NCBI GenBank assembly: GCA_947652605.1
Contig: OX393577.1
Location: forward strand, 29,577,466-29,641,465
Source of the DNA: Elmis aenea
Taxonomy: Eukaryota > Arthropoda > Insecta > Coleoptera > Elmidae
Length of the DNA: 64,000 nt
Direction: 5' to 3'
Below, one piece after another: positions 1 through 64,000 of the stretch (positions are counted from its first letter, which is position 1; each line of letters opens with the position of its first letter). The position numbers and the translations under genes are program-made. The notes under the pieces were generated by a model, which did no database searches, was not told the DNA's origin, and saw only the letters and a list, made by a program, of their open reading frames with translations.

Positions 1-343
1 ATATATAAATACTGTAGATGATTTTTTCACACATACTTGCAGTGTACCTATTACAGTTTTTAAGGTTACATCAATTTTCGCATTGGTTCAACTATAAAGC
101 GACTACCATATTTGATCTAGTTTTGGATAATATTTAATGACTTTTACGAGAAACTGAAATAAACAAAAAACGAGTTAAAAAGCGACTGTCAATTGTTAAA
201 CAATATAAGACGCGCTCATTTTAATGTCGTTTAAGTTTAAGTGAGATAAATAGTTGAAGGCGTGGGAACGTGGGATAATATAACTGTCTTTGTCATCGCG
301 ACGAATTATACGCGGATAGCAATGTCGGATTAGGCCTTCAGCG

Positions 344-624
344 CAGAGCTGTGGAGTTGAAGTAGGAATTTAGGAGGAATTTCTGGTCAGTGAAGTCAGA
401 AAAAATGTACCGACTCCGACTCCGAGTACAACAAAAAATTGCGAGGTGGTCGTTTGCCGCAAAATTTAAACTCAAATTTTAAATAATTTTTTTATATTTA
501 ATTTTTTTTTTCTTATACCTATTACTCACCATAAAATGTCTTTAATTTTGTCGGAGTTGAACTACTAAAATTATCAGGAATCGGAGTCGGAGTCGACTTT
601 TTTTTTACCGACTCCGCAGCCCTG
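344..624. mobile_element. hAT-type MITE, 281 bp
   Basis: Terminal inverted repeats begin CAGAGCTGTGGAGTTG on the left and CAGGGCTGCGGAGTCGG on the right (read inward). The flanking 8-bp duplications are CTTCAGCG and CTTTAGCG, 7 of 8 matching. Repeated GACTCCGACTCC motifs lie inside both ends. An 8-bp duplication with CAG ends is typical of hAT elements. It lies 3' of miple and has no coding capacity. Confidence 0.75.
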
Positions 625-1228
625 CTTTAGCGGGCCCTAAACAACATTTAGGGTTTGGGCCCTATTTATAAAAAGTGTGTTTGAAAATTTTGCGATTTTA
701 TTAATTACAATTTAACCGGGATCGAATCGAGTCCTTCTAAATTGCGGGTCCTTGACATTTGTATTTTTCGTCTATTGGTTAATCCGGCCCTGCATGGTAG
801 TGAATGTGTACATATTTTTGTTTGGGGCTCGTTTATAAGGAGACCCATGTATTTTAATGTTGGTTTTATAAAAATAAACCTCGTCTTACAGTGAGGCCAA
901 TACGGTAATTCGATATAAGTATATTCTGGATTAAATTTATCACTTCAAAAACAGTAAGGATAAAGTGAAAAACATTAACATGATAAAAACACAAACAAAT
1001 TTTAAACGTTTTATTGAAATTCCTTAAATATTTCAAATACAATGGTGATACACATCATTATTTCCAAATACACATTTATAATTTCAAAAGTAAAAAATTC
1101 ACAAAATATCAAAACAATCCGAATAATGAGTTATTACACATCAATAATAGTCAAATGATGATTTTACGCTATAATACAAGTCTACAACATCTATACATCT
1201 GAAAATGCAATTTGCACCATACACTTTG

Positions 1229-1234
1229 TTTATT
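1229..1234 (-). promoter_or_regulatory. Possible poly(A) signal for miple
   Basis: There is an AATAAA hexamer on the minus strand about 205 bases past the proposed stop codon. A second AATAAA lies at 1010-1015. Such hexamers are common in AT-rich DNA, so this is only suggestive. Confidence 0.3.
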
Positions 1235-1438
1235 ACTTATGATGAAATTGGCATTGCGTACATAATGAGGGATGAATTAAGTTGTAAGTTAACGGCGATG
1301 TATTGCACGTGGCAGTGGGTTTGACAAAGAACAAGAGGTGGAATGATATATGACGATGTCATCATTAATATGAATTACTAAAAAGTGTGTAGAAGGTCCT
1401 AATCGAAAACTCTTATTCTATTTCATTGTCACTTGATT

Positions 1439-1461
1439 CTACTGACGATTACGGCGGGTGG
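1439..1461 (-). CDS. miple: Candidate last coding exon of miple
   Basis: On the minus strand a good acceptor (ttatttactgttttcag) precedes CCACCCGCCGT. Joined to the G left by the previous exon it reads Ala-Thr-Arg-Arg-Asn-Arg-Gln-stop. A short basic C-terminus is what this family usually carries. The phase matches exactly, and the minus strand downstream contains AATAAA signals. It is only seven codons, so chance cannot be excluded. Confidence 0.5.
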
Positions 1462-4400
1462 CTGAAAACAGTAAATAATACAAATATTAAACATCGATCG
1501 ACAAAACATTGTTAAAATGTGCATGCATATTTTACAGCCGAATCAAATAAATTATACTCTACTAAAACCGATTGCTACAATTTTAACGAAACCGCAAATT
1601 TTGCTAAAATATCCATCAGATGTAATTAGTTATGAAATCGTATTAAATTACGCTTATAGGCAATTATGTAACTATTTTGTAGGTATAAATTATTTATTTC
1701 CATTCTAATGCAGAGAAATATGTATTAGAATGGGGAATACAAACACATATTTTATGAATTTGCTGCCGTTTACAAAATCAAACAAAAAACCGATTTTCAT
1801 GATAAATTTTAGAGAAAAAAAAAACAATAAACTTCACCTATATCGCTTTTCTATCAAATAAAACAGTATACATATTAGGGTTGTCATTAAATGCTTTTAA
1901 TTAATTAATTAATAGCTATTAATTTTTTTATTGGTGATGGGTCACCCCCTAGTTATGTTTTATGTACTAACATTTCCTCACAAAAAAGGTAATTTAAGCA
2001 ATGTTTAAAGCTCCTTAAAATGGTTTGTAATATTGTAATTTAGCAGTGTACCTACATATACAATATACACACGTTCAGCGATTCAACAAGCGACACTAAA
2101 AATTAACTGTAATAATTAATGTGTTTGATTTTTTTCTTTAATTATTTCAATAAGTTGACAACATATGACATTTCTTCACTGAAAATTTAAGTTAATTAAC
2201 AAGGATTTTGCAGCAGCATATTTGATGGTTTCATCATAGGGGGGGGGCTTAATAAACGGTAAAAAGAGCCGAAGACCTTTTTTTAGCATAAAATTTACGC
2301 TTGTCCGGCTCTATAACGACTTATTGCGAACCTATGGGGGGGGTTCTGACCCCCCTGCCTACGCCACTGTATACAGTCTACTTTTTTATGTCCTTTACTG
2401 AACCGCAGGTTGAACGCATTTACGAAACAATGCTAAATTTAAAACCATTTTACCGACCTTTAAACATTGCTCAAACGTCTTGAAGTATTACAGGCACGAT
2501 TTTTTTTTATAGGTAGAAAAAAACTGGGGTGTGATCATAAATATTTCAAAAATGATAAATGAGACCACTCTAATACATATACACAATAACAAGTTCATTA
2601 GTATTTAAAGTTAAGTACATCATTAAGATACTGTTTTTAAGTGTTTTCTTCTTCGATTCAAGTCCATGAATGCACAATTATTGATGAATTTAATAAGATT
2701 ACCTAAAATTAAAGTTGTTAAATTTGTGAAAAGTTATCACATAAAAAGAAAACGACGTACACCTAGAAAATTTAAATTTGTAGCAAAATCTAATTGTTTG
2801 AAGTGCAGTGACTTGCTAAGCAAATTAATTTGAAGATCTTTTTCAATTTTAAATAGATCCGCAGTATGAGCTCTTTTGTTTTAAATAATTTAGAGGCTTT
2901 GTTGGTCAAACAGTGGATTTAACGTTTAGTATTTCATGAACTTCAAGATTTAATTTCTACACTGAAAATTGTGTACGTTTTTGTGCAATATCTCTCCATT
3001 TTTCAATAAACATGTTCACGCTAATGAAGTTTAAGAAACAAATCATCAGTTTTAATCTTTTAATTAAATTACTTGATTGTGATTTTATGGACTCGATCAA
3101 TACTCTCTCACAAATATGCCTCTGCACATGATAGTTGCAAAAGCAAATTTAAAAAAAATCAGCTTTGTTTGTTAACTTTCTTTTTATTGTCTCGCCCCTG
3201 TAGATGCAATTGGAAAATAAACCAAAGAAAATATAGTCACACATTACAAATTTACCTTTCGTAGGTTTAGGGACCTTAGGTTTACACTTTTTCGTTATCT
3301 GTCTATTTTGATCACATGAAGAGTCGCTGTTGGCTTTTAACTTGTCGTTCCGCGTCATCTGGCTTTGAGCATTGCATTCACCCCAAGTTCCCTTTTCGTA
3401 TCGACATGCTAGGAAGCAAGGAGCAAGTTAACATAACATGTAAAGCAATACACAAAAATTATGCAGCTATAAGGTGCAAGCTGCTGCAATATAAACGTCC
3501 ATAAAAAGCCGTTAAGTTTTGAACATTTGTAATAGTTTACAAAAACGTATATTCACATGCATTTACAACAAACTTTTTTTTTTATTTCATTGACATTACA
3601 TTCATATAAAAAGTAAACTAACACAGCAAGTTAGTCAAGCGTTGCTATTTGTATAAATGGCTTCGCATTTAAAAATTGTGGTGTTAATTAATACAAGGTA
3701 ACATAAGCTTCCGCAGGGGGGGGGGCAAACGGGGCACACCCCCCCTGGTATCGAGTAAAATTGAAATATGTAAAAGACATAAAACCAAATCATAAATATT
3801 AAAAAATCAAATTAAAATTTATATATGGTACATATTATTATTTGTCTCTATGCTTTGCCCCCCTGGAAAATTTTCTGCGGACGCCCATGCAAGGTAATAA
3901 CCGAAAAACAAATAAATGTCAGGTAATGTGTATGTAACAAATTAATTAAATATAGATAGCTAATTTTAAAATTTTGTATTTCACCTACTCTGGACAGTTT
4001 ATGCAGTCATACTTCCTAGACCTCTCAGTATAAGATGAGCATTATGTGTAAAAAAAAAACTGATTTCATCTTAAAAGGAAAAATCATTTCGTAGGGTCGT
4101 AGAAAAAAACGTAGTAAAATATTCTGTTATTTACTTACTATTCTTTACTTTCATTAATGTACAGCCAGATATACCTACTCCACAAATTTTACCAATAATA
4201 AGTACATGGTAAAATGATTTGCCGATTAAAATTTTAAAGAACACATTGTTTAGGTTTTTAAAACTATTGCAACTTTCATTTTAGCAATGTTACCAAATAC
4301 TTCAAACAGAATTCAAAGTGTTTGTAAGAAATATTATTGTAATTATAAATAATAAAGAATGTTAATGTGGAGATAAAAAGGATGTTTGAAACGGAATTTT

Positions 4401-7046
4401 GTTAGTTCCGAAGGATATATTTTTTTATTTTCTCAGTTCACAACTGTAATTTTTTTTTGTAAGGTTAAAAAATGTCGATATTATTTGCACTTTCTAAACA
4501 GGAATTGAAATATCAATGATAATCGCAAAAATAAATTAAGTAACTCCATGTACCTACACATTCTATATCCGGCAGAAAAACAAGTTAATTATTTTCACTT
4601 TAATTTACCTTGTTATTCGTTTCGCGGATATTTGCTTCGAATTGCTGTTATCTAATATAAAATATAATACCTACTACTTCCTGCGAAGGGTTGTTTATTT
4701 GTTACCCATACAAAACACGTAAACATGCTAACAATATTGATGATTTCATGTTCTTTTTAAATTTTGCATCTGTAATTTACATTTAGAAATGTTTAGGTTG
4801 GCTATGAAAGTAAGAGAAATAATGCTTAAATTATAATTATCGGTAGCTAATTATATTATTTTTCATAATTAATATGCTCATATTTTACAACAGTTTCTAT
4901 TGAAACTGAAAAATTTCTTGATATTTTGGCGAGAAATTTTTATAATCAAAGTCTTAACATAAAATATTGATAAAATGTTGGTAGAATTTGTGTCCTATTA
5001 GAAAAAATTAATGGCATAAAGTCTTATCAGTAGTAATACTAAAATTTTCGAAATATTAAAAAAACAATCAAATGATTTACCCTCACAAAACTTTCAAAAA
5101 CGAAGGTTATACATAAATCTGACAATTTTATTTCTCAATTTTTAACAGAAACAGGCAACAATATTCTTAATATACTCGAACACAAAACGTTACACAGCTT
5201 ATTTTCAGAAAATATAAATCACATTTAACAAGCACATAAGCTAACTGAGATCGTTATGTGGAAAAATAACATTCGAAATTCGAACATCTCGAAAATAAAG
5301 AATAACGATGTCACTTACAAGAAAACTTTGGAGTTTTCAAACTGCAGTTTGATCTTTTGATTTATGAAATGTTTTATGTGTATACTGAAATGTCAGAGTA
5401 TTATGCAATACATGCGTTTTTTGTTATTGACTATATTCAATATTTGTATGTGTATTCATTTTAAATCTTAAGTTAAAAAAAACAGTTTTTCGAATTTTAA
5501 AATTATTAAAGCAAATAAATGCTCGCCACTCCTGGGAAATGTTTATTTAGTTCATTTATTATGATGTAGTGATAGTGTTGGACGAGAACGTCAAATCGTT
5601 ACATTAAATTAACTGATTTGGAAATTGTATATGGTAGAACGAGTGTCTGTACTGCAAAGCAAAATTAATAATGGCAATGTGTGAATACATCATTAAAATA
5701 TCTGTATTAAGCTAATCTAGCAAAAAATTAAACAGATAAAATGACGTTGAGAAATGTATAATGGGGGTCAGATGAAAACTAACTTCCTCCTTCCGACTTA
5801 AATTTATAACAGTAAAAAACGGTAGTGAGCGATCTGAAAATTAATTTCCCCTAGAGCCATTATCTTATTTTCAACTTTCGAGCAAACTTAATTAAGGACG
5901 TGCGAGACGCAGTTAATTAGGAAAATTAATGACAATTTCAAACCAGGTTTAAAATATATCACATTATTTTCCCAGATTTCCACCACGTAAATCGCATTTG
6001 AAGCCAGATACGGGTCGTTAAATGCATATTCTAAATTATTCAAATTCCAGTCAAGGCAGTAGTGTAATGAATTATGTGTAATTTACTCCCAAATTATACT
6101 ATCAGCAGATCACCACGATATATGTACGTAATATAAAATCACGTATTACTCTGTAAGCTCTAATATTAGTTCGTCGGCGAAACGTTAATTATTTTACGAA
6201 ACCAATCAATATTAATTACTGCTGAGGAGTTGATAGGATATCAAATTACTTAGTTTCCGGAATGACACCAGGTAGGTGGAAAGTTTGGAGAAACGACGTT
6301 TTGTACAACATGTTAGAAAATATCTTCAGGATGTATGTCAACGCTTCTACAGAAACTAACATCTGAAGAACAACTGTCGATAATAATATTTGATAAAATT
6401 TTGTTCCGAAAAGTGATATAAACAGCGGAAGGCTTAAATAAGAAATCTGGTTAAAAAAAAATAAGAGTTAGTCAGGATGAATTAATCGTAAATCAAAAAG
6501 TGATGACTATCCTTCAAAATTTTATTTTTTTAACAACAAAATGTACCTATTTTTAATTTTTTACATCTTTTTTAAGTCTTATAGCAATTAAATAATATTT
6601 AAAATAAAACAAAGATTTTAAAGCTTAAACAGAATAGGCACAGGTACTTTGTGATAAATAATAAATAGAAAATAAAAACAGAGGTGTAATGACAATCATT
6701 GTGAAAATAGCTTAAAGTTTTAAAGGAGTACCTAATGGCCGATATACTACAAAAGTACAAAGTAAAGATACAACTCAAAAAGAATGTGTATTGTAAGTAT
6801 ACCATATTTGTGCTCTGATCAAACATTCTAAAATTGTTTAGACATGCAAGGCACAATGCAAGAGTTATGTCAACAGAAATGCATTAACTATATAAGGACC
6901 TTCATTACCTTTCTTGCACTTTTTCTGAATTGTTTTGGTGGTCTCGCAACTGGTCTGATCGCCTTTCTTGAGAGTCAACGTCCTCGAACGCATATTAGTT
7001 TTCGGATCACATTCTGACCAAGCTCCTTTTACGTATCTACATGGTT
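1439..7046 (-). CDS. miple: Midkine/pleiotrophin family growth factor gene (miple), 3' part, three exons
   Basis: This is a secreted heparin-binding growth-factor gene of the midkine/pleiotrophin family, called miple in insects. The coding exons run complement(6909-7046), complement(3256-3408) and, tentatively, complement(1439-1461). The first two each encode one half-domain with four cysteines, a tryptophan after Gly-Ala or Gly-Thr, and many lysines (CRYVKGAWSECD and CRYEKGTWGECN). All junctions are phase 1 with GT-AG borders, so splicing joins KKCKK to ACRYEKG without a break. Introns are about 3.5 kb and 1.8 kb and hold only small MITE remnants. The family normally has an N-terminal signal peptide and a basic linker. 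Neither was found here, so the 5' end is missing from this annotation. Family membership is very secure; the last exon is less so. Confidence 0.88.
1898..1912. repeat. Short TTAA microsatellite in the last miple intron
   Basis: A run of ttaa repeats. The rest of the 1462-3255 intron shows no coding exon beyond the annotated ones and holds one further TE fragment at 2237-2371. Confidence 0.6.
2237..2371 (-). mobile_element. Truncated DNA-transposon fragment with CAGTGGCGTAGG end
   Basis: Read on the minus strand, the sequence begins CAGTGGCGTAGGCAGGGGGG, a terminal motif common among insect DNA transposons. It continues through runs of C/G. No matching second terminus was seen, so it is a solo end. 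It sits in the last miple intron. Confidence 0.45.
3256..3408 (-). CDS. miple: miple exon, second midkine half-domain
   Basis: The exon is 153 nt with a pyrimidine-rich acceptor (cttgcttcctag) and a GT donor (gtaaatttg). With the G carried from the previous exon it starts Ala-Cys-Arg-Tyr. It encodes CRYEKGTWGECN, then a polar stretch with DKLKAN, a third cysteine, and ITKKCKPK, followed by a basic Pro-Lys tail (KVPKPTK). It matches the other midkine exon in cysteine spacing and phase, which suggests the two half-domains are duplicated exon modules. An open reading frame starting at an internal Met covers part of it and runs into the intron; that extension is not coding. Confidence 0.9.
3702..3889. 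mobile_element. hAT-like MITE in miple intron, 188 bp
   Basis: Ends are CATAAGCTTCCGCAG and CATGGGCGTCCGCAG (read inward). Identical 8-bp direct repeats CAAGGTAA lie at 3694-3701 and 3890-3897. Long G and C runs lie just inside both ends. The 8-bp duplication indicates an hAT-type insertion, and the identical duplications suggest it is not very old. Confidence 0.72.
3900..6900. other. miple intron, no further feature seen
   Basis: This is AT-rich sequence between the two midkine exons. I see no conserved coding stretch, no tandem array and no paired termini. Apart from the MITE just before it, this intron is unusually clear of recognisable TEs compared with the rest of the window. Confidence 0.5.
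6909..7046 (-). CDS. miple: miple exon, first midkine half-domain
   Basis: The exon is 138 nt, preceded on the minus strand by ttttattacag and followed by gtaatgaagg. Its phase-1 start joins AA to a preceding G, giving Glu-Pro-Cys. The encoded stretch begins CRYVKGAWSECD, continues with a TLTLKKGD segment and ends KTIQKKCKK, with four cysteines. This Cys-x9-Cys opening, the central Thr-Leu-Lys strand and the closing Lys-Lys-Cys are diagnostic of midkine/pleiotrophin domains. It is not visible as a long ATG-initiated reading frame because it is an internal exon. Confidence 0.9.
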
Positions 7047-7297
7047 CTGTAATAAAAACACACGTTTAATTTTATTAAAATCTTGTTTTTGTCAAAATGA
7101 TATTTTAAAGCAATCAATTATCAGATACTCATACTTTAAAAATGTGACAATTTTCAAAACGGACATTATTGAAATTGTCAAGGTTTTAACTTGTAACTTC
7201 TCGGTGTACTTTTGGAGGGGATCGTTATGTCTTTTTACGGTTAAATCTATCAAAAATGTACAGAATATGATAATTTACTATTAGTTTGCAATTTTTA

Positions 7298-7445
7298 GCC
7301 CGATTGCACAAAGTAACACTGGTGTTAATAAACAAGTCAATCCCTAAAATATAAGCATCAATTATGCTGCGATTATGCCTAATTGTAGGGTTATTGTGTT
7401 TAATCCCGGGGTTAATGCCAGGTTTAGTTTTTATGCAATCGGGCC
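7298..7445. mobile_element. Harbinger-type MITE, 148 bp
   Basis: Inverted termini are GCCCGATTGC and GGCCCGATTGC (read inward), flanked by TTA at 7295-7297 and 7446-7448. A 3-bp TTA duplication is the PIF/Harbinger signature. A 100-codon minus-strand reading frame crosses it but runs through the terminal repeats and is not a gene. It lies just 5' of the first detected miple exon. Confidence 0.65.
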
Positions 7446-8359
7446 TTAGTGCTCTTGAAGAAATGGTGTTAAAATAATACGCACAATGACGTGGTGTATT
7501 CAATAAAATTCTTATTGACAACTCCAATTTTATTAATTAATTAGTACCACATTAAGAAAAACACTTTTTATGGTGAGCATATCTTTTGTTACAACTTCAT
7601 CTTTAATACCACCATAAAAACATTTTATGTAAGCTGTTGTTCTAATAGCATGTTTATTAGGATTTCTATAAGGCATTTTTTAGATGGCAAAATATTTTTT
7701 CTGTAGTCAACAATTTATGTCTCAAACATGTACGTATATGTATGTATATAACATATTGCAGTTAAATTAGTATAAAAATAAGGACTGGCAAGAATATTGT
7801 AATTTAAATTGACGGGTTTTCCTTAATGAGCATGTGGTTTATATCACTTAAGCTCAAGTTGCACAATTTATGTTGATATTAGGGTTACAGTTACAGATAA
7901 CAATTATCATCGTTGTAATCAACCCTAGCGTTTACGGTTAGAAAATTAAAGTGATAGATGAAGAGAAATTAGCCAAAAGGGTTAACAATATACTCATAGA
8001 AGGTAGTTAACCCACTATTTAAACAGCTTATTACTTAATGCAAATTGCAAAAACCAAGTTAAACATAAGACATTAGAATGAGCATTAAATTAACTCTGCT
8101 TTTATAATAAAGCGAGCCAAATTTGAAAACGTTGGAACGTGTTACGTTTAAGCTCCACACTGCAATCACAATGTTAAGTTTATAAAAGCAATAACTTTGC
8201 AATTTTGCAAAATGAGTTTTAAGCAAAATAACAAGACATCGGCCTACTTAGTAAGTAAGTAAGTACGCAAAAGTTATAACTTATCGCCTGCCAACACACT
8301 ATCTCATTTTGCTTTACCATTTAAATATTTAAAATGGGTAATATGTATGGTAAGACAAA

Positions 8360-9325
8360 ATTAATAAACCAAACGACAAAAATGGAAAAAATCACAACAA
8401 AATTAGTATATAGTACGAAAAATAGGTACATCGAACGACAAATACAAGCACGACAAAAAAGATACATTTCTCGACAATTATGCTATTTGCACGACAAAAG
8501 TTATCAATTTTGTTCGTTATAATGTATTTGCTCGAATTTTATAATAAACGTATGCTTTTATATGAAATTACGTAATATATAAAAAGTGGAATAGAAACTT
8601 AGATGTAAATGTATACCTAAGTATTGGTTTATTGCATGAAATATCACAAAGTCATATAAAAAAGTATAAAAAACATATAGTCGTGACAAATTATGACATA
8701 CAATAACACATTGATTATAACATATAATATTACCTAATCCGTTTGTTTTCGTTTAAAAATTTTTTTAACCAGCTTTTAATCTAACCCTCATCATTTGGTC
8801 AGTAATACAGCATCGCGTAAAAGGTGGATACAGGTTTTTTAAAAATAAATAATGAAAATTAAGGTAAAAGGTTTGTTTTCGTTAAGAAAAAAATAACCTG
8901 ACCCTCGTAGTTGGTCATTTACTTAACTTTTTTGCCCGTTAGGACAAATATTTTGTCGTTTACTTACATCTTTTGCCGTTAAAACAAATAGTTTTGTCGT
9001 TCACTTACACTTTTTACCGATAGAACTTATATTTTGTCGTTCACCTAAATTTTTTGTCGTTAGAATACATATTTTGTCGTTTACTTACATCTTTTGCCGT
9101 TAAAACAAATAGTTTTGTCATTCACTTACATTTTTTGCCGATAGAACTTATATTTTGTCGTTCACCTAAATTTTTTGTCGTTAGAATACATATTTTGTCG
9201 TTAGAATACATATTTTGTCGTTAGAATACATATTTTGTCGTTATTTAAATTATTTACGTGCATTATATTTTACTGTCGTTTAGAATGCTAATTTTGTCGT
9301 CAATTATTTCAATTTTGTCGGACTA
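8360..9325. repeat. TTTTGTCGTT minisatellite with an opposite-strand block
   Basis: From about 8930 to 9325 the motif TTTTGTCGTT recurs about a dozen times. A 121-bp higher-order unit is repeated (starts near 8951 and 9072), followed by four 20-bp units near 9173-9240. From about 8378 to 8505 the complementary motif ACGACAAAA appears several times. The two blocks point at each other across a 0.4-kb spacer, like subterminal inverted repeats of a DNA transposon. No clear outer termini were found. Confidence 0.65.
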
Positions 9326-9339
9326 AAAGATAGCAACCT

Positions 9340-10920
9340 GTTTACATTTGTTTTGCTTTAAGAAAGTTATTCTGTTTTGGATCTTTTTTGTAAAATTTTA
9401 GTTGCTAGTAACGATATTTTTCCGCTCCACCTTTGTCTACCATTTTACACGCTCGTCTTTAAATTTTAATTATTAGCTATCATTCGCATAGTTCGTTCCA
9501 CTTTTCTTTTCACCCTTTTTCACATCTATCATACCTTAGAACTTACAAAAACATTCTTCTTAAGTGCTGAAATCTTTGTGCGGGCATTTTTTGTTCAATA
9601 AAAACGAATGTTCAGTTTTATGGACTTATAGTCTCTCTAAATTTGTCTTTAACTCAAAACTGTCTTTTATGATTATTAAAGAAATTTCTTTTATATAAAC
9701 ACAAACTGTAAAATGTGTCTTATAGGAGCAATTAATTGAATACCCCAGTAGGTATTAATACGTTCATGACATAATGTATCATGGCAATTAACGACGGAGA
9801 CAAAAATCTTCGCATATTTATAGCTGCTTTTATTGCAAAACTGAGAGCAAGATTTATTGGATAAAAAGGTAAGGAACCGACGTAATAGGAACGCGAATTC
9901 TTCCGTTCTTGTGTTTTTCACGAACAGTTATGTAACGTCGATATTTATTTGTAATATAATCACGAACAAGAAGAGATATTGCAAAAATTACATTCTGAAC
10001 GTGTTGTACAAGAAATGCATTAATTAAGTTGGTTTATGATGGTGGTGGTAAGTTTCATTAACCGATGTTAAAAGTCCAAGAATATAATTAAAAATCTTAT
10101 TTATCACCGTTTCTCCAAACGTTTTATTAGTTATATAAGACACTTGAAAAAAGAAATGCCCAAGACTGGGAAAATTTATGTCTTTGTCGTTTAAAATGAT
10201 TGCAACTTTTTCAGGAATATTACCTAATGAATTCTCCTTTACGTTGTTTCCTTATTTTCAACTAACTTCTGCGTTATTTCACCTGCAGAGCTACGTTTAA
10301 ATTACACAACATAAGTTTTAATTAAAAATCGTTGTATTTTAAAGTCAAAATTCATTTGTATTAAATATTATAGCGCTGAGTATTATATAAACGTGACATC
10401 TGTACAAAAAAATACAATTTTTAATTGTTAACCACTCCACACGATAAATGTTTTATTCTTTTAAGATTTGTTTGTGTTTCTTAAACTTTTTCTTCGCAAC
10501 CTTTCCAATCCAACAAATTGTCGAGATCAAGAAAATGTTCGTTAATTTAAAATGATAATATTAAGCATTCATAAACTTTATTAATTTTTTAATTAAAAAA
10601 ACACATTGAACTACCTACTTAATGTATTAATTACCTAAAACTAAATCTCATTACACAAAAAATTACCTTTAAAATAAATGAAATATTAATTTTCGGCTTG
10701 ATTAAATAAATTTATTTGATTTATACATAATAAATCCAGATCCGTCTAATTCGGTTAAAACTATGAAACTTATTACAAAGTAACTTTTTTTAAATATACT
10801 TTTTTAATTGCTCCTAAACAGTTTTAGCCTAAAATACACAATTTTGAAATAGTTGTTATAAATTGATCTCATTATTACTTATGACGAATTGTGGTAATGA
10901 TATAACAATAAAATTAAAAC
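9340..10920. other. Unannotated AT-rich stretch
   Basis: No exon-like reading frame, paired termini or tandem repeats were recognised. Short reading frames here have no recognisable domains. Confidence 0.4.
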
Positions 10921-10929
10921 ATTGTTTGC

Positions 10930-11045
10930 TGTTTAACCAACAACCCCTGAAGATGTCCCATATCCACGATGAAGGAGGACGAAACGTCGGTTATGAAGAA
11001 ACCTTCGACCCGATTCCAACCCGGAAACAACCTATATAACATTGT
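10930..11045 (+). mobile_element. Penelope-like element fragment with hammerhead-like core
   Basis: The sequence contains CTGAAGA, then GTCC, a loop, GGAC, and GAAACGTCGG. This is the layout of the hammerhead ribozyme core found in Penelope-like retroelement termini. It is followed by a tail resembling 'ttcgacccgattccaaccc', like the tail of the related copy near 36.4 kb. A one-base insertion before the GTCC strand suggests the copy is degraded. No reverse transcriptase is nearby. The family call is from remembered motif similarity. Confidence 0.4.
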
Positions 11046-11149
11046 TGCAAGTTTAAATAAACCATCAAGTGCTACTTTTGAATCGCCAAGCAAAAACATA
11101 AACACATTGTCATGACTATTGGTAAAAGCATAAAAAAATATTTGCAATT

Positions 11150-12280
11150 ATTAAATCATTATTCAAGATCACTTAAAACCTATTAAATATTACACAAACA
11201 ACTTTAAAATATAATTTGCAATTTATTCTTAAATAAAAATGCTTTTGTAATTAGTACTTTATAATAAATTAAGTAATCAATTTTAATCAGCGTAAACATT
11301 GTTTCACGTTTAAATTATACCTTGTTTTTTCTTTAGTCTGAATCTGAATATTAACAAGGTGTCGTAAGACCGCTTCTGAAAAAAATATTTAAATGTCCAT
11401 GGAAAGAAATGGGTCCATCGTAAAGCTTTTCCTGGTTTGTTTTTCTCAGCCGGATAAATAAACTTCCGCTAAGCACCATCAGCTTATAACAAAACAATGT
11501 TTTTTTTTTTTTAATTTCACAAACGAAATTCTATAAGCGTAACGTCAACTTAGCGGTATCTAAAACAATTTTGTTATTGTGAGCTTTTATTTCTTTATTT
11601 AATACTACTACTATACAACTAGGAGATGACCAATTTAAAAATTAGTCCTTAAATATATCGCTACTTATTTTAATAAAATACAAGACAGTGTATCTTTAAT
11701 TTTTATAATGTCTTCAATTTTTATCGAATCGAAGATATATAAATGTACAAAGTGTCAAGTAAACTTATTGCACACTTACGATTAAGCTCAAAATTTAAAA
11801 AATTCCTACTTTCTTTATTATTTTAGAATCTTAAGTTTTGCGATGAAACTCGCAGGGTATATTTAATTTATAATTTTCGCACAATTTTAATTTTAAAGTT
11901 ACGTAATTTCCTGCAAGAACTTTGGTAAAAAAATATCCGATATAAGCAAAGAGGAGGTTGAGAATAACCCACCTTGAGATGGTGTGCAAAACATTTTTAC
12001 TAAAGTGCTCCAAAAATTATTAATACAATGAGTATGATACACTAACTTTGGAAATTGAATTTGGATAACTCTTTTTAAAACATCTTGAAGTGATTTATTT
12101 ATAAAATATATCGGCTCAAAGATATTTTTGTAAAATTTTGTATAGTTTTATTAATGAGTGTAAAAAGTAAAAGAACAGATTTAACGTTTGCAATAAACAA
12201 AACTTGTACAAAAGCCAATTTTACTTATAAATTTATAATTTATTGCACTAATAATCGTACTTAGCATTTGTTAACACATT
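11150..12280. other. Unannotated AT-rich stretch
   Basis: Nothing recognisable; no coding or paired repeat structure seen. Confidence 0.4.
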
Positions 12281-12284
12281 ATCC

Positions 12285-12980
12285 ACCGCTCGTGGCAAAA
12301 GATAAAATTATAACTTTATTGCTTTTTTTTTCTTTCAATTGTTTCAAATTACCGCTGTCTACCTTCATAGCCTACTCGAAAATATTACGTTGCCCTAAAA
12401 ATTAATAATAAAATCGCGATATCTCGGAAAATATAAATTTTTGGTGAAAAACAGCCAAAATGTTTTAGAAAGACAATTAAATTTTCTATAGAACTGTGTA
12501 AAAAAATAGTGGGTGTTGTAAAAAAAAAATAGTTATTGATGTTTAAAGTTTTACAAGTGTGACCAAGCGTAAAAAACGCCCTGTATAATATTTTAAAAAG
12601 GTAGGTGTGACAAAGTGTTAAATAATTATTGTTAATCTTATCTTCAAGCGAATTTTTTCAGACTTTAAAATTTTTAAATGTTGAAAATTTTTGAAAGTAC
12701 TGTATTTTCACGAAAACGGTTGACTTTAGACCCATACAACCTTATACATTTTTTGAATTACATTTAAAGAGGAATCCAAAAATGTAAAAATAGACAGGGT
12801 GTTCAATAAGAAAAAGTATAACTTTGATATGCCACTCTTTTTTGGAGTACCCTCTATGTTTGAAAATATTTTTAAAATGTAGCCCTTATGAACTTACATC
12901 ATCTAACTGGGACAGAATATATTATGCCGTTTCGCCATAAAACTCTGTAGCGTCGGTCGTGACTCACCCTGTATACCATG
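12285..12980. mobile_element. Solo, diverged arm of the mariner-like TA-CAGGG family
   Basis: From about 12285 to 12805 it parallels the right arm of the element at 31733-33865. Shared stretches include 'attacgttgcccta', 'aaaatcgcgatatctcgg' and 'gaggaatccaaaaat'. It contains CGCCCTGTATA and ACAGGGTGTTC motifs. The sequence continues to 12965 with another ACTCACCCTGTATA end. No partner arm is present, so this is a composite of truncated arms. Confidence 0.6.
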
Positions 12981-13180
12981 CTTATTTTTTTTGTGATTTA
13001 TAATTCCCATATTATTTTATTGATTTTTTGTGCTACAACTCTTTGCGAACGTATAAACGCCGCTTCTGAATGATTATATCACTGCCATCGCTGTTATCGC
13101 TCTCTGAATAATTGCAACAACAACTATCAAATTATCTAAATAAAGCTCTTTATTTCCGCTATCTTTTTCAATTGTAAAAG

Positions 13181-13436
13181 ATGAAAATTTCAAAATATTA
13201 TAAGGATATGGGGAGCTTATCATACGATCTAATAACTGATAGGCAGAAGAACATGCCTTGGCAACAGTTAGATATGGAGAATAACGAACGAATCGTTAGG
13301 GTGATCGATAAGTGCTGGCAGAAAAAAAAAACGATTAATAGATTCCCGATCGATAAACGCTGGCAGAAAAAGCCGATCAACAGGCTTCCGGTTGATAAGC
13401 GTTGGAAGCAAAAAACCTATTAATAGGCTTCCTGCA
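13181..13436 (+). repeat. Imperfect 42-45 bp tandem repeat with an 80-codon reading frame
   Basis: About three and a half copies of a 42-45 bp unit run from about 13300, each reading like GATAARCGCTGGCAGAAAAAG. The first two are in frame within an 80-codon frame starting at 13181 and give IDKCWQKK and IDKRWQKK followed by NR-x-P. A one-base insertion in the third copy causes the stop. No homologous protein family is recognised. It could be a degenerate coding repeat or a minisatellite whose unit happens to be near a multiple of three. Confidence 0.45.
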
Positions 13437-13449
13437 GGTTAAGTGTTAA

Positions 13450-15790
13450 GTCGACCCAAAAAATAAATGAAGTAATTTCACATTGGTGATAAAAAATATT
13501 TAAAACATTATTGCAAAGTGAATAGATCAAAGTAAATTATTGTCACAATCAAGTTTACTTAAACTTACTTAACTTTGAGTCATTGAGAATGTGTTTTATA
13601 CGACTTAATTTTAATTTTCTCATAAGCAAGTCATTTTTTCATCAAAATAATTTAATTTAATAAATGTTACGATTCATTTAGGCTCAAAATAATACATTTG
13701 TTGAGGCCTATTTAAAACCTTTAAAATATCTAAGTATATTTTTTAAAGTACCTGTCTGAAAAAATCAAAGGGGCGCATAATTTAACTTCTTTAATAAGAT
13801 GGCACTGGTTGTATATAAAAAAATATCATTAGTAACAATGTCTTACGAATTCGAATTGTTTACATTGACAAAACAATAATTAACACACCGCTTAGTACTA
13901 ACCATACCACTTAAAAACAAATATGCCAATGGCAAATATCAAATAAAGTACAAAAAAAACTCGGAAAATTAAAAAAAGAGACGAACATTCTTGGTTCGTA
14001 AACAAGACCCAAAAAATATTGGATGACAATTTTTACGAGAAATTCATATCTGTATTCCACTGTTATATGTGTATAAAATTTGAGAAGAATGCAATTAAAA
14101 CAATATTAGACTATTGCCACACAAAATACCATAACAACGACATATTTGGTGTTTTAATATTAGCGATATTTATCTTATCCCAGAATTTATATTAAAACAT
14201 CATTAGTTTAAGTTAATATTCCGTAGTAAAATGGTTATTTAGTTAACGAAATACGTAGAAGTGTAAACTATTGTAATGTTACAATAAGGTACTTAATTCG
14301 AACTCAGTTTGCATTAATGGAAATTTTTTGTTACGTATAATGACAGTTGGTTTTATCCTGGGAATTTTCATAACATTACTGTAATAAAGCGACTGTGCTG
14401 TGAACGAGCAGCGGTGTGAACAAATTCACAAATTTTAACAGCAAAATGGTGTGCATTTGTCCACAAAATCATGATCGCAGTCTCGTTGCACAAAAAACCT
14501 TTTTACTGAATTCACTTAGTGGAAATGTAATCGCTTAACGTTCAAAGTGTGTCTGATAATTAATAATAAAGCTCTGTAATTAAATTTACGAACTAATCTA
14601 TTAAATACTCCTATCATTTAATAAAATGGGAAATGTTTGCAGATATTAAAATGAAGCAAAAAGCTTAGTACTATTTAATTAATTGCAACAAGCAAAGATT
14701 ACTGTAAAATGAGTTATTCATAGCAAATGTAAATGGATTGTAAGGGAGAGGATCTTCTTCAATAAATACGTGAAAATTATTCTCAATGTAATGATTTATT
14801 GATTTTATCAGCAAGTCTGTAGCAAATACAAGGTAATATATTATTAAGATAATAAAGTTAGATATTACCATTGTATTAATGCTTTAATTTCCTCGAGATT
14901 AGATCACTTTAGTTATTATTCTCGTGTTCCGTTTTTCTACCATGATTTGTATATTTATTTACTTTTCTAAACAAGTTTACACAAAAGCTGTAAGAAATTG
15001 TAAACCTGACTCTCACATCTCCAAAACTAAGGATAATGTGTAAATTATAACAAGTTCGTGCGGTTAAGGCTTTTGTTTATAATATAAATAACAAATTTCT
15101 TAATAATTTAACTACGCAAAAATATAAATATAGCTTCAAATTGATTTTTCTTATTTGTGCACAATGTACACGTTTTTGGTTAACATTCATACTAACAGTG
15201 TAACAACACTAGTCTTTAGTCTTTATTAATCTGACCATCCTCTTACTTTAAACAGTTCATGCGAGCACCATGTTCTTCATGAATCGTAGACTCTGAAGAT
15301 TTTATATCACTGAAAATTACAAGCCCAGTAAAAAATTAAAAACACCTATTTTGAAATTCAGTTATTATAACAGGTATTCAAAGTTAAAAACTACATTCAT
15401 AATAAAAAAACCTTTTCACACAGTAAAATATTAAACGCAATTAAAAAAATGCACCCCCTCATTAAATAAAGTAAATTCACAGTAAATTCAGAATTAAAAA
15501 AATTAATACACACCGTAAAACGGTTTATTTCACAGTAAATAAATTGACATGTGAAGTATATCACGTCAGTTACTTTTAATCATAGCTTTTAATTTAGGTC
15601 AGGTTAGGTTTAAATAAATTCAAAGTTTTGACATTTGAAATTGTACAGAAATGGTCATTAGCTAACGCAAATACATTGAAAACAATATTGAAGTGTCCAA
15701 AAATAATATTAGGGACATGGAAAGCTGCCTGTAATTGGGTAAAAGAAAATAAGAGTAGAAATGTTAAGAAGATGAAATATTGTATTATCT
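13450..15790. other. Unannotated AT-rich stretch
   Basis: No recognisable exon, RNA or TE termini. Short frames near 15594-15836 on both strands overlap the left end of the piggyBac element and carry no domain. Confidence 0.4.
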
Positions 15791-16181
15791 TAAAATCTTT
15801 TAACCCTAAACCTACCAAGGTGTGCTTTTGAGGCACATTTGATTTTAATACCGTACGTATTTCATAAATTAACTTGTTGATAGACTAGAGGTTTTATGTA
15901 TTCTCAATTACAGCTATTTAACATATAATGGTGTCAAATAAATTTAGAAATATTTTTTCTTTTTTACAAAAAAATAATAAACTTGATTTACCAACACGTC
16001 CTACCAAGGTGTCCCTCCGCTCAGAGGCACATATCTATTTATACATATAGTTGATGTAAATAACTGCGAAATGTAATTATTTTACTTCATTGTAGTTTAT
16101 TTAGTAAACATACAAACAAAATATGCATATACAGAGAACATTATAAAATATTAAAAAACTAAAAATATTACAAAATAAATT

Positions 16182-16722
16182 TTATTGTTGTTTTTGACAG
16201 TTTTTGCACGTAAGTATTTTTACTGCATGCTCACCACAGACTGTTTGTTTACATGTTCCACAACACTGTATTGATATCCTGCTCTTTTTTGAAGGGCAAA
16301 TATAACAGCGCTTTTTTTTTTAAATTGTGGAACAGATTCTTCCTGTTCTGGAGCTTGGTTTAGTGTAGTTTGGATCAAAGAAATGTGACTTTTATACAAT
16401 CCGCTAAGACTACGCCTTTCTATTACGAGTTCTGTTGCTAATTCACGTAAGAAAATATTTCGAAGTTTATGTTTCTTGGAAATATTCCAATCTGGATGGA
16501 TATTTTTCCCGATAACTAGCGATGCTATCCCACAAGCGTCAATCATAATAAAAAAAAAGTTAAAGGCCACCTATTAGTTTTTCGTTTCACAGTATATGCA
16601 TGTCTGATCAAAAGTGTCGACTCCACCTTTTGTGGAGTTGTAGTACGTATTTATTTCAGATTTGTTTTTATTTTCCACATCAACAGTGTTGTCATGATGC
16701 ATCGTGGATAATAGTATGACAC
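16182..16722 (-). pseudogene. piggyBac transposase, 3' fragment
   Basis: Read on the minus strand it gives STMHHDN, then YNSTKGGVDTFDQ (the motif holding the last catalytic aspartate of piggyBac transposases). An NRWPLTFFF-like stretch and an Ile-Asp-Ala-Cys-Gly-Ile-Ala helix follow. After a frameshift at the homopolymer near 16311-16322 comes a C-terminal cysteine-rich domain starting CYICPSKK and containing CCGTCKQTVCGEH and CKNC. It ends at a stop at 16182-16184. At least two frame changes and loss of the N-terminal half make it non-functional. Confidence 0.85.
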
Positions 16723-16739
16723 AACGTTTTTTTTTTTTG

Positions 16740-17150
16740 GTACATAGGATACCATAGTCATTGCAAGACTGAAAAACACATCTAAGCTATATCACAGCCT
16801 AAGAAAGTCGTTCATAGGGAAAAGGGAGATTGCAGAGGAGACTAAAGTAACAGTATACAAAACTGTATTCGTACCAACACTCACTTTTGGATGTGAAACC
16901 TGGGTTCTAACACTGACCATGAAGAGCAAAATACAGGCCATGGAGATGAAATATCTGCGAAAGTAGCTGGGGTCACCAGAATGGACAAAATAAGGAATAC
17001 GGAAATAAGAAAACGACTGAAGGTCGAACTTATATTAAAAATAATTGAAGACCGACAGCTCAAATGGCTTGGACATCTAATCAGGCTAGGAAACGAAAGA
17101 CCCGCTAAACAAACATGGGAAGCAAGATGCACACTCATGCAGAAGGGTTT
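16740..17150 (+). pseudogene. Non-LTR retrotransposon (LINE) reverse transcriptase C-terminal fragment
   Basis: The plus strand encodes KVTVYKTVFVPTLTFGCETW, then MKSKIQAMEMKYLRK. After a frameshift near 16966 it continues VAGVTRMDKIRNTEIRK and LKWLGHLIRLGNERPAKQTW. This is the conserved region after the reverse transcriptase domain of insect LINEs (RTE/Jockey-like; clade not resolved). It is 5'-truncated and frameshifted, and sits inside the piggyBac element. Confidence 0.85.
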
Positions 17151-17309
17151 CTAGAATATTCAACTAGCACGGAAAGCATTTACTAATAGAGGCACGCCCT
17201 CTAGAACATAATTCCAGTAATTTTTGGGTCCCCCCTCGTATGTGCCTCTGAGGCACACCTTGGTAGGACACGTTACAAAAAGACCTTGGTAGGATGCGGG
17301 TTAAAAGAA

Positions 17310-18270
17310 TTCTTCCACACCGTATCTTAAGCGTTTTACATTCGATCCATCACAACATTCAAATCTTTTTGTCGAAATGATGGATTGGACATTGAAACTG
17401 TTGGAAATATTTCCTTACACCGGGTATTAAAAAATATATCATTATTAACCAGTGTTTTAAGTAAATTACAGCAGTGTCCAAAACTGAAAAACTCGAATTT
17501 TTCATAAATGCATTAATTTTTTAAAGAATATACAAGCTACAAGAGCAAATTTTTCACGATTTACCTATTACTGCTTAAATATGACAATCTTTACCCAACT
17601 TAAATATTTTTATATATCACTTTTATAATTAATTTAAACACATTTTCGATTAGTTTGGCTGTTAAGCAAAGTTGTTCAAAATTTACAGTCTGGCAGCCTA
17701 ACCTTTGCGAACGTAACAGATGCTGAGAACATTAAAGAACACTTTGCATGTACGTTCGATAAAATTTCAAGGGATTTAGATGTTTTTTTTTTAGCCCAAA
17801 ATAACGATAAATAATTGAGTAAGTAACTAAGTAGTTCTCCGTATACTAGCTTTCCCATGTATGAAGAAATATCGTAAATATTTGTTAAATTTTAATATTT
17901 ATGAAAATTTAGAACAGGTCCGAAGGGAAAACAAGAAAAACAGAACGATGCAAATAATAGCAGTAATAAAACACGAATGATCTCCAATAATTTGATATTT
18001 TAATTCCGTTTTATTTCACATTTGTGCGTTGTGTAAACATGAAATTATCATTCCAACCGAATTAATTGCAAAACGAATTGATTAATCGCGATAACAAATG
18101 GGTACCGAATGAAATGTTTCTAAATTAAACGAACTGTTTTGTCTCTAAAACCATGTAATAGTTTTATATTTTGATTATTTTTTTATAATATGTACATTTA
18201 TTACAAGCAATTCTTATTTTTATCGTTTTACGTCTGATTCTTTTAAAATACAATAAAAAAGATAGCTTTC
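17310..18270. other. Unannotated AT-rich stretch
   Basis: No exon, RNA gene or repeat structure recognised. Confidence 0.4.
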
Positions 18271-18276
18271 AATATA

Positions 18277-19354
18277 CAGGGTGTTTCTGAACGATGTAGC
18301 ATAATTTCTACTGGTGAATCTACATTGAAAAATAGGACGATTTAGCCCATCATGCCTTATAGAAAGTTGCATCGTTGCTAAGTTACAGCCCCATGAAGAG
18401 GGGATGAAAAATTGTTGTTTTATTGATAAATCAAGAACGCTTTGACCTACAACATTTATATTTGGCACGTATTCTACTTCTACAATAGGCAAGCGTGTTC
18501 TTATGCATAAGTTTGAGCGAAATCCCACCATAGGGGGCGCTACAATCGATAATAGCAGATAAATAACCTGCTGTTTTTTTTTTTGTCGATCGTAATTTCA
18601 ATTTTTTATTGTAACAGTCGGTTAGGTAGGTCTAAAATGTACATTTTTAGTAACCTAAAGTTTTTTGATAGGAGCCATCGTTTTGGAGAAAAACTCGATT
18701 TTATTAAAATATAACTCTGAGATTTATTGAAAGTATTTAACAAAAACTAGTTTACTGTGAATTAACAAACAAAACAAATGTAGTCAGATATCATATTTTC
18801 GTTTATTGTTACAATCATTTTTAGTTGTGTTAGTTATTTTTATGTTTTATATTAGTTATTTATTATGTCCAGTTTTATTTGTATAAAACATGATTTTGTT
18901 AAATATTTTCAATAAATCTCAGAGTTATATTTTAATAAAATCGAGTTTTTCTCCAAAACGATGGCTCCTATCAAAAAACTTTAAGTTACTAAAAATGTAC
19001 ATTTTAGACCTACCTATCCGACTGTTACAATAAAAAATTGAAATTACCATCGACAAAAAAAAACAGCAGGTGTTTTCTCTGCTATTATCGATTGGTGCGC
19101 CCCCTATGGTGGGATTTCGCTCAAACTTATGCATAAGAACACGCTTGCCTATTGTAGAATACGTGCCAAATATAAATGTTGTAGGTCAAAGCGTTCTTGA
19201 TTTATCAATAAAACAACAATTTTTCATCCCCTCTTCATGGGGCTGTAACTTAGCAACGATGCAACTTTCTATGAGGCATGATGGGCTAAATCGTCCTATT
19301 TTTCAATGTAGATTCACCAGTAGAGATTATGCTACATCGTTCAGAAACACTCTG
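18277..19354. mobile_element. Long-armed TA-flanked inverted-repeat element, 1.08 kb
   Basis: The element begins CAGGGTGTTTCTGAACGATG and ends in its near-perfect inverted complement (CATCGTTCAGAAACACTCTG), flanked by TA on both sides. Arms run 18277-18733 and 18907-19354 with a 173-bp loop. The TA duplication and CAGGGTG ends match Tc1/mariner-like non-autonomous elements. Mirror-image reading frames of about 100 codons occur in both arms and are by-products of the palindrome. Confidence 0.8.
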
Positions 19355-19399
19355 TATAACTCAATAAAAAATATACGTTTATATTCTTGCAATTAAGTA

Positions 19400-20980
19400 A
19401 CAAAAAAGCTTTGCAGTCTACTTTAGTGAAAAATAATCTTGTTTTATTAAATAATAAACATATTACAAGTATTCGTGTAAAGTTTACTCTGCAAACTAAT
19501 AAAACGGAGAGGCGGAAAAGCGAAGCATCACGATAGCATAAAATATTTGATTACTTCGCAGTTTTTCATACACCAGCGTATAAAATTTCAGCCTCAAATT
19601 CTAAGTAGGTAAATATGAAACACTAAACCGGTAAAATGTTTTATTTTTCAAATAATTTGATATGACACCTTTAGGTCAAAACTTTTAAGTTGAAATCTTA
19701 ATGTGATTTCAAGCTGGTCGAATCGAAATTAAAACCTTTCGCAGGGACTTCGTAAACTACTGTTTGCTTTTCTTTTAATAGAAAGAAATAGTCTATTTGC
19801 ATTTTTTGTTTGTTTTAAACGTCATTCAATAACAAAGAAAATTCAATTTAGTTAGAAAGAGCCAAACGACGGGAATATTACGGTTTACAATTGAAGATGA
19901 TAATACGTGTTTAATAACTACTTGCCAAACGGGCAATCACACAAAAACCATAAAGAGGAAAATAGAATTTTTGATGATATGGTCAGTTAGTTTCAGTTTA
20001 GATGAGGTTGTTAGCGGCAACGTTAATATTAATGGTCATATGTTGCGGCAGCTGTAATATTACACTGGGATCTCTCACAAGTTGCAGGGCTGTTTAATTA
20101 GGAAACATTTGCATTTGATGTTGATATAAAGCACTATGAAATGCAATTTGTAAGTGTCAATGGGAAATTTAATTACAGAACTTTAACAAAGCGACATGCA
20201 AAAGTAGATGGCGGCAGATGCCCATTTTACACACAAATAAAAATTTTAAAGTAACGTGCAACCGCTCAAAAGGAGAAAATCTTTTCATATTTACTCAAAG
20301 ATTGAATGAGGGTAGACAGCAACACTCTTTGTCAAAATAACGAAGGTAAATGATGGATGGTTAAAAAAAGGACATGAAAAATACATTTAAATTAAGAGGA
20401 GAATATCGCTATCCTGTCCTAAAGCATCACTAAGCGGTTTGATTTGCTTTATAAAAAATATAAATTAACATTCAATTGATGTATTAGTACGCAATTTTAA
20501 GTTTTAATATTAAACTCTAATATGCACCTACTTTTCTTACTGAAATAAATATATTATAAATCACAAATTCTCTTTTCATAACACAATTACAAATTAACAT
20601 TTTTAAGTTTATTTTAAATGAGGTAATTCATTAAAAACAAAGCAAAGTTTCTAGACACAACAACGTCGTTAGCTGAAAATATTTTCTTTCCAACCAACAC
20701 GAATTATAATTAGACCAAAATGCCTGATTATGTGAACACTGTAAACTTCTTTTAGTACTGCTATTGCTAAATAAACTGGTGTGGCCAATAAATGATTTTC
20801 GCCATATATTATGTGTATTTTCGTATGTATGGTTGTGTATTTTTGAAAAAAAAAACTAGTATTTAAAATGCCGCTTCAGGCGTTCTAATTAACCTCATTT
20901 TCGTAAATAACTTCTGCCAACATGACGTAAATAATGTCTGTCAAAATGATGTTTGGTGTGAATGTTTATAACATACAACT
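19400..20980. other. Unannotated stretch
   Basis: Mostly AT-rich. The segment about 19980-20240 is less AT-biased and lacks repeats, so it could be conserved non-coding sequence, but nothing in it is decisive. Confidence 0.35.
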
Positions 20981-20989
20981 ACAGCGCTC

Positions 20990-21279
20990 TTAAAAAAAAC
21001 TTTTTTTTACAGAAATTTAAGTGTTGGGACAAACGGCATTTTACTAAAAAAAATATACTCTACATCTACAACGTACCAAAAAAGTAATAAAATTGTTGAA
21101 GCAGTTTTCGACAAAAAAAAATTGAAAATGTTGATTTTTAAATTATTTCGTAGTTTTAAAATTTGTCAAAAAAGTTATTAGTTTTTTTAATAACCAACAA
21201 AGGCTACAATCCTACATAAACAGAATATTTTCATCGTTTCTATGTAATTTTGAATTAACCTTGCAACGTGAACACCCTG
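20990..21279 (-). mobile_element. Solo arm of a TA-CAGGGTGTTCAC element
   Basis: Read on the minus strand the edge is CAGGGTGTTCACGTTGC preceded by TA. No partner arm was found to the left, so the inner limit is approximate. Confidence 0.4.
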
Positions 21280-21406
21280 TATGTTACTTATAGCTTGAAA
21301 AATCATATAAATGCACGCACTTTGTAAGATATTTTTAAAGGCTCTATTACTAATGTCAAAAATTTACAATTCTAACGTCTGAGCTTCTGACCCACCACGC
21401 GCACGC

Positions 21407-21427
21407 ACATACATACATACATACGGA
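21407..21427. repeat. CATA microsatellite
   Basis: Several consecutive cata units followed by CGGACGTCATCGCG, an arrangement often seen at retroelement tails. The following 21430-21720 segment has no recognisable coding. Confidence 0.6.
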
Positions 21428-21811
21428 CGTCATCGCGAAAATAGTCAAAAATAGGCCTGGTAGGCCTATATGGTATATTTTTGTCAAGTCAAACCGGGAC
21501 ACGACCACTTTTTCTCACCTTGTCTGTTACCTGAACCCGAACCAATTTCACAACAAAAGCAGTGGGAAACTTTTTTTTTAAGAATCCAGAAAACCGGCCA
21601 AGACATCAGGGCATAACTTTAAAACCGGAAGTGTCCCGGCCAAACCGGGACGTATGGTAAGACTCAAAACGGATTACGGGGACTTCAAAAGGTGTATATC
21701 TGGAATTCAAGCATTTTTCGCGATCATAAAACAGAATTTAATTGAACAATTGTTACGTGTTTATTTTTCTACGACCACTATTTTAAATAACTATTATTGT
21801 ACACTGAACAG

Positions 21812-22073
21812 CCTGCATGCATAGTAAGTGGGTTTTTACGCACGGTAAGCAAAAAGCACCGTTTTTTAGAAATCATCAACGTAGGCTCACGTCAACCATC
21901 CTGCATGCATAGGAAGTGGGTCTTTACGCACGGTAAGCAAAAAGCACCGTTTTTTTAGAAATCATCAACGTAGGCTCATGTCAAACCCAACCTGCATGCA
22001 TAGTAAGTGGGTCTTTACGCAGAGTAAGAAAAAAGCACACTTTTCTAGAAATGTCAAGGTAGACATGTCAATC
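21812..22073 (+). repeat. Three tandem copies of an ~88-91 bp repeat
   Basis: Units start at 21812, 21900 and 21991. Each reads CCTGCATGCATAGTAAGTGG, then ACGCACGGTAAGCAAAAAGC, TTTTAGAAAT and CAACGTAGGCTCACGTCAA. The third copy is the most diverged. A single further copy lies at 60651-60735. The motif has no coding capacity; its origin is unknown. Confidence 0.8.
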
Positions 22074-22091
22074 TTGATAGTTAACAACGTA

Positions 22092-22520
22092 CAGGGTGGG
22101 CAAATTTCGATGTTTTAATAGGGAATCTCGGTAACTATAAGAGGTATCAAAAAACGGACCGCGCATTCTCGAGCTCTTTTTTAGAGAAAAAGTTAATGGT
22201 AAAAACTAAAATTGGTTATCGTCTTTTGTTATCGAGTTATCGCCGATAACTCGATTTTTCGACTTTTCGTTTTATGACTATATTTTGCTTGTTCATGAAA
22301 ATAAACAAAAATAATTTTGACGTTCTACAAGCACTTTTTTGATAAGAATGCAGTGGCGTAGACAATTTTTCAACAAAAAAATCAAAATTTGAGTTGTGAC
22401 ATAAAGTTGTATTTTTTTAAATGGAACCCATAGTTTAAATTCCTTTTTTTTTCATTCCAAATATATAAGGGTTGATGTAGTTATTTTCAATAATACGCAA
22501 GTTACAAAGGTTTTTTAATT
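22092..22520 (+). mobile_element. Solo arm of a TA-CAGGGTGGGC element
   Basis: It begins TACAGGGTGGGCAAATTTCG. Farther in it shares 'aaatggaa.ccatag' and 'atataagggttg' with the arms of the element at 27037-28596. There is no opposite arm nearby. Confidence 0.5.
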
Positions 22521-22529
22521 TTTTTCTTT

Positions 22530-24280
22530 CAAGACAATTTAGTAGGCTGTGAAAACCAAAACAAAACAAGGTGTAAAACCTTTTAAAACTCATTTGGTAC
22601 AAGTTACGAAGGTTTTGTAATTTGTTGTTGTGATAAACATTATGAATATTTGAACATAAGATAAACTACATTACTGCAGATTCCGACTATATCTATTATC
22701 CTCGATCTATTCGTTTGCTTAAATCACGGGATCAAGTTGACTTGATTATACACTTCTATATTTATTACTGAATGCTCAAGTTTGCTCTCATTAAATACTA
22801 ATTTACACTTATTGCTTTATCTTTAAACTTTAGTAGAGAATTCGTTGACAATCCCCTTAAATATTAATTTCAGCATTCCGTCGATAGAACATCAAGAACA
22901 TTTATAATAAACCCTAAAGATTTCTAAATTTTTTAATCGTCTACTTATTTACATTTTTGATTATGGAAAACGTACAAATGCAATAAAATTGGCAAAACGA
23001 TTTTCGGATACCTAAAGGTTTTAGTGTAAATAAATGTTTGTCCTTGTGTTCTATTAACCTTATTAATTAGGATTACGAGGGATAAAAAACAGATTACCCG
23101 TGGAAATAACGATCCAGCAAAAATCGATTTGATTCAGATTAAAGTTCGCCAAACTTCTTGCTAATTTTAATTTCGTTCTTTGATTTCATTTCGTATTAAA
23201 AAAGACTTTCACGATCGTTTTAAAGTTTAGCGGTATTTTAACCTCCTCATTAATATGATTCGTAAAATTTGATAATAAATGAAAAATATCTAAAACACAT
23301 ATTATCGTAAATTCTTATTATACATCTTTACTAAACAAATTTTACTTTAAAAATTGTTTTTGGAAGCATCTCCTTAGCAACAACTTAACAACGTTACATT
23401 TCACCCATCTTAGTCGTCCCAACAAACAATTGTTTTTTAACATTAATTATAAGTTACATTATTTAAGGCAACTTCTTGGAAACCAAAAGAACAACGCGGA
23501 CAGAATTGCAATTTGTGGAGTTAAGCGTCGGTAAAATATTCATCTTGCTCCTGTCTTAAATATATCCAACCTTAATTAAACTTGGGAAAAAGTTGTTTAA
23601 AAGCTTTTGGACTACCAAACTGGTCTGGAAAACCAAGTGGCTTGTTTGCATACAAATTTGAGCAATAATCTGCTTTAATTATTGATGTTAATAATGTATT
23701 ATAATATCAAAGTTTTACTTTCAGTGCAAATGATCTAAAAATTACAACTGAATCTCTGTTTTAGCACTAAATTTAAAAATTGTGAAAATACAAAGAACTT
23801 TGCTGAATGCTAAGGGAGCGCTAATGCTGTTTGTGTCTTTTTTGTTTTTAATTTATGTCTAGCCATCAAACTTGTGTTCGAGAAAATAAAAACACCAATT
23901 AATTATTTTGATCTTTGTTCGAGCTGAAGCAGGGTTGGAACGTAGTAAATTAAGCAATAAACTGTCAAAAACCACATGCACTATTACATTTATCACATGA
24001 GCTTATTTAGGTACTACTGAAAATACTTTTTCAACGTATTTAGAAACATCGAATGCCCTAAAAAGTAAATTATTTTTATTTTATAAATAAACCATACAAC
24101 ACAGAACATTATTTTAAAATAGTCCCTCGTCGAAACATTTACGAAGGAACAAAACAATACAAATCTAATGATGTAAATAAAATCCTCTATAAATTATCCC
24201 GATTTTAACTGTTATGTTAGCTACGAAAGTTACAGTTCACTGTATAAATACATTTGATTTAACGAGGAAGAACAAAAACT
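22530..24280. other. Unannotated AT-rich stretch
   Basis: No exon, RNA or TE termini recognised. Confidence 0.4.
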
Positions 24281-24283
24281 TAC

Positions 24284-24720
24284 CATAATTGGTGCAGTTA
24301 AGGTGCAACCACATCTAAATAGTGCAATAAGTTCGCGAACGAAAAGTTGCTTTTGCGCGAAAAAGTCTACATAATTTGTAACAATGTATGTTTGTTAGTA
24401 ATCGCGTAGATGTAATTAAAACATACGGTCAGATTGAACGCGAGCGCACACACACAAATCTTTTGATGTACCAACAACTGTCGGGTAATGTGTCGCGAGG
24501 CCCAAAATTGTGCGAATATGCGCACTTTCATGTCCAAATACTGAACACGAACTTCAGCATTCGCTAACATGTTCTCTACGAATGCTCAATTGGTGTGGAA
24601 GGGTTTGTGAGAACGAGCGAATGTATGATCGCTCGTGCTCACCAGGGAAGGTCATGATATGTTGTCCGGAACCGTATAAGATTTTTTCAAAAAATTTGCA
24701 CCATTTTACTTGCAAAGGAT
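24284..24720. other. Unassigned CG-richer segment with weak gene-like signals
   Basis: This segment is richer in CpG than its surroundings (TTCGCGAACG, GCGCGAAAAAG, GATCGCTCG). GGTGCAA near 24302 and TTGCACC near 24698 are inverted, as in a MITE, but no target duplication was found. On the minus strand at 24284-24314 an ATG-started ten-codon stretch ends at a strong donor (G|gtaagt) in the phase needed by the miple exon at 7046. Neither reading is secure. Confidence 0.2.
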
Positions 24721-25048
24721 GCGCGAATTGGTAAATAGAAGAATTTCGATTTTATCTCTGACGGTTTCATGGCCAACGCAATCGCAAAAATTACTTTTAT
24801 TGTTCAACTCTTCAGTTTTTCCCCGTATAACTGCAAAACATTTAGTTTTGATGTTCTTGATGCAATAAACACAGTCTTGATCAGATTCTAGCGACAACAT
24901 ATCGTGACCCTCCCTTGTCAGAATTGTTCTGAGACGTTAAAGAATACCTGTGCACTTGCACTTCTAATTGGAACGAAAGTTTTGGACGTTTACTTTGTTC
25001 TAATTAGCCTGGAGATGTCTTTCGTCGCCCCGACATAAGTCTAATATA

Positions 25049-25390
25049 GTTATTTATGTATCAAGGCCAAAAAGTACGTTTTGGCCGAGGTGCATATTAC
25101 ATTTTTTGTGCGATCGAATTAAAAAAAATTTAAATTTTTAGTAATTTTCAAAATTATAGGTTAGAAACTACGTGACATTCTGTCACTGACAGATGACGGC
25201 GTATGTACTGCATTACCGGCCCTCTCCTTAGCAACGGCCGTAAAAGTTACTTTTTCGGCCGTTGCTAAGGGTAACGGCCTGAAAAGTAACTTTTACGGCC
25301 GTTGCTAAGGATAGGGCCGGTAATGCAGTACTTTATGGTTGCTAACGCGTCCGTCAAACAGCTGTTTCTAGTACAATCGCACAAAAAAGC
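25049..25390 (+). repeat. GC-rich palindromic repeat, copy 1
   Basis: The core at 25205-25331 is a palindrome running from GTACTGCATTACCGGCCCT to its complement. It holds four alternating copies of TTAGCAACGGCCGTAAAAGT or its complement. Outside the core, TTTTTTGTGCGATCG (about 25105) and its inverse (about 25371-25387) form a second inverted layer. An inverted copy lies at 38375-38793. No target duplication was identified and the class is unknown. Confidence 0.75.
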
Positions 25391-25399
25391 AGTTTTCGT

Positions 25400-27020
25400 T
25401 CACAATACACAATAGTAGAGATTTACAATATAATGATCCTACGCTGTTATTATTGAATCACTGGTCCGAAAACAGTTTACTATTAATGTAAAACAATAAG
25501 GCATCGTGGTCGATGGTACTGTTTACAAACAGCTGCCGTACCATGTAGCTATGATAGTTGTACATGTCATTTTTGTTTTACATACATCTTTTGAACTACT
25601 AAAATGATTTTCTAAAACGTTTGTTAATTGCTTTTGCATAATAATGCTAACATAAACTACACAGTCAAATTTTAAATAAAATACGTTTTATTTTAAGACC
25701 AACGTGTTTGAAAAAATATACTTTTTATGGTGCAATTAAAATAAATAAACAATTGTTTTAATTATCAATATAACGTTTTAGCTTAAGTTCAAGTCAATGG
25801 CAAAAATCGGATAGTAGGTCAACACGTTATAGCAAAAATTAAAAAGGTACGTTGTGCTATGTTTTGTTATGTCGCCAAAACTAAGTATATTATTATTATT
25901 TTCGGTAAAGTAAACAGTTTTGTAGTTTTTGAGCACCTGTTTATAGGCTTTCTATGTAAACAGTATACATACACCTTCAATTGAGTTATAACCGAAAGCG
26001 TGAAGGTATAGCAACACCGAGCTTATTGTATTGCGATGTTGTAGGTATATTAATAACACAATCTATTACCCACCTAATATATGTGGTGCTGTCTTGGATA
26101 AACTAAATAGAGATGGTAAACGTTTAGATAAACAAGCGATGTCATTAACAGATTTAATAGCAAACCATTTAATGCATTTTTCGTGTAAGAGCTTACTTAG
26201 TGTTTAAAAGTATTTCAAATATGAATAAAAATTGTTATGCTAAAGAGGTAAACGAAATCTAACAACTTTGGTTCCTGCTTTACTCTAGATACCGCAACTA
26301 AGTTTTATGAGGATCATTTAAAGTTGAGTTTTTGCATAAATTTCTGAGCCAGATTTTACGAGTTGGGCCACTTTAGTGTAACGATCATGGCAGTCTTTTT
26401 AAATAAACCTTCGTACAAGAATAAGAGTGATGAAATCGTATTTCAATGAAAGAAAACTAAAAAGTTGCACTTCAGAAGCAACAATTACTTGATCCAGCTT
26501 CTAACGTACTTTAACCCAGCCCGACTGCTTTAAAGCTTTGAAGTGAACGTACGTTCTTTCAAGAAAAATTATAGTCTTACTTGTTACGAAATGAATAGGA
26601 TGGCACAAAAAAATCGCTCTACTTATTGTAAATGATTCTTGGGATATTTGTCGTAGAATAAAAATAAATTACTAGTAACGCAAACAAAAATGATGAAAAA
26701 ATTAAGACGTTACGGTTATAGAGCTCCAAAACGGTATCTCAAGTCTTAATAACATTTAAAACATAACGTAAACAACATAAAATTTCAATCTGAAAGAGTA
26801 AAATAAAAAATTATTGATCTAAAGCAGCGTTTCTCAACCTTATTATCCTTGCAGAACGCTTAAAAAATATTCATGTCCCAGGGAACCCCTACATAAAATC
26901 TATTTTATATCGTTCATATGTATATATTTATGTATGTATATATTGTTTCGTATTAGATTTTCGCGGTTACTATTATTTTTAATTTGGTTTTCTGATTCAC
27001 CCGCATAATATTTACAAAAC
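25400..27020. other. Unannotated AT-rich stretch
   Basis: No coding or repeat structure recognised. Confidence 0.4.
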
Positions 27021-27036
27021 GTCAAGCGTATGTATA

Positions 27037-28596
27037 CAGGGTGCCCATTTTTCTAACCTGTTGTATGGGTAACTCCGTTAATATTAGAGATACAGAAACG
27101 TTTAAATTAGCAAATTTGTGCAGAATTTAAAGGAAAATCTGATGCCATATTCAAATTTGACCTACGTCATCAACTTTTTGAAATATTTTGAAAAAACTGA
27201 AAAAGGTCGATTTTTTCAAACTTAAATAATTCCGGAACCATATGAGTTAGAACCAAAATAAAAATTGGCTTTTATAGATGTTTTTACGTAGATTTCAAAT
27301 ATGTTGACGACATTTTCATAGCACTCTCGATTTCCGAGTTATAGCACAAACTTGCATTTTTTTAAATGGAAGTCATAGTTGGCTATGGTCTTATTAAAAA
27401 GGTTATTTTTTTCTCGTTTCAATGATATAAGGGTTGTTATGCTTTACTTTTGTAGTTTTTCTTTAAATAAGCAAAAATCATTTTACATGTTCACTGCCTA
27501 CTAATGGATGGGAGTTATCCTGTGTTGATGTTCTTTTTTTTTTCGATGTGACATTTAAGAGTTGTCTCTTATCGTTAGTGTAGCAATTATTAGGCAGTTA
27601 CAGCCTTTTCAGTTGACACCACATTCAAGGGACAACTCCCGGGTAGATGATGTTGGTTTATAATTTACGTATTCCAGGACTCTCTCTTCATCTTCTTGCT
27701 TAAATTTAATTTTTAAACCTTTGGATTTTGTAAATGACCTGTATTTTTTTAAATTGGTTTCTAATAACGAAAATAATTTCTTTCTTGGTTGCCTCCTTTC
27801 CATAAATCTTTGCAAATACATATCACTTGAATTTCTACTATTTCTACCTATTACAAGCCTAGTAATAAAAAAGCATGTCGTTTCTTTCTTCATTAGAAAA
27901 CATTGTTTTTGAAATTTACAATAAAGTCAATCAAAAATTTTGATCAACACGAGAGAGAGATGTATACGTATAACAAACAATAAATGTTATTTGACAAATT
28001 ATGAGGTTTTGTTTTTAAAATTTGTAACTGGCTAATAACTGCTACACTAACGATAAGCGACAACTCTTAAATGTCACATCAAGGAAAAAAAAAAAAAGAA
28101 CATCAACACAGGATAACCCCCCCATCTATTAGTAGGCAGTGAACATGTAAAATGATTTTTGCTTATTTAAAGAAAAACTACAAAAGTAAAGCATAACAAC
28201 CCTTATATCATTGAAACGAGAAAAAAATAACCTTTTTAATAAGACCATAGCCAACTATGACTTCCATTTAAAAAAATGCAAGTTTGTGCTATAACTCGGA
28301 AACCGAGAGTGCTATGAAAATTTCGTTAACATATTTGAAATCTACGTAAAAAAATCTATAGCAGCAAATTTTTATTTTGCTTCTAACTCATATGGTTACG
28401 GAATTATTCAAGTTTGAAAAAATCGACCTTTTTCAGTTTTTTCAAAATATTTCAAAAAGTTGATGACGTAGGTCAAATTTGAAAAAGGCATCAGATTTTT
28501 CTTTAAATTCTGCACAAATTTGCTAATTTGAACGTTTCTGTATCTCTAATATTAACGGAGTTACCCATACAACAGGTTAGAAAAATGGGCACCCTC
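27037..28596 (-). mobile_element. Mariner-like element with long arms and transposase fragment, 1.56 kb
   Basis: TA-flanked ends are CAGGGTGCCCATTTTTC and GAAAAATGGGCACCCTC (outer right, plus strand). Arms run 27037-27602 and 28020-28596 and are highly similar. Between them lies the N-terminal part of a transposase on the minus strand. The layout is a deleted Tc1/mariner-like element whose terminal repeats are much longer than usual. A separate TA-CAGGGGTTCCC edge begins immediately to the right at 28601. Confidence 0.8.
27609..27893 (-). pseudogene. Mariner-like transposase, N-terminal helix-turn-helix fragment
   Basis: The minus-strand frame contains MYLQRFMERRQPRKKLFSLL, a Lys-rich linker, then EERVLEYVNYKPTSSTRELS and LECGVN. 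This matches the DNA-binding region of the insect transposase family linked to CAGGGTG ends, where PxTSTRxxSxExGVS is the conserved helix. The frame stops where the next helix should begin, and no catalytic domain follows. The first ~20 residues are probably not native. Confidence 0.75.
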
Positions 28597-28600
28597 TATA

Positions 28601-28800
28601 CAGGGGTTCCCAGATAACATTTCCAGCATGGGGATCTCGCTTATTATAAGAGATACATATTTTCCTAATTCATATTAATTATTCCCAAGTATGAGAGAAG
28701 CTACAATCAATTTTGAAAAGTACAACATTTCTCGTACTTCAGATGTTATAGCAAAAAATGCTTTATTCGACTTATTTGTGATGTCATTTGTATAGTTTAA
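28601..28800 (+). mobile_element. Solo TA-CAGGGGTTCCC terminus
   Basis: A third terminus-like edge abuts the previous element through TATA, followed by 'agataacatttccag'. No partner end was found; the inner limit is a guess. Confidence 0.35.
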
Positions 28801-28811
28801 AACTAAAACAC

Positions 28812-29198
28812 ACTAATGAGTAGTTCACACGGTGACATTTAAAGTCGCGACATCAAAAGTCGCGACTTCAAAATAAAAATGGCCGCTCTTTTAATTGCAG
28901 CATCGAGTATTGTAGAGCAACTAATTATTTTGAAGTTGCTATTTGTTGATAAAGCTCTAAAATCGTTGGAACATCTATTGGGGACATGATAAATTGGAAA
29001 CCGATGACAAACAAATGTATATTATTTGTTTGTTATGTCAAAATATAAAAGTATGGTAGGCTTACGTCAAATGCCGAACTGTCACTATCGATGTCGCGAC
29101 TTTTAAAGTCGCGACATTAGGCGTTCACACGGTGACATCAAAAGTCGTGACTTTTAAAGTCGCGACTTTAAATGTCACCGTGTGAACTACCCTTTAGT
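28812..29198. mobile_element. MITE with GTCGCGAC-rich termini, 387 bp
   Basis: Inverted ends are TAGTTCACACGGTGACATTT and its complement, each followed by repeated GTCGCGACTTTAAAG motifs. The right end carries a second, internal copy of the terminus (CGTTCACACGGTGACATC at about 29121). TTCACACGG ends are common in PIF/Harbinger MITEs; no clean 3-bp duplication was confirmed. A 36-codon frame starting ATGGCCGCTCTTTTAATTGC near 28879 may be leftover coding sequence. Confidence 0.7.
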
Positions 29199-29204
29199 TA
29201 GACA

Positions 29205-30620
29205 GTAAATTTTCTTATCTTGCAATTATTGATAACATTTTAATACTTTTGAAAATGATTTTTTCGAGAAAAACTTCAAAATCTATATGGTATCTGCAGG
29301 CCATGAAAAATTTATGTACCTAAATTACAATCCTTAACGAAACTTTTTTAGTTTTTTATGCTAAATAAAGAAATTTATAATGATCAACTTCAAATCTAAA
29401 AAGTCTCATATTATAATGGTCACTTGTGTAAAAAGATTGGGATTATGAGCTACTAATTCGTTCTTAGACTTTCTTGAAATAAATATTAACAAAAGTATTA
29501 AAATGTTTATATAACTGAAAAACAAGAACATTTACTATTTAATTTTGGCTTTAAAGTATACGAATGCCATCTTAGAAAAGTTAAATAAAGCCGTTTTAAT
29601 GGACATCAACATTTCGAATATATTTTATGTATTTTTTTTTTCATTTAATAATTTTGGTTCGGTATAGTTTAATTATTAACAAACGAGTATTTAGTGATAC
29701 TTTATCAAAGAAATAATTGTGCAATAAATCATGCAAATTTAACAGAATGGATTAGGCCGAATATGTGCGTATACTTTGAAATGCTCACGTTTATTTTCGT
29801 ATTTTAATCAAACGATGTTTTAGGGATGCTGAAGTTATGAAATAGCCACAACATGCACGTGCAGCTGAAATTCACGGCAACAACTGATGCTAGCAAAATA
29901 GCGAGGAGTTGGTAAGTAAGTTTATATCCATTGTTAATTATTTAGAAATAGACCGAGTAGTTTACACAATTAGAAACTTCATCATTCAAAATGTATTTTA
30001 GGAAAATGTTTTAAGCTATAAATTGTAAAATTTGCTGGAATCCATTATTACTGGTGAGATACGTGTGTAACTTTATTGAGCGGTATAATTATTTACTAAA
30101 ATTATTTTACTGCGTCGATTCACTAATAATTTGATTATGTTTTAATATACTATTACATGACGATAACTTGACGCTCCAACATATTTTAATATTAAAGTGT
30201 GCATAATCAAGTTACAGCGCCTAGAAACTAGGTCGTCACTACATTATTTGATGTCTATAACAAATTTTAATATTCACATTCTAATTTTGTAAGGAAACCA
30301 GATTGTACGGATATTTTTTAATATTAAAGTTTCATATTACACTTTACAGTGAATTGCTATTTCCCTGCTGCCAAGTTAGTAAATTATTGTTACTCGTGTT
30401 CTTCGCTCCACAAAAAACTACATCCTTAGTAAGAAAAACAAAATTTTTGCATATAAATTTATGGCTACACGAGGTTTTACGCTGAAACTTTTGGGATAGC
30501 TAATCAATAGTTGTTTTTGGTGCAAAAAATTCAAATAAATCTTAACATAGTTTTTTGCAAGTACCTAAACTGCTTCACACAGATACTTTTTTAAAACAAA
30601 AGTTCACTTTTCAAATAATA
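29205..30620. other. Unannotated AT-rich stretch
   Basis: No coding or repeat structure recognised. Confidence 0.4.
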
Positions 30621-31439
30621 AGTTTGTTCCAACAAGGCTATTCACGATCTAATGAATGATGAGCGATGCGCAGTTATCGCGTTCAGCAGTCTCTGATAGT
30701 TTATCGGACGTTTAGTCGGCTATTCCAGCAGTTATCGTATCAATTCACGAACTAGTTCGTGAACGGCAAGAGCTGTCGCTGGATTTTCACCCGCTTTCTA
30801 TGTTTACAACTAAAGTGGTCTCTGATAGCTAACCATCGCTTAATCATATGCATTTTTGTGTTGGTACTGCTTTCTTACAGGTTACAGGGCCGTGAAAAGG
30901 CAGGGACTGGGTAGGCACGTGCCTAGGGCGCCGTGATGATGGGGCGCCAAAATTCCAATTTATCGACAACAATGAGTCAGTTATGTGTTAAAATTGGGTG
31001 GGCTGCCAAATTGTTTATTTATTAAACTTGAAAATATTATTAGCAATCTGCAAAATTGGAAAGGGAAAACCGAAGTATAGATCAAAAAGCGCCTATTTTG
31101 GAAAAGAATATCGATTTTAAGTTTGTATGTTATAATGGTAATGTAAAATCGGATTTTAAGTCATATTCATCGTATGTTTAACTCTTTAAAATCATACTTT
31201 ATCAATAGATTATGCAGTAAAAATATATTTTCTCTGCAAGGTATAATGCAAGAAATGCGACAGAGTTTTGCGAAATGGATTATTGAAAAAGCAATACAAA
31301 ACTGCAAATAGTTCCTGATTTTCATTGCACAAGACCACATAAAATTAAGCAAATGAGTGAAATTACAACTAACGATGAATTGTCATCATTTGATTAGCCA
31401 AAAACATTTGATATTGGATATAAAAAAGTATTGGATTCG

Positions 31440-31730
31440 ATCATATCTGCATTAAATTGGCGATATTAATCATTAAAAAATATTTACAATGAGTTTTCGT
31501 GTCTTACTGGCCCAGATTTAAAAGTATATTCAATAGACGAATTAGAAAAACACGCAAATGATTTTGGATTGAATATTTCAAAGGATGTTAATAAAAATAA
31601 TCTTGTTAGTGACACTGAAACTTTTAAATACCAAATTAATCAAATTCTTCCGAAAATTACAGATACTTCAATCTTGACACTCTTATCTAAATGTCATGCA
31701 CAAATGGAATATGTACGAATCGTATCCAAA
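31440..31730 (+). pseudogene. hAT transposase fragment, middle part
   Basis: The plus strand encodes a helical stretch that includes DVNKNNLVSDTETFKYQINQ and ILPKITDTSILTLLSKCHAQ. It resembles the region just before the dimerisation domain of ZMYM-type hAT transposases. It is cut at 31731 by a TA-target insertion. Stop codons occur upstream, so it is not functional. Confidence 0.6.
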
Positions 31731-31732
31731 TA

Positions 31733-33865
31733 CAGGGATGCGCAAAAGTATGGAAACAAACAAATATCTAGAACACTATTAATTATATTTCAATGAAATT
31801 TGGTATTTGACCGTTATCGTATATTCCGGATTCGATAAAAATATTGAGGTTGCGATACGACTTCCGGTTCAACCGGAAACGGACTCAAACTTTGAAATTT
31901 TAAATAGAACACCCTGTATATTTTTATATTTTTGGATTCCTCTTTAAATTTACTTCAAAAAATGTTTGAGGTTGTATGGGGCTTAAGTCGACCGTTTTCG
32001 TTAAAATCACATTTTTATGAAAATTTTGAGCTATACAGCATTGTTAAAAATTTTCAACATTTAAGAACTTTGAAATTGCAAGTAATTTTTTTTTTAAGTT
32101 TATGTTGACAATAAGCTTACTAACACTTTGCACAACGTACATTTAAAAAATATTATACAGGGCGTTTTTTACGCTTGTTCAAACTTGTACAACTTTAAAC
32201 ATCTATAACTCATTTTTCTTAAATACACCCTGTATATTTTTACACATTCTTATAGAAAATTGATTTCTCTTTCGAAAACATAAAGGCTGTTTTTCACCTA
32301 AAATTGATATTTTCCGAGATATCGCGATTTTATTGTTAATTATTAGGGCAACGTAATATTTTCAAGTAGGCTATGAAGGAAGACAGTGTTAATTTAAACA
32401 ATTGAAAGAAGAAAAAAAGAAGAAAATTATAAATTTATCTTTTCCGTACAAATTTTTGACATTTTTGTTAACGAATTTAACTCCATTAGCTTTCTTTTTT
32501 GGGGGACATTTAAAATCTAATGTTTATGCACACCCACTTGGTGATTTAGGCGAACTGAGAAACCGAATAACAAAAGAACTTGGAAGAATCTCGCCAGATG
32601 TGGTTTTAAACATTCTTACGGAATTTCGGCATAGGTTAGCCTACTGCCAAGAAGTAAATGGTGGTCATTTCGAGCATCGTATCCATTAAATTTTTGTATT
32701 CCCTATTTTGTTAATTTTTATAAGTTCGCAATATTTTCTGTTCTGCGTCCTCTTGCCCAAGAAGACCGAGAAGAAACCTTGAGCGCTTCGTATCACACGA
32801 CTTGGCAAAAATTAATCGGTCCTTATCAGGGCCAAAATATTGTTCATACAATTGAGTTTGATCGTTTACAAAGTCATAATAAAACCAATAGATAAAGTAT
32901 TAGGTACGCGAAAAAAAAACGCTGATTAAAAAAAATAATAACTGACCTGCCTTATGTTTAAATTTAAAAAAAGGTTAGGGTTGGGTCGGTTAAACCAAAA
33001 GTCGTATTGCAAACACGCAAAAAATAGTTTATAGGATTTAGTATTTGTCATCACACTGGTCCAACAAAAAAATGCATAAATAATTTAAAAAAATCTTAAT
33101 TCAAAAGTAATAATGGTAAAATTCGTTAACAAAAATGTCAAAAATTTGTACGGAAAAGATAAATTTATAACTTTCTTGTTTTTTTTTCTTTCAATTGTTT
33201 AAATTAACACTGTCTTTCTTCATAGCCTACTTGAAAATATTACGTTGCCCTAATAATTAACAATAAAATCGCGATATCTCGGAAAATATCAATTTTAGGT
33301 GAAAAACAGCCTTTATGTTTTCGAAAGAGAAATCAATTTTCTATAAGAATGTGTAAAAATATACAGGGTGTTGTGTTTAAGAAAAATGAGTTATCGATGT
33401 TTAAAGTTGTACAAGTTTGAACAAGCGTAAAAAACACCCTGTATAATATTTTTTAAATGTACGTTGTGCAAAGTGTTAGTAAGCTTATTGTCAACATAAA
33501 CTTAAAAAAAAAATACTTGCAACTTCAAAGTTCTTAAATGTTGAAAATTTTTAACAATGCTGTATAGCTCAAAATTTTCATAAAAATGTGATTTTAACGA
33601 AAACGGTCGACTTAAGCCCCATACAACCTCAAACATTTTTTGAAGTAAATTTAAAGAGGAATCCAAAAATATAAAAATATACAGGGTGTTCTATTTAAAA
33701 TTTCAAAGTTTGAGTCCGTTTCCGGTTGAACCGGAAGTCGTATCGCAACCTCAATATTTTTATCGAATCCGGAATATACGATAACGGTCAAATACCAAAT
33801 TTCATTGAAATATAATTAATAGTGTTCTAGATATTTGTTTGTTTCCATACTTTTGCGCATCCCTG
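31733..33865 (+). mobile_element. Mariner-like palindromic element nested in the hAT, 2.1 kb
   Basis: TA-flanked ends are CAGGGATGCGCAAAAGTATG and its exact inverse. Arms run about 31733-32482 and 33118-33865 and are nearly identical. Inside the arms more CACCCTGTATA and TACAGGGTGTT motifs occur (near 31912, 32157, 32227 and mirrored at 33361, 33434, 33680), as if older terminal repeats had piled up. The 0.63-kb centre carries the C-terminus of a transposase. Confidence 0.85.
32486..32689 (+). pseudogene. Mariner-like transposase, C-terminal fragment
   Basis: The frame encodes LAFFFGGHLKSNVYAHPLGD, then LGELRNRITKEL and a C-terminus with FRHRLAYCQEVNGGHFEH before the stop at 32687-32689. The motif FxWGHLKSxVY..P.....LR.RI and the final GGHFEH are the end of the insect mariner-like transposase associated with CAGGGTG ends. 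The catalytic part is absent, and the upstream part of the frame is terminal-repeat sequence. Confidence 0.8.
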
Positions 33866-33868
33866 TAT

Positions 33869-34120
33869 ATGTACGCCTTACAAAATATTTCTTTCCATAT
33901 CAGTAACCATCGCATCAGGAGAGCAATTGTTTAGCAAACTTAAATTAATAAAAAATTACCTCAGATCTTCCATGAGTCAAGAACGATTAACTGGGCTAGG
34001 TTTGTTATCGATTGAGAGGGATGTACCCAAAAGTGTTAATTTTGATGACATAATTTAACAATTTGCAACACCAAAAGCAAGAAAAATCAAACTCAAAATT
34101 ATTCGTTCTATTATTTTAAA
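33869..34120 (+). pseudogene. hAT transposase C-terminal dimerisation domain fragment
   Basis: After the nested element the plus strand encodes VTIASGEQLFSKLKLIKNYL, then RSSMSQERLTGLGLLSIERD and a Phe-Asp-Asp-Ile-Ile end. ASGERxFSKLKxIKxxLRSxMSQERLxxLxxLSIE is the hallmark of hAT (ZMYM-like) transposases. There is a frameshift near 33905 and a premature stop near 34058. Confidence 0.85.
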
Positions 34121-34639
34121 GTAAAGGATTTTTTTATAGAATGATTTAAATTTGCCAAATAATATGTTATTTTTTAATATTTTTAATGAGACTTAAACTA
34201 ATTGCTGTGATTTTTTATTATATTTTTGAACTTTTTGATTTTTGGAAATATAATACTCTTTATATTCATTAAAAGCGTTTTTTATGATCCCTTAATATGA
34301 AATAGAATGGGCTACTGAAGATTGTCCAAGAGACGCCATATTTAAGTTTGTCCCTGGTGCCAAATGCACTAGCCACAGCTCTGCTTTCTTAAGATGTTTA
34401 CACTAACGATCTTAAATTTATATCAACCCAATGGAGGCAAATATCATTTACAGTTATACATGTCGTTAAGCGTTCCGGCAGCAGCTAATGCACTTATTAG
34501 TAAGTACATATAGTTGACGCGTGTATCGATACGTGAATTAGTATAAAATGCCTTGCTGGAACAAACATAAAATTATTAAAGACCTACGCTACGTATTGTT
34601 GTCACATTCTGCTTTATTCTACAGCTCCAACGTCTACCG

Positions 34640-35490
34640 ATTTCTATATTCACGACAACAAAAAACAACTTCAAATTATACTGAAACGTAAATGAAAAAT
34701 AAGTTGACGCCGAAGTGCTTTTTTTAGTAATGCTGAACAAAAATCATGTTTAATAAAAGATTAACCGACTTGGATGGACAGCGTAAAAAAGATGAGACTA
34801 CATAAAACTTTAAAACTTGCGACAAAGTCATCCTTGAATTTCAGATGTTTTAATAGTACACATTCAAAAACATGCGCTTTAAGTATTTTCTTAGTTTACG
34901 GAACTAAATGTGTTTTTGTAAAATACAGTTTAAAATGTTTAAAAGAAACCATCGCTTTCTATATTCATCAGTTTTGGCCCTGTTGAGTTACGTTTTAATA
35001 ATATTTAAAATCTGTCAAGCAGAAAAAACCTAAAATTATACCAGCTGCACGATTCCTGCGTAATCTATTCACAAAAGAGTTTGGCGAAACACACCTGCTG
35101 AAAATATGTTTTGGCCGCACTTGATTCCGCTATAACCATTTCAGCCATGTTTCTTGCGAATAAATCAAACCAGCCGTGGTTGTTTCCGCTCCGTCACCTT
35201 TTTAGCTCTAAACAAAGCACTTTTTTATTGTTAACAAGCTCATTTATACAGTCATCACTTTAAGTGGCTCATTTTTTCAAGGATTATGTACGCTGTAAGG
35301 CTTTCAGATTGTAAAATTTATCTCAATTAAAGTGAAAATTTGGTAAAACTTGGTACAATTAACAAAAATTTAACAAAAACTACGAATTAGTCATTTTTTT
35401 AAATTGTCCATGTAAGTGGAGTGTCAAAACTGTACTGTTATGTAACTTCTTAAATATTTTAAGAGATATGGGTTTAATTTAAACAAAAAT
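34640..35490. other. Unannotated stretch
   Basis: No convincing exon or TE termini. A 70-codon frame at 34774-34986 has no recognisable domain. Confidence 0.35.
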
Positions 35491-35499
35491 AAATAAACC

Positions 35500-35763
35500 G
35501 AGCTCCGTGGCTGGTTGGTACGCAACCTTCCGAGTTAATCGGGAGGTCGTGGGTTCGAATCCCACGGCCGTCTGTCATCGTAGAGGTTTCAGGTGGTTTC
35601 CTCTACCTACTATAGGCAAATGCTGTGACAGTACTTCCACCTACCCTTACCTTACCCACCCTTTCCTTGTTCCCCGCCCCCTCCTCCCGGACGCTAATGG
35701 CCATAGCTGTCGAAGCGTCCTTAAACACTCAATTAAAAAAAAAAATAAATAAATAAATAAAAC
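35500..35763 (+). mobile_element. tRNA-derived SINE, about 260 bp
   Basis: The 5' part is tRNA-like with RNA polymerase III A box TGGCTGGTTGG (35508-35518) and B box GGTTCGAATCC (35552-35562). A central domain with GGTGGTTTCCTCTACC and GGCAAATGCTGTGACAG resembles one shared by several insect SINE families. It ends in an A-rich AATAAATAAATAA tail. Similar AAATAAA(A)CC sequences on both sides are probable target duplications. It is the best-preserved retroposon here. The 81-codon frame over it is not a gene. Confidence 0.85.
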
Positions 35764-35769
35764 CAATAA

Positions 35770-36300
35770 TTGTTTTTATACATAATTAGAATAAATTAAA
35801 AAATACCTACGCGATGTTTGCCATCATACGATGCTATTTGAACAGTATCTAACACATTTGTTATTGCAAAACACCGTTAAGTGACACGTATTGTTCTAAC
35901 ATTTAAAAAAAAAGTAGTATAATTTCAGTAATATTCAGAATTTGCAAGCCTTTAAAATTCTTTTTAATTAGCCTACGCATATTTGTTATTTAATAAAACT
36001 TTAATTACTCTCTTTATTTAAAGGGTTATTTGCATCTATTGATCTGAATTTAAGGCTCTAAAATTATGCGAACAGCATGATTGTAATTTATTATAAGTAA
36101 TTGTAAAAATAGTTTAAAAACTTTTCATATTTGTTTTTACTATCAAGACGAATTTTTCATTTATGAACATTTAGCAATCACTTCTAAAAATATTTAGCTA
36201 CGTATTGTTATTTAATAATTTGTATTAAATAATACTCTGCATACTTTGTCATTTTCTTATGAAAGCTTCTTGTAAGAATGTTTGAATAACAGACGAATTT
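35770..36300. other. Unannotated AT-rich stretch
   Basis: Nothing recognised. Confidence 0.35.
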
Positions 36301-36312
36301 AAATATCTTATA

Positions 36313-36658
36313 CAGAGTATCTTTGATAACATTGACTTTCATTTTAAAATGTTATTCTTCATGCTTTCGCGGCCATTCGCCATTGTTTATGTTACAATCT
36401 TCGTTCCCGGGTTTGAAACCGCGTCTTCTTTGATTACCTGACGTTTCGACCATACCGTCTTGATCTTTATGAAACGACGAAACTTCACGTAATCAAAGAA
36501 GACGCGGTTCCAAATCCGGCAACGGAGATTCATTTTAAATGATTAATTAAATGAAAAATACAGATTTAAAATGAAATATCTATTTTATGATAACTTTTTA
36601 AGCTCTGTCTATTCAAATAAAGAAATTAGTGCTGGGCAGTTTTGACCGAGACACTCTG
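36313..36658. mobile_element. Small TA-flanked CAGAGT element containing a Penelope-like palindrome
   Basis: The ends CAGAGTATCT and CAGAGTGTCTCGG (read inward) are flanked by TA. Only short stretches match, so the call is tentative. The centre holds the inverted Penelope-like sequences annotated separately. Confidence 0.4.
36396..36533. mobile_element. Inverted pair of Penelope-like termini
   Basis: Two copies of TTCAAACCCGGGAACGAAG / GACGCGGTTCCAAATCCGG type sequence face each other, each with AATCAAAGAAGACGCGGTT. The centre holds GAAACGTCAGG on one strand and GAAACTTCACG on the other. This resembles the hammerhead-bearing ends of Penelope-like retroelements and recalls the single copy near 10.95 kb. 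The pair forms a hairpin of about 137 bp. Confidence 0.5.
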
Positions 36659-36669
36659 TATTATTATAC

Positions 36670-38360
36670 ATTTACTGATTTTCTGCATAAACAATTTTTT
36701 TGGTGTTAGTAAATGTATGTTCTACTATGTCACATCTTTTCTAATTTTAATAATCAAACTCGAAAATTTAAGGCGATGATGATAGAGTTTGATGTCACAA
36801 GTGGTAGTGTCATTTGTTTTTTCATGGCATACTTAGTTACTTAGTTACTAAGATGTAACTGTCGGTTTTTGATTTTCTTTTGTTTGTATTGAATATTTAT
36901 AGTAATAGATTTTAAAAAAAATCTTATTATAAAAAAAACAAATAAACATATATATTTACCTACTCTTACATCAATTTTTTTGAGCAATTAACAATTCTTA
37001 CAAGTTTATATAAACTACTATTGTAAATTATGATATTGTTAAAGAATAAGTGATACTTTGTTTATAAAGGAAAGCCTTACCGTGCATGGCCAACTCGTTA
37101 AAAAGTTATTTTTGTAAGTGTATTTGTTAAATTAAGAGTGATTTATTACTAAAAATAGAAAAACAAATGTAATCTATTGAAGTAAATGTCTTATGGGAGT
37201 CTCTAAGAAAATTGACTGCAAAATATTTGTAAATAAGCGTGACAGTTTATGAGGCATGTGAAATTATCAACCTGGTCTAAACTTTTTTATTCCTAAAAAG
37301 GATAGTGCAATAAACAAAAAATCGCAAAACATCATATTTCAGTTTTATAAAGATACATATTCATTTTTCAAAATGTCTGAACATCGCCACAAATGGAACT
37401 AACTGTACGCTATACTATAGGTACATTTTTGTTGATCTATCTCTATTTCTTCTAGCAAGTGAGAACCCCATAATTGCATGAATTAAGCGTTACATACTGT
37501 ACAGAAGTTCGCCCAAAATTTAAATCAGACACGTTAATGGATTATCTAAAATTACATTCTCACTGAGAAGTTGGGATAAAGCTTAACGGAGAACGTATAA
37601 CAAATTGTAACTGCTTTGCGAACAAACCTAGCGCTTTGATGATGTTGTCTGTGGGTGAAGTCGATACGGCGACTCATAAGGACCCTATCAGAAGTTTAAT
37701 CCGTTTCGCAGCCAATTCACAAGCTCTTACAAGTATATGTATCTAGATTTGCGTTATTTCGTATATCGTTTCATTACAGCAACACATACTTTTAAAGGTT
37801 TGATTTATCTTTTAATATAAATCTAACCTACGTGTGTTGTCAACAACTTACTATAAATTTTCAGATCCCTTTCGGATACCTTTGCTTAGGATAAGAATTT
37901 AGATATTGAAAACTGACGAAATCATATTCGATCTGCCTACATTATTTTGTCAAGATCTACATGAATAAATGTTTCAAATGGGGTATAATATACATCAACG
38001 CCGTCATATCATAGGATATCTTTAAAAAAGCATTTTTGGCAAGTATTTCAGTGTTTCGTGAAACAAAAAATATCAGTTTTGCATGTTCAGTCCTACAAAG
38101 GCGCAGATAACTGATTATCATAAAAATATTTCAACGTTTTTTCAGGAATGACAAACATTTGGTCAAATGCAAATTTATCCTAACCAAAACATGGCACTTG
38201 TATTCAAATGTATGCTTATTTTTATATTTCACTTCCACAAATTTGCACATAAATTGAAGCGGGATGTTTTCGTTCACGAAATAACAATAAAAAAATTATT
38301 TGCTTACAATTGCAGCAAGTATAAATTCATAATATTTGTAACGTATGTAACCATTAAAAA
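36670..38360. other. Unannotated stretch
   Basis: No exon or TE termini recognised. Confidence 0.35.
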
Positions 38361-38374
38361 AATTGAAAATGTAA

Positions 38375-38793
38375 GCGAAAACGGGGTTTTTGTGCGATCG
38401 TACTAGAAACAGCTGTTTGACCGACGCGTTAGCAACCATAAAGTACTGCATTACCGGCCCTATCCTTAGCAACGGCCGTAAAAGTTACTTTTCAGGCCGT
38501 TACCCTTAGCAACGGCCGAAAAAGTAACTTTCACGGCCGTTGCTAAGGAGAGGGCCGGTAATGCAGTACACTGTCAGTGACAGAATGTCACGTAGTTTCT
38601 AACCTATAATTTTGAAAATTACTAAAAATTTAAATTGTTTTTAATTCGATCGCACAAAAAATGTAATATGCACCTCGGCCAAAACGTACTTTTTCGGTCT
38701 TGCCTGTTTGCTGGCCTCGACTACGTCTCGGCCAGCAAACCAGACGCGGCCGAAAAAGTTACGCTTTTTGGCCTTGATACATAAATAACTATG
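38375..38793 (-). repeat. GC-rich palindromic repeat, copy 2 (inverted relative to copy 1)
   Basis: The core at 38443-38569 is 127 bp, exactly the length of the core in copy 1, and carries the same GTACTGCATTACCGGCCCT palindrome and AGCAACGGCCG motifs. Similarity to copy 1 continues on both sides out to GGCCTTGATACATAAATAAC. This copy also has a small extra hairpin (TGCTGGCCTCGACTACGTC and GGCCAGCAAACCAGACGCG, 38705-38752) missing from copy 1. Confidence 0.75.
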
Positions 38794-38799
38794 TTCAAC

Positions 38800-40020
38800 A
38801 TTTTTGTATTTAGAGCATTGTTTTATAGAAACTTGATGCCATAATTACACGGAAGTTATCCTCACTCCTATGAAATAATCCTCAAAACACATTGATAAAA
38901 TTCATTTACAGTTCGATCAGTTGTATCAATAATACGTACGTACCTACATAAGTTGGCACAGTAAACACAGTTTAAAATTGATGTTTTATATATTTAATAA
39001 TTTGGAATACAGTAAGTGGCTTTGAAGGCCAAAAAATTGTATTATATTTTCATTTCAAATAAAATAAGCGATCGAAAATGTAATCAAACGTCAAAGAAGA
39101 TGAGGGTTCGTCATATATATGTATTTATATGCGTATATAGTATAGGTAGGTATAGTGCGGGCACCCTGCTGGGTGCACGGCTACAGATAAATCACATCTC
39201 GGAGCACGGAACACAAATTGAATATTTATAAATCTGATAATGGTATTTTTACGACGACGTACGGATATATCTCATGAAGCGTGAAAAGTGGAAAAATAAC
39301 AAATCATAAATACGAGTTTTAGGTCTTATGATGGAACATTAAAAGGCTTTTAAGTTTTTCGAACACTTTTTAATGTCATTATAAGGCCATAAATCATTCA
39401 GGGTTTATATTTTGAACCAAAACTAACGTATTTTTCAAAAATTCGCAAAAAAGTATAATTGCAATGCAATGAGTGGACGTTGTGTGTACCAAAAATTTTC
39501 GAAATAATACCACAAGACTACAATTTGGCGTACTATGCGTATTATCTTCAAAGTCTGTCTCTTCTGCATATATCCTTTGTCGGTATTCTCAAAGTTTGAA
39601 CGTTTTGTTAAAACATTTAAACATTTTGTTAAAAGTTTAATGGCAAATAAGTAGTCTCGCTTTGGCAATATTTTTAATATCAATTACGAAACGCATAATC
39701 TGGGTCATTTTCAGTTTAGGGAAGAGTTTTTGTCACCAAAGACAACCATTTTAAAAACTTTTTGAATCCACCATGTAGATAAAATAAACTGAATTAGAAA
39801 ACATAATGATTTACTTTAGCAGAACTGTTTTAATGTTTATTAAAGAATAAAATAAAACAAATGGTAAAGTGATTCCAAATATCCAACTTTTAGAAAAATT
39901 ATTCATTGCAGTGTAAATATTTGATATTGGCTTATTAATTAGCACGTGCACTTCTCTTTAATTACCTTTTATATTTATAAAATTTTACACTGTTTTTTTT
40001 TAACAAGGTTGTTCAAAAAG
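38800..40020. other. Unannotated AT-rich stretch
   Basis: Nothing recognised. Confidence 0.35.
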
Positions 40021-40027
40021 TCGAAAA

Positions 40028-40496
40028 ATGCGTTTGTTCCAGCAAGACTATATACGTTCCGATGAACCATCCCGCGATACGCAGTTATCGTTATTACGTT
40101 CTAGCATAATCTCTGATAAATTTATCAGACGGTTGGTTTGTCGGTTATTTCAGCAGTTATTGGAACAACTCGTGAACTACTTTGTCGACGGTAAAACAAT
40201 ACACGAACGAAGGTAAGAACTGTCGCTAGATTTGTACACGCATGCGCTGTTCACAACTAACGCGGTCTCTAGTAGCTATGCATCGCCCTCTCAATCTCAT
40301 GTTAATACTACTTTCTTAAAGATGTTTACTTTTATGGTTATGATGTTTAAATTTCTATAAACCCAATAGACACAAATGTAGTAAAGGCGCTCCGGCAGCG
40401 ACTAATACATTTGTTAGTTCATAGTTGACGCTTGTGCTTAAACCTGTTCATGTATCAATACACGAATTAGTATAAAATGCATTGCTGGTGCGAACC
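40028..40496. mobile_element. Uninterrupted copy of the GTTTGTTCCARCAAG MITE
   Basis: The left end is CGTTTGTTCCAGCAAGAC; the right end read inward is GGTTCGCACCAGCAATGC. It parallels both halves of the split copy at 30623-30877 and 34384-34570 and contains one CTTTCTTA at about 40312, the empty hAT target site. A 62-codon frame starting at 40028 lies wholly inside and is not a gene. Confidence 0.75.
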
Positions 40497-40499
40497 TAT

Positions 40500-41350
40500 T
40501 ATCGTTAAAACTATTTATCACGAATTCATTTGTATAATAATTTGGTAACAAATAATCTTAGGGACCTACAGAAAAATAGAAACAGTTTATAATGTACTCC
40601 AGTAAACGTTCAGTTTCTAAAATGGCAAATTTATAAATGTCGAACAGCAACAAAACAAATTCTAGCACGTTCTGGTAATTTAATTATGTTTTAATCTTGC
40701 TACGCTCGTTGAAAAAGTATGTGTTGCAATTTTCAATGTTAAATTTGAAATACACTTGACTATAGAAGCGGCAAACCTATAATTTAATAACTAGAGTGTT
40801 CATAAACGCGCATGTACAGTTTCTAATATTCCATTTGTGCACATGCATCTTCATAAATTTTCATTACAACACATATACGGTATTTCATGCTCTGTTGCGG
40901 AAAATATTCTTAAACGAAGTTAACTTCATTATAGGCATAATAAGTCTGCTACGTTTTATTGAAATATTACAATGCTGACAAAAGGCAATATATTCGTTAA
41001 AAAATATTCTGTATCAACCACTTTAATTGTCGGGTTACACAAAACGATTTTACAAAAAAAATAAATGTCTTACAATTTACAATAAAAGTAAGTTCCTAAC
41101 TTTACGCTTTATTTATTGTCTTATAGTTATACTGTGTATTTGTACAACGAGTGGTGCATTATGATTATGCATTTATTTTAAATGCAATACTTTTAATTAA
41201 AATAAACCGCAAAACTTTCAATAATAAAAATGTGTATAGAGCATAACGTTGGCGTTTTTCCATAACTAATGTAATTAAATTCAATGTTTTAAGTGTTGGT
41301 CGTTACTTACTACCTATTAACAATATTTTTAAAAGTAAAAAGTTTTACAC
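40500..41350. other. Unannotated AT-rich stretch
   Basis: Nothing recognised. Confidence 0.35.
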
Positions 41351-41414
41351 AACATAAATAATTCAGGTCCGTCAAGTTGGAGCTACAACATAACAAAAAA
41401 CAAAAACTTTTAAC

Positions 41415-41925
41415 GTCATAATTTTTTGCTCATTTTTTGCTAATTTTTGCTATACTTTTTAAATTTTTTGCTGGTCTCTAATAGGAGATAATTAAAAAAA
41501 AAGAATTGTAACTCCAACTTTACGCTGAGTTACATTTGCTAAAAAGTCAAAATGTTTTTAGGTCATAATTTTTTGCTCATTTTTTGCTAATTTTTGCTGT
41601 ACTTTTTAAATTTTTTGCTGGTCTCTAATGGGAGATAATTTAAAAAAAAGAATTGTAGCTCCAACTTTACGCTGAGTTACATTTGCTAAAAAGTCAAAAT
41701 GTTTTTATGTCACCATTTTTTGCTCATTTTTTGCTAATTTTTGCTGTACTTTTTAAATTTTTTGCTGGTCTCCAATGGGAGATAATTAAAAAAAAAGAAT
41801 TGTAACTCCTACTTTACGCTGAGTTACATTTGCTAAAAAGTCAAAATGTTTTCATGTCACAATTTTTTGCTCATTTTTTGCTAATTTTTGCTGTACTTTT
41901 TAAATTTTTTGCTGGTCGCTTTTCC
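41415..41925 (+). repeat. Four 147-bp tandem units, left arm of the foldback
   Basis: The motif TTTTTTGCTCATTTTTTGC starts at 41422, 41569, 41716 and 41863. Each full unit continues with TTTTTTGCTGGTCTC, GGAGATAATT and ACGCTGAGTTACATTTGC. The last unit is cut off at GCTGGTCGC. Confidence 0.9.
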
Positions 41926-42228
41926 AAGATATGTAGTTTTTTCATAATCATTATGTGCTACAAATAGGTGGTATTCTTGGATATACAACACGAATAACTT
42001 CGAATAACCAAAATGTACGTCAATGTTTTGTTCTAATAACTTTATAATAATTTATAAAGTTAACTTATATACACACTTTCAATTTATTGATATTTAAAAG
42101 TAGTTTTGTTGCAGTTTTTGTAAAAACCATAAAGTTTCTTTACATGACTATCAGTTAAGGCATTGTTACACTCCAATAAAATTGAACAATAGGTACATAA
42201 ATTCAGACCTGCAAATAACAATGCTTAA

Positions 42229-42385
42229 GACCCACCAGAAATAGGACTAGGTTCTTTTTGTAGAAATAAACATTTTTAGTTGACAATGTTACAGTTACAA
42301 CAATAAAAAAATGTTAGTACAAAAACCTAATTTTTATTCTTATGTGATGTGGGACATATGTGTCCCTTTAATGGTCTAAAGAGGG
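42229..42385. mobile_element. TTAA-flanked 157-bp insert in foldback left arm
   Basis: TTAA lies at 42225-42228 and 42386-42389. The right end reads inward CCCTCTTTAGACC followed by GGGACACATATGTCCC; the left end begins GACCCACCAG. A TTAA target and a CCC end suggest a piggyBac-type MITE. A third partial copy of the host segment at 43653-43815 begins exactly at TTAA and lacks the insert. Confidence 0.45.
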
Positions 42386-42543
42386 TTAAAAAGTCGTAAA
42401 TAGTTTTTTTTTTTAGTAAACTGAAATTTGACTTTGAGATGCAAAAAATTATTTACATCAAGATTTGTGGCTTATCGTTGCTGTATTTTTTAAATATTTG
42501 GTTGGTCTCTTAGAAAAAGTGCAACAAATCGACATAATTATAA

Positions 42544-42774
42544 CATAATTATACCAAGCTACTAAACAATATTTTCTATTTAAAGTGGAAAACAAAGACA
42601 TTTGCATCATTCCGTGATGTCGTCGCTAAAAAATTGGTCGATGTTGCGATATTGCAAAACTACATTAAAAAGATTATATTAGATTTGGTGAAAAAATTAC
42701 TTAAGTACATGGAAGAAGAAGGTTTACAGTGTTGCGGGTTCGAAGGATGTTTTTTGAGAAACAATATTTTTTAA
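42544..42774 (+). CDS. 76-codon open frame in foldback left arm, function unknown
   Basis: The frame is open from a stop at 42541 to TAA at 42772-42774. It encodes WKTKTFASFRDVVAKKLVD, a Leu/Ile/Lys-rich helical stretch (ILDLVKKLLKYMEEE) and LQCCGFEGCFLRNNIF at the C-terminus. It has no upstream ATG, but a possible acceptor (ttttctatttaaag) precedes the Trp-Lys-Thr stretch, so it may be a last exon. It is more base-balanced than its surroundings, and the same frame exists in the other arm. No family recognised. It may be a captured host exon or a remnant of the element's own gene. Confidence 0.35.
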   Translation, partial: HNYTKLLNNIFYLKWKTKTFASFRDVVAKKLVDVAILQNYIKKIILDLVKKLLKYMEEEGLQCCGFEGCFLRNNIF

Positions 42775-42964
42775 ACGGTTTTAATTATATATTAAATAAA
42801 CATATATGTACAGGTACACGTATCAACAATACATGTATGTATTGCTACAAACCTCTAATTTTAAAAATCAAATAAAACGTACGTACATATAAGCCCTCGT
42901 CACCTAAAATAATCATGCCATTTATTATACCAAAATGAAATTTATGCAAAAAGATGAACCAATT

Positions 42965-43652
42965 AAATCAAGGGCAAGTTTTAACCGTAAGACAATGAGC
43001 AAAAATTGCAAATTTCGGCAGAAGTTTTAGGTGACGTCAAGTTTTCTTAATAGTTTATAATATACTTTAAAGTATACAAATTTATTACATTCGCATCAAT
43101 TTTCAGATACACACATTTTTTAAGGGACGAAATAAACTTATCTTTAAATAACCACAAATACTAACTATAAAATTACGAACTACGATTTTGATTTATTAAC
43201 TGTTACTGCTATTTTTACTTTATTATTATATACAGAAGTAATCATTCTAATTACCTATCCTGCAAAAAAATCGAAATATAGTAACTAATTATGAAAATAG
43301 AGAAGAGAACACTGAATGCATGTTTGAAACAGAACAGAACTGGAATATCCCTGTTACAATGCAATTTAAAACAGCATGGAATTAAATGCCTAATATAAAT
43401 GAAATGCTTCATAATTTTATTGAATGTTTGGCACCCCATCATAAATTTTAATACTTGGAACTTCCAGCCACTGTTTATAAGTTACAAGTATGGGCCACTA
43501 AACATGCAAATATCAACTAACAGAATAATTATTTATTACTTACCTCAAAGTAAAAATTCAGTTCACTAAAAAAACACCAAACAATTTCGTATGTAACCCA
43601 CGGTACCTTATGACATTGAAAAAAAAAAACGCAACAAAATTATTCTTTAAAA
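42965..43652. other. Unique part of the foldback spacer
   Basis: AT-rich, with one 63-codon minus-strand frame (43251-43442) without recognisable domain. No transposase motifs seen. Confidence 0.4.
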
Positions 43653-43815
43653 TTAAGCATTGTTATTTGCAGGTCTGAATTTAGGTTTTGTTCAATTTTA
43701 TAGGAGTGTAACAATGCCTTAGCTAATAGTCATGTAAAGAAACTTAATGGTTTTTATAAAAACCGCAACAAAACTACTTTTAAGTATCAACAAATTGTAA
43801 GTGTGTATATAAGTT
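43653..43815 (-). repeat. Extra partial copy of an arm segment in the foldback spacer
   Basis: This directly repeats 44552-44713 (shared 'gcattgttatttgcaggtc', 'gtgtaacaatgcctta' and 'gtgtgtatataagtta'). It starts at the TTAA bordering the 157-bp insert and is more diverged than the arms are from each other, so it is probably an older arm remnant. Confidence 0.6.
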
Positions 43816-44005
43816 AATTGGTTCATCTCTTTGCATAAATTTCATTTTGGTATAATAAATGGCATGATTATTTTAGGTGACGAGGGGTTATATGTACGTA
43901 CGTTTTATTTGATTTTTAAAATTAGAGGTTTGTAGCAATACATACATGTATTGTTGATACGTGTACCTGTACATAAATGTTTATTTAATATATAATTAAA
44001 ACCGT

Positions 44006-44236
44006 TTAAAAAATATTGTTTCTCAAAAAACATCCTTCGAACCCGCAACACTGTAAACCTTCTTCTTCCATGTACTTAAGTAATTTTTTCACCAAATCTA
44101 ATATAATCTTTTTAATGTAGTTTTGCAATATCGCAACATCGACCAATTTTTTAGCGACGACATCACGGAATGATGCAAATGTCTTTGTTTTCCACTTTAA
44201 ATAGAAAATATTGTTTAGTAGCTTGGTATAATTATG
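44006..44236 (-). CDS. Same 76-codon open frame in foldback right arm
   Basis: The inverted copy of the 42544-42774 frame has the same length. I found no difference by eye. Identity could reflect recent arm duplication or gene conversion rather than selection. Confidence 0.35.
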   Translation of the reverse strand, partial: HNYTKLLNNIFYLKWKTKTFASFRDVVAKKLVDVAILQNYIKKIILDLVKKLLKYMEEEGLQCCGFEGCFLRNNIF

Positions 44237-44394
44237 TTATAATTATGTCGATTTGTTGCACTTTTTCTAAGAGACCAACCAAATATTTAAAAAATACAGC
44301 AACGATAAGCCACAAATATTGATGTAAATAATTTTTTGCATCTCAAAGTCAAATTTCAGTTTACTAAAAAAAAAAACTATTTACGACTTTTTAA

Positions 44395-44551
44395 CCCTCT
44401 TTAGACCATTAAAGGGACACATATGTCCCACATCACATAAGAATAAAAATTAGGTTTTTGTACTAACATTTTTTTATTGTTGTAACTGTAACATTGTCAA
44501 CTAAAAATGTTTATTTCTACAAAAAGAACCTAGTCCTATTTCTGGTGGGTC
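44395..44551. mobile_element. TTAA-flanked 157-bp insert in foldback right arm
   Basis: This is the mirror copy of the 42229-42385 insert, same length, flanked by TTAA at 44391-44394 and 44552-44555. Presence in both arms means it entered before the arms became identical. Confidence 0.45.
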
Positions 44552-44879
44552 TTAAGCATTGTTATTTGCAGGTCTGAATTTATGTACCTATTGTTCAATT
44601 TTATTGGAGTGTAACAATGCCTTAACTGATAGTCATGTAAAGAAACTTTATGGTTTTTACAAAAACTGCAACAAAACTACTTTTAAATATCAATAAATTG
44701 AAAGTGTGTATATAAGTTAACTTTATAAATTATTATAAAGTTATTAGAACAAAACATTGACGTACATTTTGGTTATTCGAAGTTATTCGTGTTGTATATC
44801 CAAGAATACCACCTATTTGTAGCACATAATGATTATGAAAAAACTACATATCTTGGAAAAGCGACCAGCAAAAAATTTA

Positions 44880-45515
44880 AAAAGTACAGCAAAAATTAGC
44901 AAAAAATGAGCAAAAAATTGTGGCATGAAAACATTTTGACTTTTTAGCAAATGTAACTCAGCGTAAAGTTGGAGTTACAATTCTTTTTTTTTAATTATCT
45001 CCCATTGGAGACCAGCAAAAAATTTAAAAAGTACAGCAAAAATTAGCAAAAAATGAGCAAAAAATGGTGACATAAAAACATTTTGACTTTTTAGCAAATG
45101 TAACTCAGCGTAAAGTTGGAGCTACAATTCTTTTTTTTAAATTATCTCCCATTAGAGACCAGCAAAAAATTTAAAAAGTACAGCAAAAATTAGCAAAAAA
45201 TGAGCAAAAAATTATGACCTAAAAACATTTTGACTTTTTAGCAAATGTAACTCAGCGTAAAGTTGGAGCTACAATTCTTTTTTTTAAATTATCTCCCATT
45301 AGAGACCAGCAAAAAATTTAAAAAGTACAGCAAAAATTAGCAAAAAATGAGCAAAAAATTATGACCTAAAAACATTTTGACTTTTTAGCAAATGTAACTC
45401 AGCGTAAAGTTGGAGTTACAATTCTTTTTTTTTAATTATCTCCTATTAGAGACCAGCAAAAAATTTAAAAAGTATAGCAAAAATTAGCAAAAAATGAGCA
45501 AAAAATTATGACGTT
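44880..45515 (-). repeat. Five tandem units, right arm of the foldback
   Basis: This is the inverted counterpart of the left array, with the GCAAAAAATGAGCAAAAAAT motif five times at about 147-bp spacing. The one-unit difference from the left arm explains why the right arm is about 147 bp longer. Confidence 0.9.
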
Positions 45516-46316
45516 ACAAGTTTTTGGTTTTTGTTATGTTGTAGCTCCAACTTGACGGACCTAAATAATTCAACAGAAAATTCCATTGTAATAAATTGCT
45601 GACGGGCGTCGTTTTTCAGACAAAATTTTGTGTAAAAAAAACTTTTTTGCATTACCTATTATTATTTACATTTTATACTGATAATTATTGTTACGTTTTA
45701 TGTGGTTTATCAACTGAGTTTTGGAACAAATGCGTAAATCAACAGTGGTGGTTAATACATATGTAATATATGATGCAATAGTGTATGACTCTGTTTTCAT
45801 ATAAACTAATTAAACTAACTTTTACAATAGACTCAAACCATAATACTACAGCAGATATTACAAATAAATCGGGTATCTGAGCGTTATCGTATTTTTCGGA
45901 TTCAATGAGAATATTAAGGTTGCAATACGATTTCCGGTTCAACCTTGTATATTTTCACATTTGCGGATTCCTCTTCAAATTTACTTTAAACAGTCTTAAA
46001 AAGGTTATATGGCTCTATATTCAACCGTTTTCGTAAAATTTACATTTAGGTATTGAAATTTTTGAGCGAAACGGCACTTTTTTTAGCATTTAAGTTTTTT
46101 AAAAAGGCAGTAAAATTTTGTTAAAAATTAGATTGACAGTACATTAATTAACACTTTGCACTAGCTACTTTTTCAAAATATTATACAGGGTGTTTTTTAC
46201 GCTTGGTCAAATTTGTGAAAATTTAAACTTCTATAACTCAATTTTCTTAAATACAACATCCTATATGTTTTTACATTGTCTTATAAGAAATTTGATTATC
46301 TATTAACATTTAAGCT

Positions 46317-47603
46317 AAGCGCACATTACTGCCGGAGCGGGTCGCATCGCATCGCATTTTTAAAAATGCGGCAGCGCACACTATAAGCGTGTCGGGCCGG
46401 AGCGCATCGCATCGCATCAAAATGTGGAGTAATGGTTTCCTTGCATTTTTTTGATCGACATTGCTTGTGACTGCACGTTTGGATAGTTCCGATAGTTCTG
46501 ATGAAGATTTTTATTTATTTCAACTGCTCTTCGATGGAGAGATAAAACATAATTGACATAATTTTTTGACTAATGACACTTGCCACTGGAGTATAGTAGA
46601 CAAAGAAGGAAGTACGACAACAGAAACATTCCAAGATTTACCCAATTGCCGGTTATCATACTGCACAAGAAGCTATGTACATTCGTGACAAAGAGTCTTT
46701 TCATCCCAAACTGAAGTCAAACGCTGTACCATCTGGGCTACGACCAATTGGTGATGGGTTCACTATGCAATAGGATAATGACTTTAAACACAAATCAAGA
46801 TTGCGCAGAAACTATTTAAAAGAAAAAGAGGCAAAAGGTCTCTTGAATAACATGATTCGGCCACCACAATGTCCGGATCTGAATCCTAGAGCTTGTATGA
46901 GAAGAGCTCGATGGAAAAGTCCGCGAAAAATGTTCTTCGTCAAAAGATTTGCTTTGGATCACGTTTTTAGAAAAAAATGGAGGAGAGTTTTACTAGTCAC
47001 AATAAAAAAATTTGTTGCTCGCATGCCAAGATTGCTAAGAAATATCATTAGGTAAATGTAAACACGGTTTTTTGACGAATATTCAGTAACACAACTAGTT
47101 TTTGTATTCTTGCTTAATTTTATGAAATTCCAATTTTAATGTGATAAATTATTATAATTTTAATTATATGTATATTGTGTATTTATGTTATTCAGGAAAA
47201 ATTTCTTTTATATTTAAAGAACATTTTTTGTGTTTAACTTTACTGTTCTCAAACTTTTAATTGTAAGTGTAAATAGTTCTTCATTCATTTCAGAAAAAAA
47301 TATGTTACCTATACACCTAAATAATGTATAATTCCAATGCGTTACCGACAATAAACACGTGCGCTGAAATCCGCGAGTTATCGCACACTTGGACGGATCG
47401 CAACGCATCGCAGCGGGTCGCACCGCATAGCGAGCAAAAATCCGCCTGCCAGGCGATGCGATAATGCGCCCCTCTGCGACCCGCTGCGATGCGTTGCGGT
47501 CCGCCTGTAGTGTGCGATAGATCATATAAAAAGCATGAAAACGATCCATGCGGATTTTTGCGATGCGATCCGGCCCGATGCGACCCGTCCTAATGTGGCG
47601 CTT
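46317..47603. mobile_element. Harbinger-like element, about 1.29 kb
   Basis: The ends AAGCGCACATTACTGCCGG and AAGCGCCACATTAGGACGG (read inward) are followed on both sides by GGGTCGCATCG repeats. Subterminal GCATCGCATCGC and GATGCGTTGCGG motifs recur. The style matches PIF/Harbinger elements, but the 3-bp duplication was not established. The interior contains a Tc1 transposase fragment. Confidence 0.6.
46700..47055 (+). pseudogene. Tc1-type transposase, C-terminal half
   Basis: The plus strand encodes AVPSGLRPIGDGF, then (after a stop) DNDFKHKSRLRRNYLKEKEA, a PPQCPDLNPR motif and a C-terminus with KKFVARMPRLLRNIIR. This follows the Tc1 DD34E layout: DND.KH holds the second aspartate, and PPQSPDLNPIE normally holds the catalytic glutamate. 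Here the sequence after NP is disrupted, so the glutamate is lost. It lies inside the Harbinger-like element. Confidence 0.8.
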
Positions 47604-47624
47604 ACCATGTTTTATACCTAAAAC

Positions 47625-48843
47625 CAGGGTTGAGCAGATTTAAATCAATTGATTTAAATCACGATTTAAATCAAGTGATTTTTTTTTTAAATCATTGATT
47701 TAAATCAAGTGATTTAAAAAAAAAATTATCAATTTAAATCACAGATTATATGAGTAGATACAGTATAATATTTATAATAAAACAAAATTGTATTACTATT
47801 AGTAATTAAATACACGAAATAGTGAATAAACCATATCAATTTGCTCTTGTAAAGTAATATTTATTGTGGAAATGCAATGATTCAAAAAATAAATGACAAG
47901 TTTTTGACATTAGCGAAGTGAACAGTCAGTTTTTTCAATTTCCACGGCACTCTATTGCTTCAATAACGATTTGAAGAAAAATGTCGAATATCTCGAAAAG
48001 TATAGGTGTTGGGTATAGTATAGGACATACTTAACAAAATATGAAGCTCTTTCAAAGACGAATTCGATGACATAAACAAATACAGGGGTTCGCATTTGAA
48101 AAAATCGAGTTACGAGCTTTTGAAAATCATGGAAGTTGCCACCTATTTATAAACACTCCTGTATGTGTGATTCAAATTTTTTCATATCGAGCGAACAGAG
48201 AAATTTTTTCTGCATGTCCATACCAAATTAAAACTCTGTACTTCAAAATAACTTCAGGAGAATTTTTTAAATAAAGACTTACAACCTTGAATAATTTTAA
48301 AAAAATTTTTTTTTTTACAACGCCGTATAAAAACCTGTAGTATTTTATATTGATGCAAAGCTAAAATTAAGGCGGTCAAAAATATTAAGTAAAAAATTGG
48401 GTGTTGTATTTGAAATATAAAAGTTGCTATTAGTTCCAGAAAGGTGACTCACCCTGTATATTTGAAAATATTTTTATTGTGTTGTTTAGAAAAAACTATA
48501 AAATAGCATTTGATTCAACTTCATATCTCAAGCCGTTTAGCCACAATCGACCGATCCCGCACTAATGACTCACCCTGTACATAATTAATTAAACATCACC
48601 ATTTAGCACTGATTTTTTCAAAATTCTTAATCATTATATTTCATTTTTCATTTTGACAAAAATTCACCAATGAATTAAATATATTGGTTATTAAATATAT
48701 TAGCACAAAACAGAAATAGCATGTGAATATGTCACTAAATTCGATAATATGGTACATTTGATTTAAATCAAAAAAATCTGATTTAAATCAAATAAATCGA
48801 TTTTTTTGATTTAAAAAAAAAATCATGATTTTTATCCACCCTG
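47625..48843. mobile_element. hAT element with GATTTAAATC repeats, TSD CCTAAAAC
   Basis: The ends are CAGGGTTGAGCAGATTT and CAGGGTGGATAAAAATC (read inward), each followed by many GATTTAAATCA repeats. Perfect 8-bp duplications CCTAAAAC lie at 47617-47624 and 48844-48851. Related arms elsewhere read CACCTAAAATTGATATT at this point, confirming the empty site. The middle (about 47925-48585) includes TGACTCACCCTGTA edges at about 48445 and 48570, apparently other TE debris. No transposase seen. Confidence 0.85.
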
Positions 48844-49014
48844 CCTAAAACTGATATTTTTCGAGATATCGCGATTTTATTGTAAATTATTAAGCCAACG
48901 TAATATTTTCGAGTAGCCTATGACTGTAGACAGCGGTAATTTTAGAATAATTGAAAGATAAAAACAAGAAAGTTATAATTTTATCTTTCCCCTACGAATT
49001 TTCAACATTTTTTG

Positions 49015-51680
49015 TAATGTAGATGTAATTTTACTATTTTTTTTTATTTTGAAAAAACTATCAATCCAATAAAATAGTAAAAAAGCTGCTAATTCTAACC
49101 GAATAATGCGGTAAAACGATGGATAGGCAAAAGGGTCGATGCGGTATAATTTTTGTTGTATATGGAATTGCTTTGGGACTGTATGAAATAAACGACACAT
49201 TTGAACAAACGATTATTCAAGGAACAATCGATTGAGAAATTCACTGTAGTATGTTGTGCCAATTACTAGTTTTTTGAATGTTTATTCTAAACATTAATTG
49301 AATCTGTGAAATTAGGGTCATTCAGTACATATGGGTAATGAGGGGGGTTTAAAAAAATATTTTCTTTTATAGATATACGATAAACTTTCCTTTGTTTCAA
49401 ACGTTTTCATACAAACATTTTATTTCTAAATGCGTACTCGTACTTTTAATTTTTTTTAAACCCGTTTGTCTTTATACTGCAAATTCGAAAACTCTTGCAA
49501 ATGACACGTTACTCCGGCAAAACAAAACCCACGTAATACTGAAAAAATACCTAATTCCCATTATTTTCAACTGCAGTAATTAAACTTTGATTTTTCTCGT
49601 ATCTACAATTCATCCGTTATGTTTCCAGAACAGTGAGTCTGATAAATGAGATCGACAACAGAGTTCGATTGTTGCTCTGGCGCTGCCTGTTAATTGGCGT
49701 CCGCTTGTTTATGCTTATTTGTTTTTAAGCGTTCACTATTGATTACTTATAATTAACAATTAATTACGAAAAATTTATCTAGACGCGGCCAATTTACGAC
49801 GATTCTTTGCGTCGAACCACATTTATGTTACTTTAGACTGACAGTATAATTTCCGAAATGGTAAATTCAATTTTGAGGTGATAAAAGTGTATCAAACGTG
49901 GGGGATGCTTATATCTAGAAAACTAAATAGCATAAAAGGACTCTCTGATATTACATTATATGTAATCAATCATAACTATTGACATTTGTGACCGATGAGT
50001 AGATGGTGAAAGAGCAATTTGATTATACACCGCCGAAATTCGGATGAAAATTAGAGGGCTGCACTACGTCTACAAAGCAGAGTTAAGTACGAAATTCAAA
50101 AAAAAAAACTTGACACGAATAGAAACAAAATCTTTAAATAAACAAGTAGATTTTAGAGCAAGACTATAACCTAATTAAATATTACACATCAGCGAAAAAT
50201 TGTTAGTTTTACTTTAAAAACAATGTCTAAGATATTTCCGTTGTTTTTTTTTTTAATGAAACGAGTTTATTTTTACAAAAAATCATTGGCTAACTAAAAG
50301 GTTAACAAACCCAAGTACGCCACCTTTTCAACAAGAAAACTTTGGCTTCGCTGACTTTCTGTTTGTTACTTTACGTGTCTGCTTGCTACCGAAAAAGCAA
50401 AATATATTGATTCCTCCTTTTTCGCTATATTATGGAAATTGCTTTCCTCCTACATCAAGTGAAAAGTCGAGGTTGTAGCTTACTCATCAGCTGAAATTCA
50501 ATAACACCACACACATCTTAGACAAGAGGCTTTCATCTTTGAATTTGCGTATATTCAGTTGAATACAAGAATGTTATAAGCAAAAATATACAAAACTGCA
50601 AAGATGTACGTAGTAAGGAAAAGTTTTGTAAACTTTATTTATTTTTGCTTTAAAAATGTGTGCATTCGAATCTGCCTTACGTTTAAATTATTTTCATACA
50701 GTAAGCCTTTTAACAATACGGCATATGCGATGGATGTTTAAATGCCCTAAAGAAATACTTTTAGCAATGGCGTTTTTTTGAATTCGAACGTGTTACCATT
50801 TAAATTCGTTTTTTAAATTAACGGCGAATATTTCAGCACGGCTGACCTCGAACTTTTATGGCTATCAATGAGTTAAAATATATGACCAATATATTTAAAA
50901 TAAACATTTAAAAGTTGAGAGTTCAATTTTATAAATAAAGGTATGGAAAAATGAAGTAAACCGTAATTGTATTAAAAGTTATGTTAGAAATGAAAAAATA
51001 TGTCCAACGTTTTGAATTGATTAGGTACATTTTGATATTGGTCAATAAAAAATAATTTCAATTTCAAATAATAAACTACGCCATACACCAATATTTATTA
51101 AGTATAATTACATAAACAAGCTGAAATCGATGAACTTTGTATTTTTTGCGATAATTATTAGAATAACTAGTACACATGAATGATAATGTTATCAGTTTTA
51201 TTCTGCGAAATTGCAGCTATACGGAAGTTTTTATCCTCTGACCTTATAACAACAATGCAAGAATGTATTGTGTGGTAAAAATCAATTAAGTAAAATTGAG
51301 AGTCGTTTGAAGAATACCATTCTCAATCAAAATGATTATTTAGGGATTGTACTGGTTGTACCACTTAATTTGGAACACTATAAGAATCTTGCTTAGTATT
51401 CCAATCATACATTCGGGATATTAGCAAAAAGTACATATTAATAGAGTTCAATTTGTAGCATTACAGTAATTCCTCCATTTACGCGAATTTACTTAAGCGC
51501 GGTTGAAAAATGTTTGAATTTTAAATAATCTTTTAGACACCAAATTGAATTATGTCTTTGAAAATTAAAATAGGGTCAGTGCCACAAAATGCAGGGTTCA
51601 AAAATATTTTTATGCAATTAGAGTGGAGGATTAAGGTAGGGTCATAAAGGTTAATAATGATGTTATTAGATTTTTTACAG
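49015..51680. other. Longest stretch without recognised TEs in the right half
   Basis: No exon or paired termini were recognised. The segment about 49620-49810 (with GCTCTGGCGCTGCCTG and GGCGTCCGC) is less AT-biased and repeat-free, so it could be regulatory or a non-coding exon. This is weak evidence. Confidence 0.3.
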
Positions 51681-51691
51681 TTAGTGTGAAC

Positions 51692-52599
51692 TAGGGATTC
51701 TGTCCCGGGACTTTCCCGGGACATTCTTAGTCTCGAGTCCCGGGACATTTAGTTCGAGACTCGAGACGAGACTTCATGTTACAGAACACTGAAATTAATT
51801 TTTTATACTTCAAATTTTTAAATAAATTTTACTGCCACGAATTAAAGGAAAATTGCTAAGTTTATTTAAAAAAGGTATTTACTTGGAAATATATATTTTA
51901 TTTACTGTAGAATGAAGACTAAATTAAAAATTATAATACGTCTACTACTACTACCATACTTTATTCATACAGTAAATGCTTCAAAAACAAAATCGGTGAA
52001 TATGGTTTGATTTGCTGTTTATGGATGTGTGACGTATAAGTTAGCCAGCCGCGTTCTGTCAACTGTCACGACCGATTCACAATCACGATACGTCCAAAGA
52101 AGCAGAGGCGGATTTAACGGCGGACGCACCGGGCGCGCGCCCTGGGCCCCGACTTCTAAAGGGCTCCGCAAAACCCCAACTTTATTTTTTTTAAAATATG
52201 GTTTACATGTATTTTTATTTTCCCGATCTCTTTCTCTCTTTTTTTAAGGGGCCCAATATTTTCTTCTGCGCCCGGGGCCTCAACCGACTTTAATCCGCCT
52301 CTGCAAAGAAGCAATTGTAAGTATGTAGCGGGTGCTTTCAGAAACAATGTCATTGTCAAGATATAATTTATTTTTTACTGTGTAAATCGCCGTTAAATTT
52401 TCAGTAGGTATATAAATATCGCATCATATTTCTTGTAATTTATGAAATCTTCCGTCATTTTTGACAGGTTATACCACCATTTTCAAGTACGTAAGTAAAA
52501 TTCGTAAAAGTCTTGAAGTCCCGGGAATTCCCGGGACTTTGTTAAAACAAAAGTCTCGAGTCCCGGGACTTCAAAAATTGTCGAGACTCAGAATCCCTA
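51692..52599. mobile_element. hAT element with TCCCGGGAC repeats, TSD GTGTGAAC
   Basis: Perfect 8-bp duplications GTGTGAAC lie at 51684-51691 and 52600-52607. The ends are TAGGGATTCTG inverted at both sides, followed by multiple GTCCCGGGAC and GTCTCGAGTC motifs. It is 908 bp with no transposase, and hosts another MITE at 52103-52303. Confidence 0.85.
52103..52303. mobile_element. 201-bp hAT MITE nested in an hAT element, TSD CAAAGAAG
   Basis: The ends are CAGAGGCGGATTTAACGG and CAGAGGCGGATTAAAGTCGG (read inward), with perfect 8-bp duplications CAAAGAAG at 52095-52102 and 52304-52311. GC-rich CGGGCGCGCGCCC lies just inside. Mirror-type reading frames here are not genes. Confidence 0.87.
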
Positions 52600-52609
52600 G
52601 TGTGAACCG

Positions 52610-53118
52610 ATTTTAATTGACTCAAGCAACTGATATCTTTATGAAAATAAATGATAGTCACATTAAAAAGTGTGTTTTTTGCAGTCTTATATGGAAGTAT
52701 ATTTACTTTAGTTTAAACTTCTGTAGCCCAGCAAGAGTAAAATATTTGAAATTATGGAACAGATCCCTATTTTAAAGAAGCTTTTGTGGAACCGATTAAT
52801 TACACGCATAAACGGAGGGATTCCTGTATTCAGATGTTTATAAAAATGCCTTGTTAATTTGATGGAAACAAAAACAAAATCTTGCGATTTTTTATATTGT
52901 TTTATGTTACTGTTTTTAAATTAAAATGAAAATCGGAATTTGTGTGCATTGTGATTATTTGATATGACTGACAAACTGGAGGCAGTAGTTTTTTTTATAG
53001 CATTCTTAGTTACAAAACAGGACAACCAACTTCTTATTTTCTTATGAACGCCATAGTAGATCTAGATGTATATTGGAATAAATAGAATTTGTTTTTCTCG
53101 TTTTATTGAGGACACTTG
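52610..53118. other. Unannotated AT-rich stretch
   Basis: Nothing recognised. Confidence 0.35.
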
Positions 53119-53123
53119 ATATA

Positions 53124-54198
53124 CAGGGTGTTTCTTAAGTATTGCAAAAAAATTCAGGAGGTGATTCATTATTGAAAATTAAGGGGGGTCTTACATAAAA
53201 ACAAAATTCCTTAGACGTCTCCTTTCGAAGTTACACCACCCCCCTAAAGGGGCGCGATAAAATTAGGTTTTTATTTTATTTCTCAAATTTCGATAAATTT
53301 AGGAAAATGATATTTGGTAGATGTTTTATACTTATTAAAAGGTTTCCCATAGTAATATTTTGAATCATCTCCCAGCTCCACAGGGGGCTGAAAAGTGCGA
53401 CCCCTGTTGGTTTTCTTATCAGAACTTTTTGGTGGGTTAAAATTTTTTAATTGAAAATTTTTTTTTTAAGCTTGATTTATTTAGAAACTTTATTTATTCT
53501 TTAGTTTATCTCGTAAAACCTACCGTTTTCGAGTAAAAAATATAATAAATAAACGTAAACCATCAAATATTCCAATATAAAACGATTCATTTTGGTGGTT
53601 GCCATGGTTTGTTTATGTTCATGTTGGGTAGAATTGACGGGTGTAATTTATTTTGAGGTTAACGTGGCGACAACGCTATAACGCCCGTCGATTCTACCCA
53701 ACATGAACATAAACAAACCATAGAAACCACCAAAATGAGTCGTTTTAAATTGGAATATTTGATGGTTAATGTTTACTTACTTTATTTTTTACTCAAAAAC
53801 GGCAGGTTTTACGAGATAAACTAGAGAATAAATAAAGTTTCTAAATAAATCAAGCTCTGAAAACAAATATTTTTAATTAAAAAATTTTAACCCACCAAAA
53901 AGTTCTGATAGGAAAACCAACAGGGGTCGCACTTTTCAGCCCCCTGTGGAGGTGGGAGATGATTAAAAATATTACCATGAGAAACCTTTTAATAAGTATA
54001 AAACATCTACCAAATATCATTTTTCTAAATTTATCCAAATTTGAGAAATAAAATAAAAACCTAATTTTACCGCACCCCTTTAGGGGGGTGTAACTTCGAA
54101 AGGAGACGTCTAAATATATTTTTTTTTAATGAAAGACCCCCCTTAATTTTTGACAAGGAATCACTTCCTGAATTTTTTGCAATACTTAAGAAACTCTG
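53124..54198. mobile_element. Long-armed TA-flanked palindromic element, 1.08 kb
   Basis: It begins CAGGGTGTTTCTTAAGTATT and ends with its inverse (AATACTTAAGAAACTCTG), with TA on both sides. Arms run 53124-53643 and 53682-54198 around a loop of about 38 bp, so almost the whole element is a hairpin. No transposase. It is of the same style as 18277-19354, but the arm sequence is different apart from the CAGGGTGTTTCT end. Confidence 0.82.
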
Positions 54199-54209
54199 TA
54201 TAAATGTAC

Positions 54210-55310
54210 CTGCTTTACAAAAAAATCTGAGTGAATAACGATTACCACAATGAATTTTACACAACTAAAACATGTCAATGTTGAAAGATAAAAATATTTT
54301 TTGTCGTTTGTAAACAAAATAGTAACGTTTATGGCTAACTTATTAAAAAACTTAGCATCAATAAATGTATGATTTTTTTGTTAAAAGGGATACATTATTG
54401 AAAAGAGTTACACAAATGCTATAAATTCAAGTAAGTATCTTATATGGCGTCTATAAAAGAAAGTTAATTGTAATATCGTCATAACTCGTAACTAAAATAA
54501 AAATAAAAAAGTACGCATTTTAAAACATCGGAATATTACTACTAATCGACTATCTTATTATTGTATGCAACTTTTCGCAAATTTAACCAAATCTATCTCT
54601 TATATTCAGTGAGATCCCAGTAGTGACCTAAATTAAGTGGTGCACCTAGTACATTTCCTAAATAACCATTGTAGTGTAGAATAAAATATCTCAAACAATT
54701 CTTAATTTTACAGTAATTGATTTTTGTCACACAATCAAAATTTTGTGAATTGTATTACAATTTTAAACAAATCTAAACGTAAAGCTGATTTTACCAGCTT
54801 AAATTTTGCAAAAAAATGTTAAACAATAAAAATTGTCTCGTGAGACGATATATCAAATACCTCGGATTTTGCCAATTAAAATTAACCCTCGGGATGTTAC
54901 CCCAAAATTGTACGGCCAATCTAATTTTTCTCAAACGGGTTGCAGATCTATCACAATTAATGTGACCCGTAATTTATCAGTAAAATACGATTACTAAAAA
55001 CACGGCTGTATTAAACCCTCCACTTCGTATACAGTGAATAATTACTTTGAAATACAAACTGACTAAACAAAATCTGCTTAAAACAATGAAAGTTGACATA
55101 CTGAAATTAAATAAACTTTTATGTCCCACTTTTTGTAACCGGTATACAATAATTATTTTAAGGATGGTCGTTCAATTCCTTGAAAATTTATGTAAGTAAA
55201 ATTGTTTTAAATACCTACAAAAATTATTTATTTGTAGTAAATCAACCAGGGTTCATAAATTAAACCTTTTGATAAGCAAATGTAAATCGGTCTGAATTTT
55301 GCTCAAACTA
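54210..55310. other. Unannotated AT-rich stretch
   Basis: Nothing recognised. Confidence 0.35.
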
Positions 55311-55321
55311 AATAGGTTTGT

Positions 55322-56373
55322 CAGTGTTCTCCCCAGAATTTATTTTTTGCCGGGCGGACGCAAAAGGCTGCCGGGCGCCCCCCTCCCCCAAATGAATGTT
55401 CGGTCTTATTATTTTATAATTACATATTATTTTGTATTATTAGTTTTTAAATTTACACAAATATTTTGTTCCATAAAAAAATATTTATTTGTAATAAATA
55501 TCGCATTTTAAACAATAATATAATACAATTTAATTTAAGGAATTTTAAGAATTTAAAGAAACTTTGTTTAACTAAATAAAAAACAAATAATTCGCTAATA
55601 GAACCTTCGGCTTCTTCAACTTTCTGGCTTGAAACCAAAGTTGTTTTAGATTGCTTTTCATTGTTTAGAGCACTTTCTTGTTTTTTTAAAAAAAACTAAA
55701 TAAATTAGTCTGATTTGACTTTAAGTTATTGTCCATGTCTGAAGTATGAAATAAAATTAATAATTAATAGTGTGGTATTTTATATGTTCAAAATTTATTG
55801 ATTTAATGGAAATATGACATAATTTTTTTGATTGGAGTTAAAAAAATTTAAAATTTCTGACTTTTGCTACACCATTAAAATACGGATTTTAGATAAAATT
55901 GCACCTCACTGTTATTGATTGTCGCAGCGATTCGCAATGATGAGCACTGCGCTTTATAATGAGGGTACAAATATATGAAAATGACCAAACGTCTCGATTT
56001 TGGCAGGAGAGTAGTAATCTGCTATTTTGTGATAATCACTGTTGCTGCTGTTTGGTATGCGACTTAGCACGAACGATAACACCAATGTCGAGTCGACTCG
56101 CGCCGACTCGACTCTAGATGTCTCCGTTGTTTTACGGTCTTTGTCTCTTCTCGTACGTGTACTAGTTAAACGAAGATAACAGTTTTAGGTTTTATTTACT
56201 TTTTTAACTTGTTCTGTGATTTTATTTTGGCATCTATCAGTTTAACGTTTTATATCTAAGATTTTTTAGATATTAGATTTTACATACGCACTTATTACGA
56301 AATTTATCAGCCGGGCGGTTAGAAAAATCAGCCGGGCGGCCCGCCCGGAAAAAAGGGCCTGGGGAGAACACTG
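55322..56373. mobile_element. hAT element with CAGTGTTCTCCCC ends, 1.05 kb
   Basis: The ends CAGTGTTCTCCCCAGAA and CAGTGTTCTCCCCAGGCC (read inward) are followed by GCCGGGCGG repeats. GGTTTGT is directly repeated outside both ends (55314-55320 plus T at 55321; 56374-56380), seven bases or eight with one base lost. No transposase seen; the interior is AT-rich. Confidence 0.8.
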
Positions 56374-56936
56374 GGTTTGTATTTTACAAAAGCATATTTA
56401 GTACAAAACGCAAGAGTTGGCAGCATACTTTAGCCACTTGTGCCGTTTTCAAATATGAATAACAAAAGGGTATGTATGATTTCGTTACTATTTCAAAGTA
56501 CTCCTCATTAAAATCGCTTTCTTAAAATTTATTTATTTTAATGAATGTATAGCACAATAAGCTGTATTCTGATTAAATGCTGTTTTCACAGAAAACAACT
56601 TAATCCATTGCTTTACCTACATGTACAGATAATGATTTTGTGTACGCAAATGTTTGTAAATTGATTCAATTTATAACGAGGTCTTAATTTATAATTTTAC
56701 AAAGATCAACTTGCTTGGTGTTGTTCTGTGGCTTTACTTTTTTTATTTTTAGTATAAAAAAAGTAGAGTATGGTGTCGTTCGAAAATTCGAATTTTTGCA
56801 CAATTACAATAAATAGCTATGAACCCCTTTAAAACTTTATTGGTGTGCTGACAAAAGAAAAGTTAATAAAAATCGACAAAAACAAATAAGCCCTGTTTTG
56901 TAGAATTCTTCCAAAATGTAAATTTTTACCAGAATA

Positions 56937-57391
56937 CAGTGGATCCTCGAACAGTTTAATGTTCAAAAAACTGGAACAAAAATTTTAAGGAAAATTCGGA
57001 CTCGAAAGTCGAACAAAAAATCTTATTTTTAATCGGTCTTTAAGCATTTTACTCACTTCTTTGTTTGTTTTTTTATACTATCATTAATAATATCCATTCA
57101 GTAATATCCCTCTTACTATTATTATGATTAATTATTACAGAAAAATTTGGTATGTACTATAATCTATAATTGATTTATTGAAATTAAATATACTCGTTTG
57201 ATCATTATTTACGAGCATGATCTTTTAAAAGACGCACTTAAAATTGTTTATGTTGGGTAAATTTTGGGAATTTGCAAGGAATTAATTCAATTCACATTAT
57301 TTTTTATGGGGAAATTTTACTCAAAATCAAACAGCTTTAAAGTCAAACCGTCTCCTGGTACAGATTGTGTTCGAAGTTCGAGATTCCTTTG
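56937..57391. mobile_element. pogo/Tc1-like MITE, 455 bp
   Basis: The ends CAGTGGATCCTCGAAC and CAAAGGAATCTCGAAC (read inward) match at 12 of 16 positions and are flanked by TA. CAGTGGATCCTCGAA-type ends are typical of pogo/Tigger elements. No coding capacity. Confidence 0.6.
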
Positions 57392-57394
57392 TAT

Positions 57395-58275
57395 ATACAT
57401 ACTTTTATATCCAAAAAAGTTTAAACAGATGAGTTACATCATAAAAGACAAAGTTTTTAAATCACTGTATTTACAAATATAAGATTTAGTATTATATACA
57501 TATGTCTTGGTAAATTTAATAAGCAAAGCTTTAATTTAACCAATGAGACTAAAAGTCAAACTGCAAAAAGTTTAACATCCCAGAAAGTTTTTACACTTCG
57601 TATAAACACGTATAACACGAACCACAGTTAAAATTACAAATTGCTGTTTGTGACAAGATTATTACAGTTTAGATAAATCGTAAATAATATGTAGAAATCC
57701 ACTTGTTTGTTGATTAAAACTTAAAAATGTATCAGACATCGCGAATGCTTCATATACTACGCATAGTAAAACATGTTTAAGCAACAAATAATTTTATTTG
57801 TAAATAATTATCCCAAATTAAACTAAATTGCAAGAATTATACGAATAAATCATGTGGAATACAACAAAAATACTAATTTTAGCAATATTTATTAAATTCG
57901 ATGATATCGAAATCATTTAAATAAATGTCTCACAAATAACACCGGCGCCTTCTCCATAAATTAGACGATTAGCGATAAATAAGATGCAAAGATAAGTTTC
58001 ACAAACAAACGTAACATGTTTACAGAATATTTTCTCGCAAAATAAGAACAACAAAATTTGAATTATCTTATAACCACGTTGATAATATTAATGTTGCAAA
58101 CGGAATCTTTTTTAATACAAAATTTAGATGTGACTGTTTATCAATACACATTTTAAAAATAATTGAAAATTCACATATGCTATGTATATTACAATACAGG
58201 GTTGTCCAAATTTGAAGCTCCTGTAATGTATCTTAGTTACTAAAAGAGTTGGCGATATACTAAAGTAGGTCGTTA
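57395..58275. other. Unannotated AT-rich stretch
   Basis: Nothing recognised. Confidence 0.35.
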
Positions 58276-58279
58276 GGGT

Positions 58280-58530
58280 CAGGGCTGGATTTACCATAAG
58301 GCCGAAGCGGCGAAAATCTAGGGCCCACACTTGACTAGGAGCTCACCCAAACAAATTATAATAAACACAATAATATATTTCTGTCAACAAACATTACACG
58401 AAGAATTTTAAAGACAATGTCATCAAATAAATGTATTAAGTAGACGTTGTGACCGAAATAATTATTCTCTCAAAGGGCCCCACTATTATTTCAGTCTAGA
58501 GCCTATAGAAATAAATATTTGGCCCATGCT
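58280..58530 (+). mobile_element. Degraded hAT terminus (CAGGGCTGGATTTACC)
   Basis: The left end CAGGGCTGGATTTACCATAA followed by GGCCGAAGCGGC is a known style of hAT terminus. GGGCCC-rich pieces occur near 58320 and 58487-58525. The right terminus is missing or unrecognised, so the right limit is approximate. Confidence 0.5.
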
Positions 58531-58863
58531 AATGGTTACTTGTTTAATATAAATTCATCTGCGTTATCTTGTAGTAAAATCTGTTTTTTTTTATACAGAC
58601 AAAAATAAACTTTTCATAATATTGAAAATTGATAATAACTTTCTTGAATTCATAAATTTACGATAATATTTCAAATATGTTTAATAGTCGTAAATAATTC
58701 TAATTTTTGTGACAATCTTAACTATGAAATATGAAGCAAATTAAATTTTTTTATACTGGACCCTGAACTTTCTCAGCGTCCAGAAAATTTGTATTTACCT
58801 GTATAAATGTATTGCACACATTAACAAACATACGATTACTTTTGTGAAAATTTCAGAATTATA

Positions 58864-59920
58864 CAGAGTGGTCCACTATTTTGTAGCAGGACTTTAACAG
58901 TCGATGCAAAAACTTATTTTAAAGCGAATATTCCATATCAACATGGGTCCATAAACGCTTATATTTAAAGATACAGGGTAATGAAATTTTCGAAAAAAAA
59001 AACGATAATTTTCAACCGTTTCTCAACCAGTAGATATATTTAAACCAAATTTGATATACAGCACCACCTTATAGGTTACCACATTCAGTAAGAATGCCAA
59101 GCCCCACAAGCAACCAGTGGCGGAGTTGCAGGCATTCAGTTTCAATAAATTTTATAAAAAACGAGTATGGCCCTGTTTAAAATCAAACCTGGACTTGTTT
59201 TTCGGTGAAGCATTTTATTTTAAACAAAAAGTGTATCTCGACTTTTCTTCGTATCTACCACGATTTGGCGCCAAATATGATTTATTTTACTATTCTCGCG
59301 AAAAATTTGCTCATAAGTTCGATCTAAAAAATATCGCGAAAAACAGAAAATTGCAAATTGCCGAGTAAATGCTCATTTATCGTTAATTTAGCGGAAATTC
59401 TTCCCTCATTATTAGCATGTTCTGTTATTAAAAACTGTAAAAATTAGTAATTAATTCTTTATTTCGAATATTAGCGATATTTTTAGATGAAAGTTATGAG
59501 CAAATTTTCGCGAGAATAGTAAAATAAATCAAATTTCGCGCCAAACCGTGGTAGATACGAAGAAAAGTCAAGAGACAGTTTTTGTTTAGAATAAAATGCT
59601 CTACCGAAAAACATATTCAAGTTTGATTTTAAACAGGACCGTACTGGTTTTTTATAAAATTTATTGGAACTGAACCCCCATAATTCCGCCACTGGTTGCT
59701 TGTAGGGCTTGAAATTCTCACCGAATGTGGTAATCTGTAAGGTGGTGCTGTATACCAAATTTGGTTTTAATATATCTACTGGTTGAAAAACGGTTAAAAA
59801 TTATCGATATTTTTTCGAAAATTAAGCGTTTATGATTGCATGTTGATATAGAGTATTCGCTTTAAAATAAGCTTTTGTATCGACTGTTAAAGTCCTGCTA
59901 CAAAAAAGTGGACCACCCTT
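58864..59920. mobile_element. Long-armed TA-flanked palindromic element, 1.06 kb
   Basis: The left end CAGAGTGGTCCACTATTTTG and right end AAGGGTGGTCCACTTTTTTG (read inward) lie next to TATA. Both arms share 'gcaggactttaacagtcgat' and further sequence almost to the centre near 59400. Reading frames of 83 and 91 codons in the two arms encode the same peptide (SSYLPRFGAK) on opposite strands; this is a palindrome artefact unless shown otherwise. Confidence 0.78.
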
Positions 59921-59929
59921 ATAACACGG

Positions 59930-60645
59930 AATCAAAAAATGTTTGTTATTGACAAAAGACGATTATAATTTATTTAAGTATTCGTTAAAAGGTAAAATAT
60001 TTTTCTTTTCAAGTTTTATTGTTCAAATTATCAAATTTTTAACACCAGACTTAACGGTGTTATTAAAAGGTTTTATCAGTGCTTCTGTTATTAAGTTTAA
60101 TACCGAAGAAGCGAAAACGTAAAGTATTCAAGCGAGAACGTAATGAAGTTTTCAATAGTACCTAAATGCAAAATAAAAATGGAAAAATATACTTTTGTGA
60201 GAGGTTAACTAAATCATAGTACCTACTGTAATGAAATATGCGCAGTAAAATTGTACATTCGCTGTTACGCCATCTCTAAGGATATAAAACTAATCAAAAA
60301 ATTGAGATCTTCATATTTTTTTGTGAATATCAGTGAGAAATTTTTAAGAAGTTGAAGCGTTTTATTGCTTACTTAATCACAATTATTTTAGTTTCTGACG
60401 ATGCTACAAAAAAAACTGATAAATTTTTTTTGTTCGACCTAAATAAAAAATCAATCATACGCATTTTCAAAACAAACGGAAAAAATCTGAAACTTTGTAT
60501 TTTCCATTTTCCGCTATTATTATTTTACTAATGAATATTTTAAAATTTATCAAGCTTTTTTTTAAATTTGTGTAATCAATTTTTTACCAACTACTATATT
60601 CGATATTTTTTAATAATTACTTCCTCATCACAAATGTAGCTAAAA
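59930..60645. other. Unannotated AT-rich stretch
   Basis: Nothing recognised. Confidence 0.35.
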
Positions 60646-60650
60646 TACAA

Positions 60651-60735
60651 CCTGCATGCATAGTAGGACCGTTCTTAACACACGGTAAGCAAAAAGTAGA
60701 GTTTTCTAGAAATATCAACGTAGGCTCACGTCAAA
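60651..60735 (+). repeat. Single copy of the ~88-bp CCTGCATGCATAG repeat
   Basis: It begins CCTGCATGCATAGTAGGACC and continues CACGGTAAGCAAAAAG, TTTCTAGAAAT and CAACGTAGGCTCACGTCAAA, matching the three tandem units at 21812-22073 in the same orientation. Confidence 0.75.
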
Positions 60736-60749
60736 ATTGACAGCGTACG

Positions 60750-62085
60750 TACATTTATTCAAGTGTGTTTACTATTAAACAGAACAAAAACAATAAAATC
60801 GTATGTATTATGTGATCGTAGAAAAAGTTTAGTACAAAACTCGAGTTTTAAAGCAATTTAAAGTAATATGCTTCTTAAAACCTAGTTACGTAATATACTA
60901 TTTTTTCAGAAATAAAATACTGTTGGAAAGAAACTAAACAGTACTTTTTTAGTGATAATATTGTTTCATTTGGAATTTATTAACTTATTGATATAAAGTG
61001 TTTTTTTTTGTTTCGAAATGTATTATAATATAATACTACATTATTTTATTCAATTAATAACAAAAACTTTAAGAATGCTGGGCTAGTTTATTTACAAAGA
61101 TATCCCGAGAAAAAAAAACACATAAAACGACTGTCCAAATATTTTAACTCAAACTGATTTAATTTTTATTAAAATGAGTCACCCTAAACCCGTCATTTTT
61201 AAATTGTTGTTTTGTAGGTCACAACTCACAAATAATCTATTATTTTTGGTTAAGTACAGTAATTGATTGCTGTTGAGCACAGCATTTATTTTTTGTGCTT
61301 TCATATTAGCGAATGGTTTAGAATGATGTGAATTTTGATTACATACACGTCTTATATGCACACAAGATGTATGTCACATACCAAATGTTAAATTGTTTGT
61401 CGGATGTACGTAAGCAGGAAATAATAATAAAATTTGTCTACGTCTACTGCTAATCTTTTACTTTATTTCTAAAGTCTTTCTAGTAACTTCAGCATAAATT
61501 CGCTAATAGTTATCGAGTTCAACTAGTATTAATAAAATCGGGGGGTTAACCAGCGAATAGAAATAGCAATAAAACTTTAAAAGTTGTTGCGTCTAAAAAT
61601 TGCTGAGTAAACAAAATCTCGCTTTAATATAAATTTGTTTAAAATCAACTATTTTAACATTTACGTTCGCAAAATTGAAACAATAAAATTCTGTTATTGG
61701 ATTTTGAGAGTATAGAAAACTATTGTCTTCGTTTATAGAGCCATAAATAAATTGTAATATACGCTTTATTTGTATTTTTATATCCTTTATGAGTGTTTTA
61801 TTCGAATTTTGAACGTTAGGGAGTTAAGAAAAATGGTGAATCTTAGAGATTACAGAATTTCGCTTCAGACAAATATTTTTAAAGTAGACGTAGTTTTAGA
61901 CACATGCAATAATTTAAAACAAACACTTCATTAACGCCACTAAAATAAGAAAGTTTATTTGAGCTTACTGGGGTTCTTTTATGTTTTGTTGCGACATATA
62001 TCAGTCTGTTGAAACAAAGCTGTAAATTGTCTTTCTGCTGCTACTTTTCATTAGGGATACGATGATTTTGCCATCTATTAACAAA
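60750..62085. other. Unannotated AT-rich stretch
   Basis: Nothing recognised. Confidence 0.35.
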
Positions 62086-62712
62086 ATACATACGGGATGT
62101 ATGTTTCAACGTGACGAACATGATCATCTCGGAAACCGTTAGAGATGAAAGGATGATAAATCAGCAAAAAAGTGTGTATTTTTACGTGCTTAGTAAGAAT
62201 CTTAACTGAAATCGAACAAATTGTGCCCTATTTCTGTAATATCCTAAAAAAAAAGAAAGACACTTAATTTTCTTGCTTACTTTATAACTCTCTTATTATT
62301 AACATTAGAAATCTGAAATTTGGTATTCCAAGGTTAAATGTTAAACAGCAGTCTTAACACTTACGTGCCCGCGTCTGACACGGTCTTGAGATTCGGTTAT
62401 AATAGTACGTGCTCGTGGCTGACACGATCGGTTTTGTAATGTACTACGCAATAATTTTTTTAACGCCCCTGTGAGACACGATCTATGAATAATGTAATAA
62501 GTTTGAAAAATGTGTCTAGTGTACTGTTGGTGACGATAGCGGCATCGTTGTAAAAGACATTTAATTAGCACTTTTTACCCCGCCAAACCCATTCAGGTAA
62601 ACGTGACCTTAAAAGTGTCCACACTAATGTAATATTTGTTTTGTAATTTTTTCACAAACCCCCCCTCCCTTCCACACCCCACGCTACTAAAAATACAAAA
62701 TATGTCCTACGC

Positions 62713-62926
62713 CAGTGGTGCCCAACCTTTAACTGGGCTCGAGCCAATTTAGAATTTGAAAATTTCAGGCGAGCCACATATAATATATTTTGATCTTAAT
62801 ATTTTAATTTTAAACGTTTTAATGATCAAACAATAAAAAATGAGGCACATCAAAAGTTGTCGCGAGCCACATTAAAAGGTGTCGCGAGAAACACGTTGCT
62901 CTCGAGCTACGGGTTGGGCACCACTG
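62713..62926. mobile_element. 214-bp hAT MITE, TSD TCCTACGC/TCCTACAC
   Basis: The ends CAGTGGTGCCCAACCTTTAA and CAGTGGTGCCCAACCCGTAG (read inward) are near identical. The 8-bp duplications match at 7 of 8. Interior motifs GCGAGCCACAT recur. No coding capacity. Confidence 0.85.
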
Positions 62927-63328
62927 TCCTACACTATACCTTACTATTACTTTCCGTAAAAAAATCGATTATTTTTGACCACCAAATTTAAAAAGGAATC
63001 TTACGTTAAGAGATTAATCACCTGATGTTAGTAGAATTAACCCAGCCTGCTTAATTTTTGTAATCCCATAGTCACTTTTTTATATCTTATGTGTTTCATA
63101 TTAGATTTTTGTGCTTACAGATGACGAATTTTGTAATGAATAAAATTATTTTAATCTTTTTAAAATATGTACAGGTATAGCGATTGTTTTGATTAAATTT
63201 TTTTACCGGGGCAAATATTTCGCTTATTAATAATGTTACAAAAAATATATTAAACATTATTGACTCGAATTTATAAAAGATATGTTACAGTGAAAACTAA
63301 AATAAATGATCTAAATTCGTTATAGGAC

Positions 63329-63500
63329 ACGGGTGATCAACCCGTCGATCGCGATCGACCGGTCGATCGCGGGACCGTTTTTGATCGATCACCTACCGGC
63401 TACGATCCGAGCGGCAGTCGGTCTCCCAATCTCAACAAAAACGTAATCGACACCGCTTGCCAGCCGCCACCTTGTATCGTACACGCGGGTCACTGAGGCT
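63329..63500 (+). mobile_element. hAT (ZBED-like) terminal fragment
   Basis: CACGGGTGATCAACCCGTCG is followed by GATCGCGATCGACCGGTCGA, a palindromic GATCG-rich end known from ZBED/Charlie-type hAT elements. It is then GC-richer than its surroundings up to about 63500. No second terminus seen. Confidence 0.6.
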
Positions 63501-64000
63501 CATTCATAAAAAAACAAGAACATTACATTTCTCAGTTTTTTATGATATTTCAGGAACTGGGCACAATTTGCACGATTTCAGTAGAGATTTTTACTAAGCA
63601 CGTAAAAAAACACACTTTTTTGCTAGTTTAATCATCCTTCTATCTCCAACGGTTTCCATATTCCCATGTTGAAACATAAACTCTGTATATTTCACAAAAC
63701 GTATATTAAGTGAGATTCGTTGTTATAAAACGAACTTTAGGAACAAAAAAAAAATGCAAATTCAAATGTGTAATGTGTAAAAAGTACTTATAAATAAATA
63801 AATGTTTAAAAATTTGTAATTTGGTTTGAAGATATTAAAAGTAATTTTGACACACACTTAAAGCATTACTTTCTTTTGTAAATACAATATAAGGTAGAGT
63901 AAATGTACTTGGATGTTCAGTGTTCATTAAATTCAAAGTGATGGGGGCGTTAATTTAAAGTTTTGGGCAATAGAAGTTGCACAACTGCCGTCATTGATTT

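Follow-up and report, generated by a model that had tools for sequence, protein, structure and literature searches.

The window analysed here, 64,000 nucleotides of the Elmis aenea genome, contains a large foldback element, and the question that it raises is whether this is a mobile DNA of a recognisable kind and what its tandemly repeated arms might do.

The element and its arms

The element occupies positions 41365–45562 (4,198 bp), and its boundaries are exact to the base: the 5′ end reads AGGTCC, the 3′ end GGACCT, and both are flanked by exact copies of the 9-bp sequence AAATAATTC (Table 1). Long inverted arms with tandem repeats of variable unit number, the features of the foldback structural class, are present. 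The arms, of 1.60 and 1.75 kb, carry four (left) and five (right) copies of a 147-bp unit, each containing TTTTTTGC three times. The extent, the arm lengths, the exact flanks and the unit numbers had been given in the initial annotation and are borne out to the base, as is its view that the arms are otherwise near-identical. When the two ends are aligned globally, nine mismatches and a single 147-bp gap appear in 1,605 columns, together with an additional 45-bp gap at the inner edge, outside the arms; the largest ungapped arm pair spans 1,572 nt at 99% identity. TRF gives copy numbers of 3.5 (left) and 4.4 (right) rather than 4 and 5, since the innermost unit resembles the others only in part. 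The annotation had recognised no transposase in the element, and the sole open reading frame of at least 60 aa within 41300–45650 has 63 aa. The remaining foldback-like repeats of the window have no similarity to this element.

Table 1. Features of the foldback element and its flanks, in window positions
Feature	Position	Strand	Detail
Left target-site duplication	41356..41364	+	AAATAATTC, 9 bp
Left foldback arm	41365..42966	+	1,602 bp
Left terminus	41365..41394	+	AGGTCCGTCAAGTTGGAGCTACAACATAAC, 30 bp, identical at both element ends
Tandem units L1–L4	41395..41982	+	147 bp each; L4 alike in outer part only
Inverted terminal motif, unit L1	41502..41525	-	17/24
Inverted terminal motif, unit L2	41649..41672	-	18/24
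Inverted terminal motif, unit L3	41800..41818	-	19 bp, 3 mismatches
Middle	42967..43813	.	847 bp, collinear with both edges of longer copies' interior
Internal-deletion junction	43320..43323	.	ATGT microhomology
Right foldback arm	43814..45562	-	1,749 bp
Five tandem units	44798..45532	-	147 bp each, R5 (inner) to R1 (outer)
Terminal motif, unit R4	44961..44984	+	17/24, inverted relative to right terminus
Unit R3	45092–45238	-	identical to R2
Terminal motif, unit R3	45108..45131	+	18/24, inverted relative to right terminus
Unit R2	45239–45385	-	identical to R3
Terminal motif, unit R2	45255..45278	+	18/24, inverted relative to right terminus
Terminal motif, unit R1	45402..45425	+	17/24, inverted relative to right terminus
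Right terminus	45533..45562	-	30 bp
Right target-site duplication	45563..45571	+	AAATAATTC

Further copies and a coding relative

Searching the 516-Mb host genome with the 28-bp terminus gave 210 matches, against none for the reversed pattern used as a control, corresponding to roughly 100 two-ended copies. Exact 9-bp duplications, every one different in sequence, flank 22 of the 26 paired copies, whereas none of 650 mismatched flank pairs reaches 8/9; these figures are therefore not the product of chance. The initial annotation had named beforehand the search for further copies with these termini as one test that could refute it, and had proposed looking for the duplications at other copies; its reading comes through on both points. 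In the four pairs lacking an exact duplication (L024, L028, L044/L045 and L046/L047), L024 has one damaged end and the flanks of L044/L045 have 7 bp in common. Long palindromes are liable to misassembly, and in one relative (L009) a near-perfect palindrome surrounds a gap of 200 N, but the stretch holding the window copy is free of N and, given how often termini and duplications recur, a non-mobile inverted duplication or assembly artefact beside a chance 9-bp repeat is extremely improbable.

A full-length relative encoding a transposase, which the annotation had suggested seeking, is present in the form of a 10,088-bp copy on C7 that retains a multi-exon transposase gene and has arms of 1.3 kb. 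The window copy corresponds to a longer copy that has lost its interior, with a 4-bp microhomology at the junction; it lacks 3.8 kb relative to one longer copy (L010) and 6.0 kb relative to the C7 copy. The same genome contains a paralogous family, whose protein is 35% identical and has an intact frame of 1,008 aa. This family has the same arm design, with its own terminus and a period of 147, and its pair L059/L060 also shows a 9-bp duplication, CTATAGCTT occurring twice. The minisatellite adjoins the terminal repeat in both arms of the window family, and likewise in the paralogue.

These observations would be best explained if transposase from a complete copy bound the termini of deleted copies and moved them in a cut-and-paste manner, cutting with a stagger of 9 bp. 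The missing interior may have been lost during interrupted gap repair after excision, and the number of units would drift through slippage or unequal exchange, the units themselves perhaps serving as extra transposase-binding sites by virtue of the inverted terminus in each full one.

The transposase and the lineage of the element

The C7 transposase is homologous to protein P0003 (E 1.1e-80; 32% over 99%), whose record is titled 'NOF-FB transposable element, partial'. The name NOF-FB is that given by this record itself, and this is the only transposon-named homologue. Pfam detected no transposase domain in the host open reading frames or in six relatives; Znf_SCAND3 lies above its cut-off in two host frames, and PHD_2 appears in relative P0002 below cut-off only. 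Two aspartates are invariant in a set of six sequences, but in relative P0010 the second is replaced by N. The structural model of relative P0009, which is not the host's own protein, has a predicted DDE transposase core together with a USP-like cysteine-protease fold. A first AlphaFold model, of P0002, was of low confidence (mean pLDDT 55) and was given no weight; Foldseek returned nothing for it at E ≤ 0.001. A transposase profile gave no matches to PDB sequences. Fifty-two stretches in viral contigs fit a pattern, and none was confirmed as a viral relative.

Foldback arms with tandem repeats and a 9-bp duplication are known from the FB and NOF-FB elements of Drosophila, to which the present element is tied by the homologue named NOF-FB. 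Rehavkus-1_TC of Tribolium castaneum is described in the available text of PMC10218199 as 9.5 kb long (10.1 kb here), with 164-bp units (147 bp here) in its inverted termini, in arrays mostly of five and eight; this likeness is one of layout. Rehavkus, placed as an outgroup or basal member of the Mutator-like elements (PMC10218199 and PMC6446971, each available in part), shares the 9-bp duplications and a zinc finger accompanying the transposase. Its published TIR range of 26–400 bp is exceeded by the arms here, from 1.3 kb in the C7 copy to 1.75 kb in the window, although this range is descriptive rather than defining and the five to eight units of Rehavkus-1_TC already surpass it. A further difference is that the parts of the published descriptions available to us make no mention of a USP-like protease domain. 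Similarly, among the literature matches listed, no title or abstract opening places a USP/C19 domain in a Rehavkus or foldback transposase, a coverage that leaves out most subscription papers. Overall, the window element very probably belongs to a DNA transposon family of the NOF-FB/Rehavkus kind (Mutator-like, with 9-bp target duplications), as a non-autonomous copy carrying an internal deletion.

An origin in a different superfamily or clade whose foldback arms arose convergently, for example the Galileo-like P superfamily or the Phantom MULEs, is unlikely. Galileo has a P-superfamily transposase with a THAP domain and makes 7-bp target duplications, whereas here the 9-bp class prevails and a single pair shares 7 bp. 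Foldback anatomy does originate in several superfamilies (PMC4079207, in the portion available), Phantom MULEs have duplications of 8–10 bp and, in some cases, minisatellites (PMC6446971, Table 1), and Foldseek with the P0009 model gave the P-element transposase 6p5a a better E value (8.5e-05) than ISCth4 (5.3e-04). The 50 matches listed by VIA-align 2, however, include ISCth4 and no other transposase, families unlisted there still being possible, and both the sole transposon-named homologue and the similar layout of Rehavkus-1_TC (PMC10218199) point away from such an origin. Tetris of D. virilis and Tm1 of Meloidogyne are described, as far as the sources are available, as resembling the present element in foldback-like arms, variable tandem units and 8–10 bp duplications. 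Tetris differs in its units of about 220 bp and in having no known transposase, and Tm1 in its units of about 14 bp and a transposase described as Phantom-like.

The assignment to the NOF-FB/Rehavkus kind rests on one named homologue and on anatomy, Rehavkus being compared by its published description. The Foldback/Mutator-type mobilisation suggested in the initial annotation is supported as regards a dispersed foldback element with 9-bp duplications and, on the modelled fold, a predicted DDE transposase in fuller relatives. The annotation's candidate for an undescribed element family is, in the strong sense, not supported: the family itself is new, but its kind is already known, from the NOF-FB-named homologue of the fuller copies' transposase and from the similar anatomy of Rehavkus in the available text of PMC10218199.

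Fusions of a transposase with a cysteine protease of the ubiquitin pathway, in some cases with PHD as well, are described in PMC2836005 for Ginger1 and Ulp1-carrying Mutator elements. Those proteases belong to the OTU or Ulp1 type, as opposed to the predicted USP/C19-like fold of the modelled relative, although one C19 domain next to a different transposase is cited from T. vaginalis. If confirmed, the USP-like fold would be a further case for the link proposed there between ubiquitin-type proteases and transposition.

The 147-bp units

Every full unit contains an inverted copy of the element terminus. The first motif is kept at 130–150 bp in 51 of 52 arms, and in the window family and its paralogue the motif letters track each family's own terminus, with offsets of 138 and 137 and a step of 147 bp in both. 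Compared by blastn, the units of the two families give short chance matches only (best E 0.13), so that their common period has no backing from alignment. A third terminus type was recovered with the same pattern. The unit motifs and the shared design of the paralogous family suggest that the arrays are rows of putative transposase-recognition sites.

It is nevertheless a serious possibility, if not quite a probable one, that the units are neutral minisatellites grown by slippage, with no role in transposition, and that the motif is a by-product of arm growth from the terminus; an arm made by copying the terminus would have such motifs without function. Arms carry from two to seven units across the 26 paired copies, and the left and right counts differ in 16 of them. 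Units R2, R3 and L2 are identical (0/147 differences), and the surplus unit of the right arm looks like a recent duplication of a single unit. The slippage or unequal exchange envisaged in the initial annotation is supported by these same data. Neutral growth is harder to reconcile with the steady position of the first motif, with motifs that follow their own terminus in units not alignable beyond chance, and with the recovery of a third terminus type.

As a tentative reading, possible though somewhat short of probable, we propose that the arms are phased recognition-site arrays, in which the motif co-evolves with its own terminus at an offset of 137/138 and then every 147 bp while the remaining unit sequence can no longer be aligned between the families, and that the transposase combines in one protein a DDE core, a zinc finger and a USP-like deubiquitinase or SUMO protease, which might shield the transposition complex or guide repair once excision has taken place.

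Foldback elements give rise to inversions and are a seed of satellite DNA. Their autonomous partner can be missing, as with Tetris (PMC4079207, available in part), and the role of tandem units as transposase-binding sites was called untested for Foldback and Phantom elements in 2013 (PMC3688188). In the present genome, non-autonomous copies occur alongside a coding copy of 10 kb and a paralogous family whose frame is intact, which makes this question directly testable. The unit length of 147 bp, read as that of a nucleosome or as 14 helical turns, is not pressed here; the unit of Rehavkus-1_TC is 164 bp.

The foldback element and its dispersed family

The initial annotation, which described a foldback element with a 9-bp target duplication and asymmetric tandem arms, is borne out to the base. 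Comparison of the two ends gives 9 mismatches in 1,605 aligned columns plus a difference of one 147-bp unit, four tandem units being present in one arm and five in the other. Units R2, R3 and L2 (numbered from the outer ends of the right and left arms) are identical over 147 bp, which points to a recent duplication of a single unit as the probable source of the fifth. The largest ORF in this copy is 63 aa. This is a genuine foldback transposon with well-defined boundaries and of an ordinary kind. What makes it valuable is that the same genome contains a coding copy together with a paralogous family, which expose the design of the arms.

Features of the window and related elements in the host genome
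Feature	Position	Length or period	Remarks
Foldback element	window 41365-45562	4,198 bp	AAATAATTC flanking each side
L010, long copy		7,883 bp	ends as in window element
L009, long copy	C3:31765448-31774281	7,634 bp	ends as in window element; length includes 200-N gap
C7 copy, long copy	C7:40516375-40526462	10,088 bp	ends as in window element
Paralogue (L060+L059)	C2:42795646-42803428	7,783 bp	uninterrupted 1,008-aa frame
Third terminus type	C1:6398455-6398586, C1:9743524-9743656	132-133 bp matched span	inverted-motif design
Inverted-repeat stretch	window 18273-19358
Inverted-repeat stretch	window 27031-28602
Inverted-repeat stretch	window 31727-33871
Inverted-repeat stretch	window 53237-54090
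Inverted-repeat stretch	window 58865-59919
Tandem array	window 8914-9243	20/40/121 bp periods
Tandem array	window 21812-22052	88 bp period

With up to three mismatches allowed, the 28-bp terminus occurs at 107 forward and 103 reverse places in the host genome (516,402,565 bases, 302 contigs; the listing gives 100 of these 210), indicating roughly 100 two-ended copies, and the reversed-terminus control pattern occurs at none on either strand. Both ends could be paired from the loci analysed for 26 copies; copies for which that sequence covered one end only were left out of this count (L020, which is the same genomic place as L037, L025, L027, L029, L030, L035, L036, L048, L051 and L058). An exact 9-bp duplication flanks 22 of the 26, all 22 sequences being distinct, and when flanks of different copies were combined, 0 of 650 mismatched pairs shared eight or more of the nine positions. 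The remaining pairs are L024, with a damaged right end, L028, L044/L045, with 7 bp common to both flanks, and L046/L047.

Internal deletion and the transposase gene

To the left and right of one junction (43320-43323), the window copy runs collinearly with L010, and the four junction letters, ATGT, are common to both edges; from this collinearity the window copy looks like a longer copy after loss of 3.8 kb (on the L010 scale) or 6.0 kb (on the C7 scale). L009 forms an almost perfect palindrome whose halves meet at the 200-N gap; the left one corresponds at 99.8% to L010's right half in reverse complement. This copy is a giant foldback or else arose in the assembly.

One particular deletion junction among the short copies is spanned in 14 records, representing 11 genomic sites. 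It is found in at least 10 of the 26 paired copies, a lower bound because sequence for nine of the pairs covered only ~1.5 kb inside each end. These copies have 10 distinct left flanks, with exact 9-bp duplications in eight, which argues that the common junction marks a deletion derivative spread via transposition; it would presumably have been mobilised in trans.

On its minus strand the C7 copy has an open first exon of 624 aa, followed by GT...AG intron sequence of ~412 bp, an exon reading IPLWTAIM...VESYFNDLKHR, and further segments that encode a zinc finger (a Znf_SCAND3 hit above cut-off) and a C-terminal domain. The exon-1 search of the genome (63 of 63 candidates scored) gave 49 matches, among which the C7 exon is the sole near-identical full-length one. 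L010 retains a remnant of 41 residues at 95% identity, and the others are diverged relatives (23-46% identity), some spanning residues 9-622. Several diverged transposase relatives are present in the genome, some with open frames of ~930-1,045 aa.

Homologues in other organisms numbered at least five in a first search, one in another and at least four new in a further one, the searches giving five and four having scored ~8,000 candidates sharing most words. They include P0003, recorded as 'NOF-FB transposable element, partial [Clarias magur]'. P0001, a 615-aa relative at 41% identity, is recorded as belonging to a Flavobacteriia bacterium MAG and is probably misbinned animal DNA contamination. 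D344 and D416 are invariant across six aligned sequences; in the relative P0010 the second aspartate is replaced by N.

A paralogous family and the motif within the units

The paralogue, a second foldback family, encodes a protein 35% identical to C7 exon 1. It terminates in AGGTCCGTGAAGTTAGCCCC at either end and lies between two copies of CTATAGCTT; its tandem units have a period of 147, with 2.3 in the left arm (where the TRF consensus is 154 bp) and 3.3 in the right. Apart from the units, brief stretches of 72-125 columns in its arms can still be aligned to the window element, at 78-89%; the units of the two elements align no better than chance. C7 element positions 6567-7777, which take in the first 101 bp of exon 1 and the sequence upstream of that exon, and paralogue positions 1526-2736 form a 1,211-bp segment that is 99.8% identical, in contrast to proteins only ~35% alike between the families. 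It looks like a recent exchange or capture of sequence between them.

Full units carry an inverted terminal motif. It matches at 17-18 of 24 positions in the window copy, where L3 is weaker (3 mismatches in 19), and the paralogue reaches 20-21 of 24. The first such motif in the left arm starts at 138 bp (window copy) and 137 bp (paralogue), with the next at +147. A start 130-150 bp from the end is seen in 51 of the 52 arms of the paired copies, the right arm of L026 being the sole exception. The terminus followed by its inverted copy occurs at 58 or more places genome-wide, a lower bound for the design since the window family's usual spacing falls outside the gap limit of the pattern, and the window copy is not among the 58; the reversed control occurs at none. 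A third terminus type (AGGTCCGTTAAGTTAGCCC) appears in two of the six matches listed.

When the first unit region was letter-shuffled 2000 times, no shuffle equalled the observed motif score in either family. Because these shuffles preserve letter content only, and the motif copies could be leftovers of arm growth, we go no further than to infer that the unit motifs may be transposase-binding sites. The Galileo transposase binds sites within its tandem repeats, according to a study that describes such binding as untested in Foldback and Phantom elements (PMC3688188).

Known systems and other repeats in the window

According to published descriptions, Rehavkus-1_TC measures 9.5 kb and its inverted termini contain 164-bp units, whose arrays mostly count five and eight of them (PMC10218199); Rehavkus is characterised by 9-bp duplications together with a PHD finger and, ahead of the 3' TIR, a minisatellite (PMC6446971). 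Ginger1 transposases are described in another account as carrying OTU or Ulp1 proteases, Ulp1 also occurring in some Mutator elements, and a C19 domain is cited there beside a T. vaginalis transposase (PMC2836005). On its likeness to these descriptions and that of Galileo, the window element is best classed as a new NOF-FB/Rehavkus-type family, set beside Rehavkus by published description.

The window holds five further inverted-repeat (foldback- or MITE-like) stretches of ~0.85-2.1 kb, and a blastn search with the element found no match within them. Three of the five have ends resembling TATACAGGG.
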